From positions 3,798,994 through 3,862,993 of the forward strand of contig NZ_CP004387.1 of the NCBI RefSeq assembly GCF_000299335.2: a stretch of DNA of 64,000 nt. Direction: 5' to 3'. Source of the DNA: Isoalcanivorax pacificus W11-5. Lineage in GTDB: Bacteria; Pseudomonadota; Gammaproteobacteria; Pseudomonadales; Alcanivoracaceae. Positions within the stretch are counted from its first letter, which is position 1. Each line of letters begins with the position of its first letter. The translations under genes and the position numbers were made by a program. Positions 1-64,000 of the stretch are shown in pieces. The notes below the pieces were generated by a model, which saw nothing but the letters and a program-made list of their open reading frames with translations, searched no databases and was not told where the DNA came from.

Positions 1-15
1 AGAGAGCCCATCAAG

Positions 16-852
16 ATGTCGCAACGAATTCTGATCACCGGCGGTGCCTCCGGCCTGGGCCGTGCCCTGGCCGAGCGCTACCTGCGCCAGGGCGCCCGCG
101 TCCTGATTTCTGACATGAACACCCAGCGCGGCGAAGAAACCCAGTTCGCCCTGCGCCAGATGGCCAAAGAGCATGGCGGCAGCATCGACTTCCAGCCCGG
201 CAACATTTGCGACGACAACGACTGGCAACGGCTGCTCGACTGGTGCGTCGCCCACTGGCAAGGCCTGGACGTGCTGGTAAACAACGCCGGCGTGGCCAGC
301 GGCGGCCGCGTGGAAAAACTCAGCATTGCTGACTGGGACTGGATCATCGACATCAACCTGAAAGGCATGATCCGCGGCATGCGCCTGTTCGTGCCCCAGT
401 TCAAGCAACAGGGCAGCGGCCAGTTCATCAATATCGCTTCCCTCGCCGCCGTCGCCAACGCACCGGCGATGAGTTCCTACAACGTCACCAAATCTGCCGT
501 GGTGGCTTTATCTGAAACGCTGCGTCACGAACTGGGCGCCTATGGCATTCACACCTCCGTGGTATGCCCGAGTTTTTTCCAGACCAATCTGGCCGAATCC
601 ATGCGCACCCCGGAACCGGGCATGGAACAGACCGTGCGCAAACTGCTGGCCGGCGGCAAACTGAGCGCCGAACAGGTGGCTGACTATATCGTGCGTCATG
701 CAGACAAAGGCCAGTTCCTGATCCTGCCGCACCGCGAAGGCCGCTGGTTGTGGCGCCTGAAAAAATTCGTGCCGTATATCTACAACCGCGAACTCGGCAA
801 GGCCGGCCGCATGCTGCGCCGCAAGCTGGAAAAAGCCGACCAGACCGCCTGA
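16..852 (+). CDS. SDR family NAD(P)-dependent oxidoreductase
   Basis: A classical short-chain dehydrogenase of 278 residues. It has the cofactor glycine motif TGGASGLG (residues 8-15), NNAG (89-92), catalytic Ser142 and the Tyr155/Lys159 pair in YNVTK. The C-terminal 40 residues are basic and extend past the usual fold (KFVPYIYNRELGK). The substrate cannot be read from sequence. The start is ATG at 16, preceded by only a weak purine stretch. A second SDR follows after 12 bases and an alpha/beta hydrolase after that, so the three probably form one operon acting on lipid or xenobiotic alcohols, aldehydes or ketones (inference). Confidence 0.9.
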   Translation: MSQRILITGGASGLGRALAERYLRQGARVLISDMNTQRGEETQFALRQMAKEHGGSIDFQPGNICDDNDWQRLLDWCVAHWQGLDVLVNNAGVASGGRVEKLSIADWDWIIDINLKGMIRGMRLFVPQFKQQGSGQFINIASLAAVANAPAMSSYNVTKSAVVALSETLRHELGAYGIHTSVVCPSFFQTNLAESMRTPEPGMEQTVRKLLAGGKLSAEQVADYIVRHADKGQFLILPHREGRWLWRLKKFVPYIYNRELGKAGRMLRRKLEKADQTA

Positions 853-864
853 AGGAGCCTCACC

Positions 865-1611
865 ATGGCGAAGACCATTCTGATTACCGGCGCCAGCTCC
901 GGGCTGGGCGAAGGCATGGCACGGGAATTTGCCGCACGTGGCTACGACCTGGCGCTGTGTGCCCGCCGTGTAGAACGGCTTGAAGCCTTGCGCAATGAAC
1001 TCAAACAGAAACACCCGCAGGTGCGTGTGGAGGTTCGCGCGCTCGACGTGCTCGACTACGAGCAGGTGTTCGAGGTGTTCCGTGCGTTCCGCACCGACTT
1101 CGGTCGGCTCGACCGGGTGATCGTCAATGCCGGCATGGGCAAGGGCCAGCCGCTGGGCACGGGCTATTTCTGGGCCAACCGGCAAACGGCAGAAACCAAC
1201 TTCGTGGCTGCCCTCGCACAGTGCGAAGCCGCCATGGAAATATTCCGCGAGCAGAACAGCGGCCACCTGGTGATGATCTCGTCCATGAGCGCCATGCGCG
1301 GCATGCCGAAGAACCTGACCACCTATGCGGCCACGAAAGCAGGGGTTGCGCTGTTGGCCGAAGGGCTGCGCTCCGAGATGCTCGGCAAGCCGATCAAGGT
1401 CACCACGCTGTTCCCCGGTTATATCCGCTCAGAGATCAACGAGAAGGTGAAGAATACGCCCTTCATGGTGGATACCGAGACAGGTTGCCGGGCACTGGTG
1501 AACGCCATCGAGAAGGAAAAGGCCACCGCCTGCGTGCCGGCCTGGCCGTGGACAATGATTGGGATGCTGATGCGGAATTTGCCGTTGTCGGTGGTCAGGA
1601 AAATGAGCTGA
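865..1611 (+). CDS. SDR family oxidoreductase
   Basis: Second short-chain dehydrogenase, 248 residues. TGASSGLG lies at 8-15 and VNAG at 87-90 (a variant of NNAG). The active site is Ser140 with Tyr154 and Lys158 (YAATK). A GGAG ribosome-binding site sits just before the ATG. It follows the first SDR by 12 bases and the hydrolase starts 33 bases downstream, consistent with co-transcription. Tandem SDRs of differing specificity are common beside catabolic hydrolases; the actual substrate is unknown. Confidence 0.9.
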   Translation: MAKTILITGASSGLGEGMAREFAARGYDLALCARRVERLEALRNELKQKHPQVRVEVRALDVLDYEQVFEVFRAFRTDFGRLDRVIVNAGMGKGQPLGTGYFWANRQTAETNFVAALAQCEAAMEIFREQNSGHLVMISSMSAMRGMPKNLTTYAATKAGVALLAEGLRSEMLGKPIKVTTLFPGYIRSEINEKVKNTPFMVDTETGCRALVNAIEKEKATACVPAWPWTMIGMLMRNLPLSVVRKMS

Positions 1612-1644
1612 ACAGATCAACTCTGCCAGCGAGGCCTCACCCTG

Positions 1645-2475
1645 ATGATGCTGCAGGAACGTGCCATTCAGACCGCCCTCGGCGCATTGCATGTTCGCAT
1701 GGCGGGCGAGGGGCCGGCCATTCTGTTCTGGCCGAGCCTGTTGATGGACGGCACCATGTGGCTCGACGTGGCGCGCCGATTGTCGTCGCGCTACACCGTC
1801 GTGCTGATTGACCCGCCAGGTCACGGCAAGAGCGACACATTGACACGGCACTTCGACTTCACGACCTGCGCCGAATGCATCCTGAATATTCTGGACACGC
1901 TGGGCATTGAACGTGCGCACTATGTCGGCAACTCCTGGGGCGCCATGGTGGGCGGCACGTTCGCAGCGCAATATCCCCGGCGCATCGGCTGCGCCATCCT
2001 CATGAATGGCACCGCCTCACCCTGCGGCCCGGCACAACGCATCAGGTTCCAGATGATGATTTTGCTCGGGCGCCTGCTTGGCGGAATACGTGGCCCACTG
2101 CTGCCGAAGGCCGTGAAGGCTTTCCTGGGGCCCACCAGCCAGCGGGAACGTCCGCAGGTTGTGGCCGCCGTACGCGCCGCCCTTGGCCGCGTGGATTTCA
2201 ATTCAGGACGCTGGGCCGTGGAGAGCGTGGTCTTGCGCCGGCCTGATCAACACGCGCTTTACCAAACCATCCGCACGCCGGTGCTGGTCGTGGCCGGTCT
2301 TGAAGATGCCACCTTTCCCGTCAGCGAAACCCGTGCAGCGGCAGAGGCCATTCCCGGTGCATCGTTCAGCGTCATGGACAATGCAGCCCATCTCGCCGGG
2401 CTGGAGTGTCCGGCCGATACCAGCGACATGATCGACGCTTTCATCGTGAGTGATTGGGTACCCGCCCAATCCTGA
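1645..2475 (+). CDS. alpha/beta hydrolase
   Basis: A 276-residue alpha/beta-hydrolase-fold protein. It has the nucleophile elbow GNSWG (95-99, Ser97), the preceding DPPGHGKS strand-turn (56-63), and a C-terminal His in MDNAAHLAGLE that would complete the triad. It probably hydrolyses an ester or related bond in the cytoplasm, since no signal peptide is seen. The first two codons are both ATG (1645 and 1648), with GAGG upstream at 1630. It is the third gene of the SDR-SDR-hydrolase run and converges on the TetR gene downstream. Confidence 0.85.
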   Translation: MMLQERAIQTALGALHVRMAGEGPAILFWPSLLMDGTMWLDVARRLSSRYTVVLIDPPGHGKSDTLTRHFDFTTCAECILNILDTLGIERAHYVGNSWGAMVGGTFAAQYPRRIGCAILMNGTASPCGPAQRIRFQMMILLGRLLGGIRGPLLPKAVKAFLGPTSQRERPQVVAAVRAALGRVDFNSGRWAVESVVLRRPDQHALYQTIRTPVLVVAGLEDATFPVSETRAAAEAIPGASFSVMDNAAHLAGLECPADTSDMIDAFIVSDWVPAQS

Positions 2476-2502
2476 CGAGCCGGCAGATCACAAGACACGC
2501 CA

Positions 2503-3066
2503 TCACAGCCCGAGCGCACGCCAGACTGTTTGTAACAGGCGGGCACGGCGCTCCATCGGCCAGGGTTGGCCTGCATCAAACCCGGTCAGGATCAGGCCAT
2601 CGACGAACACATCGAGTACGTCGGCAGCGCCAACAGGATCGTCAGGACAAACGCGTGCGACGCGGTCACGCAACTGCGCGCTCCACCACTCATTGAAACG
2701 GTCAAGCTCGGCCCGCAGCGCTGGGTCCGTCGCCGCACCCAGCACCAGTGCAAGCCAGAGCTGGTGGGTGCGTGCATCGGGGCCGAGGACGGCCCATTCG
2801 ATCAGGGCACGCAACGCCGCCCGATCATCCAGACCCTGCATGGCCTGCACACCCTCCTGACGGCGCTTGTCGATTTCCCGCCGGACGGCGTTGCGCAGCA
2901 GTTCTTCGCGCCCGCCAACATAGTGCGTGACAGCCGATGTGGACGCGCCAATGTGGTCCGCCACGGCACGGATGGTCACCGCTGCAAACCCGCATTCGGT
3001 CGCAATATCCAGGACCGCGCGCTCAATAAGTTCGCGGCGATTGTGATGATCTACTTGACGAGGCAT
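2503..3066 (-). CDS. TetR family transcriptional regulator
   Basis: A 187-residue one-domain repressor. The N-terminal helix-turn-helix spans roughly residues 10-55 (ERAVLDIATECGFAAVTIRAVADHIG...AVTHYVGGREEL) and is followed by a helical ligand-binding domain. It is divergent from the flavin amine oxidase at 3136. The 69-base gap between them holds two palindromes, so this protein probably represses its own gene and the oxidase. The effector is unknown. Confidence 0.88.
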   Translation of the reverse strand: MPRQVDHHNRRELIERAVLDIATECGFAAVTIRAVADHIGASTSAVTHYVGGREELLRNAVRREIDKRRQEGVQAMQGLDDRAALRALIEWAVLGPDARTHQLWLALVLGAATDPALRAELDRFNEWWSAQLRDRVARVCPDDPVGAADVLDVFVDGLILTGFDAGQPWPMERRARLLQTVWRALGL

Positions 3067-3077
3067 GGGAACAGTAT

Positions 3078-3104
3078 ATGTTATGCAACATGTGTTTTAA
3101 AACA
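3078..3104. promoter_or_regulatory. two palindromes between tetR and amine oxidase (candidate operators)
   Basis: The divergent intergenic region contains ATGTTatgcAACAT (3078-3091) and the perfect 12-bp palindrome TGTTTTAAAACA (3093-3104). Both are AT-rich and lie where divergent promoters are expected. TetR-family proteins bind such palindromes, so these are the obvious candidate sites for the adjacent regulator. This is inference from position and symmetry. Confidence 0.5.
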
Positions 3105-3135
3105 ATTGTTGTCAGCATTTCAGAGGAAAGCAGGA

Positions 3136-4425
3136 ATGGACGACGTCGATGTGGCCGTTATCGGTGCAGGCTTTTCCGGGCTGGTGGCGGCCCGCACACT
3201 GCAGCGCAGCGGCCTGTCGGTGCGGGTACTGGAGGCTGCCGACCGGGTCGGTGGGCGAGCCATGACAGAATCTTCGGCGGCCGGCACGCCCGTCGACCTG
3301 GGTGGCCAGTGGATCGGGCACCATCATGTCCGCATGCAGGCCCTGGCGCAGGAATTCGGGATGACCCTGTTTCCTTCCCATACCCGCGGCAAAATGCTGA
3401 TACGTGATGGACAGCAGAACCTGTCGCGCCTGTCCCCCGCCACACTCTCCGCACTGATGTCCCTGATCTGGCTGGCGATCATGGCGCGCACTGGCCTGGG
3501 TGTACGCGATGACCGGACGCTGGCCGACTGGCTGGCCGGCATCTCCCCATCCCGCGCCAGACGGTTGATCGACATCGTTACTGCCACCCTCACCGCGACA
3601 GATCCAGAACGGATTTCAGTACAGGCGGTGGCCGATGCGCTCAATGCCTCCGGGGGTCTGCTGGAAATGCTGAGCTTCAAGGGTGGCGCTCAGGAGTCAC
3701 TGCTCTCCGGTGGCGCCGGCGGGCTCGCGGCAGCCATTGCTGAAACGCTGGGCCCTGCTGTTTCGCTCAATCAATCCGTGACAGCCCTCCTGCGTGATGC
3801 ACAGGGTGTAACGGTACACACACCACACGGCGCGATCCGGGCACGGCACGTCATAGTCGCCACCGCACCACCCGTGGCAGAGCGCATCCGCCACGAACCG
3901 CCGTTGCCGGCAGGCCGGGCACAGCTACAACGCGATACTTTCATGGGCACCATCTACAAGGCTGTCATCGTCTACGACACCCCCTTCTGGCGCACTGACG
4001 GCCTGAGCGGCGAACTGCTCGCCCTCGACAGCCTGGTGGCCACCGCCGCCGATATCTCGCCGCCTGGCGGCCCCGGTCATCTGTGCACACTGGTGCCCGG
4101 TCAGGCAGCTCGCACCTTGAGCAACCTTGATACCACCACCCGGCGCGAGACTGTCCTCCACACACTCGCCACACATTTTGGCGAACGCGCCCGCGCGCCC
4201 GTCAGCTTTCACGAGAAATCGTGGCACGAGGACAGATTTGTATTGGGCGGCTATACCGCCTGGTCAAAACCGGGAACCAGCGCCGCCCTCGCTGACGTTG
4301 GCACAGAAGCAACCGGCCGGGTGCACTGGGCCGGCACTGAATCAGCGACACAATTCCGGGGATACTTCGAAGGCGCGGTACGGGCGGGTGAGCGGGCGGC
4401 TGCCGAGGTATTAGCGGCGGGATGA
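3136..4425 (+). CDS. flavin-dependent amine oxidase (monoamine oxidase-like)
   Basis: An FAD-binding oxidoreductase of 429 residues from the ATG at 3136. The reading frame is open further upstream, but the FAD dinucleotide-binding motif GAGFSGL (10-16) and GGRA begin right after this start, and AGGAAAG precedes it. The C-terminus WAGTESATQFRGYFEGAVRAGERAA matches the FAD-contacting end of monoamine oxidases. It would oxidise a primary or secondary amine to an imine or aldehyde with H2O2 release. No signal peptide is seen. Control by the divergent TetR regulator is likely. Confidence 0.85.
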   Translation: MDDVDVAVIGAGFSGLVAARTLQRSGLSVRVLEAADRVGGRAMTESSAAGTPVDLGGQWIGHHHVRMQALAQEFGMTLFPSHTRGKMLIRDGQQNLSRLSPATLSALMSLIWLAIMARTGLGVRDDRTLADWLAGISPSRARRLIDIVTATLTATDPERISVQAVADALNASGGLLEMLSFKGGAQESLLSGGAGGLAAAIAETLGPAVSLNQSVTALLRDAQGVTVHTPHGAIRARHVIVATAPPVAERIRHEPPLPAGRAQLQRDTFMGTIYKAVIVYDTPFWRTDGLSGELLALDSLVATAADISPPGGPGHLCTLVPGQAARTLSNLDTTTRRETVLHTLATHFGERARAPVSFHEKSWHEDRFVLGGYTAWSKPGTSAALADVGTEATGRVHWAGTESATQFRGYFEGAVRAGERAAAEVLAAG

Positions 4426-4521
4426 GCCGCAACACAAAATTTTCTACATACCATATGAGTGCCTGGACCAGACAGGCACTGGCTTCAAAAAACCTGGAAT
4501 CAGAGAACCCTTCCAGAATCT

Positions 4522-5388
4522 TTACTTGCCCGCTCCAAAATGTTGCTCCGACTCACAATGCACCTGCTCCCAGGTCTGGACCATCTGCTTCTTTGCGCCA
4601 CCCCAGCGATAGCCGCCCAGCGCGCCACTCTTCTGGATCACACGGTGACACGGAATCAGTAGCGCAACCGGATTGGCGCCCACCGCATTACCCACGGCTC
4701 TTGACGCCCTGGGATAACCCAGTGTGCTGGCAATCTGAGAATAGCTGGCCAACCTGCCCGGCGGAATACGCAACAATGCGCGCCATACCGCCACCTGAAA
4801 GTTGGTGCCCACCACATGCAGTGACAACGGTCCGCGCTGCGGGCCTGACGGCTTGCTGAACAGCGCATCAATGACGTAACGGGTTGAGGCGTCGCTTCTT
4901 GTCAAAGTGCCCAACGGCCACTCTTCGCGCAATTCAGCAAGTGGCTCCTCTGTCTCGGCATAATCCACAAACCCCAGTCGGCAGATACCACGCGGCGTCA
5001 CCGCGACAAACATCCGGCCCAGCGGCGTCTGATGGAATCCGTACTGGATACTGACACCCAGACCTTTGCTCTTGTATTCGCCAGGTGTCACCGCTTCCAG
5101 CTGAACGAAGTGATCGTACAGGCGTGAGCTGCCACTCAGCCCAATACTGTGCGAGACATCCAGCAACGCCTGCGCCTCGTCCAGCAATCGCTTTCCGCGC
5201 TCCAGCGTCATCGCCTGCAGAAATCGCTTCGGTGTGGTGCCTGCCCACCGGCAAAAAAGCCGCTGGAAATGAAACGGACTGAGATGAACATGGGCCGCCA
5301 CCTCTTCCAGCGTCGGCTGTCCAGAGACGCGCTCTGACATATACGTCATCGCCTTTTCAATGCGGGCATAGTCAGACATGGTGCACAC
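4522..5388 (-). CDS. AraC-type / methylated-DNA-[protein]-cysteine S-methyltransferase fusion (Ada-like)
   Basis: A 288-residue two-domain protein. An AraC/Ada helix-turn-helix region lies at about residues 8-105 (LEEVAAHVHLSPFHFQRLFCRWAGTTPKRF). An O6-alkylguanine transferase domain follows from about 118, with the acceptor site PCHRV (246-250, Cys247) and GxxNPxxLLIPCHR context. The N-terminal zinc-cysteine domain of E. coli Ada, which senses methylphosphotriesters, is absent, so the inducing signal may differ. An alternative start is the Met at residue 4. The gene starts 2 bases after the upstream SDR stop, so the two are co-transcribed. Confidence 0.92.
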   Translation of the reverse strand: MCTMSDYARIEKAMTYMSERVSGQPTLEEVAAHVHLSPFHFQRLFCRWAGTTPKRFLQAMTLERGKRLLDEAQALLDVSHSIGLSGSSRLYDHFVQLEAVTPGEYKSKGLGVSIQYGFHQTPLGRMFVAVTPRGICRLGFVDYAETEEPLAELREEWPLGTLTRSDASTRYVIDALFSKPSGPQRGPLSLHVVGTNFQVAVWRALLRIPPGRLASYSQIASTLGYPRASRAVGNAVGANPVALLIPCHRVIQKSGALGGYRWGGAKKQMVQTWEQVHCESEQHFGAGK

Positions 5389-5390
5389 CC

Positions 5391-6164
5391 TCAGACGCGG
5401 TTGATGGAAACACCACCGTCCACCAACAGCGCAGTGCCAGTAGTGAAACTGGAGGCGTCAGAAGCGAGATACAGCGCTGACCGGGCGATCTCTTCCGGCG
5501 TCGCGATACGTTTCATGGCGTGCAGACCGGCGACAAATGCCAGCGCCTCCGGCGTACTCGCAAACTCCCTGGCCGCATCGGTATCCGTGCCACCGGGCAA
5601 CAGCGCGTTCACCCGAATGTTCTCGCGCCCATATTCCACCGCAAGCACCTTCATCAGACCAATGAGGCCGGCCTTGCTGGCGGCGTATGCCGCCGTGCCT
5701 GGCATGCCCGCCGTATAGCCCACAAAGGTGGAAGTAAAAATCAGCGAACCACCACCGCCTGCCAGCATGGCCGGCAACTGATACTTGGCCGCCAGAAACG
5801 CGCTGCTCAGGTTCGTTGCGATCACCTGGTTCCAGTCGGCCAGCGTCATCTCCGGCACCGGACCCATCGCACCCAGTATACCGGCGTTGTTAAAGGCGAC
5901 ATCCAGCCGGCCAAAGCGCGCCAGTGTCTGTTCCACCAGTGTCCGGGCAAACCCTTCATCCCCCACGTCCCCCGCCACGGCCAGGGCTTGCCCGCCTGCC
6001 GCATGAATGGCATCCACCAGTGCTGCAAGCTCAGGCTCTCTTCTTGCGGCCACGACTACCGCCGCCCCTTCCTGGGCAAAAAGCCGGGCCGTCGCATGAC
6101 CAATCCCTGAACTGGCGCCGGTCACGATAGCCACCTTGTTCTCAAGCGAACTCATATTTACCAC
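5391..6164 (-). CDS. SDR family oxidoreductase (glucose 1-dehydrogenase-like)
   Basis: A 257-residue short-chain dehydrogenase of the classical FabG type. TGASSGIG is at 15-22, NNAG at 92-95, with Ser145, Tyr160 and Lys164 (YAASK). The C-terminus GTALLVDGGVSINRV is typical of the family. Translation could begin at Met1 or Met4. It is the first gene of a two-gene operon with the Ada-like methyltransferase. The pairing hints at a detoxification role, but the substrate is unknown. Confidence 0.9.
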   Translation of the reverse strand: MVNMSSLENKVAIVTGASSGIGHATARLFAQEGAAVVVAARREPELAALVDAIHAAGGQALAVAGDVGDEGFARTLVEQTLARFGRLDVAFNNAGILGAMGPVPEMTLADWNQVIATNLSSAFLAAKYQLPAMLAGGGGSLIFTSTFVGYTAGMPGTAAYAASKAGLIGLMKVLAVEYGRENIRVNALLPGGTDTDAAREFASTPEALAFVAGLHAMKRIATPEEIARSALYLASDASSFTTGTALLVDGGVSINRV

Positions 6165-6232
6165 CCCTTCAGCCTTGCTTCTGGCGGGGCATATCCCCGC
6201 TGGAGATGTCAGCTTAAGAGGCCGCTGGCCCG

Positions 6233-6439
6233 TTACTCGACCCGAATCTTGCTGTATTGGTCTGGCGGTGGGGCAAGAGCCATCCCTACCATAGCAGCCA
6301 GAAACGCTCCGCCATTGCCCATTCCAGGGGACGTTGATACGAAACTGGTTGCCACCAGCGCATCCATGATCAGGACGAGGTTGAATCTAATGAGCATACA
6401 TTTATCCGCCACGAAGCCATTGTTCATGGCAAGCGACAT
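6233..6439 (-). CDS. possible small hydrophobic protein
   Basis: A 68-codon frame in the 317-base gap between the SDR and the next island gene. It encodes two hydrophobic stretches (LVLIMDALVATSFVS and GAFLAAMVGMALAPP). No convincing ribosome-binding site precedes its ATG and I recognise no family. It lies 42 bases downstream of the 6482-7183 gene on the same strand and could be its distal partner or a chance frame. The rest of the gap shows nothing I can identify. Confidence 0.2.
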   Translation of the reverse strand: MSLAMNNGFVADKCMLIRFNLVLIMDALVATSFVSTSPGMGNGGAFLAAMVGMALAPPPDQYSKIRVE

Positions 6440-6481
6440 AAAGAGTACAGTCTGCGGCTGGGCATGCAGTACCAGAAGAAC

Positions 6482-7183
6482 CTATTTTTCATAGTAATAG
6501 ACAGAAGAAAACCTGATGTCTTTCTCTCGATCAGCACACCATTGCGGGAAGGTTTCCTTTGCATCCTGGCCAGTATATTCCTCCCAGCACCCCACCAGAT
6601 GATTGAAGTAGGCGACCTCCGATTGCAGTGCTTCCTTCTTGGGGGAAGGTGGCAGCCTTGCCAGCCACTCATCAACTTTGGCCAGTGTCTTTCTCGACTC
6701 ATCAGGATCGCCAATAAAGAAAGACTCGGAAAGATGATGGGCCTGGTAATAAACATAGTTCAAGCACGACGTTGCAACTTCGATGATACAAACAGGATCA
6801 TCCGGATCAATTGCTAGCGCCTTGTGGTGAAACCGCACATCCCTGGATGCATACCCCAGCCATTTCAATGGTGTGGCGCTTTCCGGAGCTTCCTCGGACC
6901 ATTGCTGGAATACCTCTTTCAGGTACTCACGCAGAGGATGAGGCAGAAGCTGGTGAGCGCGCTGGTTTGAATAGCCAAGCTGCACCAGCTCCAGAGCGAC
7001 CTCTCTTTGTGCGCTGACCGGCTTGCCACGAGCATGCACCACAAATTCCCTGATCGCCGAGATCGCTGCCTTATTCAGCCCAGCTTCTTTATGCAAGCAA
7101 TACCTGCCGAAAAGCGCATAGCCTTCTTTTGCGGAGTACGCCTCACCGATGACGGCTAACGTTTCGAAGTTTTTCTGATCCAT
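6482..7183 (-). CDS. hypothetical protein (island)
   Basis: A 233-residue protein from the ATG at 7183 (MDQKNFETLAV). The frame is open upstream, but GGTGGG lies near this start and the upstream codons look non-coding. It is soluble and predicted mostly helical, with TPR-like wording (WLGYASRDVRFHHKALAIDPDDPVCIIEVA) but no clear repeat. I do not recognise the family. Base composition is more AT-rich than the genes to the left. It is the first of a run of same-strand accessory genes reaching 12684. Confidence 0.6.
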   Translation of the reverse strand: MDQKNFETLAVIGEAYSAKEGYALFGRYCLHKEAGLNKAAISAIREFVVHARGKPVSAQREVALELVQLGYSNQRAHQLLPHPLREYLKEVFQQWSEEAPESATPLKWLGYASRDVRFHHKALAIDPDDPVCIIEVATSCLNYVYYQAHHLSESFFIGDPDESRKTLAKVDEWLARLPPSPKKEALQSEVAYFNHLVGCWEEYTGQDAKETFPQWCADREKDIRFSSVYYYEK

Positions 7184-7658
7184 GCCTGCATTCCCACCGG
7201 AATTCAGCGTGATACTAGCCCTTCCTCGACCAGACAGCCAATAGCGGATGTTGAGAATGGAATACCGAGGCCGTGCGGTCCACGCGGACAGCAAGGTATC
7301 TGTTGATGTGAAAACTCTGGGGGAGAGATGCCGGACTATATCCGGGCAAAATGGATAATCATTGAAGCAGGGAATGGACGCCCGTTCAAGCCTGACCTCT
7401 ATGAGAACCTGGCTACTAATAATCTGTATTCACTTATAAAGTAAAGCCTGCCTTGGAAGCAGCAATCTGGACATCCATCAACCTATCGCCATCAAGACCG
7501 CCACCACATCAGCATGTGCTATCCCACTATCAAATACTCGTGCGTGTCCTGCCTTGTTCCGAGTATAAACAGAGCTATTCATTGACAACACCTGCAGTAC
7601 GCGCCCTTGGAATGAAGCCGAAGGTACGATGGAAAGGGCGTCGCCGTGCCTGCACTGG
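7184..7658. other. 475-base gap without a clear gene
   Basis: No convincing gene is seen. A 38-codon plus-strand frame (7328-7444) begins with ATG just after GGGGGAG and encodes MPDYIRAKWIIIEAGNGRPF and more. It could be a tiny gene or the remnant of a longer one. The rest is AT-rich sequence without recognisable repeats or terminators. Confidence 0.3.
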
Positions 7659-8984
7659 TTATGTTTTGGTTATTCGATGCCATATATAGACTGGAGTTTT
7701 CTTGAAGTCCTGATGTCGGCCCACTGAATCCAGAGTTTCAGAAGCGCCTCCCGCTGCAGCAACCATAAGTGATGGAATAAGTGGCAGAGCCGAACCCGAG
7801 AGCATCGCAGTCGTTATTCCGCCTAATGAGACCAGCGCTCCTTTCGCAGCTGATCGGGCAATAGTTCGAGCGTTATTTCTCAGTTCATCTATCTGCGGCA
7901 GGATTTCATTGGTGAAGTATAGCTGAGCTTTTGTTTCAAAGTTCTCTGGCTCAACATCTTTCAGATGCTCCACTGCATACAGAACAGATGAATTAAATCT
8001 TTCTAAGGCAGCAGGGTATCTTTCGCGCAATTCAATGATCGTCTCAGGGCCATCTACACTGATCAGCGCTTTATTAGCGTCAAAAAATTTACAAGGCCTG
8101 TTTGATGAGGAAACGTTCTCAGTTCCGGATCGGCTTAAAAGCTCAGATTCGAATTCAGATTCTGTGACGTAAGTGTGACCCAATTTTCCAGCAAGCCTCG
8201 TTTCATTATATATATTTTTCAGTCTAACCCGCATAGCCTGATTGATCGTTTGATAGGCCCACTGATCGAATTTTTCTTCATCCAAGCATTCCTCTGGCTC
8301 CCACACCCGTTTACACCGAATCCCTCCATCAATCTCACCAACCTTCTCGATTGTTTGGAAAAGATAGAGCTGAACGCCTTTTTTCCAGAAATCTCCGCTG
8401 AACCCAACATTCAAAGCTGGCCTACGTTTTTCCGATGCGCCTTCATTCAAGACCAGCATCCTGCCACTTAGATCTCGAACTACAGATTTTAGACGAGCAC
8501 GACTATGAATGAAGTCATGCAAATCATCCGGAATACTGGACCTAAACGCATCGTCTGAATGTAGTAACGGAACTTCATCGCTCGGCCTATTAAACAACGA
8601 AAGCGGTATTACCTTGACGAAATCCAATTTAATAAGATGAAAATACGCACAAAATAGCCTAACGCCTTCTTCAATGGTTGCCAAACTAATGGTTGAGCTT
8701 GCGGAGACCAAAGGGTCATCAATAATAATCGATTGATAAACCAAAGCTGATGGTAGAATTTTTGTCTCTGTTGCTTCCGTGGACTCAGATCCAAAAAGCG
8801 CGTTAAGACCACTGGAAGGATCAAATGAATCCAACTCACCATTAATGGTTTGAGCTCTACCATTTATATACTGAGAAATTCGAGCAGAGACCTCATCATT
8901 CGGTAGGTCGGATAGACTTACCGGTTTTCCGGAAGCTGTAACCAACCCCGAATCTATCAAAAGGTTTATCGCCAGCCTACTCAC
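7659..8984 (-). CDS. hypothetical protein (island)
   Basis: A 441-residue protein of unknown family. The N-terminal two thirds are mixed alpha/beta. Towards the C-terminus a helical region (YFTNEILPQIDELRNNARTI) leads into a glycine/alanine-rich hydrophobic segment at about residues 385-420 (GALVSLGGITTAMLSGSALPLIPSLMVAAAGG). That segment could be membrane-active or a buried hairpin. The sequence is clearly AT-rich. It sits on the same strand as, and 94 bases downstream of, the YefM/YoeB pair. No function is proposed. Confidence 0.65.
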   Translation of the reverse strand: MSRLAINLLIDSGLVTASGKPVSLSDLPNDEVSARISQYINGRAQTINGELDSFDPSSGLNALFGSESTEATETKILPSALVYQSIIIDDPLVSASSTISLATIEEGVRLFCAYFHLIKLDFVKVIPLSLFNRPSDEVPLLHSDDAFRSSIPDDLHDFIHSRARLKSVVRDLSGRMLVLNEGASEKRRPALNVGFSGDFWKKGVQLYLFQTIEKVGEIDGGIRCKRVWEPEECLDEEKFDQWAYQTINQAMRVRLKNIYNETRLAGKLGHTYVTESEFESELLSRSGTENVSSSNRPCKFFDANKALISVDGPETIIELRERYPAALERFNSSVLYAVEHLKDVEPENFETKAQLYFTNEILPQIDELRNNARTIARSAAKGALVSLGGITTAMLSGSALPLIPSLMVAAAGGASETLDSVGRHQDFKKTPVYIWHRITKT

Positions 8985-9078
8985 ATTATCTCCAGAAAAA
9001 AGTAGCGCGAAGCTTTACGGCAATTTTGGAGCCGCGAAGCGGTTGAAGAATTGTCCGGCAACAGCGGCAGGCTATGCT

Positions 9079-9342
9079 TTACTCGTAGTGGCTCCAGAGC
9101 CTGAGGACTTTCACCACTTGCTCGCCCTCTAGCACTTGGTAGACCAGACGATGCTGAATATTGATACGGCGAGAATAGGCCCCCGCAAGATCACCAATGA
9201 GCTTCTCAAACGGAGGCGGCTTGCGATATGGATCTTCCGCTATCAACGCCAAAAGTGCCTGAGCTTTTGGTTTAAGGCCGCTGGAAGCCAACTTCTTTGC
9301 ATCTTTCTGGGTTTGCGTGGTGTAAACCAACTTCCATGTCAC
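9079..9342 (-). CDS. yoeB: Txe/YoeB family toxin
   Basis: An 87-residue RelE-superfamily mRNA interferase. It ends in the family's HY pair (SHYE) and carries YSRRINIQHRLVYQV, matching the catalytic arginine and core strand of YoeB. Members cleave mRNA on the ribosome when unbound by antitoxin. The gene overlaps the antitoxin gene upstream by 4 bases, the normal antitoxin-first order. A toxin-antitoxin pair in an accessory island often stabilises the DNA that carries it. Confidence 0.9.
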   Translation of the reverse strand: MTWKLVYTTQTQKDAKKLASSGLKPKAQALLALIAEDPYRKPPPFEKLIGDLAGAYSRRINIQHRLVYQVLEGEQVVKVLRLWSHYE

Positions 9343-9581
9343 CAGCCCAGCTCCTCATCACATTCATCCACGGGGGTATCCATCCCCTCACGAATAGACT
9401 CCCGCATACCTGGAACGGAGAGCAGGTAAAGTGTCTCCTGAATTGCAGACCAGTCTTCCTCGGAAACCAGAACGGCTTTGTTTCGCTTACCCATGATGAC
9501 GATTGGTTGGTGAGACTCGGCGGCCTCGTCAATCAACCGATAAAGGTTGCTGCGCGCCTCAGTTGCTGTGATGCCGGTCAT
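9339..9581 (-). CDS. yefM: YefM/Phd family antitoxin
   Basis: An 80-residue antitoxin. It has an N-terminal Phd/YefM DNA-binding fold (TATEARSNLYRLIDEAAESHQPIVIMGKRNKAVLVSEEDW) and an acidic C-terminal tail (DTPVDECDEELGW) that would wrap and neutralise YoeB. It overlaps the toxin start by 4 bases. The YefM-YoeB complex is expected to repress this promoter. An inverted repeat covers the ribosome-binding site just upstream. Confidence 0.92.
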   Translation of the reverse strand: MTGITATEARSNLYRLIDEAAESHQPIVIMGKRNKAVLVSEEDWSAIQETLYLLSVPGMRESIREGMDTPVDECDEELGW

Positions 9582-9582
9582 G

Positions 9583-9599
9583 ACACACCTCTTGTGTGT
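9583..9599 (-). promoter_or_regulatory. inverted repeat over the yefM ribosome-binding site
   Basis: ACACAC-5-GTGTGT lies immediately before the yefM start. Read on the minus strand, the five-base loop (AAGAG) is the core of the Shine-Dalgarno sequence. It may be a DNA operator for the YefM-YoeB complex, or an mRNA hairpin that partly hides the ribosome-binding site. Position supports a regulatory role; which one is inference. Confidence 0.45.
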
Positions 9600-9966
9600 T
9601 CAAATTTTCACCAAGTGTACGCCTCCAGGTACGTACGTCAAGGCGAACGTTTGTATGGCCACACGTTAGACGCCAGCTCTGCGGGGTATGAGCCAGTGAA
9701 CCAATCCGGGACACGCATATATTTATAATTTCAGGCGCCATCAAAATCACATCACCGCGATATCTAGCTAAGCCGACTATTCATGCGTGTCCCGGAATTC
9801 CGTTGTCTAACCTTACGGGCAGCGGCCCATGACTCGGAGCTTCAGCGAGGCGCTACCCTCCTACTGAATAGCGGACTTGCACCGCTTGATTTACCGCCAG
9901 CTTTGCCCGGCGCTCTGCATGTCCTGTGTTTTATCATGCATTCTCTGGTTATTCGTATTGAGATAC
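9600..9966. repeat. intergenic region with 14-bp inverted repeat and paired heptamers
   Basis: No gene is seen between the antitoxin and the DUF4209 gene. The region holds a perfect 14-bp inverted repeat, TCCGGGACACGCAT (9705-9718) and ATGCGTGTCCCGGA (9783-9796), 64 bases apart. Outside it lie GTTAGAC (9665-9671) and its complement GTCTAAC (9805-9811). The arrangement looks like the border of a small inserted unit; its type is unknown. A palindromic GTACGTAC lies near 9630, just upstream of yefM. Confidence 0.5.
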
Positions 9967-11805
9967 TTATTGCCTATTAGGGCTTCCAATCATAATTGAG
10001 CGCATCACTAGCCTAAGAACCATCCACCATGCGTAGACAGACTGTATTGATAGTGAACTATCATCATCCAGCAGCCCATGAGCCACCTCATTTCGCAAAT
10101 TAAATCCGAGAGAATCTGTAAAAACACTTTTCATCTCAAAGACTAAATCTTTACCGTATAAATTAAGCGCTTCTGGCAACTCCATCAGGGAGCTCAAACC
10201 ATTCTCATTTTCTATTCCTTCCTTATCAATATTGCTTGTATGAGCCCCAATTCCCTTTAATTGTGATCGAACAATATGCTCGACCTGCGGACAAAGCAAG
10301 TGAATAGCAAGACCGAATTCGTACTCAAAACCAAGCCATAGCGCGTGCCCCAACATACTCTCTCGACCTTGAGGAACTATGGGTGAGTAATGGCAAGCAG
10401 CAACCATAATCTCTTTTGTGAATCTATGCTCCATAAGTAATTGCCTCAACGCCGGCATTATCTGACCTTCAACAACAATCTGAATTTCAATAGAAAATTG
10501 TTGCTGAACTTGCCTATGGAGCGCGGCTTGGTTGGCAGGATCATCTTCACCCGCCCTCAAATTCATTGCCGGAGTTTTTGCGATAACACGCCCGTCGCTA
10601 CTCATGTGACTAGAGCCAAACAAGCTGCTAAGAAAGCTTTTCTTCAAAATTTCTTTCGCGCTTTCGCTATGCTTTTCGTATTCTGGCCCACCAAATAGAC
10701 CCGTGAAATACATTAGCGCCTCTTCGGCACTCTGTTTTCCAGAGACGTGCTCAATGGATTGCTCTACCATGTCTGAGATGTCAATTCCCGGTGTGCTTAC
10801 AAACCCCATTTCTTCTAAGGACGCTTTCCCTGAAACCGCTATTTTGTCTCGAATTACTCTAATTCTCTCTTCGACGCCATACACCTCTCGGTGTTTAGTG
10901 GGAATTTTTCGATAGGATTGTATTGCGTTTTCATAGAAGGAGTTCGCAACCATATTACTCCCGCTAGATCGAGAGTCGGCCTCCAGCTCGAAACACTGCG
11001 CTATCGCTACAAGCGACTCCAGCCATCCATTGTCATCAGAGCACTGCCTATACTTCTTAGCAGCCAACTCAAAGTACGATCTGGCAGCATGAAAATCACC
11101 ATTTTTCTTTAGGTCACTGGCCTTCTCACCGAGCGATGACGCTATATCTTCTTTAAAATCATTATCAATTTTAAGCTTATCCAATAGGTCCGCTAACCAC
11201 AGCGACATGAACTTGGTTCTAGGACACTCAGAACAGAAGGCTGAGAACAGTCTGGCCTTGATTTTCTCCAAACGATCAAAATCTCTGGTCTGCAGACACA
11301 GCCGCGCTGCACGCTCCCAGCAATCGTTTAAACCACGAAGCCATGCTTCATCATCAATCGGCTGGGAAATGTAAGAATCTATTGCTATTTTTGCATGTTC
11401 TGGATTCTTAGGTTTTCTTAACAACCACAGCAAATCAGCGAGCCTTGCTTTCAGTAAAGGCTCGCTGATCTCATTGACAATATCCTCAAAGAATATTAAC
11501 TCTTCTTCGGCAAAGTCATCAGGCAGCGCAGAGCGCCGCCCCGCCCGAAAGTCTTGAAAGTAGGCTTTGAATGGTTCATTGATACTGCTTGCCTCTAGCA
11601 TCATTGAGGCAGATTGGGCCAAGAGATCAAGAGCTCTGGAGTGCACCGCCCTCCCCCGCTCTAACATTTCTTTCGAATGCTTTTGTAGACAACTCATAAT
11701 CGAAGAGTAACCGTAACGGTCATCTAAAGGGACGTCGTAGCTCCAATTGCATTCTGTAAGTATATCTCGATTTAACTCTGACGAATTTTCCATATTCTTC
11801 TTCAC
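9967..11805 (-). CDS. DUF4209 domain-containing protein (HEPN-like RNEVAHG motif)
   Basis: A 612-residue cytoplasmic protein. The N-terminal 300 residues are helical with TPR-like wording (DFHAARSYFELAAKKYRQC). The C-terminal domain carries FNLRNEVAHGLLDDD, the RNxxxHG signature that defines DUF4209. The R-x4-H spacing is the same as in HEPN ribonucleases. The family is poorly characterised. AT-rich codon use and neighbours (toxin-antitoxin pair, glycosylase-like gene) suggest a horizontally acquired defence or stress function, which is inference. The start is the ATG at 11805; a second Met at residue 5 is possible. Confidence 0.75.
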   Translation of the reverse strand: MKKNMENSSELNRDILTECNWSYDVPLDDRYGYSSIMSCLQKHSKEMLERGRAVHSRALDLLAQSASMMLEASSINEPFKAYFQDFRAGRRSALPDDFAEEELIFFEDIVNEISEPLLKARLADLLWLLRKPKNPEHAKIAIDSYISQPIDDEAWLRGLNDCWERAARLCLQTRDFDRLEKIKARLFSAFCSECPRTKFMSLWLADLLDKLKIDNDFKEDIASSLGEKASDLKKNGDFHAARSYFELAAKKYRQCSDDNGWLESLVAIAQCFELEADSRSSGSNMVANSFYENAIQSYRKIPTKHREVYGVEERIRVIRDKIAVSGKASLEEMGFVSTPGIDISDMVEQSIEHVSGKQSAEEALMYFTGLFGGPEYEKHSESAKEILKKSFLSSLFGSSHMSSDGRVIAKTPAMNLRAGEDDPANQAALHRQVQQQFSIEIQIVVEGQIMPALRQLLMEHRFTKEIMVAACHYSPIVPQGRESMLGHALWLGFEYEFGLAIHLLCPQVEHIVRSQLKGIGAHTSNIDKEGIENENGLSSLMELPEALNLYGKDLVFEMKSVFTDSLGFNLRNEVAHGLLDDDSSLSIQSVYAWWMVLRLVMRSIMIGSPNRQ

Positions 11806-11985
11806 GCTTGAAGTCAGCTATTCATCCCTAGCACAAGATACTTTTTCTTTCCCTGAATTTCTACTCGCACAGACACGAATTTTGCAATACTCATTTTTCT
11901 GTCACCTACCAACAGCATCATCACATTGGTATTTTTTTCTTTATCATGAATTCATTAAGGCGCCATACTTTTCATCCCTGGCGCA

Positions 11986-12684
11986 TCAATCTATTTTCGC
12001 TATTCTTGAATAATCATTTGCCATCCTGCTCCAATCATCTTCAACCCGATTAATACCCCCCTTATTTCGGTTGTTTTGACCCAACCTGCCAGTGTGAGCT
12101 TGAAGCCATACCGATGTATCGCCAATCGCAAACGGAGACTCGATACCTTTAGCCACTGAAGACACTCTAGTTATTTCTTTATCTGGATATAGCGCTCCAA
12201 CAGCAGAACGCAGGGCATTAAAAGTAGCCAACCCGAAGCAAATGACGATTCTGGGACCAACTATCTCAATCTGCGGCAGAGCATACTCGATGGCGGCACG
12301 CATCATATCCTTTCTGGGTATTTTCCCATTCATTGGCCCTCTCTTGATAAACGGAAAGAGATTGGTTCCATAGGCCTGGTGCATCGGCAGTTCGAAATGC
12401 CGCTGTAGAAGACACTTCAGATTCACATTGGTGAATTTTGACAGGGTATGGCCATATTCTACGGAATCCCGGCATATCGGCCCATTCAAGGCATCCTCAG
12501 AGCTCCAGTCCTGCAGCATCAAGAAGACATCTGCATCCAGGTTTCCTGCACTTTTCGTATACGGGGAAACATGATCACATTCATAGATTCCGTCATGAAA
12601 GCTGGAAATTGGCAGATAGTTATCCCAACAACCAGATTTTCTCTTTTGAGCGAGACGGTAAAGCGCTTCTTTCTTATCAACCAT
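11986..12684 (-). CDS. uracil-DNA glycosylase-like protein
   Basis: A 232-residue protein starting at the ATG at 12684, chosen because GGGGGA precedes it (the frame stays open to 12747). The order resembles the UDG superfamily fold: a D/W-rich N-terminal loop (LMLQDWSSED), TNLFPFIKRG, a helix leading to GPRIVICFGLATFNAL, and a C-terminal HTGRLGQNNRN in the place of the His-containing loop. It lacks an obvious iron-sulfur cysteine set. Divergent UDG-like proteins occur on islands and in phage-defence loci. The exact base specificity is unknown. Confidence 0.6.
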   Translation of the reverse strand: MVDKKEALYRLAQKRKSGCWDNYLPISSFHDGIYECDHVSPYTKSAGNLDADVFLMLQDWSSEDALNGPICRDSVEYGHTLSKFTNVNLKCLLQRHFELPMHQAYGTNLFPFIKRGPMNGKIPRKDMMRAAIEYALPQIEIVGPRIVICFGLATFNALRSAVGALYPDKEITRVSSVAKGIESPFAIGDTSVWLQAHTGRLGQNNRNKGGINRVEDDWSRMANDYSRIAKID

Positions 12685-12894
12685 GATTCCCCCAACAGTG
12701 CGCAACACATCACGATAACCTGCAAGCCCGACAAATACTGTCGGCATGGCATCGGCGCGATGATGATATTAAGCGTACTATCGGAGAATGACACTGTCAG
12801 GGCAACGGTAAGCCTGGAAGCTATCCGGGCCTCTTACGGAGGATGTCTGCACCCGGCATAAGGCAGCCAAGACGTCTGCTTCTGCGGAAAAGAG

Positions 12895-12917
12895 GAGGGG
12901 GCCACCTATGCCCCCTC
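12895..12917 (-). terminator. rho-independent terminator of the PF10118 hydrolase gene
   Basis: An 8-bp GC-rich stem (GAGGGGGC with GCCCCCTC) lies just beyond the hydrolase stop. On the minus strand it is followed by CTCTTTT, a short, imperfect U-tract. Confidence 0.6.
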
Positions 12918-12925
12918 AACGATTA

Positions 12926-13858
12926 TCAGTGAATCACACCCCCAGCCCTTGCCGCCGGCGACCGCGCAATATACGCCAACGCCTGCTGCGTATCCCCTTC
13001 CGTAATCGGATGAAACTTCGGCGACGCCCACCGCACCGTCCGGTCCAGCAGGAAGGTGAACGTCGGCACCGTATCCGAACGCTTACCAATGCGCTGCAGC
13101 TCCCACAACATCCGCAACACGGTCTTGCGCGCCATTTTCTGGCTCTGCGGGTCCGGGTCCTGGCGGGCCAGACTACGGCCGCTTTCGGTGACGATATACA
13201 GGAACAACGGGAACACGATGGCCATCAGGGCCTGGCGGCTGATGTAGAAGCCAAGTTGGGTGCGGCACAGGTGTTCGAACAGGTCATACGCCACGGTGCG
13301 GTGCTCCACTTCTTCCGCCAGATGCCAGCGGAACAGGTCGGCCACCACCGGGTCTGCGCTGTCCCAGCCCTTGCTGTTCATACACCAGTCGCCCAGCAGG
13401 CCGGTGAAGTGTTCGATGGCGGCGATCAGGCCAACGCGGGCCACCAGCCAGGTTTTTTCCAGGCTGCGACGTTGCAACCACGGCTGGCCGAATGGCGCTT
13501 CACCGAGGAATTGAACGAACAGCCAGTCGGCACGTTCACGCACGGCATCCGTATCCAGGCCATGTTCCTGAAGCCATTTCTCACCCTTGCGATGCGCCAT
13601 GGCGTGGCTGGCTTCCTGGCGGATGAAGCCTTCCACTTCTTCGCGCAGCGTGTCGTCGGTGACAAACGGCAGAGCCTTGTTGTAGACGCGACAGAACCAT
13701 AATTCCCCGGCGGGCAATACAAGATTAATGCCGTTGATCAGATGACTGGCGACCGGGTCACCCGGTATCCAGTGCAGGGGCGAGTTGGAAAGATCGAATT
13801 CCACGCGCCGTGCTTTGAGTGGATTTTTTTGTTGTGCGTACTTTTCCTGATATTTCAT
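12926..13858 (-). CDS. metal-dependent hydrolase (PF10118 family)
   Basis: A 310-residue helical protein of the predicted metal-dependent hydrolase family PF10118. Candidate di-metal ligands fall in a ferritin-like pattern: Glu76, QEASHAMAH (82-88), IEH (149-150) and HLAEEVEHR (179-187). The true reaction of the family is not established; it is abundant in hydrocarbon-degrading marine bacteria. The start codon overlaps the stop of the upstream alpha/beta hydrolase (ATGA), so they form a translationally coupled pair. Confidence 0.85.
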   Translation of the reverse strand: MKYQEKYAQQKNPLKARRVEFDLSNSPLHWIPGDPVASHLINGINLVLPAGELWFCRVYNKALPFVTDDTLREEVEGFIRQEASHAMAHRKGEKWLQEHGLDTDAVRERADWLFVQFLGEAPFGQPWLQRRSLEKTWLVARVGLIAAIEHFTGLLGDWCMNSKGWDSADPVVADLFRWHLAEEVEHRTVAYDLFEHLCRTQLGFYISRQALMAIVFPLFLYIVTESGRSLARQDPDPQSQKMARKTVLRMLWELQRIGKRSDTVPTFTFLLDRTVRWASPKFHPITEGDTQQALAYIARSPAARAGGVIH

Positions 13859-14811
13859 GACGCGAAGGCCTGTCTGTCGGTGTTGTTATTGCCGTGAACG
13901 CGCAGTGCCGCCAGCGTGCTGGCGTGATCACTGCGCTCTACGGCGGCCACAAATTCGTCGATGGCGCCGGCCACTTTGTCGGTGTGGCTCAGCGGCACCC
14001 AGTGGGTGGCATCCATGTCGCGGCGGAACAGTTCCGGCACCCACTCATGCAGGTCGTCGAACAGCATGGTGCCCACGTAGTTATCGCGGGTGGGCACGAT
14101 CAGTTGCACCGGGCAGGCCGCAGGGCGCGCTTCCGGGCGCGTCAGTTTGTTGATGAAGTTGGCGCGGTACAGCCACACGCCTTTTTCGCCGTCACGGGTT
14201 TGTGTCGGGTTCGGCTCGGCTTCGTGCACGCCTTCGCGTTTTGCCAGGTACAGGGGCCAGAAGCGGCCGGCCACGGCACGCCACAGCAGTTCCGGCGCGA
14301 ACGGCGCCTGGAAGAACCAGATGTACCAGGAGCTGACGGTTTGCTTGAGCACCTGGCGCTGGTGCGCGAAGGAGCGGCTCAGGATACGTTTGCGCATCCA
14401 GTAGCCCATGTGATCCAGGCACGGGCCGGAAATGGTCGTGTAGGAGAGGATGCGGGATTTCAGCGGCTCGGTGGTGACGGATTCCCAGCTCTGGATCGAG
14501 CCCCAGTCGTGCGCGGCCAGATGGAAGGCTTTGCCGGGGATCAGGGCGTCCACCACGGCCTGCAGGTCCGCCGACAGCAGCGGCATACGATAGTTGTCGC
14601 GGCCCACCGGCGCGTCGGATTCGCCGGCGCCGCGCACGTCGTAGGCGATGACGAAATAACGTGCAGCGAGGCGTTCGGCCACGGCGGCCCACACGCGATG
14701 GTTGTCCGGGTAGCCGTGCACCAGCACCAGCGCCGGGTGGCGGCGGTCGCCCCAGGTGTATACCTGCAGGCTGATGTCTCCGGATTGCACGCGGTAGCGT
14801 TGAGGGGTCAT
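13855..14811 (-). CDS. alpha/beta hydrolase, epoxide hydrolase-like
   Basis: A 318-residue alpha/beta hydrolase from the ATG at 14811; a longer open frame upstream lacks coding character. It has the oxyanion motif HGYPD (32-36) and a nucleophile elbow AHDWGS with Asp102 in place of serine. An Asp nucleophile is characteristic of epoxide hydrolases and haloalkane dehalogenases, so hydrolysis of an epoxide or carbon-halogen bond is more likely than ester cleavage. A C-terminal His (DATHWVPL) completes the triad. It overlaps the PF10118 gene by 4 bases. Confidence 0.85.
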   Translation of the reverse strand: MTPQRYRVQSGDISLQVYTWGDRRHPALVLVHGYPDNHRVWAAVAERLAARYFVIAYDVRGAGESDAPVGRDNYRMPLLSADLQAVVDALIPGKAFHLAAHDWGSIQSWESVTTEPLKSRILSYTTISGPCLDHMGYWMRKRILSRSFAHQRQVLKQTVSSWYIWFFQAPFAPELLWRAVAGRFWPLYLAKREGVHEAEPNPTQTRDGEKGVWLYRANFINKLTRPEARPAACPVQLIVPTRDNYVGTMLFDDLHEWVPELFRRDMDATHWVPLSHTDKVAGAIDEFVAAVERSDHASTLAALRVHGNNNTDRQAFAS

Positions 14812-15062
14812 CGGTGTGTCCTGTTTGCGGCGATCAGCGTCGCGTTGTGAAAGGCTGCCCGGCACGTGAAGGCGGGCCGCCATTGAATTACAGTCAAAAC
14901 CGCGCCATTGATCAATGTAAATATTGGCAGCATGATATTGTCGCCACGGCCAATTGCTGCCGTCCCAGTCATTGCAGGCCAATTGAGTGCACAAGCGTCC
15001 CATTTTCGCCATACGGCGGGCCGGCTCGCTATGCTGCGGGCTTTCCAAAGGAGGGAACCCGT

Positions 15063-15770
15063 ATGTCCAGGCACCTGTTACTACCCGCTCTGCTGTTGAT
15101 GTTGAGCCTCACCGCCGCCGCCAATGACGGCTGGGAGTCCATTCGGCAGGCGGATGCGCGGGGCGAGGTGAGCACCTGGGTCCGCCCGGTGGAAGGCAAT
15201 CCGATCAAGGCGTTCCGGGGTCAGGTAGAAGTGCCTTACCCGATGCTGACGGCGCTGGCGGTGCTCAGTGATATTCCGAATTTCCCGGCCTGGGTGTTTC
15301 AGTGCCATGCGGCGGAAATGCGCGAGGCCTGGGGCAAGGAACATGCGCGCATCATGATCAAGGGCATCTGGCCGGTGTCGGACCGCGATGTAATCGTGCA
15401 CAGCCGGCTGGAGCAGGACCCGGCAACACTCGCCATCACCGTCTACTCCAGGGCCACCGACCAGGTGCTGCCGCCGCAGGACGGGTATGTGCGCCTGCCT
15501 GCGCTGGACAATATCTTCCGTCTTGAGCCGTTGCCGGATGGCTGGACGCGGATCACCTTCCAGACGTTTGTCGATCCCGGTGGATCCATCCCGGCCTGGC
15601 TGGCGAATTTTGTTTCCACTCGCGCGCCGCTGACTACATTGCGCGGCATGAAGGAACAGATGGAGAACGAGAAATATCACATCAGTTCGGTGGAAGAGTT
15701 GCCGTTTATGTTGCCGGATGCGGGAGAGATGCGTCTGCCTGAACAACCACCAGTGACGTCACAACGCTGA
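15063..15770 (+). CDS. secreted START domain-containing protein
   Basis: A 235-residue protein from the ATG at 15063, with AAAGGAGG upstream. A Sec signal peptide (MSRHLLLPALLLMLSLTAAA, cleavage near residue 20-22) leads into a START/SRPBCC lipid-binding fold (RQADARGEVSTWVRPVEGNP, IKGIWPVSDRDVIVHSR, TRITFQTFVDPGG). Such proteins bind a hydrophobic ligand in a deep cavity, here presumably in the periplasm. It is a single gene, divergent from the hydrolase pair. It ends at a terminator that now contains a mobile element. Confidence 0.85.
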   Translation: MSRHLLLPALLLMLSLTAAANDGWESIRQADARGEVSTWVRPVEGNPIKAFRGQVEVPYPMLTALAVLSDIPNFPAWVFQCHAAEMREAWGKEHARIMIKGIWPVSDRDVIVHSRLEQDPATLAITVYSRATDQVLPPQDGYVRLPALDNIFRLEPLPDGWTRITFQTFVDPGGSIPAWLANFVSTRAPLTTLRGMKEQMENEKYHISSVEELPFMLPDAGEMRLPEQPPVTSQR

Positions 15771-15779
15771 ATAAAAAAA

Positions 15780-15799
15780 TGGGCGCCTTTCGGCGCCCA
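15780..15799. terminator. bidirectional terminator, left copy
   Basis: TGGGCGCCTTTCGGCGCCCA, preceded by a run of A. With the right copy it forms the original convergent terminator between the START gene and amtB, now split by the 191-bp element. The two copies are identical over 20 bp, so the whole hairpin is the target duplication. Confidence 0.85.
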
Positions 15800-15990
15800 T
15801 CAGACTGAGGACAAACCCCTGTTTTTATGAATCACCTCTTCGAGGCGATATAAAAGTGGGTGGTCGCATTCCAGGTTGCAGCCCTATGGCTATGCAAGTG
15901 GAGGCTATCACCAGAAAAACAGCGACTCTTTGCCCTGGGTGGATAATTTTTTAGTAGAAGAATGGCTGCCGAGGTTTGTCAGCAGCCTGA
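15800..15990. mobile_element. 191-bp MITE with IS1182-like ends, copy 1
   Basis: A non-autonomous element bounded by TCAGACTGAGGACAAACC on the left and, in inverse complement, TCAGGCTGCTGACAAACC on the right. These resemble the ends of the IS1182-family element at 26561 (TCAGATCGCTGACAAACCCC). The body matches copy 2 (33338-33528) base for base as far as I can read. It encodes no full protein. It is flanked by 20-bp direct repeats that are complete terminator hairpins. It was probably moved in trans by an IS1182-type transposase. Confidence 0.85.
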
Positions 15991-16010
15991 TGGGCGCCTT
16001 TCGGCGCCCA
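15991..16010. terminator. bidirectional terminator, right copy
   Basis: Exact repeat of the hairpin at 15780-15799, followed by TTTT. It serves amtB transcripts arriving on the minus strand, or plus-strand readthrough of the element. Confidence 0.85.
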
Positions 16011-16037
16011 TTTTAGTCAAGCCAGTAACTGCATGGC

Positions 16038-17297
16038 TTATTTGTTGACAAACTCCGGGTAGGCTTCCATACCGCAATCTGCGATATCCATACCGGTGTA
16101 TTCGTCTTCCTCGGAGACCCGGATACCCATCACAGCTTTCAGGATCGCCCAGACGATCAGGGAGCAGACGAACACCCAGACGAAGATGGTCAGGCCGCCG
16201 ACGATCTGGCCAACGAAGCTGGCGTCGCCGTTGGTCAGCGGTACCAGCAGCAGGCCGAGGATACCGCAGGTGCCGTGTACGGAAATGGCACCGACCGGAT
16301 CGTCGATCTTCAGTTTGTCCAGCGCCAGGATGCTGAACACTACCAGCAGACCACCGGCCATGCCGAACAGGGTAGCCTGCAGCGCGGTCGGGGTGGACGG
16401 CTCGGCGGTGATCGCCACCAGGCCAGCCAGTGCGCCGTTGAGCAGCATGGTCAGGTCAGCCTTGCCGAACAGGATGCGCGACAGGACCAGCGCGGCCACA
16501 GCACCACCGGCAGCAGCGGCGTTGGTATTCAGGAACACCATGGCCACGGCATTGGCGCTGGCGCCATCGGACAGTTTCAGTACGGAACCGCCGTTGAAGC
16601 CGAACCAGCCCATCCACAGGATGAAGGTACCCAGGGTCGCCAGCGGCAGGTTGGCACCCGGGATGGCATTCACTTCGCCGTTGGCGCCGTATTTGCCTTT
16701 ACGTGCACCCAGCAGCAGCACACCGGCCAGCGCAGCAGAGGCACCAGCAAGGTGAACGATGCCGGAACCGGCGAAGTCGCTGAAGCCCAGGTCACCCAGG
16801 TTGAACATGCCGAATACGTCCGCACCGTTCCAGGTCCAGGAACCTTCCATCGGGTAGATAAAGCCCGTCATGACCACGGCGAAGATCAGGAACGCCCACA
16901 GTTTCATGCGCTCGGCAACCGAACCGGAGACGATGGACATCGCCGTGGCAACAAACACCACCTGGAAGAAAAAGTCAGAAGCAGACGCGTAGACGGAATC
17001 ACCGTCGAAACCTGCTTCGGCAGAATCCGCCAGCATGCTGGTCAGATCAAAGTCGGCGATGCCGCTGAGGAAGAACGAGCCGTCATACATGATCGCGTAA
17101 CCGCAAACCAGATACATGATGCAGGCAATGGCAAACAGCGCCACGTTCTTGGTCAGAATTTCAGTGGTGTTCTTTGCGCGGACGAGGCCGGCTTCCAGCA
17201 TGGAAAAGCCGGCGGCCATCCACATTACCAGCGCGCCACACACCAGAAAATAAAAGGTGTCCATGGCGAACTGAAGTTCATAAATTTGGTTTTCCAC
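16038..17297 (-). CDS. amtB: ammonium transporter
   Basis: A 419-residue Amt/Rh channel protein with about eleven membrane segments. The N-terminus (MENQIYELQFAMDTFYFLVCGALVMWMAAGFSMLEAGL) and the two pore histidines in SGIVHLAGASAAL and AISVHGTCG are family hallmarks. It conducts ammonium across the inner membrane and is blocked by GlnK when nitrogen is plentiful. It lies 62 bases downstream of glnK on the same strand, the standard glnK-amtB order. No separate cleavable signal peptide is evident. Confidence 0.97.
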   Translation of the reverse strand: MENQIYELQFAMDTFYFLVCGALVMWMAAGFSMLEAGLVRAKNTTEILTKNVALFAIACIMYLVCGYAIMYDGSFFLSGIADFDLTSMLADSAEAGFDGDSVYASASDFFFQVVFVATAMSIVSGSVAERMKLWAFLIFAVVMTGFIYPMEGSWTWNGADVFGMFNLGDLGFSDFAGSGIVHLAGASAALAGVLLLGARKGKYGANGEVNAIPGANLPLATLGTFILWMGWFGFNGGSVLKLSDGASANAVAMVFLNTNAAAAGGAVAALVLSRILFGKADLTMLLNGALAGLVAITAEPSTPTALQATLFGMAGGLLVVFSILALDKLKIDDPVGAISVHGTCGILGLLLVPLTNGDASFVGQIVGGLTIFVWVFVCSLIVWAILKAVMGIRVSEEDEYTGMDIADCGMEAYPEFVNK

Positions 17298-17359
17298 GAT
17301 GCAACCCTCCGAATGGATGCGTCAGTCAACTTTAGGCATGGATCGTTGTTGACGATAAA

Positions 17360-18019
<660 letters not shown>

Positions 18020-18268
18020 ATGAATGACCTGCCCCTGATTGACCGGATCGTTGCGGAAGTGAGCCGCCGTCTGCCGGCCGGACTGGGCGATCTGCGCGAG
18101 GAAGTCGAGCGCAACGTCCAGGCGGTGCTGCGCGAGGCAGTCAGCCGCCTGGATCTGGTCAGCCGCGAAGAATTCGACCTGCAACAACAGGTGCTGGCCC
18201 GCACCCGCCAGAAGCTGGAAGCCCTGGAACGCGAGGTCAGCGCACTGGAGCGCGCCAGCCATTCCTGA
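18020..18268 (+). CDS. ubiK: ubiquinone biosynthesis accessory factor UbiK (YqiC)
   Basis: An 82-residue small protein matching the UbiK/YqiC (BMFP) family. An amphipathic N-terminal part (LIDRIVAEVSRRLPAGLGDLREEVERNVQAVLREAVSRLDLVSREEFD) is followed by a C-terminal coiled coil (QVLARTRQKLEALEREVSALE). In E. coli UbiK binds UbiJ and lipids and supports aerobic ubiquinone synthesis. The stop codon overlaps the next start (TGATG), coupling it to the ankyrin gene. Confidence 0.9.
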   Translation: MNDLPLIDRIVAEVSRRLPAGLGDLREEVERNVQAVLREAVSRLDLVSREEFDLQQQVLARTRQKLEALEREVSALERASHS

Positions 18269-20007
18269 TGACTGCACCATTCACAGGCATGTTCCGGCGG
18301 GCGCTGTGCACCGCGATGGCGATGCTGTGTCTGCTGGGGACGCCGGCACGCGCACTGATCCCCGACGAGCTGGTGCCCTGGCTGCCGAGCATTACCGCTG
18401 ACGAGCTGCAGCACCAGCTCACCGCCCTGCCCGACATCAATGCCCCCGATGCCAGCGGCCGTACGCTGCTTGATCACGCGCTGTGCAGTGCGCCGGCACT
18501 GGTGCCGACACTGCTGGACGCCGGCGCTGACCCGTCCCGGCGCGATGCACGCGGCGCGCAGGCCCTGCAGCGGCTGTTCCGCTGTGGCCACGCCCCGGAC
18601 GACACCCGTGCCGCAGCACTGGTGGACCTGCTGCTGGCCCATGGCCTGGATCCGAACGATACCGACCAGCTCGAACGTACCCCGCTGCACGCCGCACTGA
18701 TGCTGCTCGGTGAAGGCCGGGGCGAGATCAATCTCTATCGCGACGGTGCTCTGCTGTTGCTGGCCCGGGGCGCGGACGCCGCACAGCCGGACAACGCAGG
18801 CCTGACACCCCTGCACCTGGCCGTGAGCGAGCACGATGGACGCATCACCGCGCTGATCCTGGACACCGGCACCGACCCGGACCTGCGCGACGCCGCCGGC
18901 CGCACGCCGCTGTGGTACGCCGCCGAGGGCGCCGGCAATCTGGTGCCGTTTCAGCTGTTGCTGGAGGCCGGCGCGAGCGCCACACAATCCGGCCTGCGCG
19001 AACGCGTCCTGGCCGCCCGGGCGCCCGCCAAGACCGCTCTGCTGTCAGGCTACCTGCCCGACTGGCGCCTGCCTGCGGACGCGGCGTTCCGGCAGATCGA
19101 GCAGGGCCTGCACACCGGCCTGCCCGCAACAAGCCTGGACCGCCTGCACCAAAGCAGTGCCGAACCGGATAGCCTCGCCCGCCGTCTTGCCGACGCCGCC
19201 CCGACGCACCTGCCGACACTGACCCGCGCCGGCCTCGGCCCACAGGCGGACTGGCTGATCGCCCACGCCCTGCCCGCCGCCGGACAACCGGCCAGCGAGG
19301 CGCTGTTGACCTTCGCAGTGGACAGCGGCGACCTGGCCCTGACCCGCCGGCTGCTGGACGCCGGCACGCCACCGGCCGACCCGGCCACGCTGATGCGCCT
19401 GGCACTGGCCACCGAGCGCCTGCCGCTGATCCAGCTTCTGGCCGAGCACCTGCCCGGACGCCACCAGCTCGCGCCCTGGCTGGTTCACTACCTCGCCAGC
19501 GGCGGCCACCAGCCGACACTGGTGGAATGGCTGCTGCTCGACGGCGTGGACATCAATGCCCGCGATGCCCATGGCAACACCGCCGCCATGCTGGCCGCCC
19601 GCGACGGCCACACGAACCTGGTGCAGCTGTTGCTGGCCCATGGCGCGGATACCCGTGCAGTCAATCACAGCGGCTGTGACCTGGCCTGCTACTACCGGCG
19701 CGACGACGCCGGCGCTGCACTGCCTGCCCTGAACGAGGCGCCGGCTGCCTTCTACCTGCTCGCCTTCGGCCCGGCGCTGCTGCTGTACTTCGCGCTCGCC
19801 GCCCGGCAGCTGCACCACCACCGGCCGCTGGCGCGCCTGACGCTGGGGCTGGCCGCCGGGCTGGCCGTGACGCTGGGAGTTTCCGCCTCGCTGTTTTATG
19901 AGTGCGCACCCTGTGTTGCCACTGGCGACCAGCCGCTGTGGCTGACCGGCGCCTGCGCCACGCTGCTGTCGGCACTGGCCATGTGGCTGGCCTTGCGCCA
20001 GCGCTGA
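18268..20007 (+). CDS. ankyrin repeat protein with C-terminal membrane helices
   Basis: A 579-residue protein. An N-terminal hydrophobic segment (AMAMLCLLGTPARA) looks like a signal peptide or anchor. Ankyrin repeats fill much of residues 50-480 (DASGRTLLDHALCSAPALVPTLLDAGAD, DNAGLTPLHLAVSEHDGRITALILDTGTD, DAHGNTAAMLAARDGHTNLVQLLLAHGAD). The C-terminal 90 residues hold three membrane helices. It is therefore probably an envelope protein with a repeat domain for protein contacts. Its start overlaps ubiK, but no functional link is known. Confidence 0.8.
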   Translation: MTAPFTGMFRRALCTAMAMLCLLGTPARALIPDELVPWLPSITADELQHQLTALPDINAPDASGRTLLDHALCSAPALVPTLLDAGADPSRRDARGAQALQRLFRCGHAPDDTRAAALVDLLLAHGLDPNDTDQLERTPLHAALMLLGEGRGEINLYRDGALLLLARGADAAQPDNAGLTPLHLAVSEHDGRITALILDTGTDPDLRDAAGRTPLWYAAEGAGNLVPFQLLLEAGASATQSGLRERVLAARAPAKTALLSGYLPDWRLPADAAFRQIEQGLHTGLPATSLDRLHQSSAEPDSLARRLADAAPTHLPTLTRAGLGPQADWLIAHALPAAGQPASEALLTFAVDSGDLALTRRLLDAGTPPADPATLMRLALATERLPLIQLLAEHLPGRHQLAPWLVHYLASGGHQPTLVEWLLLDGVDINARDAHGNTAAMLAARDGHTNLVQLLLAHGADTRAVNHSGCDLACYYRRDDAGAALPALNEAPAAFYLLAFGPALLLYFALAARQLHHHRPLARLTLGLAAGLAVTLGVSASLFYECAPCVATGDQPLWLTGACATLLSALAMWLALRQR

Positions 20008-20109
20008 CAACACGCGTCGGCATCGGCTTACCTGCATCCATGTCATCGGCGCACAGCATCGCCCGGCCCGCTCACTAGACTGAACACTCCTTTTGCACCA
20101 GGAGTCGCC

Positions 20110-21612
20110 GTGAGCACCACATCCTTACTGCATACCCGCGCCCAACTGGGCATCGATGCCCCCGCCGTCCAGGTGGAAACCCATCTGTCCGGCGGCCTGC
20201 CGGCATTTTCCATTGTCGGCCTGCCGGAGGCGGCGGTCCGCGAAAGCCGCGAGCGGGTGCGCTCGGCACTGCTCAACAGCGGCTTCGAGTTTCCGCAGCG
20301 ACGCATCACGGTGAACCTTGCACCGGCCGACCTGCCGAAAAACGGCGGCCGCTTTGACCTGCCGATCGCGCTCGGCATTCTCAACGCCAGCGGCCAGCTC
20401 AAGATCGACGCGCCGGAGCGGCTCGAATTCCTCGGTGAACTGGCCCTCAGCGGCACCCTGCGTCCCGGCAGCGGCGTGCTGCCGGCGGCCCTGGCCGCAC
20501 GGGACGCCGGGCGTGAGCTGATCCTGCCCGCCGGCAACGCCGCCGAGGCGGCACTGGGCAAAGGCTGCGTGCGGGGCGCCACGTCCCTGCTGACGGTCTG
20601 CGCCCACCTGCGCGCCCTTGAGCTGCTACCGGACACCGCGCCGCCCCCCTGCGCCGGGCTGTCGGAAGATGGCCTGTGTCTGTCCGACGTGCGCGGCCAG
20701 GCGCAGGCCCGGCGTGCGCTGGAAATTGCCGCCGCCGGTGCCCATTCGCTGCTGTTGCGCGGCCCGCCAGGCAGTGGCAAGAGCATGCTCGCTCAACGTT
20801 TGCCGGGGCTGTTGCCGCCGCTGGACGAACAGCAGGCGCTGACGGTGGCCGCGATTCACTCGCTGCAGCGTCCCCGGCCGGTGAACAGCTTCCGGCTGCC
20901 ACCCTACCGGGCGCCGCATCACACCGCCTCGGCCGTGGCCCTGGCCGGCGGCGGCAGCCAACCCCGGCCGGGTGAGGTATCGCTGGCACACCACGGGGTA
21001 CTGTTTCTGGATGAGATGCCGGAGTTCGAACGGCGCGTACTGGAAGTGCTGCGCGAACCGCTGGAAAGCGGCGAGGTGCACATTGCCCGCGCCAACAGCC
21101 AGGCGAGTTTCCCGGCCCGGTTTCAGCTGATCGCGGCGATGAACCCCTGCCCCTGCGGCTGGCTGGGCGACCCGCAGCGCGGCTGCGGCTATGTGTGCGA
21201 GAAGGCGCGCCGCTACCAGCAGAAGCTGTCCGGCCCGTTGCTGGACCGGATCGATCTGCATGTGCCGGTCAGCGCGCTGTCCCCGATGGAATTGACACGT
21301 CAGCCGCCGGGGGAAACCAGCGCGGCCGTCCGCCAGCGTGTACAGGCCGCGCGGGAGCGGCAGCTCAGCCGGCAGGGCCACCTGAACCACCGGCTTGCCG
21401 GCAAGGCGCTGGCGCCCGTGCTGGCGCAGCACCAGCGCTGGCTGGAACAGGCCGTGGCCCGGCTCGGCCTCTCGGCCCGGGCATTGCACCGCATGTTGCG
21501 GGTGGCCCGCACCATCGCCGACCTGGCCGGCAGCGAACACGTTGCGGAGGAAGCACTGGCCGAGGCGCTGGGCTATCGGGCCGGCGAGACCGCCGGGCGG
21601 CGGGAACACTGA
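20110..21612 (+). CDS. comM: YifB/ComM family Mg-chelatase-like AAA+ ATPase
   Basis: A 500-residue AAA+ protein. It has an N-terminal Lon-protease-like (ChlI) domain from about 20 to 170, then a Mg-chelatase ATPase domain with Walker A GPPGSGKS (218-225) and Walker B LFLDEMPEF, and a C-terminal helical domain. ComM homologues are hexameric branch-migration helicases that help integrate transforming DNA. The start codon is GTG or the adjacent Met, after AGGAG. It is a single gene between the ankyrin gene and the methyltransferase. Confidence 0.93.
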   Translation: MSTTSLLHTRAQLGIDAPAVQVETHLSGGLPAFSIVGLPEAAVRESRERVRSALLNSGFEFPQRRITVNLAPADLPKNGGRFDLPIALGILNASGQLKIDAPERLEFLGELALSGTLRPGSGVLPAALAARDAGRELILPAGNAAEAALGKGCVRGATSLLTVCAHLRALELLPDTAPPPCAGLSEDGLCLSDVRGQAQARRALEIAAAGAHSLLLRGPPGSGKSMLAQRLPGLLPPLDEQQALTVAAIHSLQRPRPVNSFRLPPYRAPHHTASAVALAGGGSQPRPGEVSLAHHGVLFLDEMPEFERRVLEVLREPLESGEVHIARANSQASFPARFQLIAAMNPCPCGWLGDPQRGCGYVCEKARRYQQKLSGPLLDRIDLHVPVSALSPMELTRQPPGETSAAVRQRVQAARERQLSRQGHLNHRLAGKALAPVLAQHQRWLEQAVARLGLSARALHRMLRVARTIADLAGSEHVAEEALAEALGYRAGETAGRREH

Positions 21613-21723
21613 AGCCACACGCACGGCGTGGCATACTGCCGCGCCTGGAACCTGAACGGGGTCACGGCGTTCATAAAGACGTCAAGGAATACTGGCAATC
21701 TGACTGTAATCACCACTATCCCC

Positions 21724-22302
21724 ATGCCGACACTGATGACCGAGAACACTGCTGAGCTGATCCTGGTGCTGATGATCTTCGCCTGCGCCCTGCTGCGCTG
21801 GCCGCATCGCCATGCCACCAGCGGGCGTGCGCTCGACACCGAAGGCTGGCTGCTGCTGGGCCTGACCTGCATCACCATGCTGGCGATGCCGGTCGTGGAC
21901 GTGCTGGTGCCCTGGCTGGAGTTCGCCGACCTGTCCTTCAGCAATCCGGTGGCCTGGCTCGGGCTGGCGCTGGGCACCACGGCTTTGTGGCTGTTCTGGC
22001 GTGCGCAGGGGGATTTTCTGCATCACAGCGGCGGCCGGGAAATGGTCGCGCACGGTGTGTACCGCCACCTGCGCCATCCGATGTATACCGCCATGCTGCT
22101 GTGGGCACTGGCGCAGATCCTGCTGCTGCAGAACTGGCTCGCCGGGCCGGCGGCGGCGCTGACGTTCCTGGCGGTGTATCTGCTGCGCATGCCGCGCGAC
22201 GAGCAGCGCATGCTGGAGCGGTTCGGCCACCGTTACCTGGAGTACATGAGCCGTACCGGCGCGCTGCTGCCGCGCATCAGCCGCCGGCATGATTCATTCT
22301 GA
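21724..22302 (+). CDS. isoprenylcysteine carboxyl methyltransferase family protein
   Basis: A protein of about 192 residues from the ATG at 21724; the frame is open to 21628 and Met at 21736 is another option. It has four or five membrane helices. The C-terminal half carries the ICMT/PEMT signature VAHGVYRHLRHPMYTAMLLWALAQ and DEQRMLERFGHRYLEYM. These inner-membrane enzymes use S-adenosylmethionine. In bacteria the substrate is not prenylated protein and is mostly unknown. Confidence 0.8.
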   Translation: MPTLMTENTAELILVLMIFACALLRWPHRHATSGRALDTEGWLLLGLTCITMLAMPVVDVLVPWLEFADLSFSNPVAWLGLALGTTALWLFWRAQGDFLHHSGGREMVAHGVYRHLRHPMYTAMLLWALAQILLLQNWLAGPAAALTFLAVYLLRMPRDEQRMLERFGHRYLEYMSRTGALLPRISRRHDSF

Positions 22303-22321
22303 CCAGCCCGGCAACCGCCCC

Positions 22322-23518
22322 TCAGACACCCCACCGGAAAAATTCCCCTTTCTCGCTCAGGTAACTGCGCGACAACACCATCTTGTGCACTTCACTGGCG
22401 CCGTCCACCAGCCGCGCCTGGCGGGCATAACGGTAGATCCACTCCAGCAGCGTGTCCTTGGAGTAGCCGCGCGCGCCGCATAGCTGGATCGCGGTGTCGG
22501 CGGCCTTGTGCAGCGTGTCGGCCACGTGAATCTTGGCCATGGAAATCTCGTTGCGGGCGAAGTCGCCCTGGTCGAGTTTCCAGGCGGCCTGCATGGTCAG
22601 CAGGCGCCCGACCTGAATATCCTTGGCCACCTCGCCCAGCATCCATTGCACGCCCTCGTGTTCCGCCAGCGTGCTGCCGAAACTCCTGCGGCGCTCGACG
22701 TATTCCGCTGCGATTTCCATGCTGCGCCGCGCCAGGCCGAGCCAGCGCATGCAGTGGGTCAGACGTGCGGTGCCGAGGCGAATCTGTGTCACCTTGAGGC
22801 CATCGCCCACGTTCAGCAGGCGGTTTTCATCGGGGATTTCCAGGCCATCGAAACGCAGCTCGCAGTGGCCGCCGTGTTCTTCCGGCCCCATGATCGGGAT
22901 GCGCCGCACGATCTCCCAGCCGGGCTGGTCGGCGTCGAACAGGAAGGCCGTCAGGCCCTTGCGGTCGTCATCGCCGGTGCGCGCCAGCAGCACGAAATGC
23001 TGCGCACCTTCCGCGCCGGTAATAAACCATTTGCGGCCGGTGATGATCCATTTGTCGCCGTTCTTTTCCGCCTTGGTGTAGGTCAGCGACGGGTCCGAGC
23101 CGCAGCCATCCGGTTCGGTCATGGCGAACGAGGAGCGCACGCGACCATCGATGATCGGTTGCAGCCAGCGGTCTTTCTGCGCTTCGGTGAGAATCTTGTT
23201 GAGCAGGATCATGGTGCCGTCGTCCGGCGCCGAGGCATTGAACGCCAGCGGGCCGAACGGTGAGCGGCCCGCTTCTTCGTAGAGCGCGGCCATGCCGACA
23301 ATGCCGGTGTCGCGGCCACCGCGTTGTTCCGGCATCTGGAAGCACCACAGGCCCCGTGCCCGGGCTTTCTCGCGCACGCCGGCGAGCACGGTTTCGTCCA
23401 GGTTCTCGTGCTCGTCGTAGTTGGCACGGTCCGCTTCCAGCGGGATCACTTCACAGTCGATAAAGTCACGCACCTCGCGGCGCAGGGCATCGATATGCGG
23501 CGGCAGAGCGAAATCCAT
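22322..23518 (-). CDS. acyl-CoA dehydrogenase family protein
   Basis: A 398-residue FAD flavoprotein of the acyl-CoA dehydrogenase fold. It has an N-terminal helical domain, a middle beta domain (FAMTEPDGCGSDPSLTYTKAEKNGDKWIITGRKWFITGAEGAQ) and a C-terminal helical domain ending RLVDGASEVHKMVLSRSYL. It would dehydrogenate an acyl-CoA thioester. The close upstream SDR (11 bases) suggests a short catabolic operon, perhaps for branched or unusual acyl chains (inference). It resembles the long CaiA/FadE10-like group rather than FadE. Confidence 0.9.
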   Translation of the reverse strand: MDFALPPHIDALRREVRDFIDCEVIPLEADRANYDEHENLDETVLAGVREKARARGLWCFQMPEQRGGRDTGIVGMAALYEEAGRSPFGPLAFNASAPDDGTMILLNKILTEAQKDRWLQPIIDGRVRSSFAMTEPDGCGSDPSLTYTKAEKNGDKWIITGRKWFITGAEGAQHFVLLARTGDDDRKGLTAFLFDADQPGWEIVRRIPIMGPEEHGGHCELRFDGLEIPDENRLLNVGDGLKVTQIRLGTARLTHCMRWLGLARRSMEIAAEYVERRRSFGSTLAEHEGVQWMLGEVAKDIQVGRLLTMQAAWKLDQGDFARNEISMAKIHVADTLHKAADTAIQLCGARGYSKDTLLEWIYRYARQARLVDGASEVHKMVLSRSYLSEKGEFFRWGV

Positions 23519-23529
23519 TCCCTATCCCC

Positions 23530-24285
23530 TTACAACGTGGAACACAGGTGACCGCCGTCCACCGGCAGCGCCACGCCACTCATGTAGGCGGACGCGTCGG
23601 ACGCCAGCAACAGCAGCGGGCCGGAGATATCCGGCATCTCACCGACGCGGCGGAACGGGATGCGCTTGATCTGCCTCTCGCCATGTTCGCTGCGCAGCCA
23701 GTCGCGATTGATGTCGGTTTCAAAATAGCCGGGGCACAGGGCGTTGCAGCGGATGCCGGCACGGGCGTAATCCAGCGCGATGGAACGCGTCAGTTGTACC
23801 ACGGCGGCCTTGGATGCGGCGTAGGCGGAAAGCTGCTGGCCCACGCGCAGGCCGAGGATGGAGGCGACGTTGACGATGTTGCCGCCACGGCCGGCCGCCT
23901 GCCAGCCACGGATGGCCTGCTGCGACACGGCCCAGACGCCCTTGAGGTTGGTGTCGAGCACCGCATCCCAGTCTGCTTCGCTGTAGCCGTCGGTGGTGCC
24001 CACGCGGCTGATGCCGGCGTTGTTGATGACCACGTCCGGCATCGGCATGTCGGCAAACGCTGACTGCACGCTGGCGTAGTCGGCCACGTCCATCTCCACC
24101 ACCAGAGCCTCGCGGCCCAGGGCGCGCACGGCGTCGGCGGTCTGTTCCAGTTTGTCGCGACGGCGGGCGGCCAGTATCAGGTCAGCACCGGCCTCGGCCA
24201 GCACGCGGGCGAAATGGGCGCCGAACCCGCTGGAGGCGCCGGTCACCAGCACGCGCTTGCCGGCCAGGGAAAACAGGTTGCTCAT
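23530..24285 (-). CDS. SDR family oxidoreductase
   Basis: A 251-residue FabG-type short-chain dehydrogenase starting at the ATG at 24285 (MSNLFSLAGKRVLVTGASSGFG), with GAGGACC upstream. The glycine motif TGASSGFG (15-22), NNAG (88-91), Ser142 and Tyr155/Lys159 are all present. It lies first in an operon with the acyl-CoA dehydrogenase. Together they could oxidise an acyl chain and its hydroxy intermediate. Confidence 0.9.
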   Translation of the reverse strand: MSNLFSLAGKRVLVTGASSGFGAHFARVLAEAGADLILAARRRDKLEQTADAVRALGREALVVEMDVADYASVQSAFADMPMPDVVINNAGISRVGTTDGYSEADWDAVLDTNLKGVWAVSQQAIRGWQAAGRGGNIVNVASILGLRVGQQLSAYAASKAAVVQLTRSIALDYARAGIRCNALCPGYFETDINRDWLRSEHGERQIKRIPFRRVGEMPDISGPLLLLASDASAYMSGVALPVDGGHLCSTL

Positions 24286-24404
24286 GTTCAGGTCCTCATG
24301 AAAGCGTCCACGCAGCCTAGGGTCTCGTTCAGGGCGGCTCAAGGACCAAAACGTACAGCAGGGCGCTTCCTCACGTCACACGTCTGACGCCGGGGTGCCG
24401 GGGT

Positions 24405-24413
24405 TGCTATGAT
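24405..24413 (+). promoter_or_regulatory. candidate extended -10 promoter of rep
   Basis: TGCTATGAT reads as an extended -10 (TGn plus TATGAT). It lies 27 bases before the rep start codon, with the GGAGG ribosome-binding site in between. No good -35 is needed for an extended -10 promoter. Confidence 0.4.
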
Positions 24414-24439
24414 GTGCGCTCCCTGCGCCCGGAGGCTTT

Positions 24440-26452
<2,013 letters not shown>

Positions 26453-26542
26453 GGTGTGAGCGATCTGGCGGGAAGCGCCATCAAGTGCCGGGCCACCCGC
26501 ACAACCCTGACAGAATACCCGCCCCGGATCGGACACAAAAAA

Positions 26543-26560
26543 GGCGCCTTGCAAGGCGCC
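26543..26560. terminator. bidirectional terminator, left copy
   Basis: GGCGCCTTGCAAGGCGCC, preceded by a run of A. It is the convergent terminator between rep and the small lipoprotein gene. An identical 18-bp copy lies at 28144-28161 beyond the IS. Confidence 0.85.
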
Positions 26561-28143
26561 TCAGATCGCTGACAAACCCCGGTTATCCGGGGTTTTTCAT
26601 TTCTGCAGTTGGGATGTGTGACGTTCGGCAGGTCATTTTCGCTGGGTGGGATAGTCGGCGACATGGCTTGATTCAGAGGGCCAAAGGGCGTTGCGGAAGC
26701 GAGGGAGGCTGGCATAGCGCCGGAGAGAGGGCCAGAGGGCTTCTTACCCTGCCAGCAAGGCGATTTTCTTGATGTTCTGAGCCGCCGCCGTCAGCAGACA
26801 CTGCGCCTGCACCTTGTCCCGGCCACGGTAGCGGGCATAGCGGTATTGATGCAGCTCCTTGGCGTCGGCGAAGCTGCGCTCCACCGTTTCTTTTCGGCGT
26901 TGGTAGATCGCCTTGCCCCATTCCGTCAGGCGGTGAGCATCCTGGCGTTCCCGGCTGTCTTCCCAGACATGGCGGGTGATGATCTTGATGTGTTTGGCGT
27001 GTTGGGTGCAGCGGGAGAGCAGCGGACATGCCTGGCAGATCGCCGGGTCTGACTGGTAGTGCCGGTAGCCTGTACGGCTGGTGGTTTTATAGGGCAAGTC
27101 CTGCCCTTGCGGGCACCGGTAGCTGTCGGTGTCGGGTTGGTAGTGGAATTCCCGCTTGTAGAGGTATCCCTTCCGGTGCGTGGGGCGACGGTAGCCAAAG
27201 ACGGCTTTGATCTGCTCGTCCTCCAGTCCCTTGCTGATCGCGGTGGTGTGGTAACCGGCATCCAGCCCGACATGAGTGACGTCGAACCCGAAGCGCTCTT
27301 TCTGCCGTCTCAGGCGGGCCATGTAGGGCACGGCATCGTGTACATTGCCCGCACTGACGTGCACATCGGTGATGATGTTGGCCTTGCTGTCCACAGTACG
27401 GTGATCCAGATAGAAGAACCCTTGGGGCTTGTTGTCCCGGGTCATGTAACCACTCTCAGGGTCCGTCGTGCTCTGCTTGATCTCCCGAGCCGCTGCCGGC
27501 CTGGACGCCGGCCGCAAGGGCTTTTTTCCGTGAGCTAACCGGTCCTCCTCCACTGCCCGATCCAGGTCATCCAGATACGCCTGCCGCAGGGGTTCAACCC
27601 GAGCCTTGGTCCACTTGCCCTTGTTGGCATTGGCCTTGAGGTGAGTAGAATCCGTGTACAACACCTCCCCGGACACCAGTTTGCGGCGCATCGCCTGCAA
27701 CACAATCTCGTCAAATATCTGCTGATAGATATCCGAGTCGTTGAACCGACGCCGACGGTTCTGGCTCAGGGTGCTGGCATCCGGCACCTTGTCCGTTAGC
27801 GTCAGCCCCAGAAACCACCGGTAGGCGACGTTCACCTGCACTTCCCGGATCAACTGACGTTCACTGCGAACACCGAACAGGTAACCCAGCAACAGCAGCT
27901 TGAACATCAGGGTCGGATCCAGTGCTGGCCGACCGTTGTCAGCACAGTACAACGCCTTCACCCGATCATGGATAAAGCTGAAGTCGATGTGTTTATCCAC
28001 CTTGCGAAGCAGGTGGTCCGGCGGGACAAGTTCATCAATACAGACGAACTCGAGTGTGGATTGGGTCGGAGCGCGGTCTTTTAGCATGCCCCGATTATAG
28101 AAAAGCCCTCACCACGAGGGCGAGGGCTTTGTCAGCAGTCTGA
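26561..28143. mobile_element. complete IS1182-family insertion sequence, 1583 bp
   Basis: Terminal inverted repeats are TCAGATCGCTGACAAACCCC on the left and, in inverse complement, TCAGACTGCTGACAAAGCCC on the right (17 of 20 match). A single full-length transposase gene lies inside on the minus strand. Both ends carry an inner hairpin next to the repeat: AACCCCGG/CCGGGGTT plus T5 on the left, and AAAGCCCTC/GAGGGCTTT on the right. These may block outside transcription. The flanking 18-bp direct repeat is a whole terminator hairpin. All parts look intact, so the element may be active. Confidence 0.93.
26744..28087 (-). CDS. IS1182 family transposase
   Basis: A 447-residue DDE transposase. The N-terminus MLKDRAPTQSTLEFVCIDEL, the stretch VNVAYRWFLGLTLTDKVPDASTLSQNRRRRF and LYTDSTHLKANANKGK (containing a catalytic Asp) are typical of IS1182 transposases. 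A cysteine-rich zinc-ribbon-like section (CPQGQDL...CQACPLLSRC) precedes the C-terminus FADAKELHQYRYARYRGRDKV. The frame is complete, with its start 56 bases inside one IS end. It may also act on the two MITEs in this window. Confidence 0.95.
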   Translation of the reverse strand: MLKDRAPTQSTLEFVCIDELVPPDHLLRKVDKHIDFSFIHDRVKALYCADNGRPALDPTLMFKLLLLGYLFGVRSERQLIREVQVNVAYRWFLGLTLTDKVPDASTLSQNRRRRFNDSDIYQQIFDEIVLQAMRRKLVSGEVLYTDSTHLKANANKGKWTKARVEPLRQAYLDDLDRAVEEDRLAHGKKPLRPASRPAAAREIKQSTTDPESGYMTRDNKPQGFFYLDHRTVDSKANIITDVHVSAGNVHDAVPYMARLRRQKERFGFDVTHVGLDAGYHTTAISKGLEDEQIKAVFGYRRPTHRKGYLYKREFHYQPDTDSYRCPQGQDLPYKTTSRTGYRHYQSDPAICQACPLLSRCTQHAKHIKIITRHVWEDSRERQDAHRLTEWGKAIYQRRKETVERSFADAKELHQYRYARYRGRDKVQAQCLLTAAAQNIKKIALLAG

Positions 28144-28161
28144 GGCGCCTTGCAAGGCGCC
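28144..28161. terminator. bidirectional terminator, right copy
   Basis: Exact copy of the 26543-26560 hairpin, followed by T6. It remains a good terminator for readthrough from the element side, while the left copy still terminates rep. Confidence 0.85.
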
Positions 28162-28183
28162 TTTTTTATTTCATCCCCGGAGC

Positions 28184-28360
28184 CTACTGCTCCTCCACCG
28201 GCTCTTCCATCGGCAGCGGCAGGTCTTCCGGCTCCACCATTGGTGGCGCCTCCTGCCGTACACCGCCTTCCAGTACCGGTTCCGGCGGTGCCGGCGGCTC
28301 ATTGTTCTCCGAGCAGGCCGCCAGCAACGTCAGCAGGGCAAGGGCCGCGATGCCACGCAT
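28184..28360 (-). CDS. small proline/glutamate-rich lipoprotein
   Basis: A 58-residue protein. The signal sequence MRGIAALALLTLLAAC carries a clear lipobox (LAAC, Cys16). The mature part is short and low-complexity, rich in Pro and Glu (ENNEPPAPPEPVLEGG...EEPVEEQ). It starts 6 bases after the cytochrome c5 stop on the same strand, so the two are probably co-transcribed. The function is unknown; it might be a small outer-membrane tether or spacer. Confidence 0.7.
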   Translation of the reverse strand: MRGIAALALLTLLAACSENNEPPAPPEPVLEGGVRQEAPPMVEPEDLPLPMEEPVEEQ

Positions 28361-28366
28361 GGAGGC

Positions 28367-28834
28367 TTACTTGGCCTGGTCGGTCAGGTATTTCACAGCG
28401 GCGTGGATCTCGTCTTCAGAGCAGTCCATGCACATGCCCTTCGGCGGCATGGCACCGAAGCCACCCCAGGTGTGCTCGAACAGGGTATCCATGCCTTTTG
28501 CCAGACGCGGTGCCCAGGCGGCCTTGTCGCCGGTCTTCGGCGCGCCGGCAGCACCGGTGCCGTGGCAGGCGGTGCAGGCGCTGTTGTAGACCTGCTCGCC
28601 ACTGCGCGGGCCGCTGGCAGCGCCACCGGCGTCGGCCACGTCAGCACCACACTCTTCACCTTCGACACACACCGAACCCACCGGCTTGATACGGTCAGCA
28701 ATGGCGCGCTCGCTGAACACAGAGCGGTCGCCCAGACCGTAGGGAGAGATTTCCTGGGTGGTACGGGCACCGTAGGTCACGCCTGCAAGCAGGGTGGCGA
28801 AGACGGCAAGTGCAGCTACTACAAACTTGTTCAC
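28367..28834 (-). CDS. cytochrome c5 family protein
   Basis: A 155-residue periplasmic c-type cytochrome. Translation most likely starts at GTG (28834) after GAGG. The N-terminal segment VVAALAVFATLLAGVTYG is a signal or anchor. The haem site is CTACH (87-91) and the axial Met is in GAMPPKG. The later Cys pair (GMCMDCSEDE) is typical of the cytochrome c5 group. It is a soluble electron carrier towards terminal oxidases or peroxidases. The small lipoprotein gene follows. Confidence 0.9.
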   Translation of the reverse strand: MNKFVVAALAVFATLLAGVTYGARTTQEISPYGLGDRSVFSERAIADRIKPVGSVCVEGEECGADVADAGGAASGPRSGEQVYNSACTACHGTGAAGAPKTGDKAAWAPRLAKGMDTLFEHTWGGFGAMPPKGMCMDCSEDEIHAAVKYLTDQAK

Positions 28835-28977
28835 GGTGAATACCTCGTCTCGGTATAGGAGTGGCGGGGTGGCCAATCAGGCCTGCGCGGACTGGCCGCC
28901 ACTGACCCGGCGGGCGCGATTATACCCATTCAATCGCTCAGGTTAAATGCACCTGCCCGGGGCCACCTGCCCAGGGT

Positions 28978-31575
28978 CTATTCCATCTCGACACGGGGCA
29001 GGCAGAGCGTGAAGCGGCTGCCCTGGTTGAGGCGGCTGTGTACCAGAATATCGCCCTCGTGACGCTCGGCGACCACCTTGACGAAGCGCAGGCCCAGGCC
29101 GGCGCCGTGGGTGCGGGTGCCACCCGCGCTGCGGGCGCGGCGGAAACGCTTGAACAGATGCTCGAGGAATTCCGGCTCAATGCCGACCCCGCTGTCGAGC
29201 ACTTCGCAGCGCACCATGCCGGTTTCGCAGTAGAGACGCACCTCCACGGCTGAGCCCGGGTGGCTGTACTTGATGGCATTGGTGAGCAGGTTGAGTACCG
29301 CGCGCTCCAGCAATTCGTGGTTGCCGTTGACCCAGACGTCATCCTCCGGCAGATATTCAAAGCGCAGGCGAATCTGTCGGTGCTGCGCCTGCTCCATTAC
29401 CTGTTCCACGGCGCTTTCCACCACCGGCAGCATGTCCACCGGCGTCATGTCCATTTCCTGCGCGGCCTCGGCGCGGGCCAGTTGCAGGAACTGCTCGGCA
29501 ATGTTCAGGCTACGCCGGGCATAGTGCTCGGTCTGGGTCAGCAGGTCCGGCAGGCTGACCGGCTGCTGGCGATTGCGCTCGGCCAGTGCCAGCAGCGAGA
29601 TCATCGGGCTGCGCAGGTCGTGCGACAGGAAATCCAGCATCTCGCTGCGGGCGCGCATGGCCTGCTTCACTTCCGAGATGTCCTTGAGTGTCAGGATCAG
29701 CACCTCGCCGGGCTGCCGGCCGGCGCGAATGCGCAGCATGTCCAGGTACAGGTCCAGCCCGCGCCGGCTGCGGCATTCGAGCTGGCTGCGGCCGGTGGAC
29801 AGGGCCTCGCTGATGATCGCCGCCCAGCCGCCGGTGTCTTCCGGCAGGATCAGTTCGCGGTCCAGTTGCAGCAGGCCGGTATCGTCCATTTCCCGGCTCG
29901 GCAGGCCCAGCCATTCGGATGCCTGGGCGTTCACGAACAGCAGGCAGCCACAGGCGTCGGCGATGACCACCCCATCGCGCAACTGGGCCAGGATCGCCTC
30001 GAAGAAGCGGGTCAGCGCCTGCTGGCGCAGTTCCTGCGCGCGCACCCGCTCGATGTGATCCTCGACCACGTCGTAATGCACTTCGTCTTCGGCGGACGAC
30101 TGTTCGCAGCGGGCCACCATGGCACGCACCCACTGTTCATGCGACGGTGCCGGGCCATCCTCTTCCCAGATCAGCCCCAGCTCATAGCGCTGGCCACCGC
30201 TGACAATGTTGTAGTAGCGCGCGCGGTTGCCCTGCCAGCTGCGCTCGGGCACCTCGACGCCACCGGTCTCGCGCTGCGCATTGCCCTTCGGGCCGACACT
30301 GCGTTTTTCCAGCCGCCAGGCCGCAATCGGCAGCGAGGCTTCGATCAGTTCGATCAGGCGCGACAGCGGCGCCGGCTTCAGCAGGCGCCGGTTAAGGTCA
30401 TCGTGGGCGGACAGGCGTTGCAGCGCAGCACGCATGTAGCCCAGCGAGTATTCCAGGCGCCGCCAGGTCCACAGCGGGTAGGCCAGCATGGCCCCCAGCA
30501 TCGACGGCCCCACCGGGAACCAGATCTGATAGCCGTACAGCAGCCCGTAGCTGAACAGCAGGATGCCCACCAGCGCCATCACCACCACCGGGATCGACCA
30601 GCGTGGCGCCACAAACGGCAGCAGGGCCGGGGTAATCAGCGCCAGTGCCAGCGTCAGCCCCCAGACCCAGACCATCGGCATGGGCCGCAGCATCAGGTCA
30701 TCGCGCAGCGCGCTGAAGACCGTGGCATTCATCTCGACACCGGGCAGCAGGCCGTTGCGGCCGGCCAGCGGCGTCGGCAGCAGGTCCCCCAGCCCCTGGG
30801 CGGTGGCACCGAGGAACACGATCCGGTCCTGTAGCAGGGCCGGATCGACACGGCGGTTGAGCACGTCCACGGCGGACAGCCGGGGGACGCGGTCGGTCAG
30901 GTCATTGAAGGGCACCAGGCGGTAATACTGCCGCACGGCACCGAAGGATTGTTCGCGGTTGTCCTGCTGCGCCGGGTAGCGCGGAATACCGCGCGGTGAC
31001 AGGTGGTCGAGCAGGGTCAGCGCCAGATGCGGCCACCAGGGCTGGCCAATGCCGTTACGCATGTACAGCCCGCGCACCACGCCATCGTCGTCCAGTTCCA
31101 CGTCGACATGGCCCATGCCGGCGGCGGCCCGGGCAAAGGAGGTGTGCGGCATTACTTCCAGCAGCACGCCGTCCGGGCCGCCGTCGCTGACGTGCACCGG
31201 CAGGAACACGTGGCCGTGGTGGGCCATGGCGTTGACCAGCGCGGCATCGGATTCCGGCCGCACCCGGTCCGGTTCGGCGAAGATCAGGTCCAGCACGATG
31301 GCTTTCGCGCCATAGCTGTCGAGCTGTTCCACCAGTTGCGCGTGCACGCTGCGGTCCCAGGGCCAGCGGCCGATCTGGCGCAGGCTGGCCTCGTCAATGG
31401 CGACCAGGGTGATGTCGGAGACGTCCGGTGGCGGCAGCATCGGCAGCATGCGGTCATAGATGTGGCGGCTGAGCGACATCCAGGCGCCAGTGTGCAGCAG
31501 CACGATGCACAGGCCGGCCACCGCCAGCAGGACTGCCAGGTGCTCGATGTAGTAACGGCGGGAGGTTTCGCGCAT
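28978..31575 (-). CDS. CHASE2 domain sensor histidine kinase
   Basis: An 865-residue hybrid-free sensor kinase. One membrane helix at 15-30 leads to a periplasmic CHASE2 domain (about 40-300), followed by three membrane helices (300-375). A PAS domain (about 520-610) precedes the HisKA domain with FLSHDLRSP (phospho-acceptor His near residue 650). The HATPase domain has the N box (HELLERAVLNLLTNAIKYS) and G boxes (DSGVGIEPEF, GAGLGLRFVK). The signal is unknown. It lies 121 bases downstream of its response regulator on the same strand. Confidence 0.93.
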   Translation of the reverse strand: MRETSRRYYIEHLAVLLAVAGLCIVLLHTGAWMSLSRHIYDRMLPMLPPPDVSDITLVAIDEASLRQIGRWPWDRSVHAQLVEQLDSYGAKAIVLDLIFAEPDRVRPESDAALVNAMAHHGHVFLPVHVSDGGPDGVLLEVMPHTSFARAAAGMGHVDVELDDDGVVRGLYMRNGIGQPWWPHLALTLLDHLSPRGIPRYPAQQDNREQSFGAVRQYYRLVPFNDLTDRVPRLSAVDVLNRRVDPALLQDRIVFLGATAQGLGDLLPTPLAGRNGLLPGVEMNATVFSALRDDLMLRPMPMVWVWGLTLALALITPALLPFVAPRWSIPVVVMALVGILLFSYGLLYGYQIWFPVGPSMLGAMLAYPLWTWRRLEYSLGYMRAALQRLSAHDDLNRRLLKPAPLSRLIELIEASLPIAAWRLEKRSVGPKGNAQRETGGVEVPERSWQGNRARYYNIVSGGQRYELGLIWEEDGPAPSHEQWVRAMVARCEQSSAEDEVHYDVVEDHIERVRAQELRQQALTRFFEAILAQLRDGVVIADACGCLLFVNAQASEWLGLPSREMDDTGLLQLDRELILPEDTGGWAAIISEALSTGRSQLECRSRRGLDLYLDMLRIRAGRQPGEVLILTLKDISEVKQAMRARSEMLDFLSHDLRSPMISLLALAERNRQQPVSLPDLLTQTEHYARRSLNIAEQFLQLARAEAAQEMDMTPVDMLPVVESAVEQVMEQAQHRQIRLRFEYLPEDDVWVNGNHELLERAVLNLLTNAIKYSHPGSAVEVRLYCETGMVRCEVLDSGVGIEPEFLEHLFKRFRRARSAGGTRTHGAGLGLRFVKVVAERHEGDILVHSRLNQGSRFTLCLPRVEME

Positions 31576-31696
31576 TGCGGCCTTCAGGCGCAGTCAGCAG
31601 CACTGCCGCCAACAGGCGGGAGCAGGATCTCCGGGCATGGGAAAGAAGCGGACCTCCGCGAGGCGGTCCGGCGGCGAATACGGGCGGCTTGGGCCA

Positions 31697-32398
31697 TCAG
31701 GCGGCTCCCTGCTCCTCTACCGGCTCCAGACGATAGCCGTGCTGGTAGATGGTCTTGATTCGGTAGCCACGCTCCGGGCGGATCTCCAGGCTGCGCCGGA
31801 TCCGGCTGATGTGCACGTCCACGGTGCGCGACTCGATCGCTGACATGATCCCCCACACTTTTTCCAGTAAGTGTGACCGGGACATCAACTTGCCGACATT
31901 CTGGAACAGGTAACTGGCGAGCTCAAAGTCTTTATCGGTTAATTTCACCGGCGCGCCGTCGAGGGTGATCGTGCGGCGGGCACGGTCGATGGTCCAGGGC
32001 CCCAGCTCCTGTACGGTCTGCGGCACGACTTCGCCGACCCCGGCCCGGCGGCCCAGCGCCGTGATGCGCGCCAGCAGCTCGGCCTGGCGCACCGGCTTGA
32101 CCATGTAATCGTCGGCACCACTGCTGAGCGCACCCACGATGGAGGATTCGTCGTCACGCTGGGTGGCGAACAACACTGGCACGGCATTGCCGGCGGCACG
32201 CAGTTCATCCAGCACCTGGCGGCCGCTCATGTCCGGCACTTCCCAGTCCAGCAACAGCAGGTCGAAGGTTTCGCGGCGCATCAGCACCATGAACTCACGG
32301 CCATTGGTGCAGTGCATGCAGGTATGGCCTGCCTCGGCCAGCCAGTGCTGCACCAGGTCCGCCTGCGCGGTATCGTCTTCCAGGTATGCGATACGCAA
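31697..32398 (-). CDS. OmpR family response regulator
   Basis: A 233-residue regulator. The receiver domain has the acidic pair at 8-9, phospho-acceptor Asp51 (LLLLDWEVPDMSG), Thr79 and Lys101. A winged-helix OmpR/PhoB output domain follows (about 135-230, LTDKDFELASYLFQNVGKLMSRSHLLEKVW). I chose a TTG start at 32398 because GAGAGGAG lies six bases upstream and MRIAYLEDD begins the fold exactly there; the open frame continues upstream. It is paired with the CHASE2 kinase. Confidence 0.9.
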   Translation of the reverse strand: MRIAYLEDDTAQADLVQHWLAEAGHTCMHCTNGREFMVLMRRETFDLLLLDWEVPDMSGRQVLDELRAAGNAVPVLFATQRDDESSIVGALSSGADDYMVKPVRQAELLARITALGRRAGVGEVVPQTVQELGPWTIDRARRTITLDGAPVKLTDKDFELASYLFQNVGKLMSRSHLLEKVWGIMSAIESRTVDVHISRIRRSLEIRPERGYRIKTIYQHGYRLEPVEEQGAA

Positions 32399-32715
32399 AA
32401 TCCACTCCTCTCGTCTCTTCCCCCAAGGGACACATATCAGGCGTGGCGGTGCGCCTCCCGGCGCGTCGCGCAGACCACCCCACCCGGCCTGGCATGCAGG
32501 CCGCCCATCCGGCAGCAGGTACCTGAAGGACACCGCGACAACGGATCTGTGCCCGTGCGCGGGAGGATATGGCAGTCATTGCCTTCCATCAGCCCGATTA
32601 AAGTAGCCAAGCCCGGCACAGAAGTGCATCAAAGCTTGTAAAAGGCCGACGAAATTCCCCACCAGAGCGCCAGTTTACCGACCAACGGTGCGCCGCCCCC
32701 ACCAGCGAGCCTTTC

Positions 32716-33042
32716 TCAGGCTACCGCAGTGGCCTTGAGCCCCACCACGCCCCCGATAATCAGGGCAATGAACACAAAACGCAGCGGCGTCACCGGATCA
32801 TGATAGAGCCAGATGCTGGCGATCGTGATGCCGACCGCCCCCAGGCCGGTCCAGACGGCGTAGGCCGTGCCCACCGGAATGCCCCGCATGGCAAACGACA
32901 GCATCACCATATTCAGCAGCGTCAGCACCACCACAGTGCCAATCGACAACGGCCCTGGAGCCACCTGCATCCACTTCAGGCTCAGCGCCCAACCAATTTC
33001 CACCAGCACCGCCGCCAGTAGTACCACCCAGTAGATCGACAT
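32716..33042 (-). CDS. SMR family transporter, SugE/Gdx type
   Basis: A 108-residue small multidrug resistance protein with four membrane helices. The conserved Glu is in helix 1 (LVEIGWALSLKW). The stretch PVGTAYAVWTGLGAVG identifies the SugE/Gdx branch rather than EmrE. Gdx proteins work as dual-topology dimers exporting guanidinium in exchange for protons. The start is ATG at 33042 after AGGAG. A single gene of this branch suits a homodimer. Confidence 0.88.
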   Translation of the reverse strand: MSIYWVVLLAAVLVEIGWALSLKWMQVAPGPLSIGTVVVLTLLNMVMLSFAMRGIPVGTAYAVWTGLGAVGITIASIWLYHDPVTPLRFVFIALIIGGVVGLKATAVA

Positions 33043-33181
33043 GGAATTTCTCCTGATCAACACCCGGGCTCGTCATCCAGTGGCTACGCCGGAAACCCGA
33101 AAGAGACGTCGCCGGCGAGGAATATAGACGGCCGGGGAGCATTTTCAAGAGAGGGGATGGCTTGGCGTGCGGTCAGGAGAA
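33043..33181 (-). promoter_or_regulatory. leader region of the SMR exporter gene
   Basis: On the minus strand the segment 33062-33105 reads ...GTTTCCGGC-GTA-GCCACTGG...AGCCCGGG. It has words found in guanidine-I (ykkC) riboswitches, which often control Gdx exporters. However, the region is far shorter than a full ykkC aptamer and key joins are missing. I list it as a possible regulatory leader only. Confidence 0.25.
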
Positions 33182-33321
33182 GGCCGCGTCAGCGGTCCTT
33201 CCATATATATTGGTGCACCCGACTGGGCGAAGGCGGGGTTTGCCGAAGCACCGCTTCGGCCCGCCTGAGCGCCCCGAGCCTACCGGCGAGGGGCCGGCAA
33301 TCCAGGGGGGCAAAAAGAAAA

Positions 33322-33337
33322 GGCCGCGTCAGCGGCC
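33322..33337 (-). terminator. terminator hairpin, left copy at MITE 2
   Basis: GGCCGCGTCAGCGGCC, with a T-rich tract on the minus strand. It is an exact 16-bp repeat of 33529-33544 on the other side of MITE copy 2. Confidence 0.75.
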
Positions 33338-33528
33338 CCAGACTGAGGACAAACCCCTGTTTTTATGAATCACCTCTTCGAGGCGATATAAAAGTGGGTG
33401 GTCGCATTCCAGGTTGCAGCCCTATGGCTATGCAAGTGGAGGCTATCACCAGAAAAACAGCGACTCTTTGCCCTGGGTGGATAATTTTTTAGTAGAAGAA
33501 TGGCTGCCGAGGTTTGTCAGCAGCCTGA
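33338..33528. mobile_element. 191-bp MITE with IS1182-like ends, copy 2
   Basis: Same element as at 15800-15990. The first base is C instead of T; otherwise I find no difference, so the copies moved recently. It is again inserted in a terminator hairpin that is duplicated in full (16 bp). This hairpin belongs to the repeat unit behind tRNA-Arg. On the minus strand a 50-codon frame without a good start runs through most of it (ending [20 protein letters not shown] and a few more residues); it is probably not a gene. Confidence 0.85.
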
Positions 33529-33544
33529 GGCCGCGTCAGCGGCC
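33529..33544 (-). terminator. terminator hairpin, right copy at MITE 2
   Basis: GGCCGCGTCAGCGGCC, identical to the left copy. It also begins the second tRNA-end repeat unit. Confidence 0.75.
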
Positions 33545-33667
33545 CTTCCTTATGTATTGGTGCACCCGACTGGGCGAAGGCGGGGGTTTGCCGAAGCACC
33601 GCTTCGGCCCGCCTGAGCGCCCCGAGCCTACCGGCGAGGGGCCGGCAATCCAGGGGACAAAAGAAAA

Positions 33668-33683
33668 GGCCGCGTCAGCGGCC
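33668..33683 (-). terminator. terminator of tRNA-Arg
   Basis: GGCCGCGTCAGCGGCC lies 13 bases beyond the tRNA 3' end, followed on the minus strand by TTTTCTTTT. It is the parental hairpin repeated in the downstream units. Confidence 0.85.
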
Positions 33684-33696
33684 CTTCCTTATATAT

Positions 33697-33773
33697 TGGT
33701 GCACCCGACTGGATTCGAACCAGTGACCCCTGCCTTCGGAGGGCAGTACTCTATCCAGCTGAGCTACGGGTGC
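33697..33773 (-). tRNA. tRNA-Arg (anticodon CCG)
   Basis: A 77-nt tRNA with encoded CCA. The acceptor stem is GCACCCG/CGGGTGC, the D arm contains AGCTCAGCTGGATAGAGT, and the anticodon stem CTGCC/GGCAG encloses the loop CTCCGAA, giving anticodon CCG (codon CGG). The T arm is CTGGTTCGAATCCAG. All stems pair. Its 3' end is repeated downstream. Confidence 0.97.
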
Positions 33774-33788
33774 AGAATGCTGGAATAT

Positions 33789-33804
33789 TGTGCCACGTGG
33801 CACA
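33789..33804. promoter_or_regulatory. 16-bp perfect palindrome
   Basis: TGTGCCACGTGGCACA lies 15 bases upstream of the tRNA-Arg 5' end and before the glyoxalase gene. It overlaps the expected tRNA promoter area. It could be a regulator binding site; no regulator is linked to it. Confidence 0.35.
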
Positions 33805-33932
33805 GGGCCGGCAATGATAAAGACTCTCCCGCCGTGCGTCCATGGGCAGCCTGCCAGCATTTGCCGCGCGTCTTGTCCCCGCGCCGGGATCATGCTTATC
33901 TCAGCTCCGGTTTTCGACTGCGAGCACCTGCC

Positions 33933-34301
33933 ATGACCGCCTGTCCCATCATCCCCGTCCTGCGCATGTTCGATGAAACCCGGGCTCTGGACTTCTACGT
34001 TGATTTTCTCGGTTTCCAGGTGGACTGGACCCACCGTTTTGAGCCGGCCCTGCCCCTGTATATGCAACTCTCCCGCGACGGCTGGGTGCTGCACCTGTCC
34101 GAGCACCACGGCGACGGTACGCCCGGCTCTGTGATACGCCTGCTGGCACCCACACTGGAAAACCTGCACCGGGAAATGACCGATCAGGACTACGGCTTCT
34201 GCCGGCCGGGGCTTGTGACCACGCCCTGGGGGCAGCTGGAAATGGCCGTCACGGACCCCTTCGGCAACCGGCTGGTGTTCTACCGTGAGCTGGAGCCCTG
34301 A
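33933..34301 (+). CDS. glyoxalase / bleomycin-resistance fold protein
   Basis: A 122-residue single VOC-fold protein. It starts [33 protein letters not shown] and ends [25 protein letters not shown], the paired beta-alpha-beta units of the glyoxalase/bleomycin-resistance superfamily. A conserved Glu sits in the last strand, and [10 protein letters not shown] is typical of the group. The frame is open upstream through the tRNA, so the ATG at 33933 is chosen. The exact substrate is unknown. It precedes panB by 25 bases. Confidence 0.85.
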
Positions 34302-34326
34302 AACACCTCAGACAGGAGATAGCGTG

Positions 34327-35106
34327 ATGAAACATTCTCCCCGCACATTCCAGGCCATGAAGGGCCACATCCCCATCGCCATGCTCACCGCCTACATCTG
34401 CCCGGTGGCGCGTGCACTGGAGCGCGCCGGTATTCCGGTGATGCTGGTCGGCGACACTGTGGGCATGGTGGAAATGGGTTTCGAGAGCACCCGCGAGGTG
34501 ACCATCGAACACATGATCTACCACGTTGGCGCGGTACGCCGTGGCGCGCCGGACACCCACATCATTGGCGACCTGCCGTTCAATACCGATCGGGATCCGG
34601 ACACTGCCCTCTGGCACGCGCGCCGGCTGATCGCCGCCGGGGCGGACAGCGTCAAGCTGGAAGGTGCAAAACAGGACGTGATCCGCCATCTGGTCGCGCA
34701 CGGCATCGCCGTCGTCGGCCATACCGGGCTGACGCCACAGACTGCGAAAAGCTTTACCAAAGTAGGCCGCACCGAACAGGAAGCGCAGCAGGTACTTGCC
34801 GACGCACTGGCCATTGAAGAGGCCGGCGCCTTCATGCTGGTGCTGGAACACATTCCCCATGCCCTGGGCGCCCGGATTACCGGCACGCTGCGCATTCCGA
34901 CCATCGGTATCGGCGCCGGCCCGGATTGCGACGGGCAGGTGCTGGTGATCAACGATGCCCTCGGGCTGGGCGATTACTGGCCACCGTTTTCCAGGCAATA
35001 CGCCTATGCCAGCCAGACGCTGGAACAGGTGGCCCGGGCCTTTGCCGGGGAAGTGGCCGCGAAGGAGTTTCCCGACAACATCATCCGGCTTGCCGGAAAA
35101 GCCTGA
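34327..35106 (+). CDS. panB: 3-methyl-2-oxobutanoate hydroxymethyltransferase
   Basis: A 259-residue PanB. It transfers a hydroxymethyl group from methylene-tetrahydrofolate to 2-oxoisovalerate, the first step to pantothenate. By position the Mg ligands are Asp43 (VGDTVGM), Asp82 (GDLPF) and Glu112 (SVKLEG), and the catalytic Glu174 is in VLEHIP. The start is ATG at 34327 after AGGAG; a GTG at 34324 is also possible. panC is not adjacent, unlike the usual panBC operon, so this may be a second or relocated copy. Confidence 0.88.
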   Translation: MKHSPRTFQAMKGHIPIAMLTAYICPVARALERAGIPVMLVGDTVGMVEMGFESTREVTIEHMIYHVGAVRRGAPDTHIIGDLPFNTDRDPDTALWHARRLIAAGADSVKLEGAKQDVIRHLVAHGIAVVGHTGLTPQTAKSFTKVGRTEQEAQQVLADALAIEEAGAFMLVLEHIPHALGARITGTLRIPTIGIGAGPDCDGQVLVINDALGLGDYWPPFSRQYAYASQTLEQVARAFAGEVAAKEFPDNIIRLAGKA

Positions 35107-35112
35107 CCATCG

Positions 35113-35139
35113 GGGCCGTGCTGCACGGCCCTGTTTTTT
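35113..35139 (+). terminator. rho-independent terminator after panB
   Basis: GGGCCGTG-CTG-CACGGCCC with an 8-bp perfect stem, followed by TG and T6. It lies 7 bases beyond the panB stop. Confidence 0.85.
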
Positions 35140-35208
35140 CGCGACACAGAAGCAGCGCCAATATGTGCTAAGGTTCGGAAGCCCCGCAAAAATAACCAGG
35201 GATATTCC

Positions 35209-36660
35209 ATGTTCCGACGCACCAAGATCGTGGCCACCGTTGGCCCGGCTTCCTCTTCTGAAGACATGCTTGGCCGGCTGATCGACGCCGGCGTCAATGT
35301 GTTCCGCCTGAACTTTTCCCACGGCAGCGCCGACACCCATCGCGACACGGCGGCACGCATCCGCCGGCAGGCGGCGGCACGGCAGAAAGCCGTGGCGATC
35401 CTCGCCGACCTGCAAGGGCCGAAAATCCGCATCGCCCGCTTCGCCGATGGCGCGGTCATGCTGAAGACCGGCCAGCACTTCACGCTGGACACCACCCTTG
35501 CCGACCAGGCCGGCGACGATGCCCGTGTCGGGCTGGACTACCCCGAGCTGGCCAACGACAGCCAGCCCGGCGATATCCTGCTGCTCAACGACGGGCTGAT
35601 CGAAATGCGTGTGGAGTCGGTGGACGCCGGCCGCATCCAGTGCGTCGTCACGGCCGGCGGCCGGCTTTCGGACAACAAGGGCATCAACCGCCAGGGTGGC
35701 GGCCTGAGTGCCCGGGCGCTGACAGAAAAGGACCGCGACGACATCATCACCGCCGCAGAAATGGATGTGGACTACCTGGCGCTGTCCTTCCCGCGCGACG
35801 CCACCGATGTGGACGAAGCCCGCAGCCTGTTCCGTGATGCTGGCGGCGAAGGCGGGGTGGTCGCGAAGATCGAGCGCGCCGAAGCCGTGGCCGACAACGA
35901 CACCCTGGACGGCATCATCCTCGCCTCGGACGGCGTGATGGTGGCGCGCGGCGATCTGGCGGTGGAAATCGGCGATGCCGAGCTGGTCGGTGTGCAGAAG
36001 CACATCATCCAGCGTGCCCGCGCGCTGGACCGTTTCGTGATCACTGCGACGCAGATGATGGAATCCATGATCAACAGCCCGCAGCCGACGCGTGCCGAAG
36101 TATCCGACGTGGCCAACGCCGTGCTCGACGGCACCGATGCGGTGATGCTGTCCGCGGAAACCGCCGTGGGGGAATACCCGGAGGCGACGGTCAATGCCAT
36201 GGCGCGCATCATCCTCGGCGCCGAGCGCACCTATCAGACCTACCCCGGCGGCGCGCAGCGGCTGCACGAACATTTCTCGCGCGTGGACGAATCCATCGCG
36301 ATGGCCGCGATGTATGTGGCCAATCGCCTGCCCGGTGTGCGCGCCATCATCGCCATGACCGAAACCGGCAATACACCGCAACTGATGTCGCGCATGCGCT
36401 CCGGCATGCCGATCTTCGCCTTCACGCCCCACCCGCGCACCCAGCGCCGTGTGGCCATTTACCGGGGGGTGGAAACGATTGCCTTCGACAGTGCCAGCCT
36501 GCCGCATGATCGTGTCAACCAGGAAGCCGTGGCCACGCTGCAACGGCAGGGGCTGGTGCAGGACGGCGACACCATCATCATCACCAAAGGCGATTATGTC
36601 AGTGCCCATGGCGGCACCAACGCCCTGAAGATCGTGACCGTAGGGGATGTGATCCGCTGA
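35209..36660 (+). CDS. pyk: pyruvate kinase
   Basis: A 483-residue PykA-type pyruvate kinase. The N-terminus RRTKIVATVGPASSS, the substrate segment NFSHGS, DLQGPKIR, VAKIERAEAV (catalytic Lys), MVARGDLAVEIGDAELV and ITATQMMESMI are all in place. It makes ATP and pyruvate from phosphoenolpyruvate. The sequence follows E. coli PykA (type II) more than PykF. It is a single gene with its own terminator. Confidence 0.96.
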   Translation: MFRRTKIVATVGPASSSEDMLGRLIDAGVNVFRLNFSHGSADTHRDTAARIRRQAAARQKAVAILADLQGPKIRIARFADGAVMLKTGQHFTLDTTLADQAGDDARVGLDYPELANDSQPGDILLLNDGLIEMRVESVDAGRIQCVVTAGGRLSDNKGINRQGGGLSARALTEKDRDDIITAAEMDVDYLALSFPRDATDVDEARSLFRDAGGEGGVVAKIERAEAVADNDTLDGIILASDGVMVARGDLAVEIGDAELVGVQKHIIQRARALDRFVITATQMMESMINSPQPTRAEVSDVANAVLDGTDAVMLSAETAVGEYPEATVNAMARIILGAERTYQTYPGGAQRLHEHFSRVDESIAMAAMYVANRLPGVRAIIAMTETGNTPQLMSRMRSGMPIFAFTPHPRTQRRVAIYRGVETIAFDSASLPHDRVNQEAVATLQRQGLVQDGDTIIITKGDYVSAHGGTNALKIVTVGDVIR

Positions 36661-36668
36661 ACGAAAAA

Positions 36669-36696
36669 GCGGGATGAGGCATTTTCCTCATCCCGC
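36669..36696 (+). terminator. rho-independent terminator after pyk
   Basis: GCGGGATGAGG-CATTTT-CCTCATCCCGC, an 11-bp perfect stem lying 8 bases past the stop. The trailing U-tract is missing on the plus strand, while A5 precedes it, so it may also work from the other side. Confidence 0.6.
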
Positions 36697-37028
36697 GGTA
36701 CAGCAACACACATCAGAAAGGACAGGCAGTCAACAAACAAACCAGAAAGGAGACTTTGGGTATCACGCCGTACAACGTGATGGCTTCACAATGAAACAGC
36801 CATCCCTTTGTCACAAGTCACCTCTGCGTAGTGATTTGTCACATTGCGCCACACCCCTGTGGCGCTGGTGTATCACCTCCCGGTTTCTTTACCGGATCGT
36901 AACAACAGACTGTCTTTTATTACCGTCTCGCCACCTCCGGTGACGCTGTTCAGTATTTTCCCGGCATTTTGTATCGCCCCGGTCACGCCACCCCGCCGCT
37001 GTGCCAGAGTTGCACGGACGTCCTTGAT
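36697..37028. other. hairpin-rich intergenic region
   Basis: No convincing gene. It holds several short perfect hairpins: ATCACG/CGTGAT (36762-36781), GCGCCACA/TGTGGCGC (36846-36865) and CCGGT/ACCGG (36880-36895). AGAAAGGAGA near 36744 looks like a ribosome-binding site but is followed only by a 12-codon TTG frame. A structured RNA is possible. Confidence 0.3.
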
Positions 37029-37293
37029 GGGAGCCTCTGAGTAACTCCCCGGCGCTTCTGGCTTTCCGGGCGGTTCGCGGGCAAGGCGCAGCGTCGAAGG
37101 CGTAGCGAGCTACGTCGAGACGTTGCAACGCAGTGCGCGGGCCGCCCGGAAAGCCCCGCAGGGCGGGCGCTACAGCGCACCCTGGCTGCGTTGCACCGCT
37201 TGACAAGGGCTACGGCCATTGCCTGCGCGTCGCGCCTTGCCAGGGCACGCTGTAGCGCCCGCAGAAGCGCCGGGGAGTTACTCAGAGGCTCCC
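37029..37293. mobile_element. 265-bp palindromic element (cruciform MITE family), copy 1
   Basis: Terminal inverted repeats of 32 bp with no mismatch, beginning GGGAGCCTCTGAGTAACTCC. Two inner inverted repeats follow: CTTTCCGGGCGG with its complement, and GGGCGCTACAGCG with its complement. The whole can fold as a three-way cruciform. A related copy lies at 63411-63673. It encodes no protein and no clear target duplication is seen. It lies directly upstream of the acylase gene and may supply part of its promoter. Confidence 0.8.
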
Positions 37294-37335
37294 TTGCGCA
37301 TTCACAACAACAACAGGCAATTCGGGAGTACCGGC

Positions 37336-40300
37336 ATGAACCGACTGACCTTGCTGGCCGCGCTGGCCAGCCTGCTGCTCACCGCCTGCGGCGGCTCCGG
37401 CAGCAGTACACGCAACACCGCCCCTGGCAATGAACCGGAACCACCTCGTAACGAAGAACGGACACCGATCCCGGTGACTCAGCCCTTCGCCGACCACGGC
37501 ACCGTGCTGAACATTCTGCCACCGGGCCAGGACGACAACGGCGGTGTCAGCAATCTGTTGCAGGAGATCCCCGGCCTGGGCGACCTGCTCGGCAGCCTGC
37601 TGGATGACGGTGTCAGCCAGACCGGACTGGTGCCGGCACTGATTCGCGAGCCGCATTTCGATGACCAGCTCGGCCTGTATGAAGACCTGGCGTTCAGCCC
37701 GCCGGGCCTGACCGACGACCAGCTCACCGATTACTTCAAGGCCGCGCCACTGCTGCCGCCGGACGCCGGTGGCTGGACAGCCGAAAGCCAGATCACCAGC
37801 GGTGACTACCGTGTCGACATCCGTCGCGACACCTTCGGCGTGCCGCACATCTTCGGGGCCAGCCGCCTTGATGCCCTGTTCGGCATGGGCTATGTCACCG
37901 CGCAGGACCGGCTGTTCCTGCTGGACGTGCTGCGCCGCGCCGGACGGGGCGAGCTGTCGAAATTCCTCGGCCCGGCGGATTTTTCCTTCGACCTGGATAT
38001 TGCCGGGCAGGCGCCCTACCGCGAGGCCGACCGTACCGCGCAGATTGCGCAGGTGGCCAGCGCCCTCGGCGAAGACGGCGCGCAGATATTCAAGGACGCC
38101 ACCGCGTTCGTGGATGGCCTGAACAAATATGTCCTGGATGCACGCAGCGGGCTGTTGCAGGTGCCGATCGAGTACGTCGGCCTGGGCGTCACGCTGGAGC
38201 CGTTCGTGATCGAGGATGTGGTCGCCATCGCCACGCTGATCCAGGGCATCTTCGCCGGCGGCGGTGGCGCCGAGCACCAGAATGTCTTGCTGCTGCATGA
38301 ACTGGCCGCACGCTACGGCGACCCGGAAGAAGCCTGCGCGCTGTGGCGCGATCTGCGCCATGCCAACGACCCGGAATCTTCCGTCACGACAGCGACCCGC
38401 TTCGCCACCCAGTCGCCGGCCCGCATCAATGAGGACGCCTGTCCACTGCTGCCGGAATTCGCCAGCGAATATCCTGGCGCCGTGATGTTCGATGCCGGCA
38501 GCTTCGTGGCACACAATCCGCTGGTCACCGAACCCTGTGGCCGCCCCGGACAGGTACAGTGCCCCGGTGTCGCCGGTGGCCTGCCGGCGCTGCCCCTGAC
38601 CGGCGTGGTGGAAGTAATCATCAACGGCACGATGGAATTGCTGCGCGGCCTGTTGTCACTGTCTGACGCCAGCGACGTCGTTATTCCGCTGCGGCCGGAT
38701 GGACAACTGTCCAGTACGGACCAGATGCTGGCGGCACGCACACCACTGCGTATGCCGCTGGACACGCGCATCGCTGCACTGGATGACAGCGCCCTGTGGC
38801 AGGCACAACGCAGCGCGCAGGCAGCCCTGGCCGGCATCGCGCAATTGCGCGACGGTTTTCCTGCCACCATGTCGAACGCGTTACTGGTCAATGGCGAACA
38901 TACCGCCAGCGGCCACCCGATTGCGGTGTTCGGCCCGCAAACCAGTTACTTTGTGCCGCAGCTGTTGCTGGAAATGGCCGTGCACGGTGGTGACCTGCAT
39001 ACGCGCGGCATGACCTTTACCGGCCTGCCCTATGTGGTGATCGGGCGCGGCCCGGACTTCGCCTGGAGCGCCACGTCAGGCAACTCCGACCTCACTGACG
39101 TCAAAGTGCTGCCGTTGTGTGCACCGGGCGGCGGTGGCGCCCGCGACGGCTATATCTATCGCGGCCGGTGCGTCGCCTTCGATGTGATCGACGACAGCTG
39201 GAGCGCGCGCTGGAACGTGGCCGTGCCCGCCGGTGATCCGCTGGCCACCGGGCAGAACGTGAAAGTCACCCGGCACATCATCCGCAGCCCGCACATCGGC
39301 CCGGTGCTCGGCTACGCCACCGTGAACGGCCAGGCCGTGGCGCTGGTGCGTCAGCGCAGCACCTATTTCGCCGAGCTGGATACCGCGCTGCCGTTCCTGC
39401 TGGCGACACGCAACGATGTGTTTGATGCGCAAAGTTTCCGCGAGGTCTTCAACCTCACTACCGGCAGCTTCAACTGGTTCTACATCGACGACCAGGACAT
39501 CAGCTTTATCCACGCCGGCTTGTATCCGCGCCGCGCAGAAGGCGTGCACCCCGAGCTGCCGTCCTGGGGCGATGGCCGTTATGACTGGCAGGGCTTTTTG
39601 TCACTGGAAGAGCACCCGCAGGATACCAATCCGGCACGCGGCTTCCTGGCCAGCTGGAACAACCGCCCGGCACCGGACTGGTGGTCGGCGGATGACAACG
39701 CCAGTTATCAGTTGGTGCACCGCAACGATATGCTTGAGATGCGGCTGGAAAAACTCGTCGCCGACGGCAACGTGACCCGCGGCAGCCTCACTGAAGCCAT
39801 GGGCGATGCGGCGGTGACCGACCTGCGCGGCCAGGAGATCCTGCCCGCCGCACTGGCGCTGCTGCAACGCGGTACGCTGACCAGTGCGCAGCAGGAGGCC
39901 GTGTTCATGCTGCACGACTGGGTCGATGTCGGTGCGCCGCGTCGTGATCGCGACAATGATGGACGTTACGACCAGGAAGACGCCGTGGCGCTGATGGATG
40001 CCTGGTATCCGCGCATGATCGAGCAACTGCTGCCGCAGATCCTGCCGCTGGAAGCGACGGATTTCGGCAACCTGATGCCGGTGGGCCGGGACAACAAGCC
40101 CGGCGATATGGGCTCCGCGTATCAGCATGGTTACTACGGCTATCTCCGCCGTGTGCTCGACATGGCCAACGGGGATTCCGGTGCGCCCTACCGGGCGCTG
40201 CGCTGCGCCGGGTCCGACAACGCGACCTTCTGCCGGGCGCAATTGCTGGGCAGCCTGGACCAGGCGCTCACAGACCTCGGTGGCATCGGCAATCGCGACA

Positions 40301-40428
40301 ACTGGCTGGTGGACATGACGCAGGACAGCATTGAACACCGCGCCATTGGCCTGGCCGGCCTGCGGCCGATTCACTGGCAGAACCGGCCGACGTTCCAGCA
40401 AGTGGTGGAATTTACCTCGTCGCGCTGA
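37336..40428 (+). CDS. penicillin acylase family lipoprotein
   Basis: A 1030-residue Ntn-hydrolase starting at the ATG at 37336 (GGGAG upstream). The signal peptide ends in a lipobox (LLLTACGG, Cys18), so the precursor is membrane-anchored. The alpha part contains IRRDTFGVPHIFGASRLDALFGMGYVTAQDRLFLLDVLRR. The autocatalytic site TMSNALLVNG has Ser513 as the predicted N-terminal nucleophile of the beta chain. The family cleaves amide bonds of acyl-homoserine lactones, beta-lactams or acyl peptides. It is longer than typical members (about 800), with extra loops. Confidence 0.85.
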   Translation: MNRLTLLAALASLLLTACGGSGSSTRNTAPGNEPEPPRNEERTPIPVTQPFADHGTVLNILPPGQDDNGGVSNLLQEIPGLGDLLGSLLDDGVSQTGLVPALIREPHFDDQLGLYEDLAFSPPGLTDDQLTDYFKAAPLLPPDAGGWTAESQITSGDYRVDIRRDTFGVPHIFGASRLDALFGMGYVTAQDRLFLLDVLRRAGRGELSKFLGPADFSFDLDIAGQAPYREADRTAQIAQVASALGEDGAQIFKDATAFVDGLNKYVLDARSGLLQVPIEYVGLGVTLEPFVIEDVVAIATLIQGIFAGGGGAEHQNVLLLHELAARYGDPEEACALWRDLRHANDPESSVTTATRFATQSPARINEDACPLLPEFASEYPGAVMFDAGSFVAHNPLVTEPCGRPGQVQCPGVAGGLPALPLTGVVEVIINGTMELLRGLLSLSDASDVVIPLRPDGQLSSTDQMLAARTPLRMPLDTRIAALDDSALWQAQRSAQAALAGIAQLRDGFPATMSNALLVNGEHTASGHPIAVFGPQTSYFVPQLLLEMAVHGGDLHTRGMTFTGLPYVVIGRGPDFAWSATSGNSDLTDVKVLPLCAPGGGGARDGYIYRGRCVAFDVIDDSWSARWNVAVPAGDPLATGQNVKVTRHIIRSPHIGPVLGYATVNGQAVALVRQRSTYFAELDTALPFLLATRNDVFDAQSFREVFNLTTGSFNWFYIDDQDISFIHAGLYPRRAEGVHPELPSWGDGRYDWQGFLSLEEHPQDTNPARGFLASWNNRPAPDWWSADDNASYQLVHRNDMLEMRLEKLVADGNVTRGSLTEAMGDAAVTDLRGQEILPAALALLQRGTLTSAQQEAVFMLHDWVDVGAPRRDRDNDGRYDQEDAVALMDAWYPRMIEQLLPQILPLEATDFGNLMPVGRDNKPGDMGSAYQHGYYGYLRRVLDMANGDSGAPYRALRCAGSDNATFCRAQLLGSLDQALTDLGGIGNRDNWLVDMTQDSIEHRAIGLAGLRPIHWQNRPTFQQVVEFTSSR

Positions 40429-40443
40429 GACAGCCCGTCGCCG

Positions 40444-41586
40444 TCACTGCAAACCCGGCAGTGGCGGCGGCGACATCCGATGCGGCTGTCTGGAGATGCT
40501 CTCCAGGAAGGCGACCAGCGCTGCGATGTCCTGCTCCGACAGGCCGAGCGGTTTCAGCAGGGGGGAGTTTTCCGGATACCGGGGGTCTTCCCGCAGCGGA
40601 TTGCGCGCGCTCACCTCGGCGCCGCCGGCGTTATAGATATTCAGCAATCCCTCCAGTGTCAGCAACAGGCCGTTATGCGCCCAGGGGCCGGTAAAGGTCA
40701 CGTCGCGCAATCCGGGGGTGCGGAACTTGCCGATATCCTCGGCCCGGCCTGTCGCGTCATAGCGCCCACGGTCTTCCTTCAGGCGCCCGAAGAAGTGCAG
40801 CCCGATATTGTGAAACTCGCCGTCCGTCAGCAACGGGCCATGGTGGCAGTTCATGCAACCGGCCTGCGTGCGGAACAGATGCAGCCCACGCACCTGCGCA
40901 TCACTGAGAAAGCGGTACTCGCCGCGCATGAACCGGTCAAACCGGCTGGTGCGGCTGGTGACCGTGCGCACGAACGTGGCGATGGCCCGGGCAACGGTGT
41001 CCTGGTTGATGTCGTCCTCACCAAAGGCGCGCTCGAACGCATCGCGATAGGCCGGGATGCGCCCGAGCGTGCGCATGACCTGTTTCAGGTCAGCGTTCAT
41101 TTCCCGCGGATTCACCATGGCCATCAACGCCTGCTGCTCCAGCGTTTCGGCGCGGCCATCCCAGAACACGCTTTGCAGATAGCCCGCGTTGATGATGGTC
41201 GGGGCGTTGCGTCCGCCAGCGCGCCGGTCATGCCCGAAGGGCACCGCCCGCCCGTCCGCCCAGCCCAGGTCCGGGTCGTGACAGGAAGCACAGGCAATCT
41301 GGCCGGACGATGACAGCCGTGGATCGAAAAAAAGCAGCCTCCCCAACACGGCCTTGTCGGCGGAATAAGGATTGTCTTCCGGATAAGGCACCGGCGGCAG
41401 CGGTGCGATTTCATGCCAGGCGATGCCATCCGCAATCGTCGGCGCCGGCCAGCAGTTCACCGGCTGTTCATACGCGGCACGCAAGGCCGCCATGTCCGGC
41501 TCCGCCGGCAACGTCACGCACTGTGACGCTGCAGCGCTGCCACTCATCAGCCCGAGCAGCACCAGCCCGGCCAGCCTAGAACGCAT
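40444..41586 (-). CDS. MauG / cytochrome c peroxidase family di-haem protein
   Basis: A 380-residue exported di-haem cytochrome. Signal peptide MRSRLAGLVLLGLMSGSAAA; haem sites CASCH (99-103) and CMNCH (244-248); GRNAPTIINAGY and GRAEDIGKFRTPGLRDVTFTGPWAHNG are conserved family stretches. Members reduce peroxide or oxidise protein side chains in the periplasm. The start lies inside the TonB receptor gene (11-bp overlap), so it is the last gene of the operon behind the Fur-like box. Confidence 0.9.
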   Translation of the reverse strand: MRSRLAGLVLLGLMSGSAAASQCVTLPAEPDMAALRAAYEQPVNCWPAPTIADGIAWHEIAPLPPVPYPEDNPYSADKAVLGRLLFFDPRLSSSGQIACASCHDPDLGWADGRAVPFGHDRRAGGRNAPTIINAGYLQSVFWDGRAETLEQQALMAMVNPREMNADLKQVMRTLGRIPAYRDAFERAFGEDDINQDTVARAIATFVRTVTSRTSRFDRFMRGEYRFLSDAQVRGLHLFRTQAGCMNCHHGPLLTDGEFHNIGLHFFGRLKEDRGRYDATGRAEDIGKFRTPGLRDVTFTGPWAHNGLLLTLEGLLNIYNAGGAEVSARNPLREDPRYPENSPLLKPLGLSEQDIAALVAFLESISRQPHRMSPPPLPGLQ

Positions 41587-44053
41587 AGTCCATCCCCAGC
41601 CAGAAGCGCCGGCCGATTTCGACGCCGCGTGCGCCCACAGGCACGCTGTAGGTGCGCGCGTTGGCGATGTTCTCGACGTCCAGCAGCAGGGAGAAACGAT
41701 GGCGGGGCCAGGGTGTCCATTTGAGGTTGGCGTTGGCGAGCACACGACGCGGGGTGTTGGAGTCCGTCAGCACCGGCAGCACCTCTGGCTGGCCGTCCGG
41801 TCCAACAACGGTGATGTTGCCCGTCTCGATGATATTGTCGTAACTGCCGGCGTACGACAGCACCATACCGACCTGCAATGTGTTCGCGACATCCTGCGAA
41901 ATACGGACGTTACCTACCAGCGGCCGTGCAAAGTTCTGGCGCAGCGTCTCCACTGCGCTGCTACGCAGACGTTGGTCGCGATACCATACATAAGGTGAGG
42001 TGGCGACATCGCCCAGCGCATCATCATAACTCTCGTTGGTGGAAGAAGATTCCGACCAGGTCAGTGTGATGCCGGCGTGCGTGCCGGTGGACCAGCTTCT
42101 GTCCCAACTTAGAGAAAGGCTTTCGTACTCGCTATGCCCGTTGTTATTCAGCATGATCACGCGAAAGCCGTCCTGCAGAATATCCGTGCTTTCACTGGAA
42201 AACTGATCGCGGTTACGGCGCTGCAGCAGATCAATGCTGGCCACCCCGCCGAGAAAATGCTGCCGCAGGCCGAGGGTCAATTCATCACTGTAAGGCGTCT
42301 TCAGGTCACCGGAGCGATATATCTCCTCGGTCTGATAAGCCGCACGCTCCCACTCATTGACGATATTCTGCGTAGCTCCCCTAGACTCCGCGTAGGCAGG
42401 ACGGCGCGCCTCGCGCAAGCGATAGGTAATCAGCGCGCCGCCGTAGTAGCGGTTCGCGCCGAACACCAGCAGGCTGCGGCGATCACCGGCCAGATCCACA
42501 CTGAAACGGCTGCGCGGTGCGATATCGATGTTGCGGGTGTAATCATTGTAATCACCACGCAGGCCGAACGTCGCCTCGAACCGGGACCAGGAAAAACTGG
42601 CCTCGCTGAACAGGCCCGCCTCCAGCAGGCTGACGTCCACGCTGTCGGCGTCATACACCATCCGGCGGGTAAAGTACTGTTCGTTATCAATGCAATCCGT
42701 CACGGACCCACGACAATCTATGTCCGGGTTCTTCAGCGCTGAACTGTACTGCCGGCTCGTCGAAGGCCGTTCGTAGCCAATCTGGCTGTAGATGGCTTCT
42801 GTTCCGTAGTTCACCTGCATGACCGATCCGGCCACTGCGCGCGCGGGTTCGCTGATCTTGAATTTGTTACTGGCGCTTTGCTCAAAACGCTCCAGCGAGC
42901 CGGTCCCGCCAATGTGACTCAAACCGGTTTCCACGTTGGCGCCCCAGGGTTTGCTGGCGGTCACCGCCCAGCTAAAGCCATCACGCGGCCCCTCGCGATT
43001 GCTCTCCCGTGTTGAAAGATTGGTGTCGAACTGCACCCGGCGCGCGCCGTCGGTGACAAACCGGACTTTATTACCCAGAGACAGGCCACCTCCGGTGAAC
43101 TGATACTCGCTGTCCAGATAAGTGGGCAGGTAGCCGGTTTGTTCAAACGGCGCCCAGATCAGGCTGGTATCGGATTCGAGGCCGTTAAAGAATGCCTGGC
43201 TGTGCTTGAGAAACAGGTTCAGATTGCGCTGCGTCTGTTGCTCGGTCTGGTTCACCACCAGCAGTGGTGTACTGGATTCGGCCAGTGCGAACGCTGCAAC
43301 GATACCTGCCGTATCACTTATCGGACGTGAGTGACGCACGGTATAACGGCTGCGCCTGAAGTCCGGCTCGCTGACCGGTGTGCTTTCCACGCCGGGCTCC
43401 GGTGGCAGCTGGAATACCCGGGTCTTTACCCAGTCGCCCTGTGTGCGGCGAGCCGAGAGATATGTTTCCGGCCTGGCGCTGTGCCGACGGGTTTCCATAT
43501 TCACCACCCCGCCCAGAAAGCGCCCGTACTCTGCCGGCACGTTGCTCTGCCAGACTTCTACGCTGTCGATCAGGTCCAGGTCCAGAAACAGCCCCTGATC
43601 CTGACGCGGCGGCTCGGAGCCAAGCCCACTCCCCTTGCCCGGATCAAAGCGACTGTTGACGGAAAAGCCGTCCAGCGTGAAGTTGTTTTCGTAGATGCGT
43701 CCGCCGGCAATCGAGACCGATGGCGGGCGCAGGTCCACCAGCGAGTCATCGTCGAAACGCTCCTCGTCAAACTGCACATTTGGCACACTGCTCAACACTG
43801 GCGTAATCTGGCCACTGCCCTGGCCATACGCATCCAGTTGCCTGCGGTTGATCAGCCAGCTGCCTTCCTTTTCCGTCGGCGCGGTGGATTCGCGTTGGGC
43901 GCGTACTTCCACTTTACGCAACAGTGCCGTGCCTTCGGGCGAGGCAACGCCGTCCGCCAGCTCATTGTCCGTGTCGGAATCTGCGCACACAGGCGCAGCC
44001 AGAATGGAAAGAAGCAGCCCCGCAAGGGGCTGCCTGAGTAACCGGAGTGTCAT
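41576..44053 (-). CDS. TonB-dependent receptor
   Basis: An 825-residue outer-membrane receptor from the ATG at 44053. The signal peptide (PLAGLLLSILAAPVCA) is followed by a plug domain (about 50-190, VSIAGGRIYENNFTLDGFSVNSRFD) and a 22-strand barrel ending in GRRFWLGMDYAF with the required terminal Phe. The ligand is unknown. The upstream Fur-like box suggests an iron-related substrate. It lies 5 bases after the large lipoprotein gene and overlaps the MauG-like gene. Confidence 0.9.
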   Translation of the reverse strand: MTLRLLRQPLAGLLLSILAAPVCADSDTDNELADGVASPEGTALLRKVEVRAQRESTAPTEKEGSWLINRRQLDAYGQGSGQITPVLSSVPNVQFDEERFDDDSLVDLRPPSVSIAGGRIYENNFTLDGFSVNSRFDPGKGSGLGSEPPRQDQGLFLDLDLIDSVEVWQSNVPAEYGRFLGGVVNMETRRHSARPETYLSARRTQGDWVKTRVFQLPPEPGVESTPVSEPDFRRSRYTVRHSRPISDTAGIVAAFALAESSTPLLVVNQTEQQTQRNLNLFLKHSQAFFNGLESDTSLIWAPFEQTGYLPTYLDSEYQFTGGGLSLGNKVRFVTDGARRVQFDTNLSTRESNREGPRDGFSWAVTASKPWGANVETGLSHIGGTGSLERFEQSASNKFKISEPARAVAGSVMQVNYGTEAIYSQIGYERPSTSRQYSSALKNPDIDCRGSVTDCIDNEQYFTRRMVYDADSVDVSLLEAGLFSEASFSWSRFEATFGLRGDYNDYTRNIDIAPRSRFSVDLAGDRRSLLVFGANRYYGGALITYRLREARRPAYAESRGATQNIVNEWERAAYQTEEIYRSGDLKTPYSDELTLGLRQHFLGGVASIDLLQRRNRDQFSSESTDILQDGFRVIMLNNNGHSEYESLSLSWDRSWSTGTHAGITLTWSESSSTNESYDDALGDVATSPYVWYRDQRLRSSAVETLRQNFARPLVGNVRISQDVANTLQVGMVLSYAGSYDNIIETGNITVVGPDGQPEVLPVLTDSNTPRRVLANANLKWTPWPRHRFSLLLDVENIANARTYSVPVGARGVEIGRRFWLGMDYAF

Positions 44054-44058
44054 GAGGA

Positions 44059-47000
44059 TCAGGCCGCGCAGTCCGCCAGGCCGTCCGTAGCAAAGAAGGG
44101 GCGACGATCCTGACTGTCGGGGCATCCATCGCCGTCGATGTTATCGTCAAGTTCGAAGGGGTTTTCGCCGGCGCTGCTGTCCACCGGGTCAAAGAAGTCC
44201 GGGCGACCATCGCCGTCCAAGTCGCGTGAGGCATGGAGACTTCCGGGGAAATCATCATGTTCTACGATGGCCGCCGCCACCGCGCCGAGGGCCGCCTCAC
44301 GGTCTGGACGATACTCGATCTGATTAGCGGCTCCCACAGCGTCAGCAGCGTAACCGGCATCCACCAACAACAATGCTATGGCACTAATGGCATTCGCTCT
44401 TTGCTCAGAAGAATTCAGTGCCAGCGCCTCATTGATGAGTGGCGCATTGTTATCCGACAGCAGCGAGGCCACCTGTGTCTCCAGCCATCCTAAAAGCGCC
44501 TGTCGATCCGAATCCGGCACGCCATCCACAACAATACGCGAACGCAGAGTTTCACGCACTGACAGCAACGTAGCCACATAAGAGCGGACCAGAGCAATCT
44601 TTGCGTTACGCTCGGACTGATCATCGCCAACTGGCAGAGGCAGCGCCGGCACACTTTCCAGGGCTGAAGACAATGCGCTTTGTGTCACTGCATTGAGGCC
44701 AGCCAATGCTGAAAATCTGGCAACGGTCATCAGGTTATTGCGGCTATCTTCACTGGCCTGAGCCAACGGAAGCATGCGCTCTGCCACAACACCTATGCGC
44801 TGTAGATCAGACATGCGCACCAGTTCATTGTTGATCACACTCGAGTAAGAGAAAAACTGAACATCCGGTGTCGACCAACTATAACCTTGCATAAACGCCA
44901 GACAACTATCCATCTCCGCATCTGCACGCTCACGATCGCCGATGCGATACCATGCGAACGCCACCTTGGCACAGCCCCAGGAACCCAGCATGTTCGCACT
45001 GTCCGCATTTTCCTCCAGCCAGGCGTCACTACCGACAATATCGCCTGCATATTCAATCACGGCAGCGGCTGCTTCCAATTGCGACAGGCCGATCAGCAGA
45101 TTGAGAAGACCGACTCCATCATAGTTTGTGCCCGTCCAGAGAATGGTATCAAGGCTGCTACCCAGGCTCTCTTCATCCGCCAGAAGCTCGTCGAGCACCA
45201 CATCTACTTCCTGCTCTTCTAGCGCCGCCAACGTCTGCCATGCAGCGATAGCGGCCAGTGCACGGCTTTTCTGGGAAGCAGAGCTAATGGTATCCGCCAG
45301 CGCCAAGAATTCGTCAATGCGATCATTTCGTCCGTATACGTCTGCCATATAGCGAATCGACGAATCCACATTGGTACCTTGCTCACGGAGAGTCAGGAAT
45401 GTCTCAACGGTCGGCCATGGGTCTTGCCCCAGACGATCCTCGTACACAGCGATTACCGCCAGATAAAGGGCTTTCACCGTTTCCGTACCATTTGGCAGCG
45501 GCGGCATGCCCAACACAATCGTCTTGTAGACAGCCAGCAACTGCTCAGCTTCGGTCAGCGACAAATTACCAGATTCATACTCTGCGATGGCGTCCGGAAC
45601 CGGACCCAAACCAGTAGCACTACCAAGTGCTCCAATCACTCTTCCATATAACGTGCGAACATCTGCATTCCCAGCATTCACTAAAGCAAACTGATACAGA
45701 GGCTCAAGAGCACGCTCGCCCAAATCGGCATTGCCTGAATAGCGAGAGAAATTCACCAGACTGATCAGCATTTCGGCTTCATCCTCGCCGACAAATCCCG
45801 GTCCACCCAGGGATGCAATGATCCTATCCGCGCCATCCAGCGCTGCCATCATCACTTCCCTAGCATCTTCCGTGCGCCCCTGGCCTCCCAGAAGCTGGGC
45901 AACTTTCTTCTGTGCTTCAATGCGCTGTCCAGCCTGAAAAATTCGAGTTTCCAATGTCACCAACGCCTGATCCAGCAGGCCGGCCGCAGCCTGCCCCGCC
46001 GCAATACTCTGATATAACGGATCCAGCACGTTATCATCCATGATCCCGTCAAAAATCCGCTCGGCCCGATAAAACGGCGACAAATCCGAGGCGTAGAAAT
46101 ACGCCAGCCGGCGCGCATTATCACTGCCCAGGAACTCACCCGGCGCCAGCGGCAGGGTGTGATCAATCGCATCGCGTGCGGCAGTGATGCCAGCGATGCG
46201 GTCGCCGGAAAGGGTCGGGACGGTGAAGTTTTCATCCGCCAGGTCCGCCAGCTCAATCTCGCCTTCGTTCAGCGCGTAACGAATCAGGTTGACCACGCGC
46301 GCGCTATCCAGCGGCACACCACGGCGGCCATTGGCATGCCAAACGGCCTGCACCAGTGCATCGAAATTGGCAGCGGTGACCGGGTCATCCAGATTCAATG
46401 CGCCGATGTATTCGTTGATATGGTGCGCCATGCCCACGCGCAGATTGGCCAGCGTAAAGCGTTCGGCCACCTGCTCGGCGTCCGCCGCGCCCGAGGCGTC
46501 GAACTGCGCTTCCACTTCCGCCAGCAAGGCAAAATTGTCGGCGGTGCTGGCGGCACGGGCGTTGTCGATCAGCTGCTGCCGCGCCAGCGTCTGGTCGCCA
46601 TTGGCGGCCAGCAGCGCGCCGGCGATCAGTGTCACCGGCGCTTCCTCATCGCGCAGCGCATTCAGCCAGCCGGCCAGGCGCAGCGCGCTGTATTGCACGG
46701 CGGCGCTGTCACGCGGATCGCTCAGCACGGCCGCTTCGCTGAGGCCATACCAGAGCGCGACTTGCTGCGTGGCCGCCTCGGCACTCAGGCTTTCTTCCTC
46801 AATCAGGTACTGCACCAGTGACGTCAGCAGTGACACCACCGGTTCAGCACCAGTGACCGGCGCACTGAGCACTGCGTTGCGGAAGCTGTAGCCGGTGATG
46901 ACATCTTCGCCGCCACGGCTGGTGAGCACCGCGCCGCTGAGGCTGCTGCCGGCAGGGTAGTTGATCGTAAAGCGGCCTTCGTTGTCCGTGGTCACCACCG

Positions 47001-47199
47001 CTGCCAGGGCATTGCCGCTGGCGCTGCGCAGCGTCACCGTGGCGCCGGCAATGGCCGGGTCCACCACCACGCCACTCATGCTGTGTGTCGACGGCGTGCC
47101 GCCGTTGCCGCCGCCACCGCCCCCGCCGCCACAGGCGGAAAGCAGGCCCAGACCCAGCACGATCAGCACCGTGCGGACGGAAAAGGAAACTGTGTTCAT
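44059..47199 (-). CDS. large lipoprotein with carboxypeptidase-regulatory-like and Ca-binding-type repeats
   Basis: A 1046-residue lipoprotein: lipobox LGLLSAC (Cys23) followed by a polyglycine linker. A small beta domain (MSGVVVDPAIAGATVTLRSASGNALAAVVTTDNEGRFTINYPAG) resembles carboxypeptidase-regulatory-like folds. A long helical, TPR-like region covers about 130-980. The end carries thrombospondin type 3-like acidic repeats (DLDGDGRPDFFD, NIDGDGCPDSQD) that may bind calcium. It is probably a surface or periplasmic partner of the TonB receptor encoded next. The exact role is unknown. Confidence 0.75.
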   Translation of the reverse strand: MNTVSFSVRTVLIVLGLGLLSACGGGGGGGGNGGTPSTHSMSGVVVDPAIAGATVTLRSASGNALAAVVTTDNEGRFTINYPAGSSLSGAVLTSRGGEDVITGYSFRNAVLSAPVTGAEPVVSLLTSLVQYLIEEESLSAEAATQQVALWYGLSEAAVLSDPRDSAAVQYSALRLAGWLNALRDEEAPVTLIAGALLAANGDQTLARQQLIDNARAASTADNFALLAEVEAQFDASGAADAEQVAERFTLANLRVGMAHHINEYIGALNLDDPVTAANFDALVQAVWHANGRRGVPLDSARVVNLIRYALNEGEIELADLADENFTVPTLSGDRIAGITAARDAIDHTLPLAPGEFLGSDNARRLAYFYASDLSPFYRAERIFDGIMDDNVLDPLYQSIAAGQAAAGLLDQALVTLETRIFQAGQRIEAQKKVAQLLGGQGRTEDAREVMMAALDGADRIIASLGGPGFVGEDEAEMLISLVNFSRYSGNADLGERALEPLYQFALVNAGNADVRTLYGRVIGALGSATGLGPVPDAIAEYESGNLSLTEAEQLLAVYKTIVLGMPPLPNGTETVKALYLAVIAVYEDRLGQDPWPTVETFLTLREQGTNVDSSIRYMADVYGRNDRIDEFLALADTISSASQKSRALAAIAAWQTLAALEEQEVDVVLDELLADEESLGSSLDTILWTGTNYDGVGLLNLLIGLSQLEAAAAVIEYAGDIVGSDAWLEENADSANMLGSWGCAKVAFAWYRIGDRERADAEMDSCLAFMQGYSWSTPDVQFFSYSSVINNELVRMSDLQRIGVVAERMLPLAQASEDSRNNLMTVARFSALAGLNAVTQSALSSALESVPALPLPVGDDQSERNAKIALVRSYVATLLSVRETLRSRIVVDGVPDSDRQALLGWLETQVASLLSDNNAPLINEALALNSSEQRANAISAIALLLVDAGYAADAVGAANQIEYRPDREAALGAVAAAIVEHDDFPGSLHASRDLDGDGRPDFFDPVDSSAGENPFELDDNIDGDGCPDSQDRRPFFATDGLADCAA

Positions 47200-47296
47200 G
47201 GCGCAAGCCCCCCGAGAAAAGTTGAATCATTCATGCCGGGCCGGGATTCCCTGGCCGCCGGGCGACATCCTGTCGAGGCGTGCGGTGTGCGTGTCG

Positions 47297-47596
47297 TCAG
47301 TCGCAGATCACGTTGTGCAGCTGCATGGCGTGTGTCGGGTCCAGTTCCAGCAGCAGGCAACCATCACGACGTGCACTGGCGGAGTCCGGGAAGGTGAAAC
47401 GCTCGATGCCGTCGCAGGTGAGGTCCCGCGCCGCCAGCCAATCGGCCAGCACCGGGTCACCCACTTCCTGGGCAAAGCCTTCACCCAGGTTGATCCACTC
47501 GTCGCAGTTCAGGGCCAGCGCCGGCGCCTGATCGGCACCGGCCAGCGAGGCAAGGCCGCCGCACAGCAGCAGGGCAGGCAAGCGTGTTCGAGACAT
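47297..47596 (-). CDS. small exported hypothetical protein
   Basis: A 99-residue protein with signal peptide MSRTRLPALLLCGGLASLAGA. The mature part has four cysteines (NCDEW, LTCDGI, DGCLLLE, VICD) that could form two disulfides. I recognise no family. It is the first gene after the Fur-like box and is followed on the same strand by the large lipoprotein (97 bases), TonB receptor and MauG-like genes. Confidence 0.6.
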   Translation of the reverse strand: MSRTRLPALLLCGGLASLAGADQAPALALNCDEWINLGEGFAQEVGDPVLADWLAARDLTCDGIERFTFPDSASARRDGCLLLELDPTHAMQLHNVICD

Positions 47597-47674
47597 GGCA
47601 AATCCCCCGGTCCGATCTGAAGCAAAGACGGCTGCCGTGGCCGGCAGTCTTGAGGCGGAGATCGTAAATCTAAA

Positions 47675-47689
47675 TAATAATGATTATCA
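47675..47689. promoter_or_regulatory. Fur-like box upstream of the TonB/MauG operon
   Basis: TAATAATGATTATCA matches the 7-1-7 Fur motif (TGATAATnATTATCA on the other strand) at 14 of 15 positions, within a strongly AT-rich block. It lies 79 bases upstream of the first operon gene and 136 bases before the divergent PQQ dehydrogenase. Iron repression is inferred from the match. Confidence 0.7.
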
Positions 47690-47824
47690 ACCAATAAATG
47701 ATATTACATGGACATTATCCCGTTCACGTTGCCGCCCCCGCCTTCGCGCTATAGCCTCATTGGCACACCAACCCCTTGAATTGGAAGGCATGTCGAAGCC
47801 CACCCGCGACACCCGGAGTCCGCC

Positions 47825-49003
47825 ATGATCATTGCCCAAGCCGCCCGCTGGACCAGTGCCCTGCTGGCCCTCGTCGCCCTGAATGCCTGCTCGGCAGAAG
47901 ATGCCCGCCCGCCTGCGGGCAGCATCGGGGCCAGCCTGACCGTGCTGGAAACCAGTGCGCCGCAGACGTCCCAGGCACATGGTTTTGTTATCGAGACACT
48001 GGCCGAAGGCCTGGACCATCCCTGGTCGGTGGCTTTTCTGCCGGATGGAGCACTGTTGATCAGCGAACGCGCCGGCACCCTGCGGCGATTGTCGCCAGCC
48101 GGGCTCTCCGCACCGCTGGCCGGCGTGCCGGAGGTGGTGGCGGAGAATCAGGGTGGGCTGCTGGATATCGCGCTGCACCCGGACTTCGCCGAGCAGCCGT
48201 TCGTGTACCTCAGCTATGCCACCGCCTGTGCCGAAGGGGGCGCCACCACGGCGTTCGGGCGTGGCCGGCTGACAGACAATGGCCTGGTGGATTTCACCGA
48301 GCTATTCGCCGCCGATGCCTGCGCGCGCGGCGGCCGCCACCACGCAGGGCGCCTGCTGTTCGACCGGGACGGCTTTCTGTATCTGAGTGTCGGTGACCGC
48401 GGCCAGGACCCGCGTGCGCAGGACACCAGCGATCACGCCGGCACGCTGTTGCGTTTCCATGCCGACGGCAGCGTCCCGGCGGATAACCCGTTCGCGGGCG
48501 ACGACTCCGCCCGCCATGAAATCTGGAGTTACGGCCACCGCAATCCGCAGGGCCTGGCACTGCACCCGGACACGGGCGCCGTCTGGGAACAGGAGCATGG
48601 CCCGAAGGGCGGCGACGAGATCAACCTGATCCGCCCCGGCATCAACTACGGCTGGCCCCTCATTACCTACGGGCGCGAGTACAACGGCGACTACATCGGG
48701 CCGGCCGAACAGGACGGGCTGGAACAACCGCTGAAACACTGGACGCCTTCCATCGCGCCGTCGGGCATGGCGTTTTACCAGGGCGATGCCTTTCCCGAGT
48801 GGCGCGGTGATATTTTTGTCGGCGCCCTGGCGGGCACACACCTGGCACGGGTGCGTTTTGACGGCACGGAGGAAGTCAGCGAAGAAAAACTGCTGGCAGA
48901 CACCGGCTACCGGATCCGCGACGTACGCACGGGACCGGATGGTCGGCTCTATTTATTGACCGATGCACCAGACGGCAAACTGCTGCGGCTGTCACCGCCC
49001 TAG
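47825..49003 (+). CDS. PQQ-dependent sugar dehydrogenase (YliI/Asd type)
   Basis: A 392-residue lipoprotein dehydrogenase. The lipobox LVALNAC puts the acyl Cys at 20. The six-bladed propeller shows family stretches: LDHPWSVAFLPDGALLISERAGTL, GLLDIALHPDF, SYGHRNPQGLALHPDTGAVWEQEHGPKGGDEINLI and INYGWPLITYGREYNG, which carry the PQQ and calcium sites. It oxidises aldose sugars, feeding electrons to the chain. It is divergent from the Fur-box operon. Confidence 0.9.
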   Translation: MIIAQAARWTSALLALVALNACSAEDARPPAGSIGASLTVLETSAPQTSQAHGFVIETLAEGLDHPWSVAFLPDGALLISERAGTLRRLSPAGLSAPLAGVPEVVAENQGGLLDIALHPDFAEQPFVYLSYATACAEGGATTAFGRGRLTDNGLVDFTELFAADACARGGRHHAGRLLFDRDGFLYLSVGDRGQDPRAQDTSDHAGTLLRFHADGSVPADNPFAGDDSARHEIWSYGHRNPQGLALHPDTGAVWEQEHGPKGGDEINLIRPGINYGWPLITYGREYNGDYIGPAEQDGLEQPLKHWTPSIAPSGMAFYQGDAFPEWRGDIFVGALAGTHLARVRFDGTEEVSEEKLLADTGYRIRDVRTGPDGRLYLLTDAPDGKLLRLSPP

Positions 49004-49052
49004 ACTTTGGTCGGGCAGCCCGGGAAAAACGGAACTTGTTAACTGAATCACA

Positions 49053-49095
49053 CTGCCCTCCGGTGCGATAGTCCCAGCTTCGCAACGGAGGGCAG
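49053..49095. repeat. inverted repeat before the first GlyGly-CTERM gene
   Basis: CTGCCCTCCG (49053-49062) and CGGAGGGCAG (49086-49095) form a 10-bp stem with a 23-base loop. It lies in the 140-base gap after the PQQ dehydrogenase. It has no T-tract, so it may be a leader structure or an operator rather than a terminator. Confidence 0.4.
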
Positions 49096-49143
49096 GGACG
49101 CAGGCGCGCCCTCCGAACCAATAACATGTTCTCGGGGAAGCTC

Positions 49144-50517
49144 ATGCCACGTTCCGCATTTCGCCGTACGCCGCTGGCGGCGGCTGTTCTTGCCGCGCTG
49201 TCCGTGCCCGTCCAGGCCTCGCTGCTCGACGATGCCACGCCCGTTCTCACCCTCCGCACACTGCCCGAAGGTTATCGCTTCAGCAGCTTCGATGTGGCGG
49301 CACTGCCCGACGCACAGGTGGCTGTGGTCTGGACCGAACACCACAGCGGCCTGACCGACCCCGATCTGCTGGTACTGCAACGGTTCGACAACGACGGTGC
49401 CCCGGTGGGCGAGGCCCTGACGCTGTTTGAAGAACAGGCCAACACCTCGTCGCTGAGCCAGGCGCGTATCGCCGCAGATGAACAGGGCAATATGGTCGTG
49501 GCCTGGAATCACCAGGAAAGCGGCAGCCTTTCAACAGGCTGCAGTGGCATCGTGCAGTTTGTGCGCATCAGCGCGAACGGTGATATCTCCACGACAAGCT
49601 CCCCGGATGCAGGCGCCAGCGGCGGCTTGTGCCACCCGGCCGTGGCAATGGATGCGGACGGGGATTTCGCCGTGCTGTGGCTCGACGACAACAGCGTGCC
49701 CACCCAATACCTGCGCACCTTCCAGGCCAATGGCAACACGCTGGCCGGCCCGATACTGGTCGCCACCCCCAACGGCAACACGCCCGCCGCCCTGGCCATG
49801 CAACGTGACGGCACCCTGATGACGGCCTGGCGGACCAACAGCATTCTGCAGGGGCGCCGTATCAGCCTGAACGGCACCTCGCTGGGCGCCGCTGCCCGCC
49901 TTGACGGCAGTGAACTGACCGCCAGCCTGATTCAGCAGAACCCGGCCCTGGCCGCAGACCGGGACGGCGGGTTTGCCGCCCTCTGGTCCGAGTTCAATCC
50001 CAACGCCGACACGGAGGACATGGAAGTCACCGTGCGCGGCCAGCGCTGGCAGGCGGACGGCACGGCAGGCGATGCTTTCCTGCTCGCCAACATGGCCAAC
50101 AACGGTTCGGATTATTTCAGCGCGCCGGGCCTGGGTGCGGACAGCGAAGGCAACCTGGCAACGGCGTGGGTGTTGATGACGCCCCATTCCCCGGACACCC
50201 CGCAGGCCACGGCGCTGGATGCAGACAGCGAGGTGATCGGGGAGCCGCAGACGGCGTGGACAGACGGCATCACCGGCGACTCGGACCTGTCCACACCGCG
50301 TCTGGCCATGAGTGACGAGGTGATTGCCCTTGCCTGGACACACCGCACCGAATACGGAGAGCCGGAACAATTGCATCTGCGTCTTGCCCCGCCGCTGACC
50401 GACCCGGCCACCATTCCACCGCCGGCCACGGGGGGCGGTGGTGGCGGAGGGGGTGCAAGCTGGCTGTTCTGGCCTCTGGCCGCGCTTGGCCTGCTGCGCC
50501 GGCGAACACATCGCTGA
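49144..50517 (+). CDS. GlyGly-CTERM sorting domain protein
   Basis: A 457-residue secreted protein starting at the ATG at 49144 (GGGGAAG upstream; the in-frame ATG at 49126 is less likely). Signal peptide PLAAAVLAALSVPVQA. The body is made of repeated beta motifs (DAQVAVVWTEHHSG, GNMVVAWNH, DGDFAVLWLDD, EGNLATAWV) suggestive of a propeller. The tail TGGGGGGGGASWLFWPLAALGLLRRR is a GlyGly-CTERM signal cut by rhombosortase before type II secretion or surface release. It is a paralogue of the next gene. Confidence 0.8.
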   Translation: MPRSAFRRTPLAAAVLAALSVPVQASLLDDATPVLTLRTLPEGYRFSSFDVAALPDAQVAVVWTEHHSGLTDPDLLVLQRFDNDGAPVGEALTLFEEQANTSSLSQARIAADEQGNMVVAWNHQESGSLSTGCSGIVQFVRISANGDISTTSSPDAGASGGLCHPAVAMDADGDFAVLWLDDNSVPTQYLRTFQANGNTLAGPILVATPNGNTPAALAMQRDGTLMTAWRTNSILQGRRISLNGTSLGAAARLDGSELTASLIQQNPALAADRDGGFAALWSEFNPNADTEDMEVTVRGQRWQADGTAGDAFLLANMANNGSDYFSAPGLGADSEGNLATAWVLMTPHSPDTPQATALDADSEVIGEPQTAWTDGITGDSDLSTPRLAMSDEVIALAWTHRTEYGEPEQLHLRLAPPLTDPATIPPPATGGGGGGGGASWLFWPLAALGLLRRRTHR

Positions 50518-50564
50518 TCACTGCGCTGATAAAAACGACTTTCAAAAAATTGAGGGAACACTGC

Positions 50565-51995
50565 ATGTCACAGCCCATGTTTCGCCGCGCGCCACTGGCG
50601 GTCGCCATCCTGAGCGCGCTGTCCTTGCCGGCACAGTCGGCGCTGGTTGACGAAGAGGCCACGCCGGCCTTCGTGGTTCACAGCACCACTCAGGGCTATT
50701 CCATTTCCAGCTATGACATCGCCGCATTGCCGAACCGGCGTGTCGCCGTGCTCTGGACAGAACACCAGAGCGGCTCCAGTTTCCCCGACCGGGTGTTGCT
50801 GCAGCGATTTGATCACCAGGGCCAGCCCGTGGGCGAACAACTGACCCTGTTTGAAGAGGGCTTACTGGAGCTCATTCCCTCCTACACCGTGTCGCTGACC
50901 CACGCCCGTCTTGCCGCCGATGCCAGCGGCAACATGGTCGCCACCTGGGGCATACAGACCGGCCCGCTGAACACCGTCTGCGACGGCGACGCGGCGCTGG
51001 TGCGCATCCGCGCCAATGACACCATCACCGGCCTGTCGCTGGTGCAGGATGATCAAGTACTGACCGACGGCGGCCATTGCTACCCCTCGGTAGCGATGGA
51101 TGAAGACGGCGACTTCGCCGTGTTATGGCGCCACGAAACCGATGATCTCGACCGGTACATGCTGCGCACTTTCCTGGCCAACGGCACCCCCATTTCAGGC
51201 TACGTCGAAGTCGCCGAGCCGTCGATCAATCTCGCCGGCGGCGCCATCGCCATGCAGCGTGACGGCACCCTGCTGGTGGGCTGGCAAGCCGAACAGAGCG
51301 TGGGCCAGGAATTTATACTGGGTACCCGCTACAGCCTTGCCGGCGAAGCGCAGGACACCGTGCCGTTTCGCCTGGACAACGACTCCCAGGAAGGCTTCAG
51401 TGTGTTCCAGCGCGATCCGTCCCTGACGGCGGACCAGGAAGGCGGCTTTGTGGCGGTCTGGGCGCAGCTCACGCCACTGGCCGCCGACGAAGGCGACCCG
51501 GACAATGGCCTCTCCGTGCGCGGCCAGCGCTGGCGTGCGGACGGTACGCCGGGCGACAGCCTGCTCGCCGGCGGACGGCAATATAACGGCTCCAATTCCT
51601 TTTCCGCCCCCGGCGTGGGTGCTGATACGCAGGGCAACCTGGCCACTGCCTGGTTCTACAGAACACCCGGCGGGCAGTGGGACCCCGCCGCCACACTGCT
51701 CGATGCCAACAGCGAAGTGATTGGCGAGGCCGCCCAGCCGTTCGTTGAAGACCCTGCCACCGACACCCGCGTGAGCCATCCGCGTGTGGCGATGAACAAC
51801 CAGCTGATTGCCGTCGCCTGGAGCGAGCGCGAGGCCAGTAACAACGATACAGAACTCAAGGTGCGCATCTTCCCGCCGCTGGCGGAGCCGACGCCCGGCA
51901 GCAGTGGTGGCGGTGGTGGCGGTGGCCCGGTCGGCCCCCTGGCCCTGCTGGCCGTGCTGCTCGCCAGCACCTGGCGCCGCCTGTCACGACGCTGA
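50565..51995 (+). CDS. GlyGly-CTERM sorting domain protein, paralogue
   Basis: A 476-residue paralogue of the preceding protein, starting at the ATG at 50565 with GAGGG nine bases upstream. Signal peptide PLAVAILSALSLPAQS. The same internal motifs recur (NRRVAVLWTEHQSG, DASGNMVATW, DEDGDFAVLWRHETD, DTQGNLATAWF). The GlyGly-CTERM tail is SSGGGGGGGPVGPLALLAVLLASTWRRLSRR. The two genes are 47 bases apart and arose by tandem duplication. The function is unknown. Confidence 0.8.
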   Translation: MSQPMFRRAPLAVAILSALSLPAQSALVDEEATPAFVVHSTTQGYSISSYDIAALPNRRVAVLWTEHQSGSSFPDRVLLQRFDHQGQPVGEQLTLFEEGLLELIPSYTVSLTHARLAADASGNMVATWGIQTGPLNTVCDGDAALVRIRANDTITGLSLVQDDQVLTDGGHCYPSVAMDEDGDFAVLWRHETDDLDRYMLRTFLANGTPISGYVEVAEPSINLAGGAIAMQRDGTLLVGWQAEQSVGQEFILGTRYSLAGEAQDTVPFRLDNDSQEGFSVFQRDPSLTADQEGGFVAVWAQLTPLAADEGDPDNGLSVRGQRWRADGTPGDSLLAGGRQYNGSNSFSAPGVGADTQGNLATAWFYRTPGGQWDPAATLLDANSEVIGEAAQPFVEDPATDTRVSHPRVAMNNQLIAVAWSEREASNNDTELKVRIFPPLAEPTPGSSGGGGGGGPVGPLALLAVLLASTWRRLSRR

Positions 51996-52022
51996 CACCG
52001 GCGAAAAACGCTACACTGCCCA

Positions 52023-52071
52023 CGGGCCCGCCGGCAGGCATTCACATCCTGCTGGCAGGCCCCGTTTTTTT
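52023..52071 (+). terminator. rho-independent terminator after the GlyGly-CTERM pair
   Basis: A long stem with CGGGCC-GCCGGCAGG on one side and CCTGCTGGC-GGCCCCG on the other, followed by T7. It separates the pair from the glycosyltransferase gene. Confidence 0.8.
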
Positions 52072-52103
52072 CTGGCGTCTTTTTTTGCCGAACGGATACC
52101 GTG

Positions 52104-54182
52104 ATGGCCCAGCACCCACTCCTTCAGGCCGCCCTGCGTGCACAGCAGCAGGGACAACCACAACAGGCCGCCACCCTGTACCAGCGCCTGTTGCGGGAAC
52201 AGCCCGGCCATCCCGAAGGCACCCTGCACTATGCCCTGCTGCATGCGCAGTCGGGCCAGCCCGCCGCTGCCCTGGCATTACTTGATCCTCTTGCAGAGCG
52301 TTTTCCGGAGGTGCCTGCCGTACACATCAATCGTGCAGAGATACTGCGCCGGCTGGGGCGCTTTGAAGAAGCCATCGCCTGCCTGCGCACATTGATTCAC
52401 CAGATGCCGGACCAGCCACTGATACGCTTCAACCTCGCGCTGGCGTTGCGCGGCGCGGGCCATCTGGACGATGCCATCCGTGAATACCAGGCGGTACTGC
52501 AGCAAAAGCCGGACTATGCGGATGCCTGGTATAACCTCGGCAACACCCAGCTCGAAGCGGGCCACAACGACGATGCCCTGCGCAGCTATGAAGAAGCGCT
52601 GTCCCTGACGCCCGTTGCGCAGCAGCCACGGGTGCTCAACAACCTGGGCAGCACGTTGATTTACCAGCGGCGCTATGGCGACGCCGAAGCCCCCCTCCGG
52701 CGCGCCATCGACATCGCGCCGGGCTACGCGGAGGCGCATCTGAACCTGGGCGTGACGCGGGAACGGCTCGGGCAGATCGCCGAGGCCGCCACCCATTTCC
52801 GTCGCGTGGCCACCTTGCAGCCCGCGCACTGGTGGCATGCCCTGCGCGCCGACATTCTGTGCCCGGAAGTGTTTCCCACGTCGGCAGCCATCGACCACTG
52901 GCGGCAGGGTTTTGCAGACACCATTGCCCGCTGGCGCGAGCAGCCCGGCCAGCTTGACCCGGCGCAATTGCAGCACAGCGGTGTCGAACCGCCGCCCACC
53001 CTGATGTACCAGGGCCGCGAAGACCGGGCGCTGAAAAGTGCTTACGCCGACATGCTCGCACCAAGGCTGCCCGCGTTTGAACCGCCCGCCGCCCGCACCG
53101 GTGTCGACCGTTACCGCATCGGCTTTTTCGTCAATCACGGCCACGAGGCCATTTTTGCGCGCAGCATGCTCGGCATTTTTCAGCGTCTCGACCGGCAACG
53201 TTTCGAGATCGTTGTCGCCGTGACGCAACCGGCGCTGCAACATACCCGGACACTGCTACCCATTGAGGATCTGTGCTGGCTGCCCCTGAGCACTGTGGTC
53301 AACCAGGCCGCTGCGCAATTACGCGCCGCGCAACTGGACCTGCTGTATCACTGGGAAACAGGCTCGGATTCCGGCAATTACTTCATGCCCTGGTTCAGGA
53401 CGGCGCCAATGCAATGCACAAGCTGGGGCTGGCCACTGACCACAGGTATTCCGGCGATGGACTATTTTCTGTCGTCCGCATTGGTAGAACCGCAGGATGC
53501 CCAGCGATTGTATCGGGAAAAATTGCTGTGCATGCCGAGCAATCTGTTCACCTGGGCCGAGCCACCCGCGCTGCCAGCCCGTGCGGCAACGCGCTCAGAT
53601 TTCGGTTTCAGCGAACGGGATCACCTGTACCTGTGTCATCAGAATCCGCGCAAGATCCACCCGGATTTCGACGGCCTCGCCGCCGCCATTCTGCAACGCG
53701 ATCCACACGCCCGACTGTTATTGATCGGCAGCCCCACCGGCAGCGAAACCGCGCCACTGCGGGCGCGATTGCAACACCATCTCGGCCCGCTCGCCGAACG
53801 CGTGCACATCCTGCCGCGCATGCCGCGCGAGCAATATCTTTCACTGGTCAGTCTGGTGGATGTGGCCCTGGACCCGCCGCACTACACCGGCGCCAACACC
53901 AGCTTCGATGCGCTGGGCCTGGGCGTGCCGGTCGTGACATTGCAGTCCACATTGCTGCGGGGGAATTTCACTTGCGGGCTGTATCAGCAGCTGGGCAACA
54001 CGGCACTTGTTGCCCACGATGCCGCGCACTATATCGAGAGCGCCCTGTTGCTTGGCGGCGACCTGGCCTTGCGGCAGCACTGGCGCGATACACTGCTGTC
54101 CGGTGGTGAGCGCCTGTTCCGTGACGAGCGTGCTGTCAGCGAACTGGAAACGGCCTTGCTGACCATGCTCGCTCAGCGCTGA
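52104..54182 (+). CDS. TPR domain GT41-like (SPINDLY/OGT) glycosyltransferase
   Basis: A protein of about 692 residues. The N-terminal third (about 10-240) is tetratricopeptide repeats (ADAWYNLGNTQLEAGHNDDALRSYEEALSLTP). The C-terminal half resembles the catalytic lobe of O-GlcNAc transferase family GT41: YRIGFFVNHGHEAIFARSMLGIF, DLLYHWETGSDSGNYFM, YLCHQNPRKIHPDFDGLAAAIL and VDVALDPPHYTGANTSFDALGLGVPVVTL. It would glycosylate a protein or other acceptor in the cytoplasm. ATG at 52104 is chosen over GTG at 52101. Confidence 0.88.
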   Translation: MAQHPLLQAALRAQQQGQPQQAATLYQRLLREQPGHPEGTLHYALLHAQSGQPAAALALLDPLAERFPEVPAVHINRAEILRRLGRFEEAIACLRTLIHQMPDQPLIRFNLALALRGAGHLDDAIREYQAVLQQKPDYADAWYNLGNTQLEAGHNDDALRSYEEALSLTPVAQQPRVLNNLGSTLIYQRRYGDAEAPLRRAIDIAPGYAEAHLNLGVTRERLGQIAEAATHFRRVATLQPAHWWHALRADILCPEVFPTSAAIDHWRQGFADTIARWREQPGQLDPAQLQHSGVEPPPTLMYQGREDRALKSAYADMLAPRLPAFEPPAARTGVDRYRIGFFVNHGHEAIFARSMLGIFQRLDRQRFEIVVAVTQPALQHTRTLLPIEDLCWLPLSTVVNQAAAQLRAAQLDLLYHWETGSDSGNYFMPWFRTAPMQCTSWGWPLTTGIPAMDYFLSSALVEPQDAQRLYREKLLCMPSNLFTWAEPPALPARAATRSDFGFSERDHLYLCHQNPRKIHPDFDGLAAAILQRDPHARLLLIGSPTGSETAPLRARLQHHLGPLAERVHILPRMPREQYLSLVSLVDVALDPPHYTGANTSFDALGLGVPVVTLQSTLLRGNFTCGLYQQLGNTALVAHDAAHYIESALLLGGDLALRQHWRDTLLSGGERLFRDERAVSELETALLTMLAQR

Positions 54183-54190
54183 CGCGCGTT

Positions 54191-54463
54191 TTACTCGCAC
54201 TCTCCACGCCGCCAGGACATTACCGGCGGCTGGATACACGCCTGGCAGCTATTGCCAAACTGCCCCAGCGCCTGCCCGTCTTCACCGAAACCGCACACCG
54301 GGTCATGAATCATCGTGCACACAGCACGCTCAGGCGGAATGCCGGTTTTTTCGCAGCGGGTGGCGCCGTCCGGCATCGTCGGGCTGCTCTGGCAGCCAGT
54401 GATGGCAAGGACACCGGCTACCAGGCTGGGGGCCATCAGGCGACGAATCAGCATGTCCTTCAT
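54191..54463 (-). CDS. Kazal-like small lipoprotein
   Basis: A 90-residue lipoprotein from the ATG at 54463 (AAGGAG upstream). The lipobox is AITGC (Cys24). The mature part holds six cysteines with CTMIHDPVCGFGEDGQALGQFGNSCQAC, the core spacing of Kazal-type serine protease inhibitor domains (CxxxxDPVCGxxG). It could protect the cell surface from proteases. It is convergent with the glycosyltransferase (8-base gap) and divergent from mltF. Confidence 0.75.
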   Translation of the reverse strand: MKDMLIRRLMAPSLVAGVLAITGCQSSPTMPDGATRCEKTGIPPERAVCTMIHDPVCGFGEDGQALGQFGNSCQACIQPPVMSWRRGECE

Positions 54464-54586
54464 GGTGCGCTCCTTGAGTTGCAGAGGTCGGTCCACGGCC
54501 ACCATGGGCCAGCGGTATCGACACAGGGTACACTGAATGCCAACACTAATAAGTTAACAAATGTTTTACCGGGGGAGTCCTGTCTT

Positions 54587-55969
54587 ATGCTGTCTGCGTC
54601 GCACCCTGCCCGTTTCTCGCACCTTGCCATGCTGTCGTTGCTGCTTGCGCTGGCCAGCTGCACCCCCTCCCCGGATATGACCGCCACACCGGATGCCATT
54701 CGCGAGCGCGGCGAGCTGGTGGTGCTGACCCGCAACGCCCCGACCACCTATTTCATCGACCGTGATGATCAGGCCACCGGCTTTGAACATGATCTGGTGC
54801 TGGATTTTGCGGCCACGCTCGGCGTGCCGGTGCGTTTTGAAGTGCTGCACAGCATCACGGAAATCCAGGAAGCGCTGGCCGCAGGCAGGGCACACCTGGC
54901 CGCCGCCGGCCTGACGCGCCTGGAAAGCCGTGGTGATCGGTTCAGTTTTGGCCCCGGCTATTACGAAGTGCAGCAGCAGGTCATCTGCCACCGCAACGGC
55001 CCGCGCCCGCGCACGGTGGAGGAACTCCGCGAGGTATCACTTCTGGTGATCGGCGATTCCAGTTATGAGGCGCGGCTGAAGGCACTGCGCGACAGCCAGG
55101 TGCCTGAACTGACCTGGCAGACTGACAGCAGCCTCTCCACGGAAATGGTGCTGCAGAAAGTCTGGGAACAGGAGGTCGACTGCACCGTGGCAGATTCCAA
55201 TATCTTCGCCATCAACCGGCGCTATTTTCCTGAACTGGTGATGATGTTCCCCCTCAACGAACCGGAAGAACTGGCCTGGCTGCTGCCACAGGGGGCCGAT
55301 GCACTGAGCGACGCCATCACTGACTGGTACCACCAGGCCAACGAAGCCTCCTTCATCACGCTGGTCGCCGCGCGTTATTACGCCCACGTGGAAATTTTTG
55401 ATTACGTCGATATCGCCCGCTTTGTGCGACGCATTCAGGAACGGCTGCCGGAGTATGAAACCCTGTTCCGCCAGGCCGCTGATGAATATGGCTTCGATTG
55501 GCGCCTGCTCGCCGCACAGGCCTACCAGGAATCACACTGGGACCCGGCGGCGCGCAGCCCCACCGGCGTGCGCGGCATCATGATGCTGACACTGCGCACG
55601 GCCGGCGAAGTGGGCGTGACAAACCGTCTCGACCCGGCGCAAAGCATCATGGGCGGCGCCCGCTACCTGGCCAATCTGCGCGAGCGGCTGCCGGAGAGTA
55701 TCGAGGAGCCACACCGGACCTGGATTGCCCTGGCCGCCTACAACGTGGGCCTGGGCCATGTGCACGATGCCCGTGTGCTGGCCGAGCGGCTGGGACGCAA
55801 TCCGGATTCCTGGATCGATCTGCGCACTGTGCTGCCAAAGCTTTCGCAGCCGGAACACTACCGCTCACTGCGCTACGGCTACGCCCGCGGCAGCGAGCCG
55901 GTGCAGTATGTGCGGCGTATCCGCAACTACGAGGACATCCTCAACCAGCAGCTTGCCATGGCAGAGTGA
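54587..55969 (+). CDS. mltF: membrane-bound lytic murein transglycosylase F
   Basis: A 460-residue lipoprotein starting at the ATG at 54587 after GGGGGAG. Lipobox LALASC (Cys25). It has an N-terminal periplasmic-binding-protein domain (about 40-265) and a C-terminal SLT domain (about 290-440) with catalytic Glu315 in QAYQESHWDP and GVRGIMMLT. It cleaves the glycan strand of peptidoglycan to 1,6-anhydro ends at the outer membrane. It is a single gene. Confidence 0.93.
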   Translation: MLSASHPARFSHLAMLSLLLALASCTPSPDMTATPDAIRERGELVVLTRNAPTTYFIDRDDQATGFEHDLVLDFAATLGVPVRFEVLHSITEIQEALAAGRAHLAAAGLTRLESRGDRFSFGPGYYEVQQQVICHRNGPRPRTVEELREVSLLVIGDSSYEARLKALRDSQVPELTWQTDSSLSTEMVLQKVWEQEVDCTVADSNIFAINRRYFPELVMMFPLNEPEELAWLLPQGADALSDAITDWYHQANEASFITLVAARYYAHVEIFDYVDIARFVRRIQERLPEYETLFRQAADEYGFDWRLLAAQAYQESHWDPAARSPTGVRGIMMLTLRTAGEVGVTNRLDPAQSIMGGARYLANLRERLPESIEEPHRTWIALAAYNVGLGHVHDARVLAERLGRNPDSWIDLRTVLPKLSQPEHYRSLRYGYARGSEPVQYVRRIRNYEDILNQQLAMAE

Positions 55970-56110
55970 CATCTCCGGATGCGCGTGAAATTGCCAGTGC
56001 CGACTGGCACAGTTGTACAATATTTTACATTTCATCACGCGTGAGGTGGCGACAGCACCCCGGCCTTGCTTCATGGTTGGCACAATTGTGCTAACGGTTG
56101 TACACCCAAG

Positions 56111-56470
56111 ATGACGGACCACCGGGTTTCCCGCCAATCGCTGACCGCCACACCGCCGCGCCCCGCGCAGGCCGGTGCTGCACCGCTGTTCAGCAATGAC
56201 AGCGCCCGCCGCATCGACCACTGGCTGGACGAGCATGCCACGGCACTGGATGCCGACGGCCAGCCCGTCACCTCGCTGTTCCTTGCCGATGACGTCGTCG
56301 CCTACCGTATCGACAGCCTGCTGGTCAGTGCTCGCACCAGCGACATGCTGCTGCAGGATATGGCCCGCCAGCTCGCCCGCCGCCACCACCTGGGGGACGA
56401 CGGCATTGCCCTGCTGCAGCGGGCGCTGGATATCCTGCGCGGTGAACTGCGCCAGCAGCCCGGCGCCTGA
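56111..56470 (+). CDS. hypothetical protein
   Basis: A 119-residue soluble protein (ATG at 56111; frame open to 56066). It starts with a Ser/Pro-rich tail, then a mostly helical region (RRIDHWLDEHATALDADG, DMLLQDMARQLARRHHLGDDGIALLQRALDILRGEL). I recognise no family. It is a short gene between mltF and the exporter operon, which lies convergent to it. Confidence 0.55.
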   Translation: MTDHRVSRQSLTATPPRPAQAGAAPLFSNDSARRIDHWLDEHATALDADGQPVTSLFLADDVVAYRIDSLLVSARTSDMLLQDMARQLARRHHLGDDGIALLQRALDILRGELRQQPGA

Positions 56471-56502
56471 TCGCCGGCTCTCTCGCCACGTTCTGTTTCG
56501 CT

Positions 56503-57585
56503 TCAATCCAGCCGCTTGCGGAAACGCAGGATCGCCAGCGTCATCATCAGCGCGGTGAAGACCAGCAGCGCCAGCACTTCACGCCACATCTCTGTCAGGT
56601 CCGCCCCGCGCAGCATGATGCCGCGAATCAGGCGCAGGAAATGCGTCAGCGGCAATGCCTCCGCCAGCCACTGCACCACCTGCGGCATGCCCGCGAACGG
56701 AAACATGAAGCCGGACAGCAGGATCGACGGCAGGAACACGAAGAATGTCATCTGCATGGCCTGGAACTGCGACTGCGCGCGGGTGGAAATCAGCAGCCCG
56801 AGGGTCAGGTTGGCGAGGATCAGCAGCACGGCGGCGACATACACTTCCCATACGCTGCCACGGATCGGCACCTGGAACAGCCACAACCCCAGCAGCAGGA
56901 TCACGCTGGTCTGCACCAGCCCGATACCGGCATAGGGCAACACCTTGCCGACCATCAGCTCGGCCCGGCTGACCGGCGTGGCAATCAGCAACTCCATGTT
57001 GCCGCGTTCACGCTCACGGACGATGGCCACGGCGGTGAACAGCACCATGGTCATGGTCAGGATCACGCCAATCAGCCCAGGCACGATGTTGACCGCAGAG
57101 CGTCGCTCGGGATTGTAGAAGCTGACCACACTGATCGGCTCCGTGCGCGATGCCGCAGCCTGCGTCAGAGGCATGCGCGCCAGCTGGACGGCCGCGCTCT
57201 GCACCACGGTGTCGCTGCCATCCACCAGCACCTGCACGGCTTCGCGGCCTTCGCTCAGACGCCGTTCGAAGTCCGGCGGAATCACCACACCGACACTGAT
57301 ATCGCCACGGCGCAACAGGTCCATCAACTGTTCGGGCGTGTTCGCCCGGGCCACGGGGCGGATCACGCCGGTGGCGAGCATGTCCATCACCACGGTGCGC
57401 GACGCGGCGTTGCCGGCCTGGTCGGCAATACCGGCCGGCAGGTGGCGCAGGTTCAGGTTGATGGCGTAGCCGAACAGCACCAGCTGCATCACCGGAATAA
57501 CAACGATCATCGCCAGCGTAATGCGGTCGCGCCGCATCTGGCGCAGCTCTTTCAGGAAAATGGCATACAGCCGTTGCCAGTTCAT
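56503..57585 (-). CDS. ABC-2 type transporter permease
   Basis: A 360-residue permease of the YbhS/YbhR class. One N-terminal membrane helix (LAMIVVIPVMQLVLFGYAINLN) is followed by a large periplasmic domain (about 50-170) and five C-terminal helices (MTMVLFTAVAIVRERERGNMELLIATPVSRAELMVGKVLPY). It probably works as a homodimer with the adjacent ATPase and HlyD adaptor to export drugs or ions. It overlaps the ATPase gene by 4 bases. Confidence 0.92.
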   Translation of the reverse strand: MNWQRLYAIFLKELRQMRRDRITLAMIVVIPVMQLVLFGYAINLNLRHLPAGIADQAGNAASRTVVMDMLATGVIRPVARANTPEQLMDLLRRGDISVGVVIPPDFERRLSEGREAVQVLVDGSDTVVQSAAVQLARMPLTQAAASRTEPISVVSFYNPERRSAVNIVPGLIGVILTMTMVLFTAVAIVRERERGNMELLIATPVSRAELMVGKVLPYAGIGLVQTSVILLLGLWLFQVPIRGSVWEVYVAAVLLILANLTLGLLISTRAQSQFQAMQMTFFVFLPSILLSGFMFPFAGMPQVVQWLAEALPLTHFLRLIRGIMLRGADLTEMWREVLALLVFTALMMTLAILRFRKRLD

Positions 57586-58541
57586 GCGGCATCGCTCCCG
57601 GCGCTGTCGCGCGTCTGGCCACGGGTGGCGGCGACGAACACGTCCTCCAGGTTCGGCCCGGCCTGGTGCACGCTCGCCTCCAGCCCGGCCTCATGCAGCG
57701 CCCCCGCGAGCCTTGCACTGAGATCCTCTTTCGTCTGCGCCAGTACGCGCAGGCTGTTACCGATCTGCGCCACGCTGAGCACGCCGGGGAAATTGACCAG
57801 CACCTGCTGCGCGCGGCGTGGCTGTGCCGCCACCACTTCGACGCAGCGGCCTGTGAGGTCGCGGGTGAGCGCGCCCGGCGCGCCGTCTGCCACCAGCACG
57901 CCACGGTCCAGAATGGCGATGCGGTGGCAGCGCTCGGCTTCGTCCATGTAGTGGGTGGAAACAAGAATGGTGGTGCCCACATCCGCCAGGTCGAACAGCT
58001 TTTCCCAGAAATCACGGCGGGACTCCGGGTCCACGGCGCTGGTGGGTTCGTCCAGGAACAGCAACTCGGGTTCGTTGATCACGGCACCCGCCAACGCCAG
58101 CCGCTGCTTCTGGCCGCCGCTCATGGTGCCGGCCAGCTGTTTCTGGCGGTCGGCAAAGTGGTACTGCTCGATCAGCTGGTCGATGCGCGCGCGTGCCCGC
58201 TGGCGCGGCAGCCCCTGCACGGCAGCAAGGAATTCCAGGTTCTCTCGTACTGTGAGGTCTTCGAACAGGGAAAATTTCTGCGTCATGTAGCCGATGCGCA
58301 ACCGCAATGCCTCGGCTTCATCCGGCACGGTCAGACCCAGCACCTGGATCTCGCCGGCGGTCGGTGTCAGCAGCCCGCACAGCATGCGGATGGTGGTGGA
58401 CTTGCCGGAACCGTTCGGGCCAAGGAACCCGTATACGTGCCCGCGCGGCACCGTCAGGTCAACGTTGTCCACCGCGCGCAGTGCGCCAAACTGCTTGCTC
58501 AGCCCACGCGCCCTGATGGCCGGCCCCTGCTCGCCACTCAT
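57582..58541 (-). CDS. ABC transporter ATP-binding protein
   Basis: A 319-residue single-ATPase protein. Walker A GPNGSGKST (about 40-48), signature MSGGQKQRLALAGA, Walker B LLFLDEPTSAVDP and the H-loop STHYMDEAERC are intact. YbhF-type homologues carry two ATPase units; this one has a single unit, so two copies must dimerise. It overlaps both neighbours by 4 bases in an operon with the HlyD adaptor and permease. Confidence 0.93.
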   Translation of the reverse strand: MSGEQGPAIRARGLSKQFGALRAVDNVDLTVPRGHVYGFLGPNGSGKSTTIRMLCGLLTPTAGEIQVLGLTVPDEAEALRLRIGYMTQKFSLFEDLTVRENLEFLAAVQGLPRQRARARIDQLIEQYHFADRQKQLAGTMSGGQKQRLALAGAVINEPELLFLDEPTSAVDPESRRDFWEKLFDLADVGTTILVSTHYMDEAERCHRIAILDRGVLVADGAPGALTRDLTGRCVEVVAAQPRRAQQVLVNFPGVLSVAQIGNSLRVLAQTKEDLSARLAGALHEAGLEASVHQAGPNLEDVFVAATRGQTRDSAGSDAA

Positions 58542-59500
58542 GGCGCCGGCCCGAACTCGCCGCGCACCGGCAGGCCGGCCGGCAAGGCCTGCGCTGTCTT
58601 GTCCAGCTGGATTTCGGCCAGGTAGCTCAGGCGTGCGGCGTCTTCGCCCGTCAGCGCATAGTACGGCGTGAACACCGGCTCGCTGCGGATCATGCGCACG
58701 GTGCCGGGGTACTCGCTGTCGCGCCCCTCGACATGGATACGCACTCTGTCGCCAACCTGTACATCAGCGCGCAGCGGCTCGGGCACATACAGCCGCGCGT
58801 AGGGTGCGTCACCCACCAGCATCACCACCAGCGGCGCGCCCACCGGGGCCTGGTCACCAAGCCTGTATGGCAGGCTGTCGATGCGGCCGTCGCGGGGGGC
58901 GGTCAGCGTGAGTTTTTCCAGCAGGTTTTTCTGCGCGGCGGCCTGTGCCTCGGCGGCGCGCAGGACGGCTTCGCCCTGGGCAAGCTGTTCGCGGCGCACC
59001 CCGTTTTCCAGTTCTGCCAGGGCAGCTTCGGCGGCGCGGGTTTGAGCCCGCGCCCTGTCCGCCGCCGCGCGTGCGCGATCCAGTTCCGTGGCGGACACCA
59101 GCTTGCGTGGCAGCAACGGTTCGATGCGTGCCAGGTAGGCGCGGGCATCCGCTTCACCGGCACGTGCGGCGGCCAGGCTGGCCCGGGCCTGGTCGATCTG
59201 TTCGCGCCGCGCACCATGCTGCATTTCCAGCAAGGCTTCGCGGCCACGGGCCACGTCCGCTTCGGCGGCGCGCCACTGGGCTTCGGTGCGGGTACGCTCC
59301 AGCGTCATCAGCACGGCACCGGCGCTGACCTGCTCACCTTCGCGCACCCTGATATCGACGATCCGTTCTGCAGCCGGCGAGGGCAGCGTGATGCGGTCGT
59401 ATTCCAGTGTACCCAGTGCCTGTGGCGGGGCCTCTCCACAGGCGCTGAGCGCCACCAGCAGGGCCGTCAGCAACAGCCCGTCACAGCAGCGTTTTTCCAT
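58538..59500 (-). CDS. HlyD family membrane fusion lipoprotein
   Basis: A 320-residue periplasmic adaptor from the ATG at 59500. Lipobox LVALSAC (Cys20), a lipoyl half-domain (ERIVDIRVREGEQVSAGAVLMTLER), a long alpha-helical hairpin (about 70-190, rich in Ala, Arg and Glu) and the second lipoyl half (LTLTAPRDGRIDSLPYRLGDQ). It would link the ABC pump to an outer-membrane channel. It overlaps the TetR gene by 20 bases, so all four genes are translationally linked. Confidence 0.9.
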   Translation of the reverse strand: MEKRCCDGLLLTALLVALSACGEAPPQALGTLEYDRITLPSPAAERIVDIRVREGEQVSAGAVLMTLERTRTEAQWRAAEADVARGREALLEMQHGARREQIDQARASLAAARAGEADARAYLARIEPLLPRKLVSATELDRARAAADRARAQTRAAEAALAELENGVRREQLAQGEAVLRAAEAQAAAQKNLLEKLTLTAPRDGRIDSLPYRLGDQAPVGAPLVVMLVGDAPYARLYVPEPLRADVQVGDRVRIHVEGRDSEYPGTVRMIRSEPVFTPYYALTGEDAARLSYLAEIQLDKTAQALPAGLPVRGEFGPAP

Positions 59501-60143
59501 CACCAAGCTCCAGTCCGCGTTCCAGCAGCACCAGCGCGTGCCGGCGCACATCATCCATAGTCAGCGCGTCTGCGCTGAACACTTGCCGCCAGATCGGCGC
59601 CCCGGCCACCGGGAACATCGTCAGCCCGATCAGCGACACCATCAGCAGGCGCGGGTCCAGCGCCGGGTTCAGCGCCCCTTCTGCCTGGGCCTGCTGAAAG
59701 CGCGCCGCCAGTAACTGGCCCAGCGACGGCGCCAGCCGTGTGATCAGCAGGTCACGCAGTGCGCCGCCTTCCGTGACCACTTCCCGCACCCACATCGGCG
59801 GCAGCCAGGGATGCTCCCCCACCACCTCGAAGACGCTGTCGACGAACAGCCGCAACAGGGACGGCACGTCGCCGGCGGCCGTCATCAGCGGCGCGCGGAT
59901 ACGCTCAAAGACCGGCATCAGGCGGTCTTCAATCACGGTTTCGCGCAGTTGGCCGGCATCGCCGAAGTAGTAATGCAGCATGGCCGGCGTGACATCTGCC
60001 TCGCGGGCAATGTCACGCAGGGTGGTGGCCTGGATGCCGCGGCGGACATAGCAGGCCAGGGCGGCATCCAGCAGCACATCGCGCGGCACTGTGCGACGAG
60101 CGGCCGGACGGCCGGGGGAGCGGCGTGGGGGTCGGGTTGTCAT
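59481..60143 (-). CDS. TetR/CecR-like regulator of the exporter operon
   Basis: A 220-residue TetR-family protein. The helix-turn-helix covers about 22-65 (LLDAALACYVRRGIQATTLRDIAREADVTPAMLHYYFGDAGQL), preceded by an Arg/Pro-rich tail. It is first in the operon with HlyD, ATPase and permease, the same order as CecR with ybhGFSR in E. coli. It probably represses the whole operon. A palindrome overlaps the promoter. Confidence 0.88.
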   Translation of the reverse strand: MTTRPPRRSPGRPAARRTVPRDVLLDAALACYVRRGIQATTLRDIAREADVTPAMLHYYFGDAGQLRETVIEDRLMPVFERIRAPLMTAAGDVPSLLRLFVDSVFEVVGEHPWLPPMWVREVVTEGGALRDLLITRLAPSLGQLLAARFQQAQAEGALNPALDPRLLMVSLIGLTMFPVAGAPIWRQVFSADALTMDDVRRHALVLLERGLELGDGKTLL

Positions 60144-60153
60144 GATGCAATTA

Positions 60154-60174
60154 TTTAATTGATCGTTTAATTAA
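60154..60174. promoter_or_regulatory. candidate operator of the TetR/HlyD/ABC operon
   Basis: TTTAATTGATCGTTTAATTA, an AT-rich imperfect palindrome with doubled TTTAATT, just upstream of the TetR start in otherwise GC-rich DNA. It is a likely self-repression site and overlaps the -10 area. Confidence 0.5.
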
Positions 60175-60236
60175 GTGCAAGAGGAAAGTGGCGGCCTGCG
60201 AAAAAAAGCTGGCAGCCCGAAACCCGCAGCCCGCCA

Positions 60237-61031
60237 CTAAACAATACTGTCCACCACCCCGCCATCGACCCGCAGCGCCGCTCCCGTGGTGGCGGAAGCC
60301 TGCAGCGAGCACACATACACCACCATATTGGCCACCTCGTCGACAGTGGCCGGGCGGCGCAGGATGGAGCTGGGCCGCTCCGCCTGCACGAATTCGGCGC
60401 CGGCTTCCTCGATGCTCTGGCCGTTTTCCTCGGCGGTTTCCGCCAGCATGCTGCGGAAACCATCGGAAAGCGTCGGGCCGGGCAGCACGCTGTTCACCGT
60501 CACGCCGGTGCCGGCCGCAAACTTGGCCAGCCCGCGGGCAATGGCGAGTTGTGCCGTCTTGGAAAACCCGTAGTGGATCATGTCGGCGGGAATGTTCAGC
60601 GCCGACTCGGAGGAAATGAACACTACCCGGCCCCAGTCGGCGGCCAGCATGCCCCGGAGGTAATGCCGGCTCAGGCGCACGCCGGACATGACGTTGGTCT
60701 GGAAGTAGGCCTCCCAGTCTTCATCGGTCACATCGAAGAAGGGCTTCGGGCCATAGATGCCGACGTTGTTGACCAGGATATCCACGGTCGGGGCGGCCTT
60801 GATCAGCTGCGCGGCGCCGGCGGCGTCACCGAGATCCGCCACCACGCCTTGCAGTGACGCGCCCGGCACAGCCTGCAGCAGGGTCTGGCGCGCCGCGTCG
60901 ACACTGGCCTGGCTACGGCCATTGAGCACCACCAGGGCACCACTTTCCGCCAGGCCCTGCGCAATGGCCAGGCCGATACCGGCCGTGGAAGCCGTGACCA
61001 GGGCGGTCTTGCCGGACAGATCAATACGCAT
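60237..61031 (-). CDS. SDR family oxidoreductase
   Basis: A 264-residue short-chain dehydrogenase from the ATG at 61031. The glycine motif is a variant (TASTAGIG at 13-20, with Ala for the first Gly), as is NNVG for NNAG. Ser141, Tyr154 and Lys158 (YGFSK) remain, so it is probably active. It is the last gene of a three-gene operon with an aldo/keto reductase and an NTP/NDP-type transporter. Confidence 0.88.
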   Translation of the reverse strand: MRIDLSGKTALVTASTAGIGLAIAQGLAESGALVVLNGRSQASVDAARQTLLQAVPGASLQGVVADLGDAAGAAQLIKAAPTVDILVNNVGIYGPKPFFDVTDEDWEAYFQTNVMSGVRLSRHYLRGMLAADWGRVVFISSESALNIPADMIHYGFSKTAQLAIARGLAKFAAGTGVTVNSVLPGPTLSDGFRSMLAETAEENGQSIEEAGAEFVQAERPSSILRRPATVDEVANMVVYVCSLQASATTGAALRVDGGVVDSIV

Positions 61032-61058
61032 GACACACACTCCACAGACAGACCGGCG

Positions 61059-62411
61059 TCAGCGCGGCGCCGGTGACTCGACTTCGCCCTTGTCGGGCAC
61101 CTCTTGCTGCCCTCGCCCGGTTTCCCGCCGGTGCTGGGCACGGCCCAGCACACCGCCGGTCACCGCCCAGCCCAGCGCGATGCCGGCGCCGATCAGCATG
61201 GCCAGGGCCGGCAGGCTCTCCAGCAGATCCAGCCCGCGTTTGAGCCAGCCGCTGAGGGCATCGCCGCCGCGATAGACCACGGTGTCGATAAAGTTCTTGG
61301 CTTTGTATTTCTGCTCCGCCGGCACCACCGTGTAAAGCATTTCCCGGCCCGGCCGCACAAACGCGTATTCGCCGGCGCGACGTACCACCATCACCACCAC
61401 GAACACGGCCAACACCGGCGCGAAGGCCAGCCACAGGAAACCGGCCGCGACCACCAGCGGCACGGCCACCAGCAGCACGCCGACCCCCAGCCTCTGCGCC
61501 ACACGGCCCGTGAGAAACACCTGCGTCAGGATCGCCAGCACCTGCACCACGGTGTCGATCAGGCCGAACACCTGTGTCTGTTCGGTGCGGTCAGTGAAGT
61601 GCAGCGCCACCATGCGCGCCTGCTCGAAGTAGAGGAAGGTGCTGACGCTGGCGAGCAATACCACGAACAACGCAATGCCAAGCAGATATGGCGAGCGGGC
61701 CACCTCAGTGGCCCCGGCGAACGGATTGCCTCCGAGTGGCGCCCGCCATTCCTCCGCTGTGGGCGCAGCCGGCGCCGGATGATGGTCGCGCCAGCGGTAC
61801 AGCCACAGCCCGGCCGCCGCACTGGCTGCCAGCAGCAGCGCCGACAACAGCACCAGGCCACTGTGGCCCAGCGGCGCCACCAGCAGGGTGCCGAGCAGCG
61901 GGCCGGTCAGGCCGCCCAGGCTCGCGCCGCCGGCCACCAGGCCGAACAGCCGTCTGGCCTGGGCCGGCTCGAGCACATCGGCCAGCGCACTCCAGGCCAG
62001 CGAGATGGCGAGCAGGTTGAACACCGACAGCCAGATGTAGAAGGTACGCGCCACCCAGGCATTCTCCGGCACACTGCTGAACGCGGCGGCAAAGAGCAGC
62101 AGGTTCAGCACGAAGAAGCCGTAGGTCCACGGCAGCAGATGCCGGCGCGCCACCATGGAGGCCAGAAAGCCGAACAGCGGCAATGCCGCCAGCGTCGCAA
62201 TGAAGGTGCCGGTGAACAACCATTGCAGGTTCTCGACGCCACCGGCGATGCCCATGGTCTCGCGCACCGGGCGCAGCATGAAATAGCCGGTGAACAGCAG
62301 GAAAAACATCAGCAGGCCCGCCGTCACCGGCGGTGCCTCCTGCGGCTTAAGATTGAACAGCCGGCTCACCAGCCGGGTGAGTGCCTGCGCGGCAACGCGG
62401 TGCGGCGCCAC
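61059..62411 (-). CDS. NTP/NDP exchange transporter-like membrane protein
   Basis: A 450-residue membrane protein with about twelve helices. The stretch FFLLFTGYFMLRPVRETMGI near the N-terminus and YTVVPAEQKYKAKNFIDTVVYRGGDALSGWL fit the ATP/ADP (NTT/TlcA) carrier branch seen in parasites and also in free-living bacteria. In free-living hosts the substrate is not established and may not be nucleotides. It starts 3 bases after the aldo/keto reductase stop; the SDR follows after 27 bases. Confidence 0.8.
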   Translation of the reverse strand: MAPHRVAAQALTRLVSRLFNLKPQEAPPVTAGLLMFFLLFTGYFMLRPVRETMGIAGGVENLQWLFTGTFIATLAALPLFGFLASMVARRHLLPWTYGFFVLNLLLFAAAFSSVPENAWVARTFYIWLSVFNLLAISLAWSALADVLEPAQARRLFGLVAGGASLGGLTGPLLGTLLVAPLGHSGLVLLSALLLAASAAAGLWLYRWRDHHPAPAAPTAEEWRAPLGGNPFAGATEVARSPYLLGIALFVVLLASVSTFLYFEQARMVALHFTDRTEQTQVFGLIDTVVQVLAILTQVFLTGRVAQRLGVGVLLVAVPLVVAAGFLWLAFAPVLAVFVVVMVVRRAGEYAFVRPGREMLYTVVPAEQKYKAKNFIDTVVYRGGDALSGWLKRGLDLLESLPALAMLIGAGIALGWAVTGGVLGRAQHRRETGRGQQEVPDKGEVESPAPR

Positions 62412-62414
62412 GGC

Positions 62415-63338
62415 TCAGGCAAACATGCCAATCAGCGAACGTTGCTGCGCGTCCGTCAGCAGCGGCCCGATGCCGCCCTGGAGATTGTCCGCCTGTCGGT
62501 CGGCACGGCTGGTGGCCGGGATCACCGTGGTCACCGCCGGATGACTGATGGCGAATTTCAGGAACATCTGCGCCCAGGAACTTACGCCAGCCTCTTCGGC
62601 CCAGTCGGGCAGCGGAGTATTGCGCACACTGGCAAACAGACGGCCATCATCAAAGGCGCGGTTGATCAGCACAGCCACGCCCTTTTCCTGCGCCAGTGGC
62701 AGCACTGTGCGCGCGGCATTGGGTGAATTGACGGAATAGTGAATCTGGATGAAATCCAGTTTCTCGGTGCGCAGGATCTGTTCCAGTTCGTCCAGGCCGC
62801 TGTCGAGATAGTGGGTCACGCCGACGTATTTCGTCTTGCCCTGCTCTTTCAGTTCGCGCGCATAGGGCAACTGGATTTTCCACTGGCGCAGATTATGGAC
62901 CTGCAACAGCTCGACATGATCGGTGCGCAGCCGGCGCTGTGATGCTGCCCATTGCGCCTCGGCGGCCTCGCGCGTGTCAGCGGCAATTTTGGTGGCCAGG
63001 AAGCACTGCTCGCGCCAGCCGCCCTCCTCCAGCAACTGCCCCAGCACCGCATCGGCACCGCTGTAGTTGGGAGAAGTATCGATCAGCGTTGCACCGCCCT
63101 CGAAGAACACCTTGAGGACATCCTTCAACCCGTTGAATTTGTCCGAGCCAGGCGTGGCCTCGAAGCTACCGGAGGTGCCGGCGCCAATGACGGGCAGGGT
63201 TTCACCGGTAGCGGGAATGGCGCGCTGGCGCAGCGCCTGGGCAGATTCGCCGGCCAGGGCAAAGCCGGCGCGGGACACCAGCGCCAGGCCAGCGGTGGTG
63301 GCCATGGCGGCATGAAGAAAACGGCGACGTGAATACAT
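62415..63338 (-). CDS. exported aldo/keto reductase
   Basis: A 307-residue aldo/keto reductase with a Tat-type signal (SRRRFLHAAMATTAGLALVSRAGFALA), so it is exported folded with its NADP cofactor. The tetrad is Asp87, Tyr92, Lys117 and His148 (LIDTSPNYSG, LATKIAAD, LLQVHNLRQ). Its substrate is unknown. It is first in the operon with the transporter and SDR. Confidence 0.88.
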   Translation of the reverse strand: MYSRRRFLHAAMATTAGLALVSRAGFALAGESAQALRQRAIPATGETLPVIGAGTSGSFEATPGSDKFNGLKDVLKVFFEGGATLIDTSPNYSGADAVLGQLLEEGGWREQCFLATKIAADTREAAEAQWAASQRRLRTDHVELLQVHNLRQWKIQLPYARELKEQGKTKYVGVTHYLDSGLDELEQILRTEKLDFIQIHYSVNSPNAARTVLPLAQEKGVAVLINRAFDDGRLFASVRNTPLPDWAEEAGVSSWAQMFLKFAISHPAVTTVIPATSRADRQADNLQGGIGPLLTDAQQRSLIGMFA

Positions 63339-63410
63339 GGCGGGCGCTCCTTTGCAGTCTGCTCAGTGGACTACCCTATCCCAACGGCGATAAAGCAGGC
63401 CAATTCTTAA

Positions 63411-63673
63411 GGAACCTCTGAATAACTCCCCAGTGGTTCTGGCTTTCTGGGCGGCGCCTGATCAAGGCGCGACTTCGAAGGCATAGCGGGCTACGTCGAG
63501 AAGTCGTAACGCGGAGCAGGCGCCGCCCAGAAAGCCCCGCAGGGCGGGCGCTACAGCACGCATTAGCCGCGTTGCGACGCTTGGCAAGGGCTACGGCCAT
63601 TGCCGGCGCGCCGCGCCTTGCTACTGCATGCTGTAGCGCCCGCAGAACCACCGGGGAGTTATTCAGAGGTTCC
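63411..63673. mobile_element. 263-bp palindromic element (cruciform MITE family), copy 2
   Basis: Same family as 37029-37293. Terminal inverted repeats begin GGAACCTCTGAATAACTCCC, about 30 bp with one mismatch, and TTAA borders each end, probably a duplicated target. Inner pairs are CTTTCTGGGCGGCGCC with its complement and GGGCGCTACAGCA with its complement. Changes relative to copy 1 occur on both sides of the stems. It encodes no protein. Confidence 0.8.
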
Positions 63674-63702
63674 TTAACCAGACCAGAGGGAGCGCCCAGG
63701 GT

Positions 63703-64000
63703 TCAGCGCTGCTCCAGTTTCGCCATGCGCTCGCTGATATCACGCAGCAATCGCACGATCTCTTCACGTTCGTGGCGCGCCTTGTCGTCCGCCGCCTGGC
63801 GCTCGGCACGCTGCTCGCTTTCGTGCACTTCCTGGGTGGCGCTGACGATGATGGCGATGAACAGGTTCAGCACCATGAAGCTGGAGATCAGGATAAACGG
63901 CACGAAGAACAGCCAGGCCCAGGGATAGGCTTCCATGACCGGGCGGGCGATGCCCATGGACCAGCTTTCCAGTGTCATGATCTGGAACAGGGTGTAGGCA
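63703..64000 (-). CDS. bacterial voltage-gated sodium channel, C-terminal part
   Basis: The 5' end is cut by the window edge; 98 codons are visible. The pore loop [23 protein letters not shown] contains the BacNav selectivity filter TLESWS. The S6 helix ([24 protein letters not shown]) and a C-terminal coiled coil ([42 protein letters not shown]) follow. It closely resembles NavAb-type channels, which form sodium-selective tetramers in the inner membrane. It probably helps sodium balance or motility. Confidence 0.9.

Follow-up and report, generated by a model that had tools for sequence, protein, structure and literature searches.

The window analysed in this study is the whole 64,000-nucleotide stretch, and all positions given are those of the window. 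An insertion sequence (IS) of the IS1182 family lies at 26.5 kb, between a helicase gene on the plus strand and two opposing reading frames on the minus strand. The features of the locus are listed below.

24440-26452, plus strand: UvrD/Rep helicase gene, left neighbour (Pfam UvrD-helicase, E 4.4e-89)
26542-26561, no strand: left copy of the duplicated terminator hairpin, AGGCGCCTTGCAAGGCGCCT, 20 bp (exact direct repeat with 28143-28162)
26562-28142, minus strand: IS1182-family insertion sequence, 1581 bp, CAGA...TCTG ends (present three times in identical form in this genome; relatives with the same end type)
26562-26577, plus strand: terminal inverted repeat past the 3' end of the transposase gene (13/16 matches to 28127-28142 in the CAG...CTG register)
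26744-28087, minus strand: transposase, 447 aa, IS1182 family (NF033551, E 1e-146; Pfam DUF772 and DDE_Tnp_1_6)
28127-28142, minus strand: terminal inverted repeat on the transposase-gene start side (copy comparison)
28143-28162, no strand: right copy of the duplicated terminator hairpin, 20 bp (exact repeat of 26542-26561)
28184-28360, minus strand: 58-aa lipoprotein-like reading frame, the nearest opposing frame (frame present)
28367-28876, minus strand: cytochrome c gene, the next opposing gene (Pfam Cytochrome_CBB3, E 1.3e-16)

The transposase was assigned to IS1182 with the NCBIfam model NF033551 (489.7 bits; curated cut-off, 270), which bears out the family named in the first-pass annotation. 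It also matched Pfam DDE_Tnp_1 and DDE_Tnp_1_6, and the predicted structure (six sequences) had a mean pLDDT of 40. One 447-aa open reading frame fills most of the 1581-bp IS, and the terminal inverted repeats agree at 13 of 16 positions. Since a terminal T/A is common to the IS and its flanks, the ends are ambiguous at a single site; comparison of the copies placed them at CAG...CTG, and thereby gave the length of 1581 bp. The opposing lipoprotein-like frame reported before is indeed present (28184-28360, minus strand, 58 aa), and the LLAAC that it contains is presumably a lipobox. A partial transposase 96% identical to that of the window was found in Alcanivorax sp. S71-1-4 (locus L013).

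The 18-bp motif of the first-pass annotation, GGCGCCTTGCAAGGCGCC, was found exactly at 26543-26560 and 28144-28161. When up to three mismatches were allowed, these were its only two occurrences in the 64-kb window, and two occurrences were present in 0 of 100 shuffles. The claim of an identical hairpin copy at each end of the IS was thus exact on both sides, but the length of 18 bp was not upheld: with the ends taken from the comparison set the duplication is 20 bp long, and GGCGCCTTGCAAGGCGCC is its G-C-bounded part. The pair of 20-bp hairpin copies is bordered by an A-run to its left and a T-run to its right. Exact 20-bp copies on both sides of the IS confirm that the whole terminator hairpin was duplicated as the target. 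The trait of IS1272-type elements, in which the hairpin is deleted and a duplication is absent, was not found here: the hairpin is present on both sides and the duplication is exact.

The genome of the window (4.17 Mb, one contig) was searched for further copies and contained three identical full IS copies and a single partial match of 42 bp. Read in the orientation of the transposase, the duplications of the full copies are AGGCGCCTTGCAAGGCGCCT (20 bp), AAAGGCGCCACAGGCGCCTTT (21 bp) and AAAGGCGCCAGTATCGGCGCCTTT (24 bp), each one whole hairpin, and each of the three copies sits between converging reading frames. Two copies of GGCGCC are contained in each of these sites, so that the three alone cannot part sequence from structure. 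Ends of the IS1182 type were found twice more in the window, 189 bp apart, and delimit a MITE:

15779-15800, no strand: left hairpin duplication of the first MITE, ATGGGCGCCTTTCGGCGCCCAT, 22 bp (locus L129)
15801-15989, plus strand: 189-bp MITE with the ends CAGACTGAGGACAAA...TTTGTCAGCAGCCTG (2 and 1 mismatches in 15 against the transposase-start end of the IS)
15990-16011, no strand: right hairpin duplication of the first MITE, 22 bp (locus L129)
33321-33338, no strand: left hairpin duplication of the second MITE, AGGCCGCGTCAGCGGCCC, 18 bp (locus L128)
33339-33527, plus strand: second copy of the 189-bp MITE (genome comparison of copies)
33528-33545, no strand: right hairpin duplication of the second MITE, 18 bp (locus L128)
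33667-33684, no strand: hairpin of the second MITE without an insertion, in an adjacent unit of the tandem array; paralogous empty site (single copy in the other array unit)

The second MITE copy of the window lies within a tandem array beside a tRNA-Arg. The genome holds eight identical copies of the MITE, two of them in the window, and all eight adjoin hairpins. Exact duplications were found at seven (18, 22, 21, 25, 25, 25 and 20 bp); at the eighth (L133) the two sides share a hairpin, one arm of which shows changes. Seven of the eight sites are without GGCGCC. At 189 bp the MITE is too short for a transposase gene, and with its IS1182-type ends and the same type of duplication it fits the group of the IS. 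The MITEs would most likely have been moved in trans by the transposase of this IS or of a close relative. The "three sites" said earlier to share symmetry in the window are most likely the IS and the two MITE copies (15801-15989 and 33339-33527), the latter flanked by hairpin duplications of 22 and 18 bp. All 11 sites of this genome (3/3 for the IS, 8/8 for the MITE) are hairpins, and 10 of the 11 are exact whole-hairpin duplications of 18-25 bp.

Empty sites were compared with occupied ones. In an IncC plasmid without the element (L063), AGGCGCTGACGCGCCT (16 bp) occurs once, and at L049 it occurs twice, around the element. Likewise, AGATAGGCTAAACCTATCT (19 bp) occurs once in the Enterococcus faecium plasmid NZ_CP018130.1 (L137) and twice, around the element, at L097. 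These two plasmid empty sites, with one hairpin each, agree with the earlier view that the target is a hairpin before insertion. In a sister genome (G035) a single, somewhat diverged terminator-like hairpin was found at the homologues of IS sites 1 and 3. No comparable hairpin was found at its homologue of site 2, which is therefore not a clean empty site. At a contig end of the same genome, the same IS end adjoins another hairpin, AGGGCGGAAAATTCCGCCCT.

Relatives were collected from genome contigs (24 loci), plasmids and genome searches. The plasmid searches gave 1853 and 1742 records with a match, from which 25 regions were taken; the choice rested on identity class and copy number and preceded any look at the flanks. 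An automatic end-caller kept 47 distinct sites with 39-100% transposase identity, the three of the own genome included. It dropped 35 rows, namely partial or cut transposases, second matches to the same element, unpaired ends and six distant elements (25-31%). The unpaired-end rows were L034, L071, L085, L098 and L110; L034 and L071 are other views of kept elements, and L085 forms one half of the tandem pair retained under L082. In genome samples searched at E 1e-100, matches were found in 5 of 390 genomes of the order and in 1 of 369 of the class, the latter being the own genome. In E. coli genomes the Klebsiella element had no match, and the Salmonella element had a single partial one that covered 61% of the query. 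A scan of viral contigs gave two pattern matches, neither of which encodes a relative.

Seven of the 47 sites are contig-end halves from Zhongshania, in which three hairpins were found at left and right halves and one at a right half only. Among the 40 IS sites with two flanks, an exact direct repeat equal to one whole hairpin was present in 29 (16-30 bp; 41-100% identity), and a further three were near-exact, so that the behaviour first described for one copy holds for most others. The 11 inexact sites were sorted by eye, by which most appear diverged or recombined. The near-exact ones are shifted by one base (L091), have an inverted loop (L051) or have copies that differ at 3 of 16 positions (L113). 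At L113, the end-caller itself called no hairpin. In five sites (L005, L087, L089, L108 and L111) the hairpin at one end differs from that at the other, as a result of reshuffling between copies. L087 and L089 lie in opposite orientation on one Providencia plasmid with their hairpin pairs reciprocally swapped, and L108 and L111 have two copies of one hairpin in inverted orientation; such swaps and inversions point to recombination between copies that were each flanked by a hairpin duplication at the start. The tandem pair (L082/L085) has a 31-bp hairpin repeat at its outer ends. The last two are L107 (E. faecium), with a hairpin on one side only, and L104 (a Staphylococcus simulans plasmid), the one site of the 40 with no hairpin on either side.

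The exact duplications (29 IS sites, the tandem pair and seven MITE sites) were pooled for statistics; these 37 are not independent draws, as several come from the same plasmid or a close element. Their mean length is 21.2 bp (range, 16-31 bp), and the variable, long duplications claimed for IS1182 in the first-pass annotation are accordingly found both in the survey and, at 18-25 bp, in the own genome. Symmetric positions were paired in 315 of 328 cases, against 94.7 (sd 8.6, maximum 120) in 1000 shuffles. At least 85% of positions were paired in all 37 duplications, against 1.6e-5 to 2.7e-3 of the window words of the same length. The centre of the duplication coincided with the hairpin axis, located without use of the duplication, at offset 0 in 37/37. 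The length of the duplication followed the G-C-bounded span of the hairpin (r 0.69, n = 37; equalled by 1 of 20,000 permutations), as expected if it tracks the stem, with a weak relation in the own genome taken alone (r 0.45, n = 10). All 37 differ in sequence, and GGCGCC is present in four. Differing sequences with a shared hairpin symmetry and centring support the earlier proposal that the target is structural and not a fixed sequence, and they suggest that the transposase may recognise DNA shape rather than DNA sequence.

DDE transposases normally produce a short duplication of near-fixed length, because the stagger is set by the enzyme. In the own genome, identical elements gave 18-25 bp, and relatives gave 16-31 bp, each duplication being one exact hairpin; a fixed-length stagger is ruled out by this range. 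Because the lengths vary with the hairpin among identical elements, the enzyme does not seem to impose a stagger. As read from the sequences compared, the duplication is one hairpin, centred on its axis, 16-31 bp long and different at every site; empty sites have it singly, and the MITE behaves alike. Its edges mostly lie 1-3 nt outside the G-C stem, 5' of an A. We consider it likely that the IS inserts at hairpins, which at the sites examined are terminator-like with few exceptions, and that its target site duplication is the whole stem-loop, produced by an inferred attack on a cruciform. The hairpin would extrude as a cruciform and so present a four-way junction. Strand transfer by the DDE transposase would then link each 3' end of the element to a 5' foot of the hairpin, one on either strand, at the junction, and gap repair would leave a copy of the whole arm on both sides. 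Joints placed at a four-way junction would always be close in space, whatever the length of the arm.

The stronger proposition is that this whole IS1182 subgroup, found here in Proteobacteria and Firmicutes, picks its target by DNA shape alone, through recognition of the cruciform four-way junction and strand transfer at both 5' feet. We put its chances at about even. If true, the arm length of the target, and not the enzyme, would set the length of the duplication, and insertions would report the sites of cruciform formation in living cells. Several observations speak against insertion at hairpin cruciforms in general: L104 without a hairpin, L107 with a hairpin on one side, the site 2 homologue of G035 without a comparable one, and the weak relation of length to hairpin span in the own genome. 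A further one is that the duplication often stops short of the outermost pairs of the stem, an outer G-C pair being left out in 5 of the 37 sites.

The main rival to the cruciform model is recognition of duplex DNA, in which each transposase subunit would read a boundary between an A-tract and G-C-rich DNA, no cruciform being formed, and terminators would offer two inverted boundaries at a tolerable spacing. We regard it as unlikely, although the edges of the duplications do lend it weight. The first base read inward is A at 58 of the 60 edges of the 30 IS sites (29 plus the tandem pair), other positions inside the duplication carry at most 0.7 bit, and A contributes 1.30 and 1.01 bits at the first two bases beyond the edge; this A-richness, continuing outside the duplication, could be used by a duplex-reading transposase. 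The cut falls in or beside the A-tract and not at the end of the maximal stem. Relative to the outermost G-C pair, the edges lie 1 nt outside in 22 of the 37 duplications, 2-3 nt outside in 10 and inside in five. At least one further pair lies outside the duplication in 26 of the 30 IS sites, outward A-T pairs usually being left out, which rules out cutting where the maximal stem begins. Duplications of 19-21 bp, present in 19 of the 30 IS sites, also favour duplex recognition; stems of 8 bp are present in 17 of the 30. Against duplex recognition, a run of four T or A is present on both flanks in only 16 of the 30 (on at least one in 29), a rigid complex bound to linear DNA would need to span anything from 16 to 31 bp, and the centre of the duplication is exactly the axis of the inverted repeat in all 37.

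Termination itself could mark the target, by a paused polymerase, an R-loop or an RNA hairpin that draws the transposase. The A- or T-runs of at least four beside the hairpin in 29/30 sites and the position of the three own-genome IS copies between converging reading frames fit this reading, which is nevertheless improbable in our judgement: it does not account for cuts placed symmetrically at the two feet and on both strands, and IS1272/TnSha1 also targets hairpins that are not confirmed terminators, five of seven being confirmed by RNA-seq and one lying in a coding region (PMC4923244). A sequence-specific target such as GGCGCC, suggested by its two copies at each of the three own-genome IS sites, is refuted by its absence from 7/8 MITE sites and its presence in only 4/37 duplications, and has practically no chance of being correct. 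That the hairpins belong to the element and move along with it, as their presence beside nearly every end might imply, can be set aside with near certainty, since identical elements have a different hairpin at each site and empty sites hold one.

The flanking A/T runs make the sites look like terminators, many of them bidirectional, and the state of termination after insertion was examined with a consensus scan. The left hairpin copy at the 26.5-kb site was called on the minus strand only and the right copy on the plus strand only, so that both read outward from the element. The copies that adjoin the genes have lost the T-tract in the direction of the respective gene, and the claim that rep and the lipoprotein gene each keep a working terminator does not survive. 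The same scan called two further hairpins inside the IS ends:

26574-26595, plus strand: inward terminator-like hairpin inside the IS end, rep side (consensus scan)
28105-28121, minus strand: inward terminator-like hairpin inside the IS end, lipoprotein/cytochrome side (consensus scan)

An inward hairpin (at least six pairs, and at least four T in the 10 bases around the 3' edge) was present at the transposase-start end of 24 of 31 distinct elements and at the other end of 29, compared with 4% when the same stretches were shuffled. Transcripts coming in are probably stopped by the hairpins inside the IS, and those going out by the duplicated hairpins. Insertion at terminators would cost the host little, because the hairpins of the IS ends would stop transcripts that enter and the duplicated hairpins those that leave. 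The simple picture would be of a mobile element that uses terminators, carries terminator-like hairpins and so inserts with little damage.

Hairpin targeting by members of IS1182 is already known from print (PMC3098183, PMC4923244 and PMC5678879), and both PMC4923244 and PMC5678879 cite a review statement that some IS1182 members target palindromes. For ISCbo5 of Clostridium botulinum group III/C. novyi, all insertion sites but one are described as inverted-repeat hairpins at gene ends, likely transcription stop signals (PMC3098183). Its wording of a "surrounding hairpin" may well refer to the same behaviour, the comparison being one of descriptions (PMC3098183). IS1272 and TnSha1/TnSha2 of staphylococci target hairpins without a common sequence, often terminators (PMC4923244, PMC5678879); according to these accounts they delete or replace all or part of the hairpin and leave no target duplication, whereas the IS of the window keeps the hairpin and duplicates it. 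Beside the stem-loop-replacing pathway proposed for IS1272, Wan et al. (2017, Fig. 13; PMC5678879) drew a pathway b, in which 3' ends attack the 5' feet of a cruciform and the whole stem-loop is duplicated. Pathway b is hypothetical, with no example in the text of PMC5678879, and the sites described here fit it. This published idea of cruciform-directed transposition becomes directly testable with one small element and designed targets. The duplications of IS1182 are given by ISfinder as 2-60 bp (cited in PMC7335449), a listing that a hairpin-set duplication would explain, and a 4-bp repeat is tabulated for ISCaa15 (PMC3196728). In the literature searched (most subscription papers and the ISfinder entries lay outside it), no demonstration was found of exact, clade-wide duplication of a whole hairpin or of a MITE doing likewise.

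Two of the relatives carry names, taken from plasmid annotations. L094, annotated as of the ISBspe1 family, has an exact hairpin duplication and 58% transposase identity to the window IS; L097, also with an exact hairpin duplication, has the same identity to the window transposase (41%) as records annotated ISEfa7. In spacer integration by Cas1-Cas2, a staggered attack at both edges of the repeat likewise duplicates a whole repeat; the differences are that Cas1-Cas2 is another enzyme, that its repeat is of fixed length and that its leader is sequence-specific. Hairpin duplications of the kind described here help to place element ends exactly, to find MITEs and to detect earlier recombination between copies.

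Seven distant transposases annotated IS1182 (22-31% identity) were included for comparison, among them an ISCfr1-like one, an ISPa22-like one and the fabI-linked one of Staphylococcus haemolyticus, presumably of IS1272, which is 22% identical to that of the window. No hairpin duplication was found in these seven elements at ends guessed from inverted repeats, which are unconfirmed ends. From these sequence comparisons, and from the 4-bp repeat of the IS1182 element ISCaa15, hairpin duplication appears to be a trait of a clade and not of the whole IS1182 family. In a small tree built with FastTree, the sampled hairpin-duplicating group (41-100%) stood apart from the seven distant transposases with a local support of 0.997.

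A hairpin was found at neither end of the element in only one of the 40 distinct sites with both flanks, that of a relative (L104). The site has a direct repeat of 5 bp, ATCTA, which may be due to chance.

S. simulans plasmid NZ_CP023496.1, 107209-108519: relative's IS site without a hairpin (L104)

Two further settings were recorded on a Salmonella plasmid.

CP053580.1, 90514 region: IS within an inverted repeat (L051)
CP053580.1, 74808-77719: two element copies in tandem (L082/L085)

At the first, a long inverted repeat is centred on the IS, whose two flanks are reverse complements of each other; the two copies of the duplicated hairpin differ in the orientation of the loop, which is inverted in one relative to the other. 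The tandem copies share one outer 31-bp hairpin duplication, and at their inner junction one end lacks about 23 bp.

In the window's own genome, a 42-bp stretch outside the window (L004; G000:C1:3773993-3774034) is similar to the terminator that lies inside the IS end and is either a remnant or an unrelated terminator. Within the window, a MITE interrupts one unit of a tandem array.

33160-33773: tandem units of about 140 bp each
33697-33773, minus strand: tRNA-Arg adjoining the units

Every unit comprises a terminator-like hairpin and a stretch similar to the tRNA-Arg end; the units look like partial copies of a tRNA 3' end.
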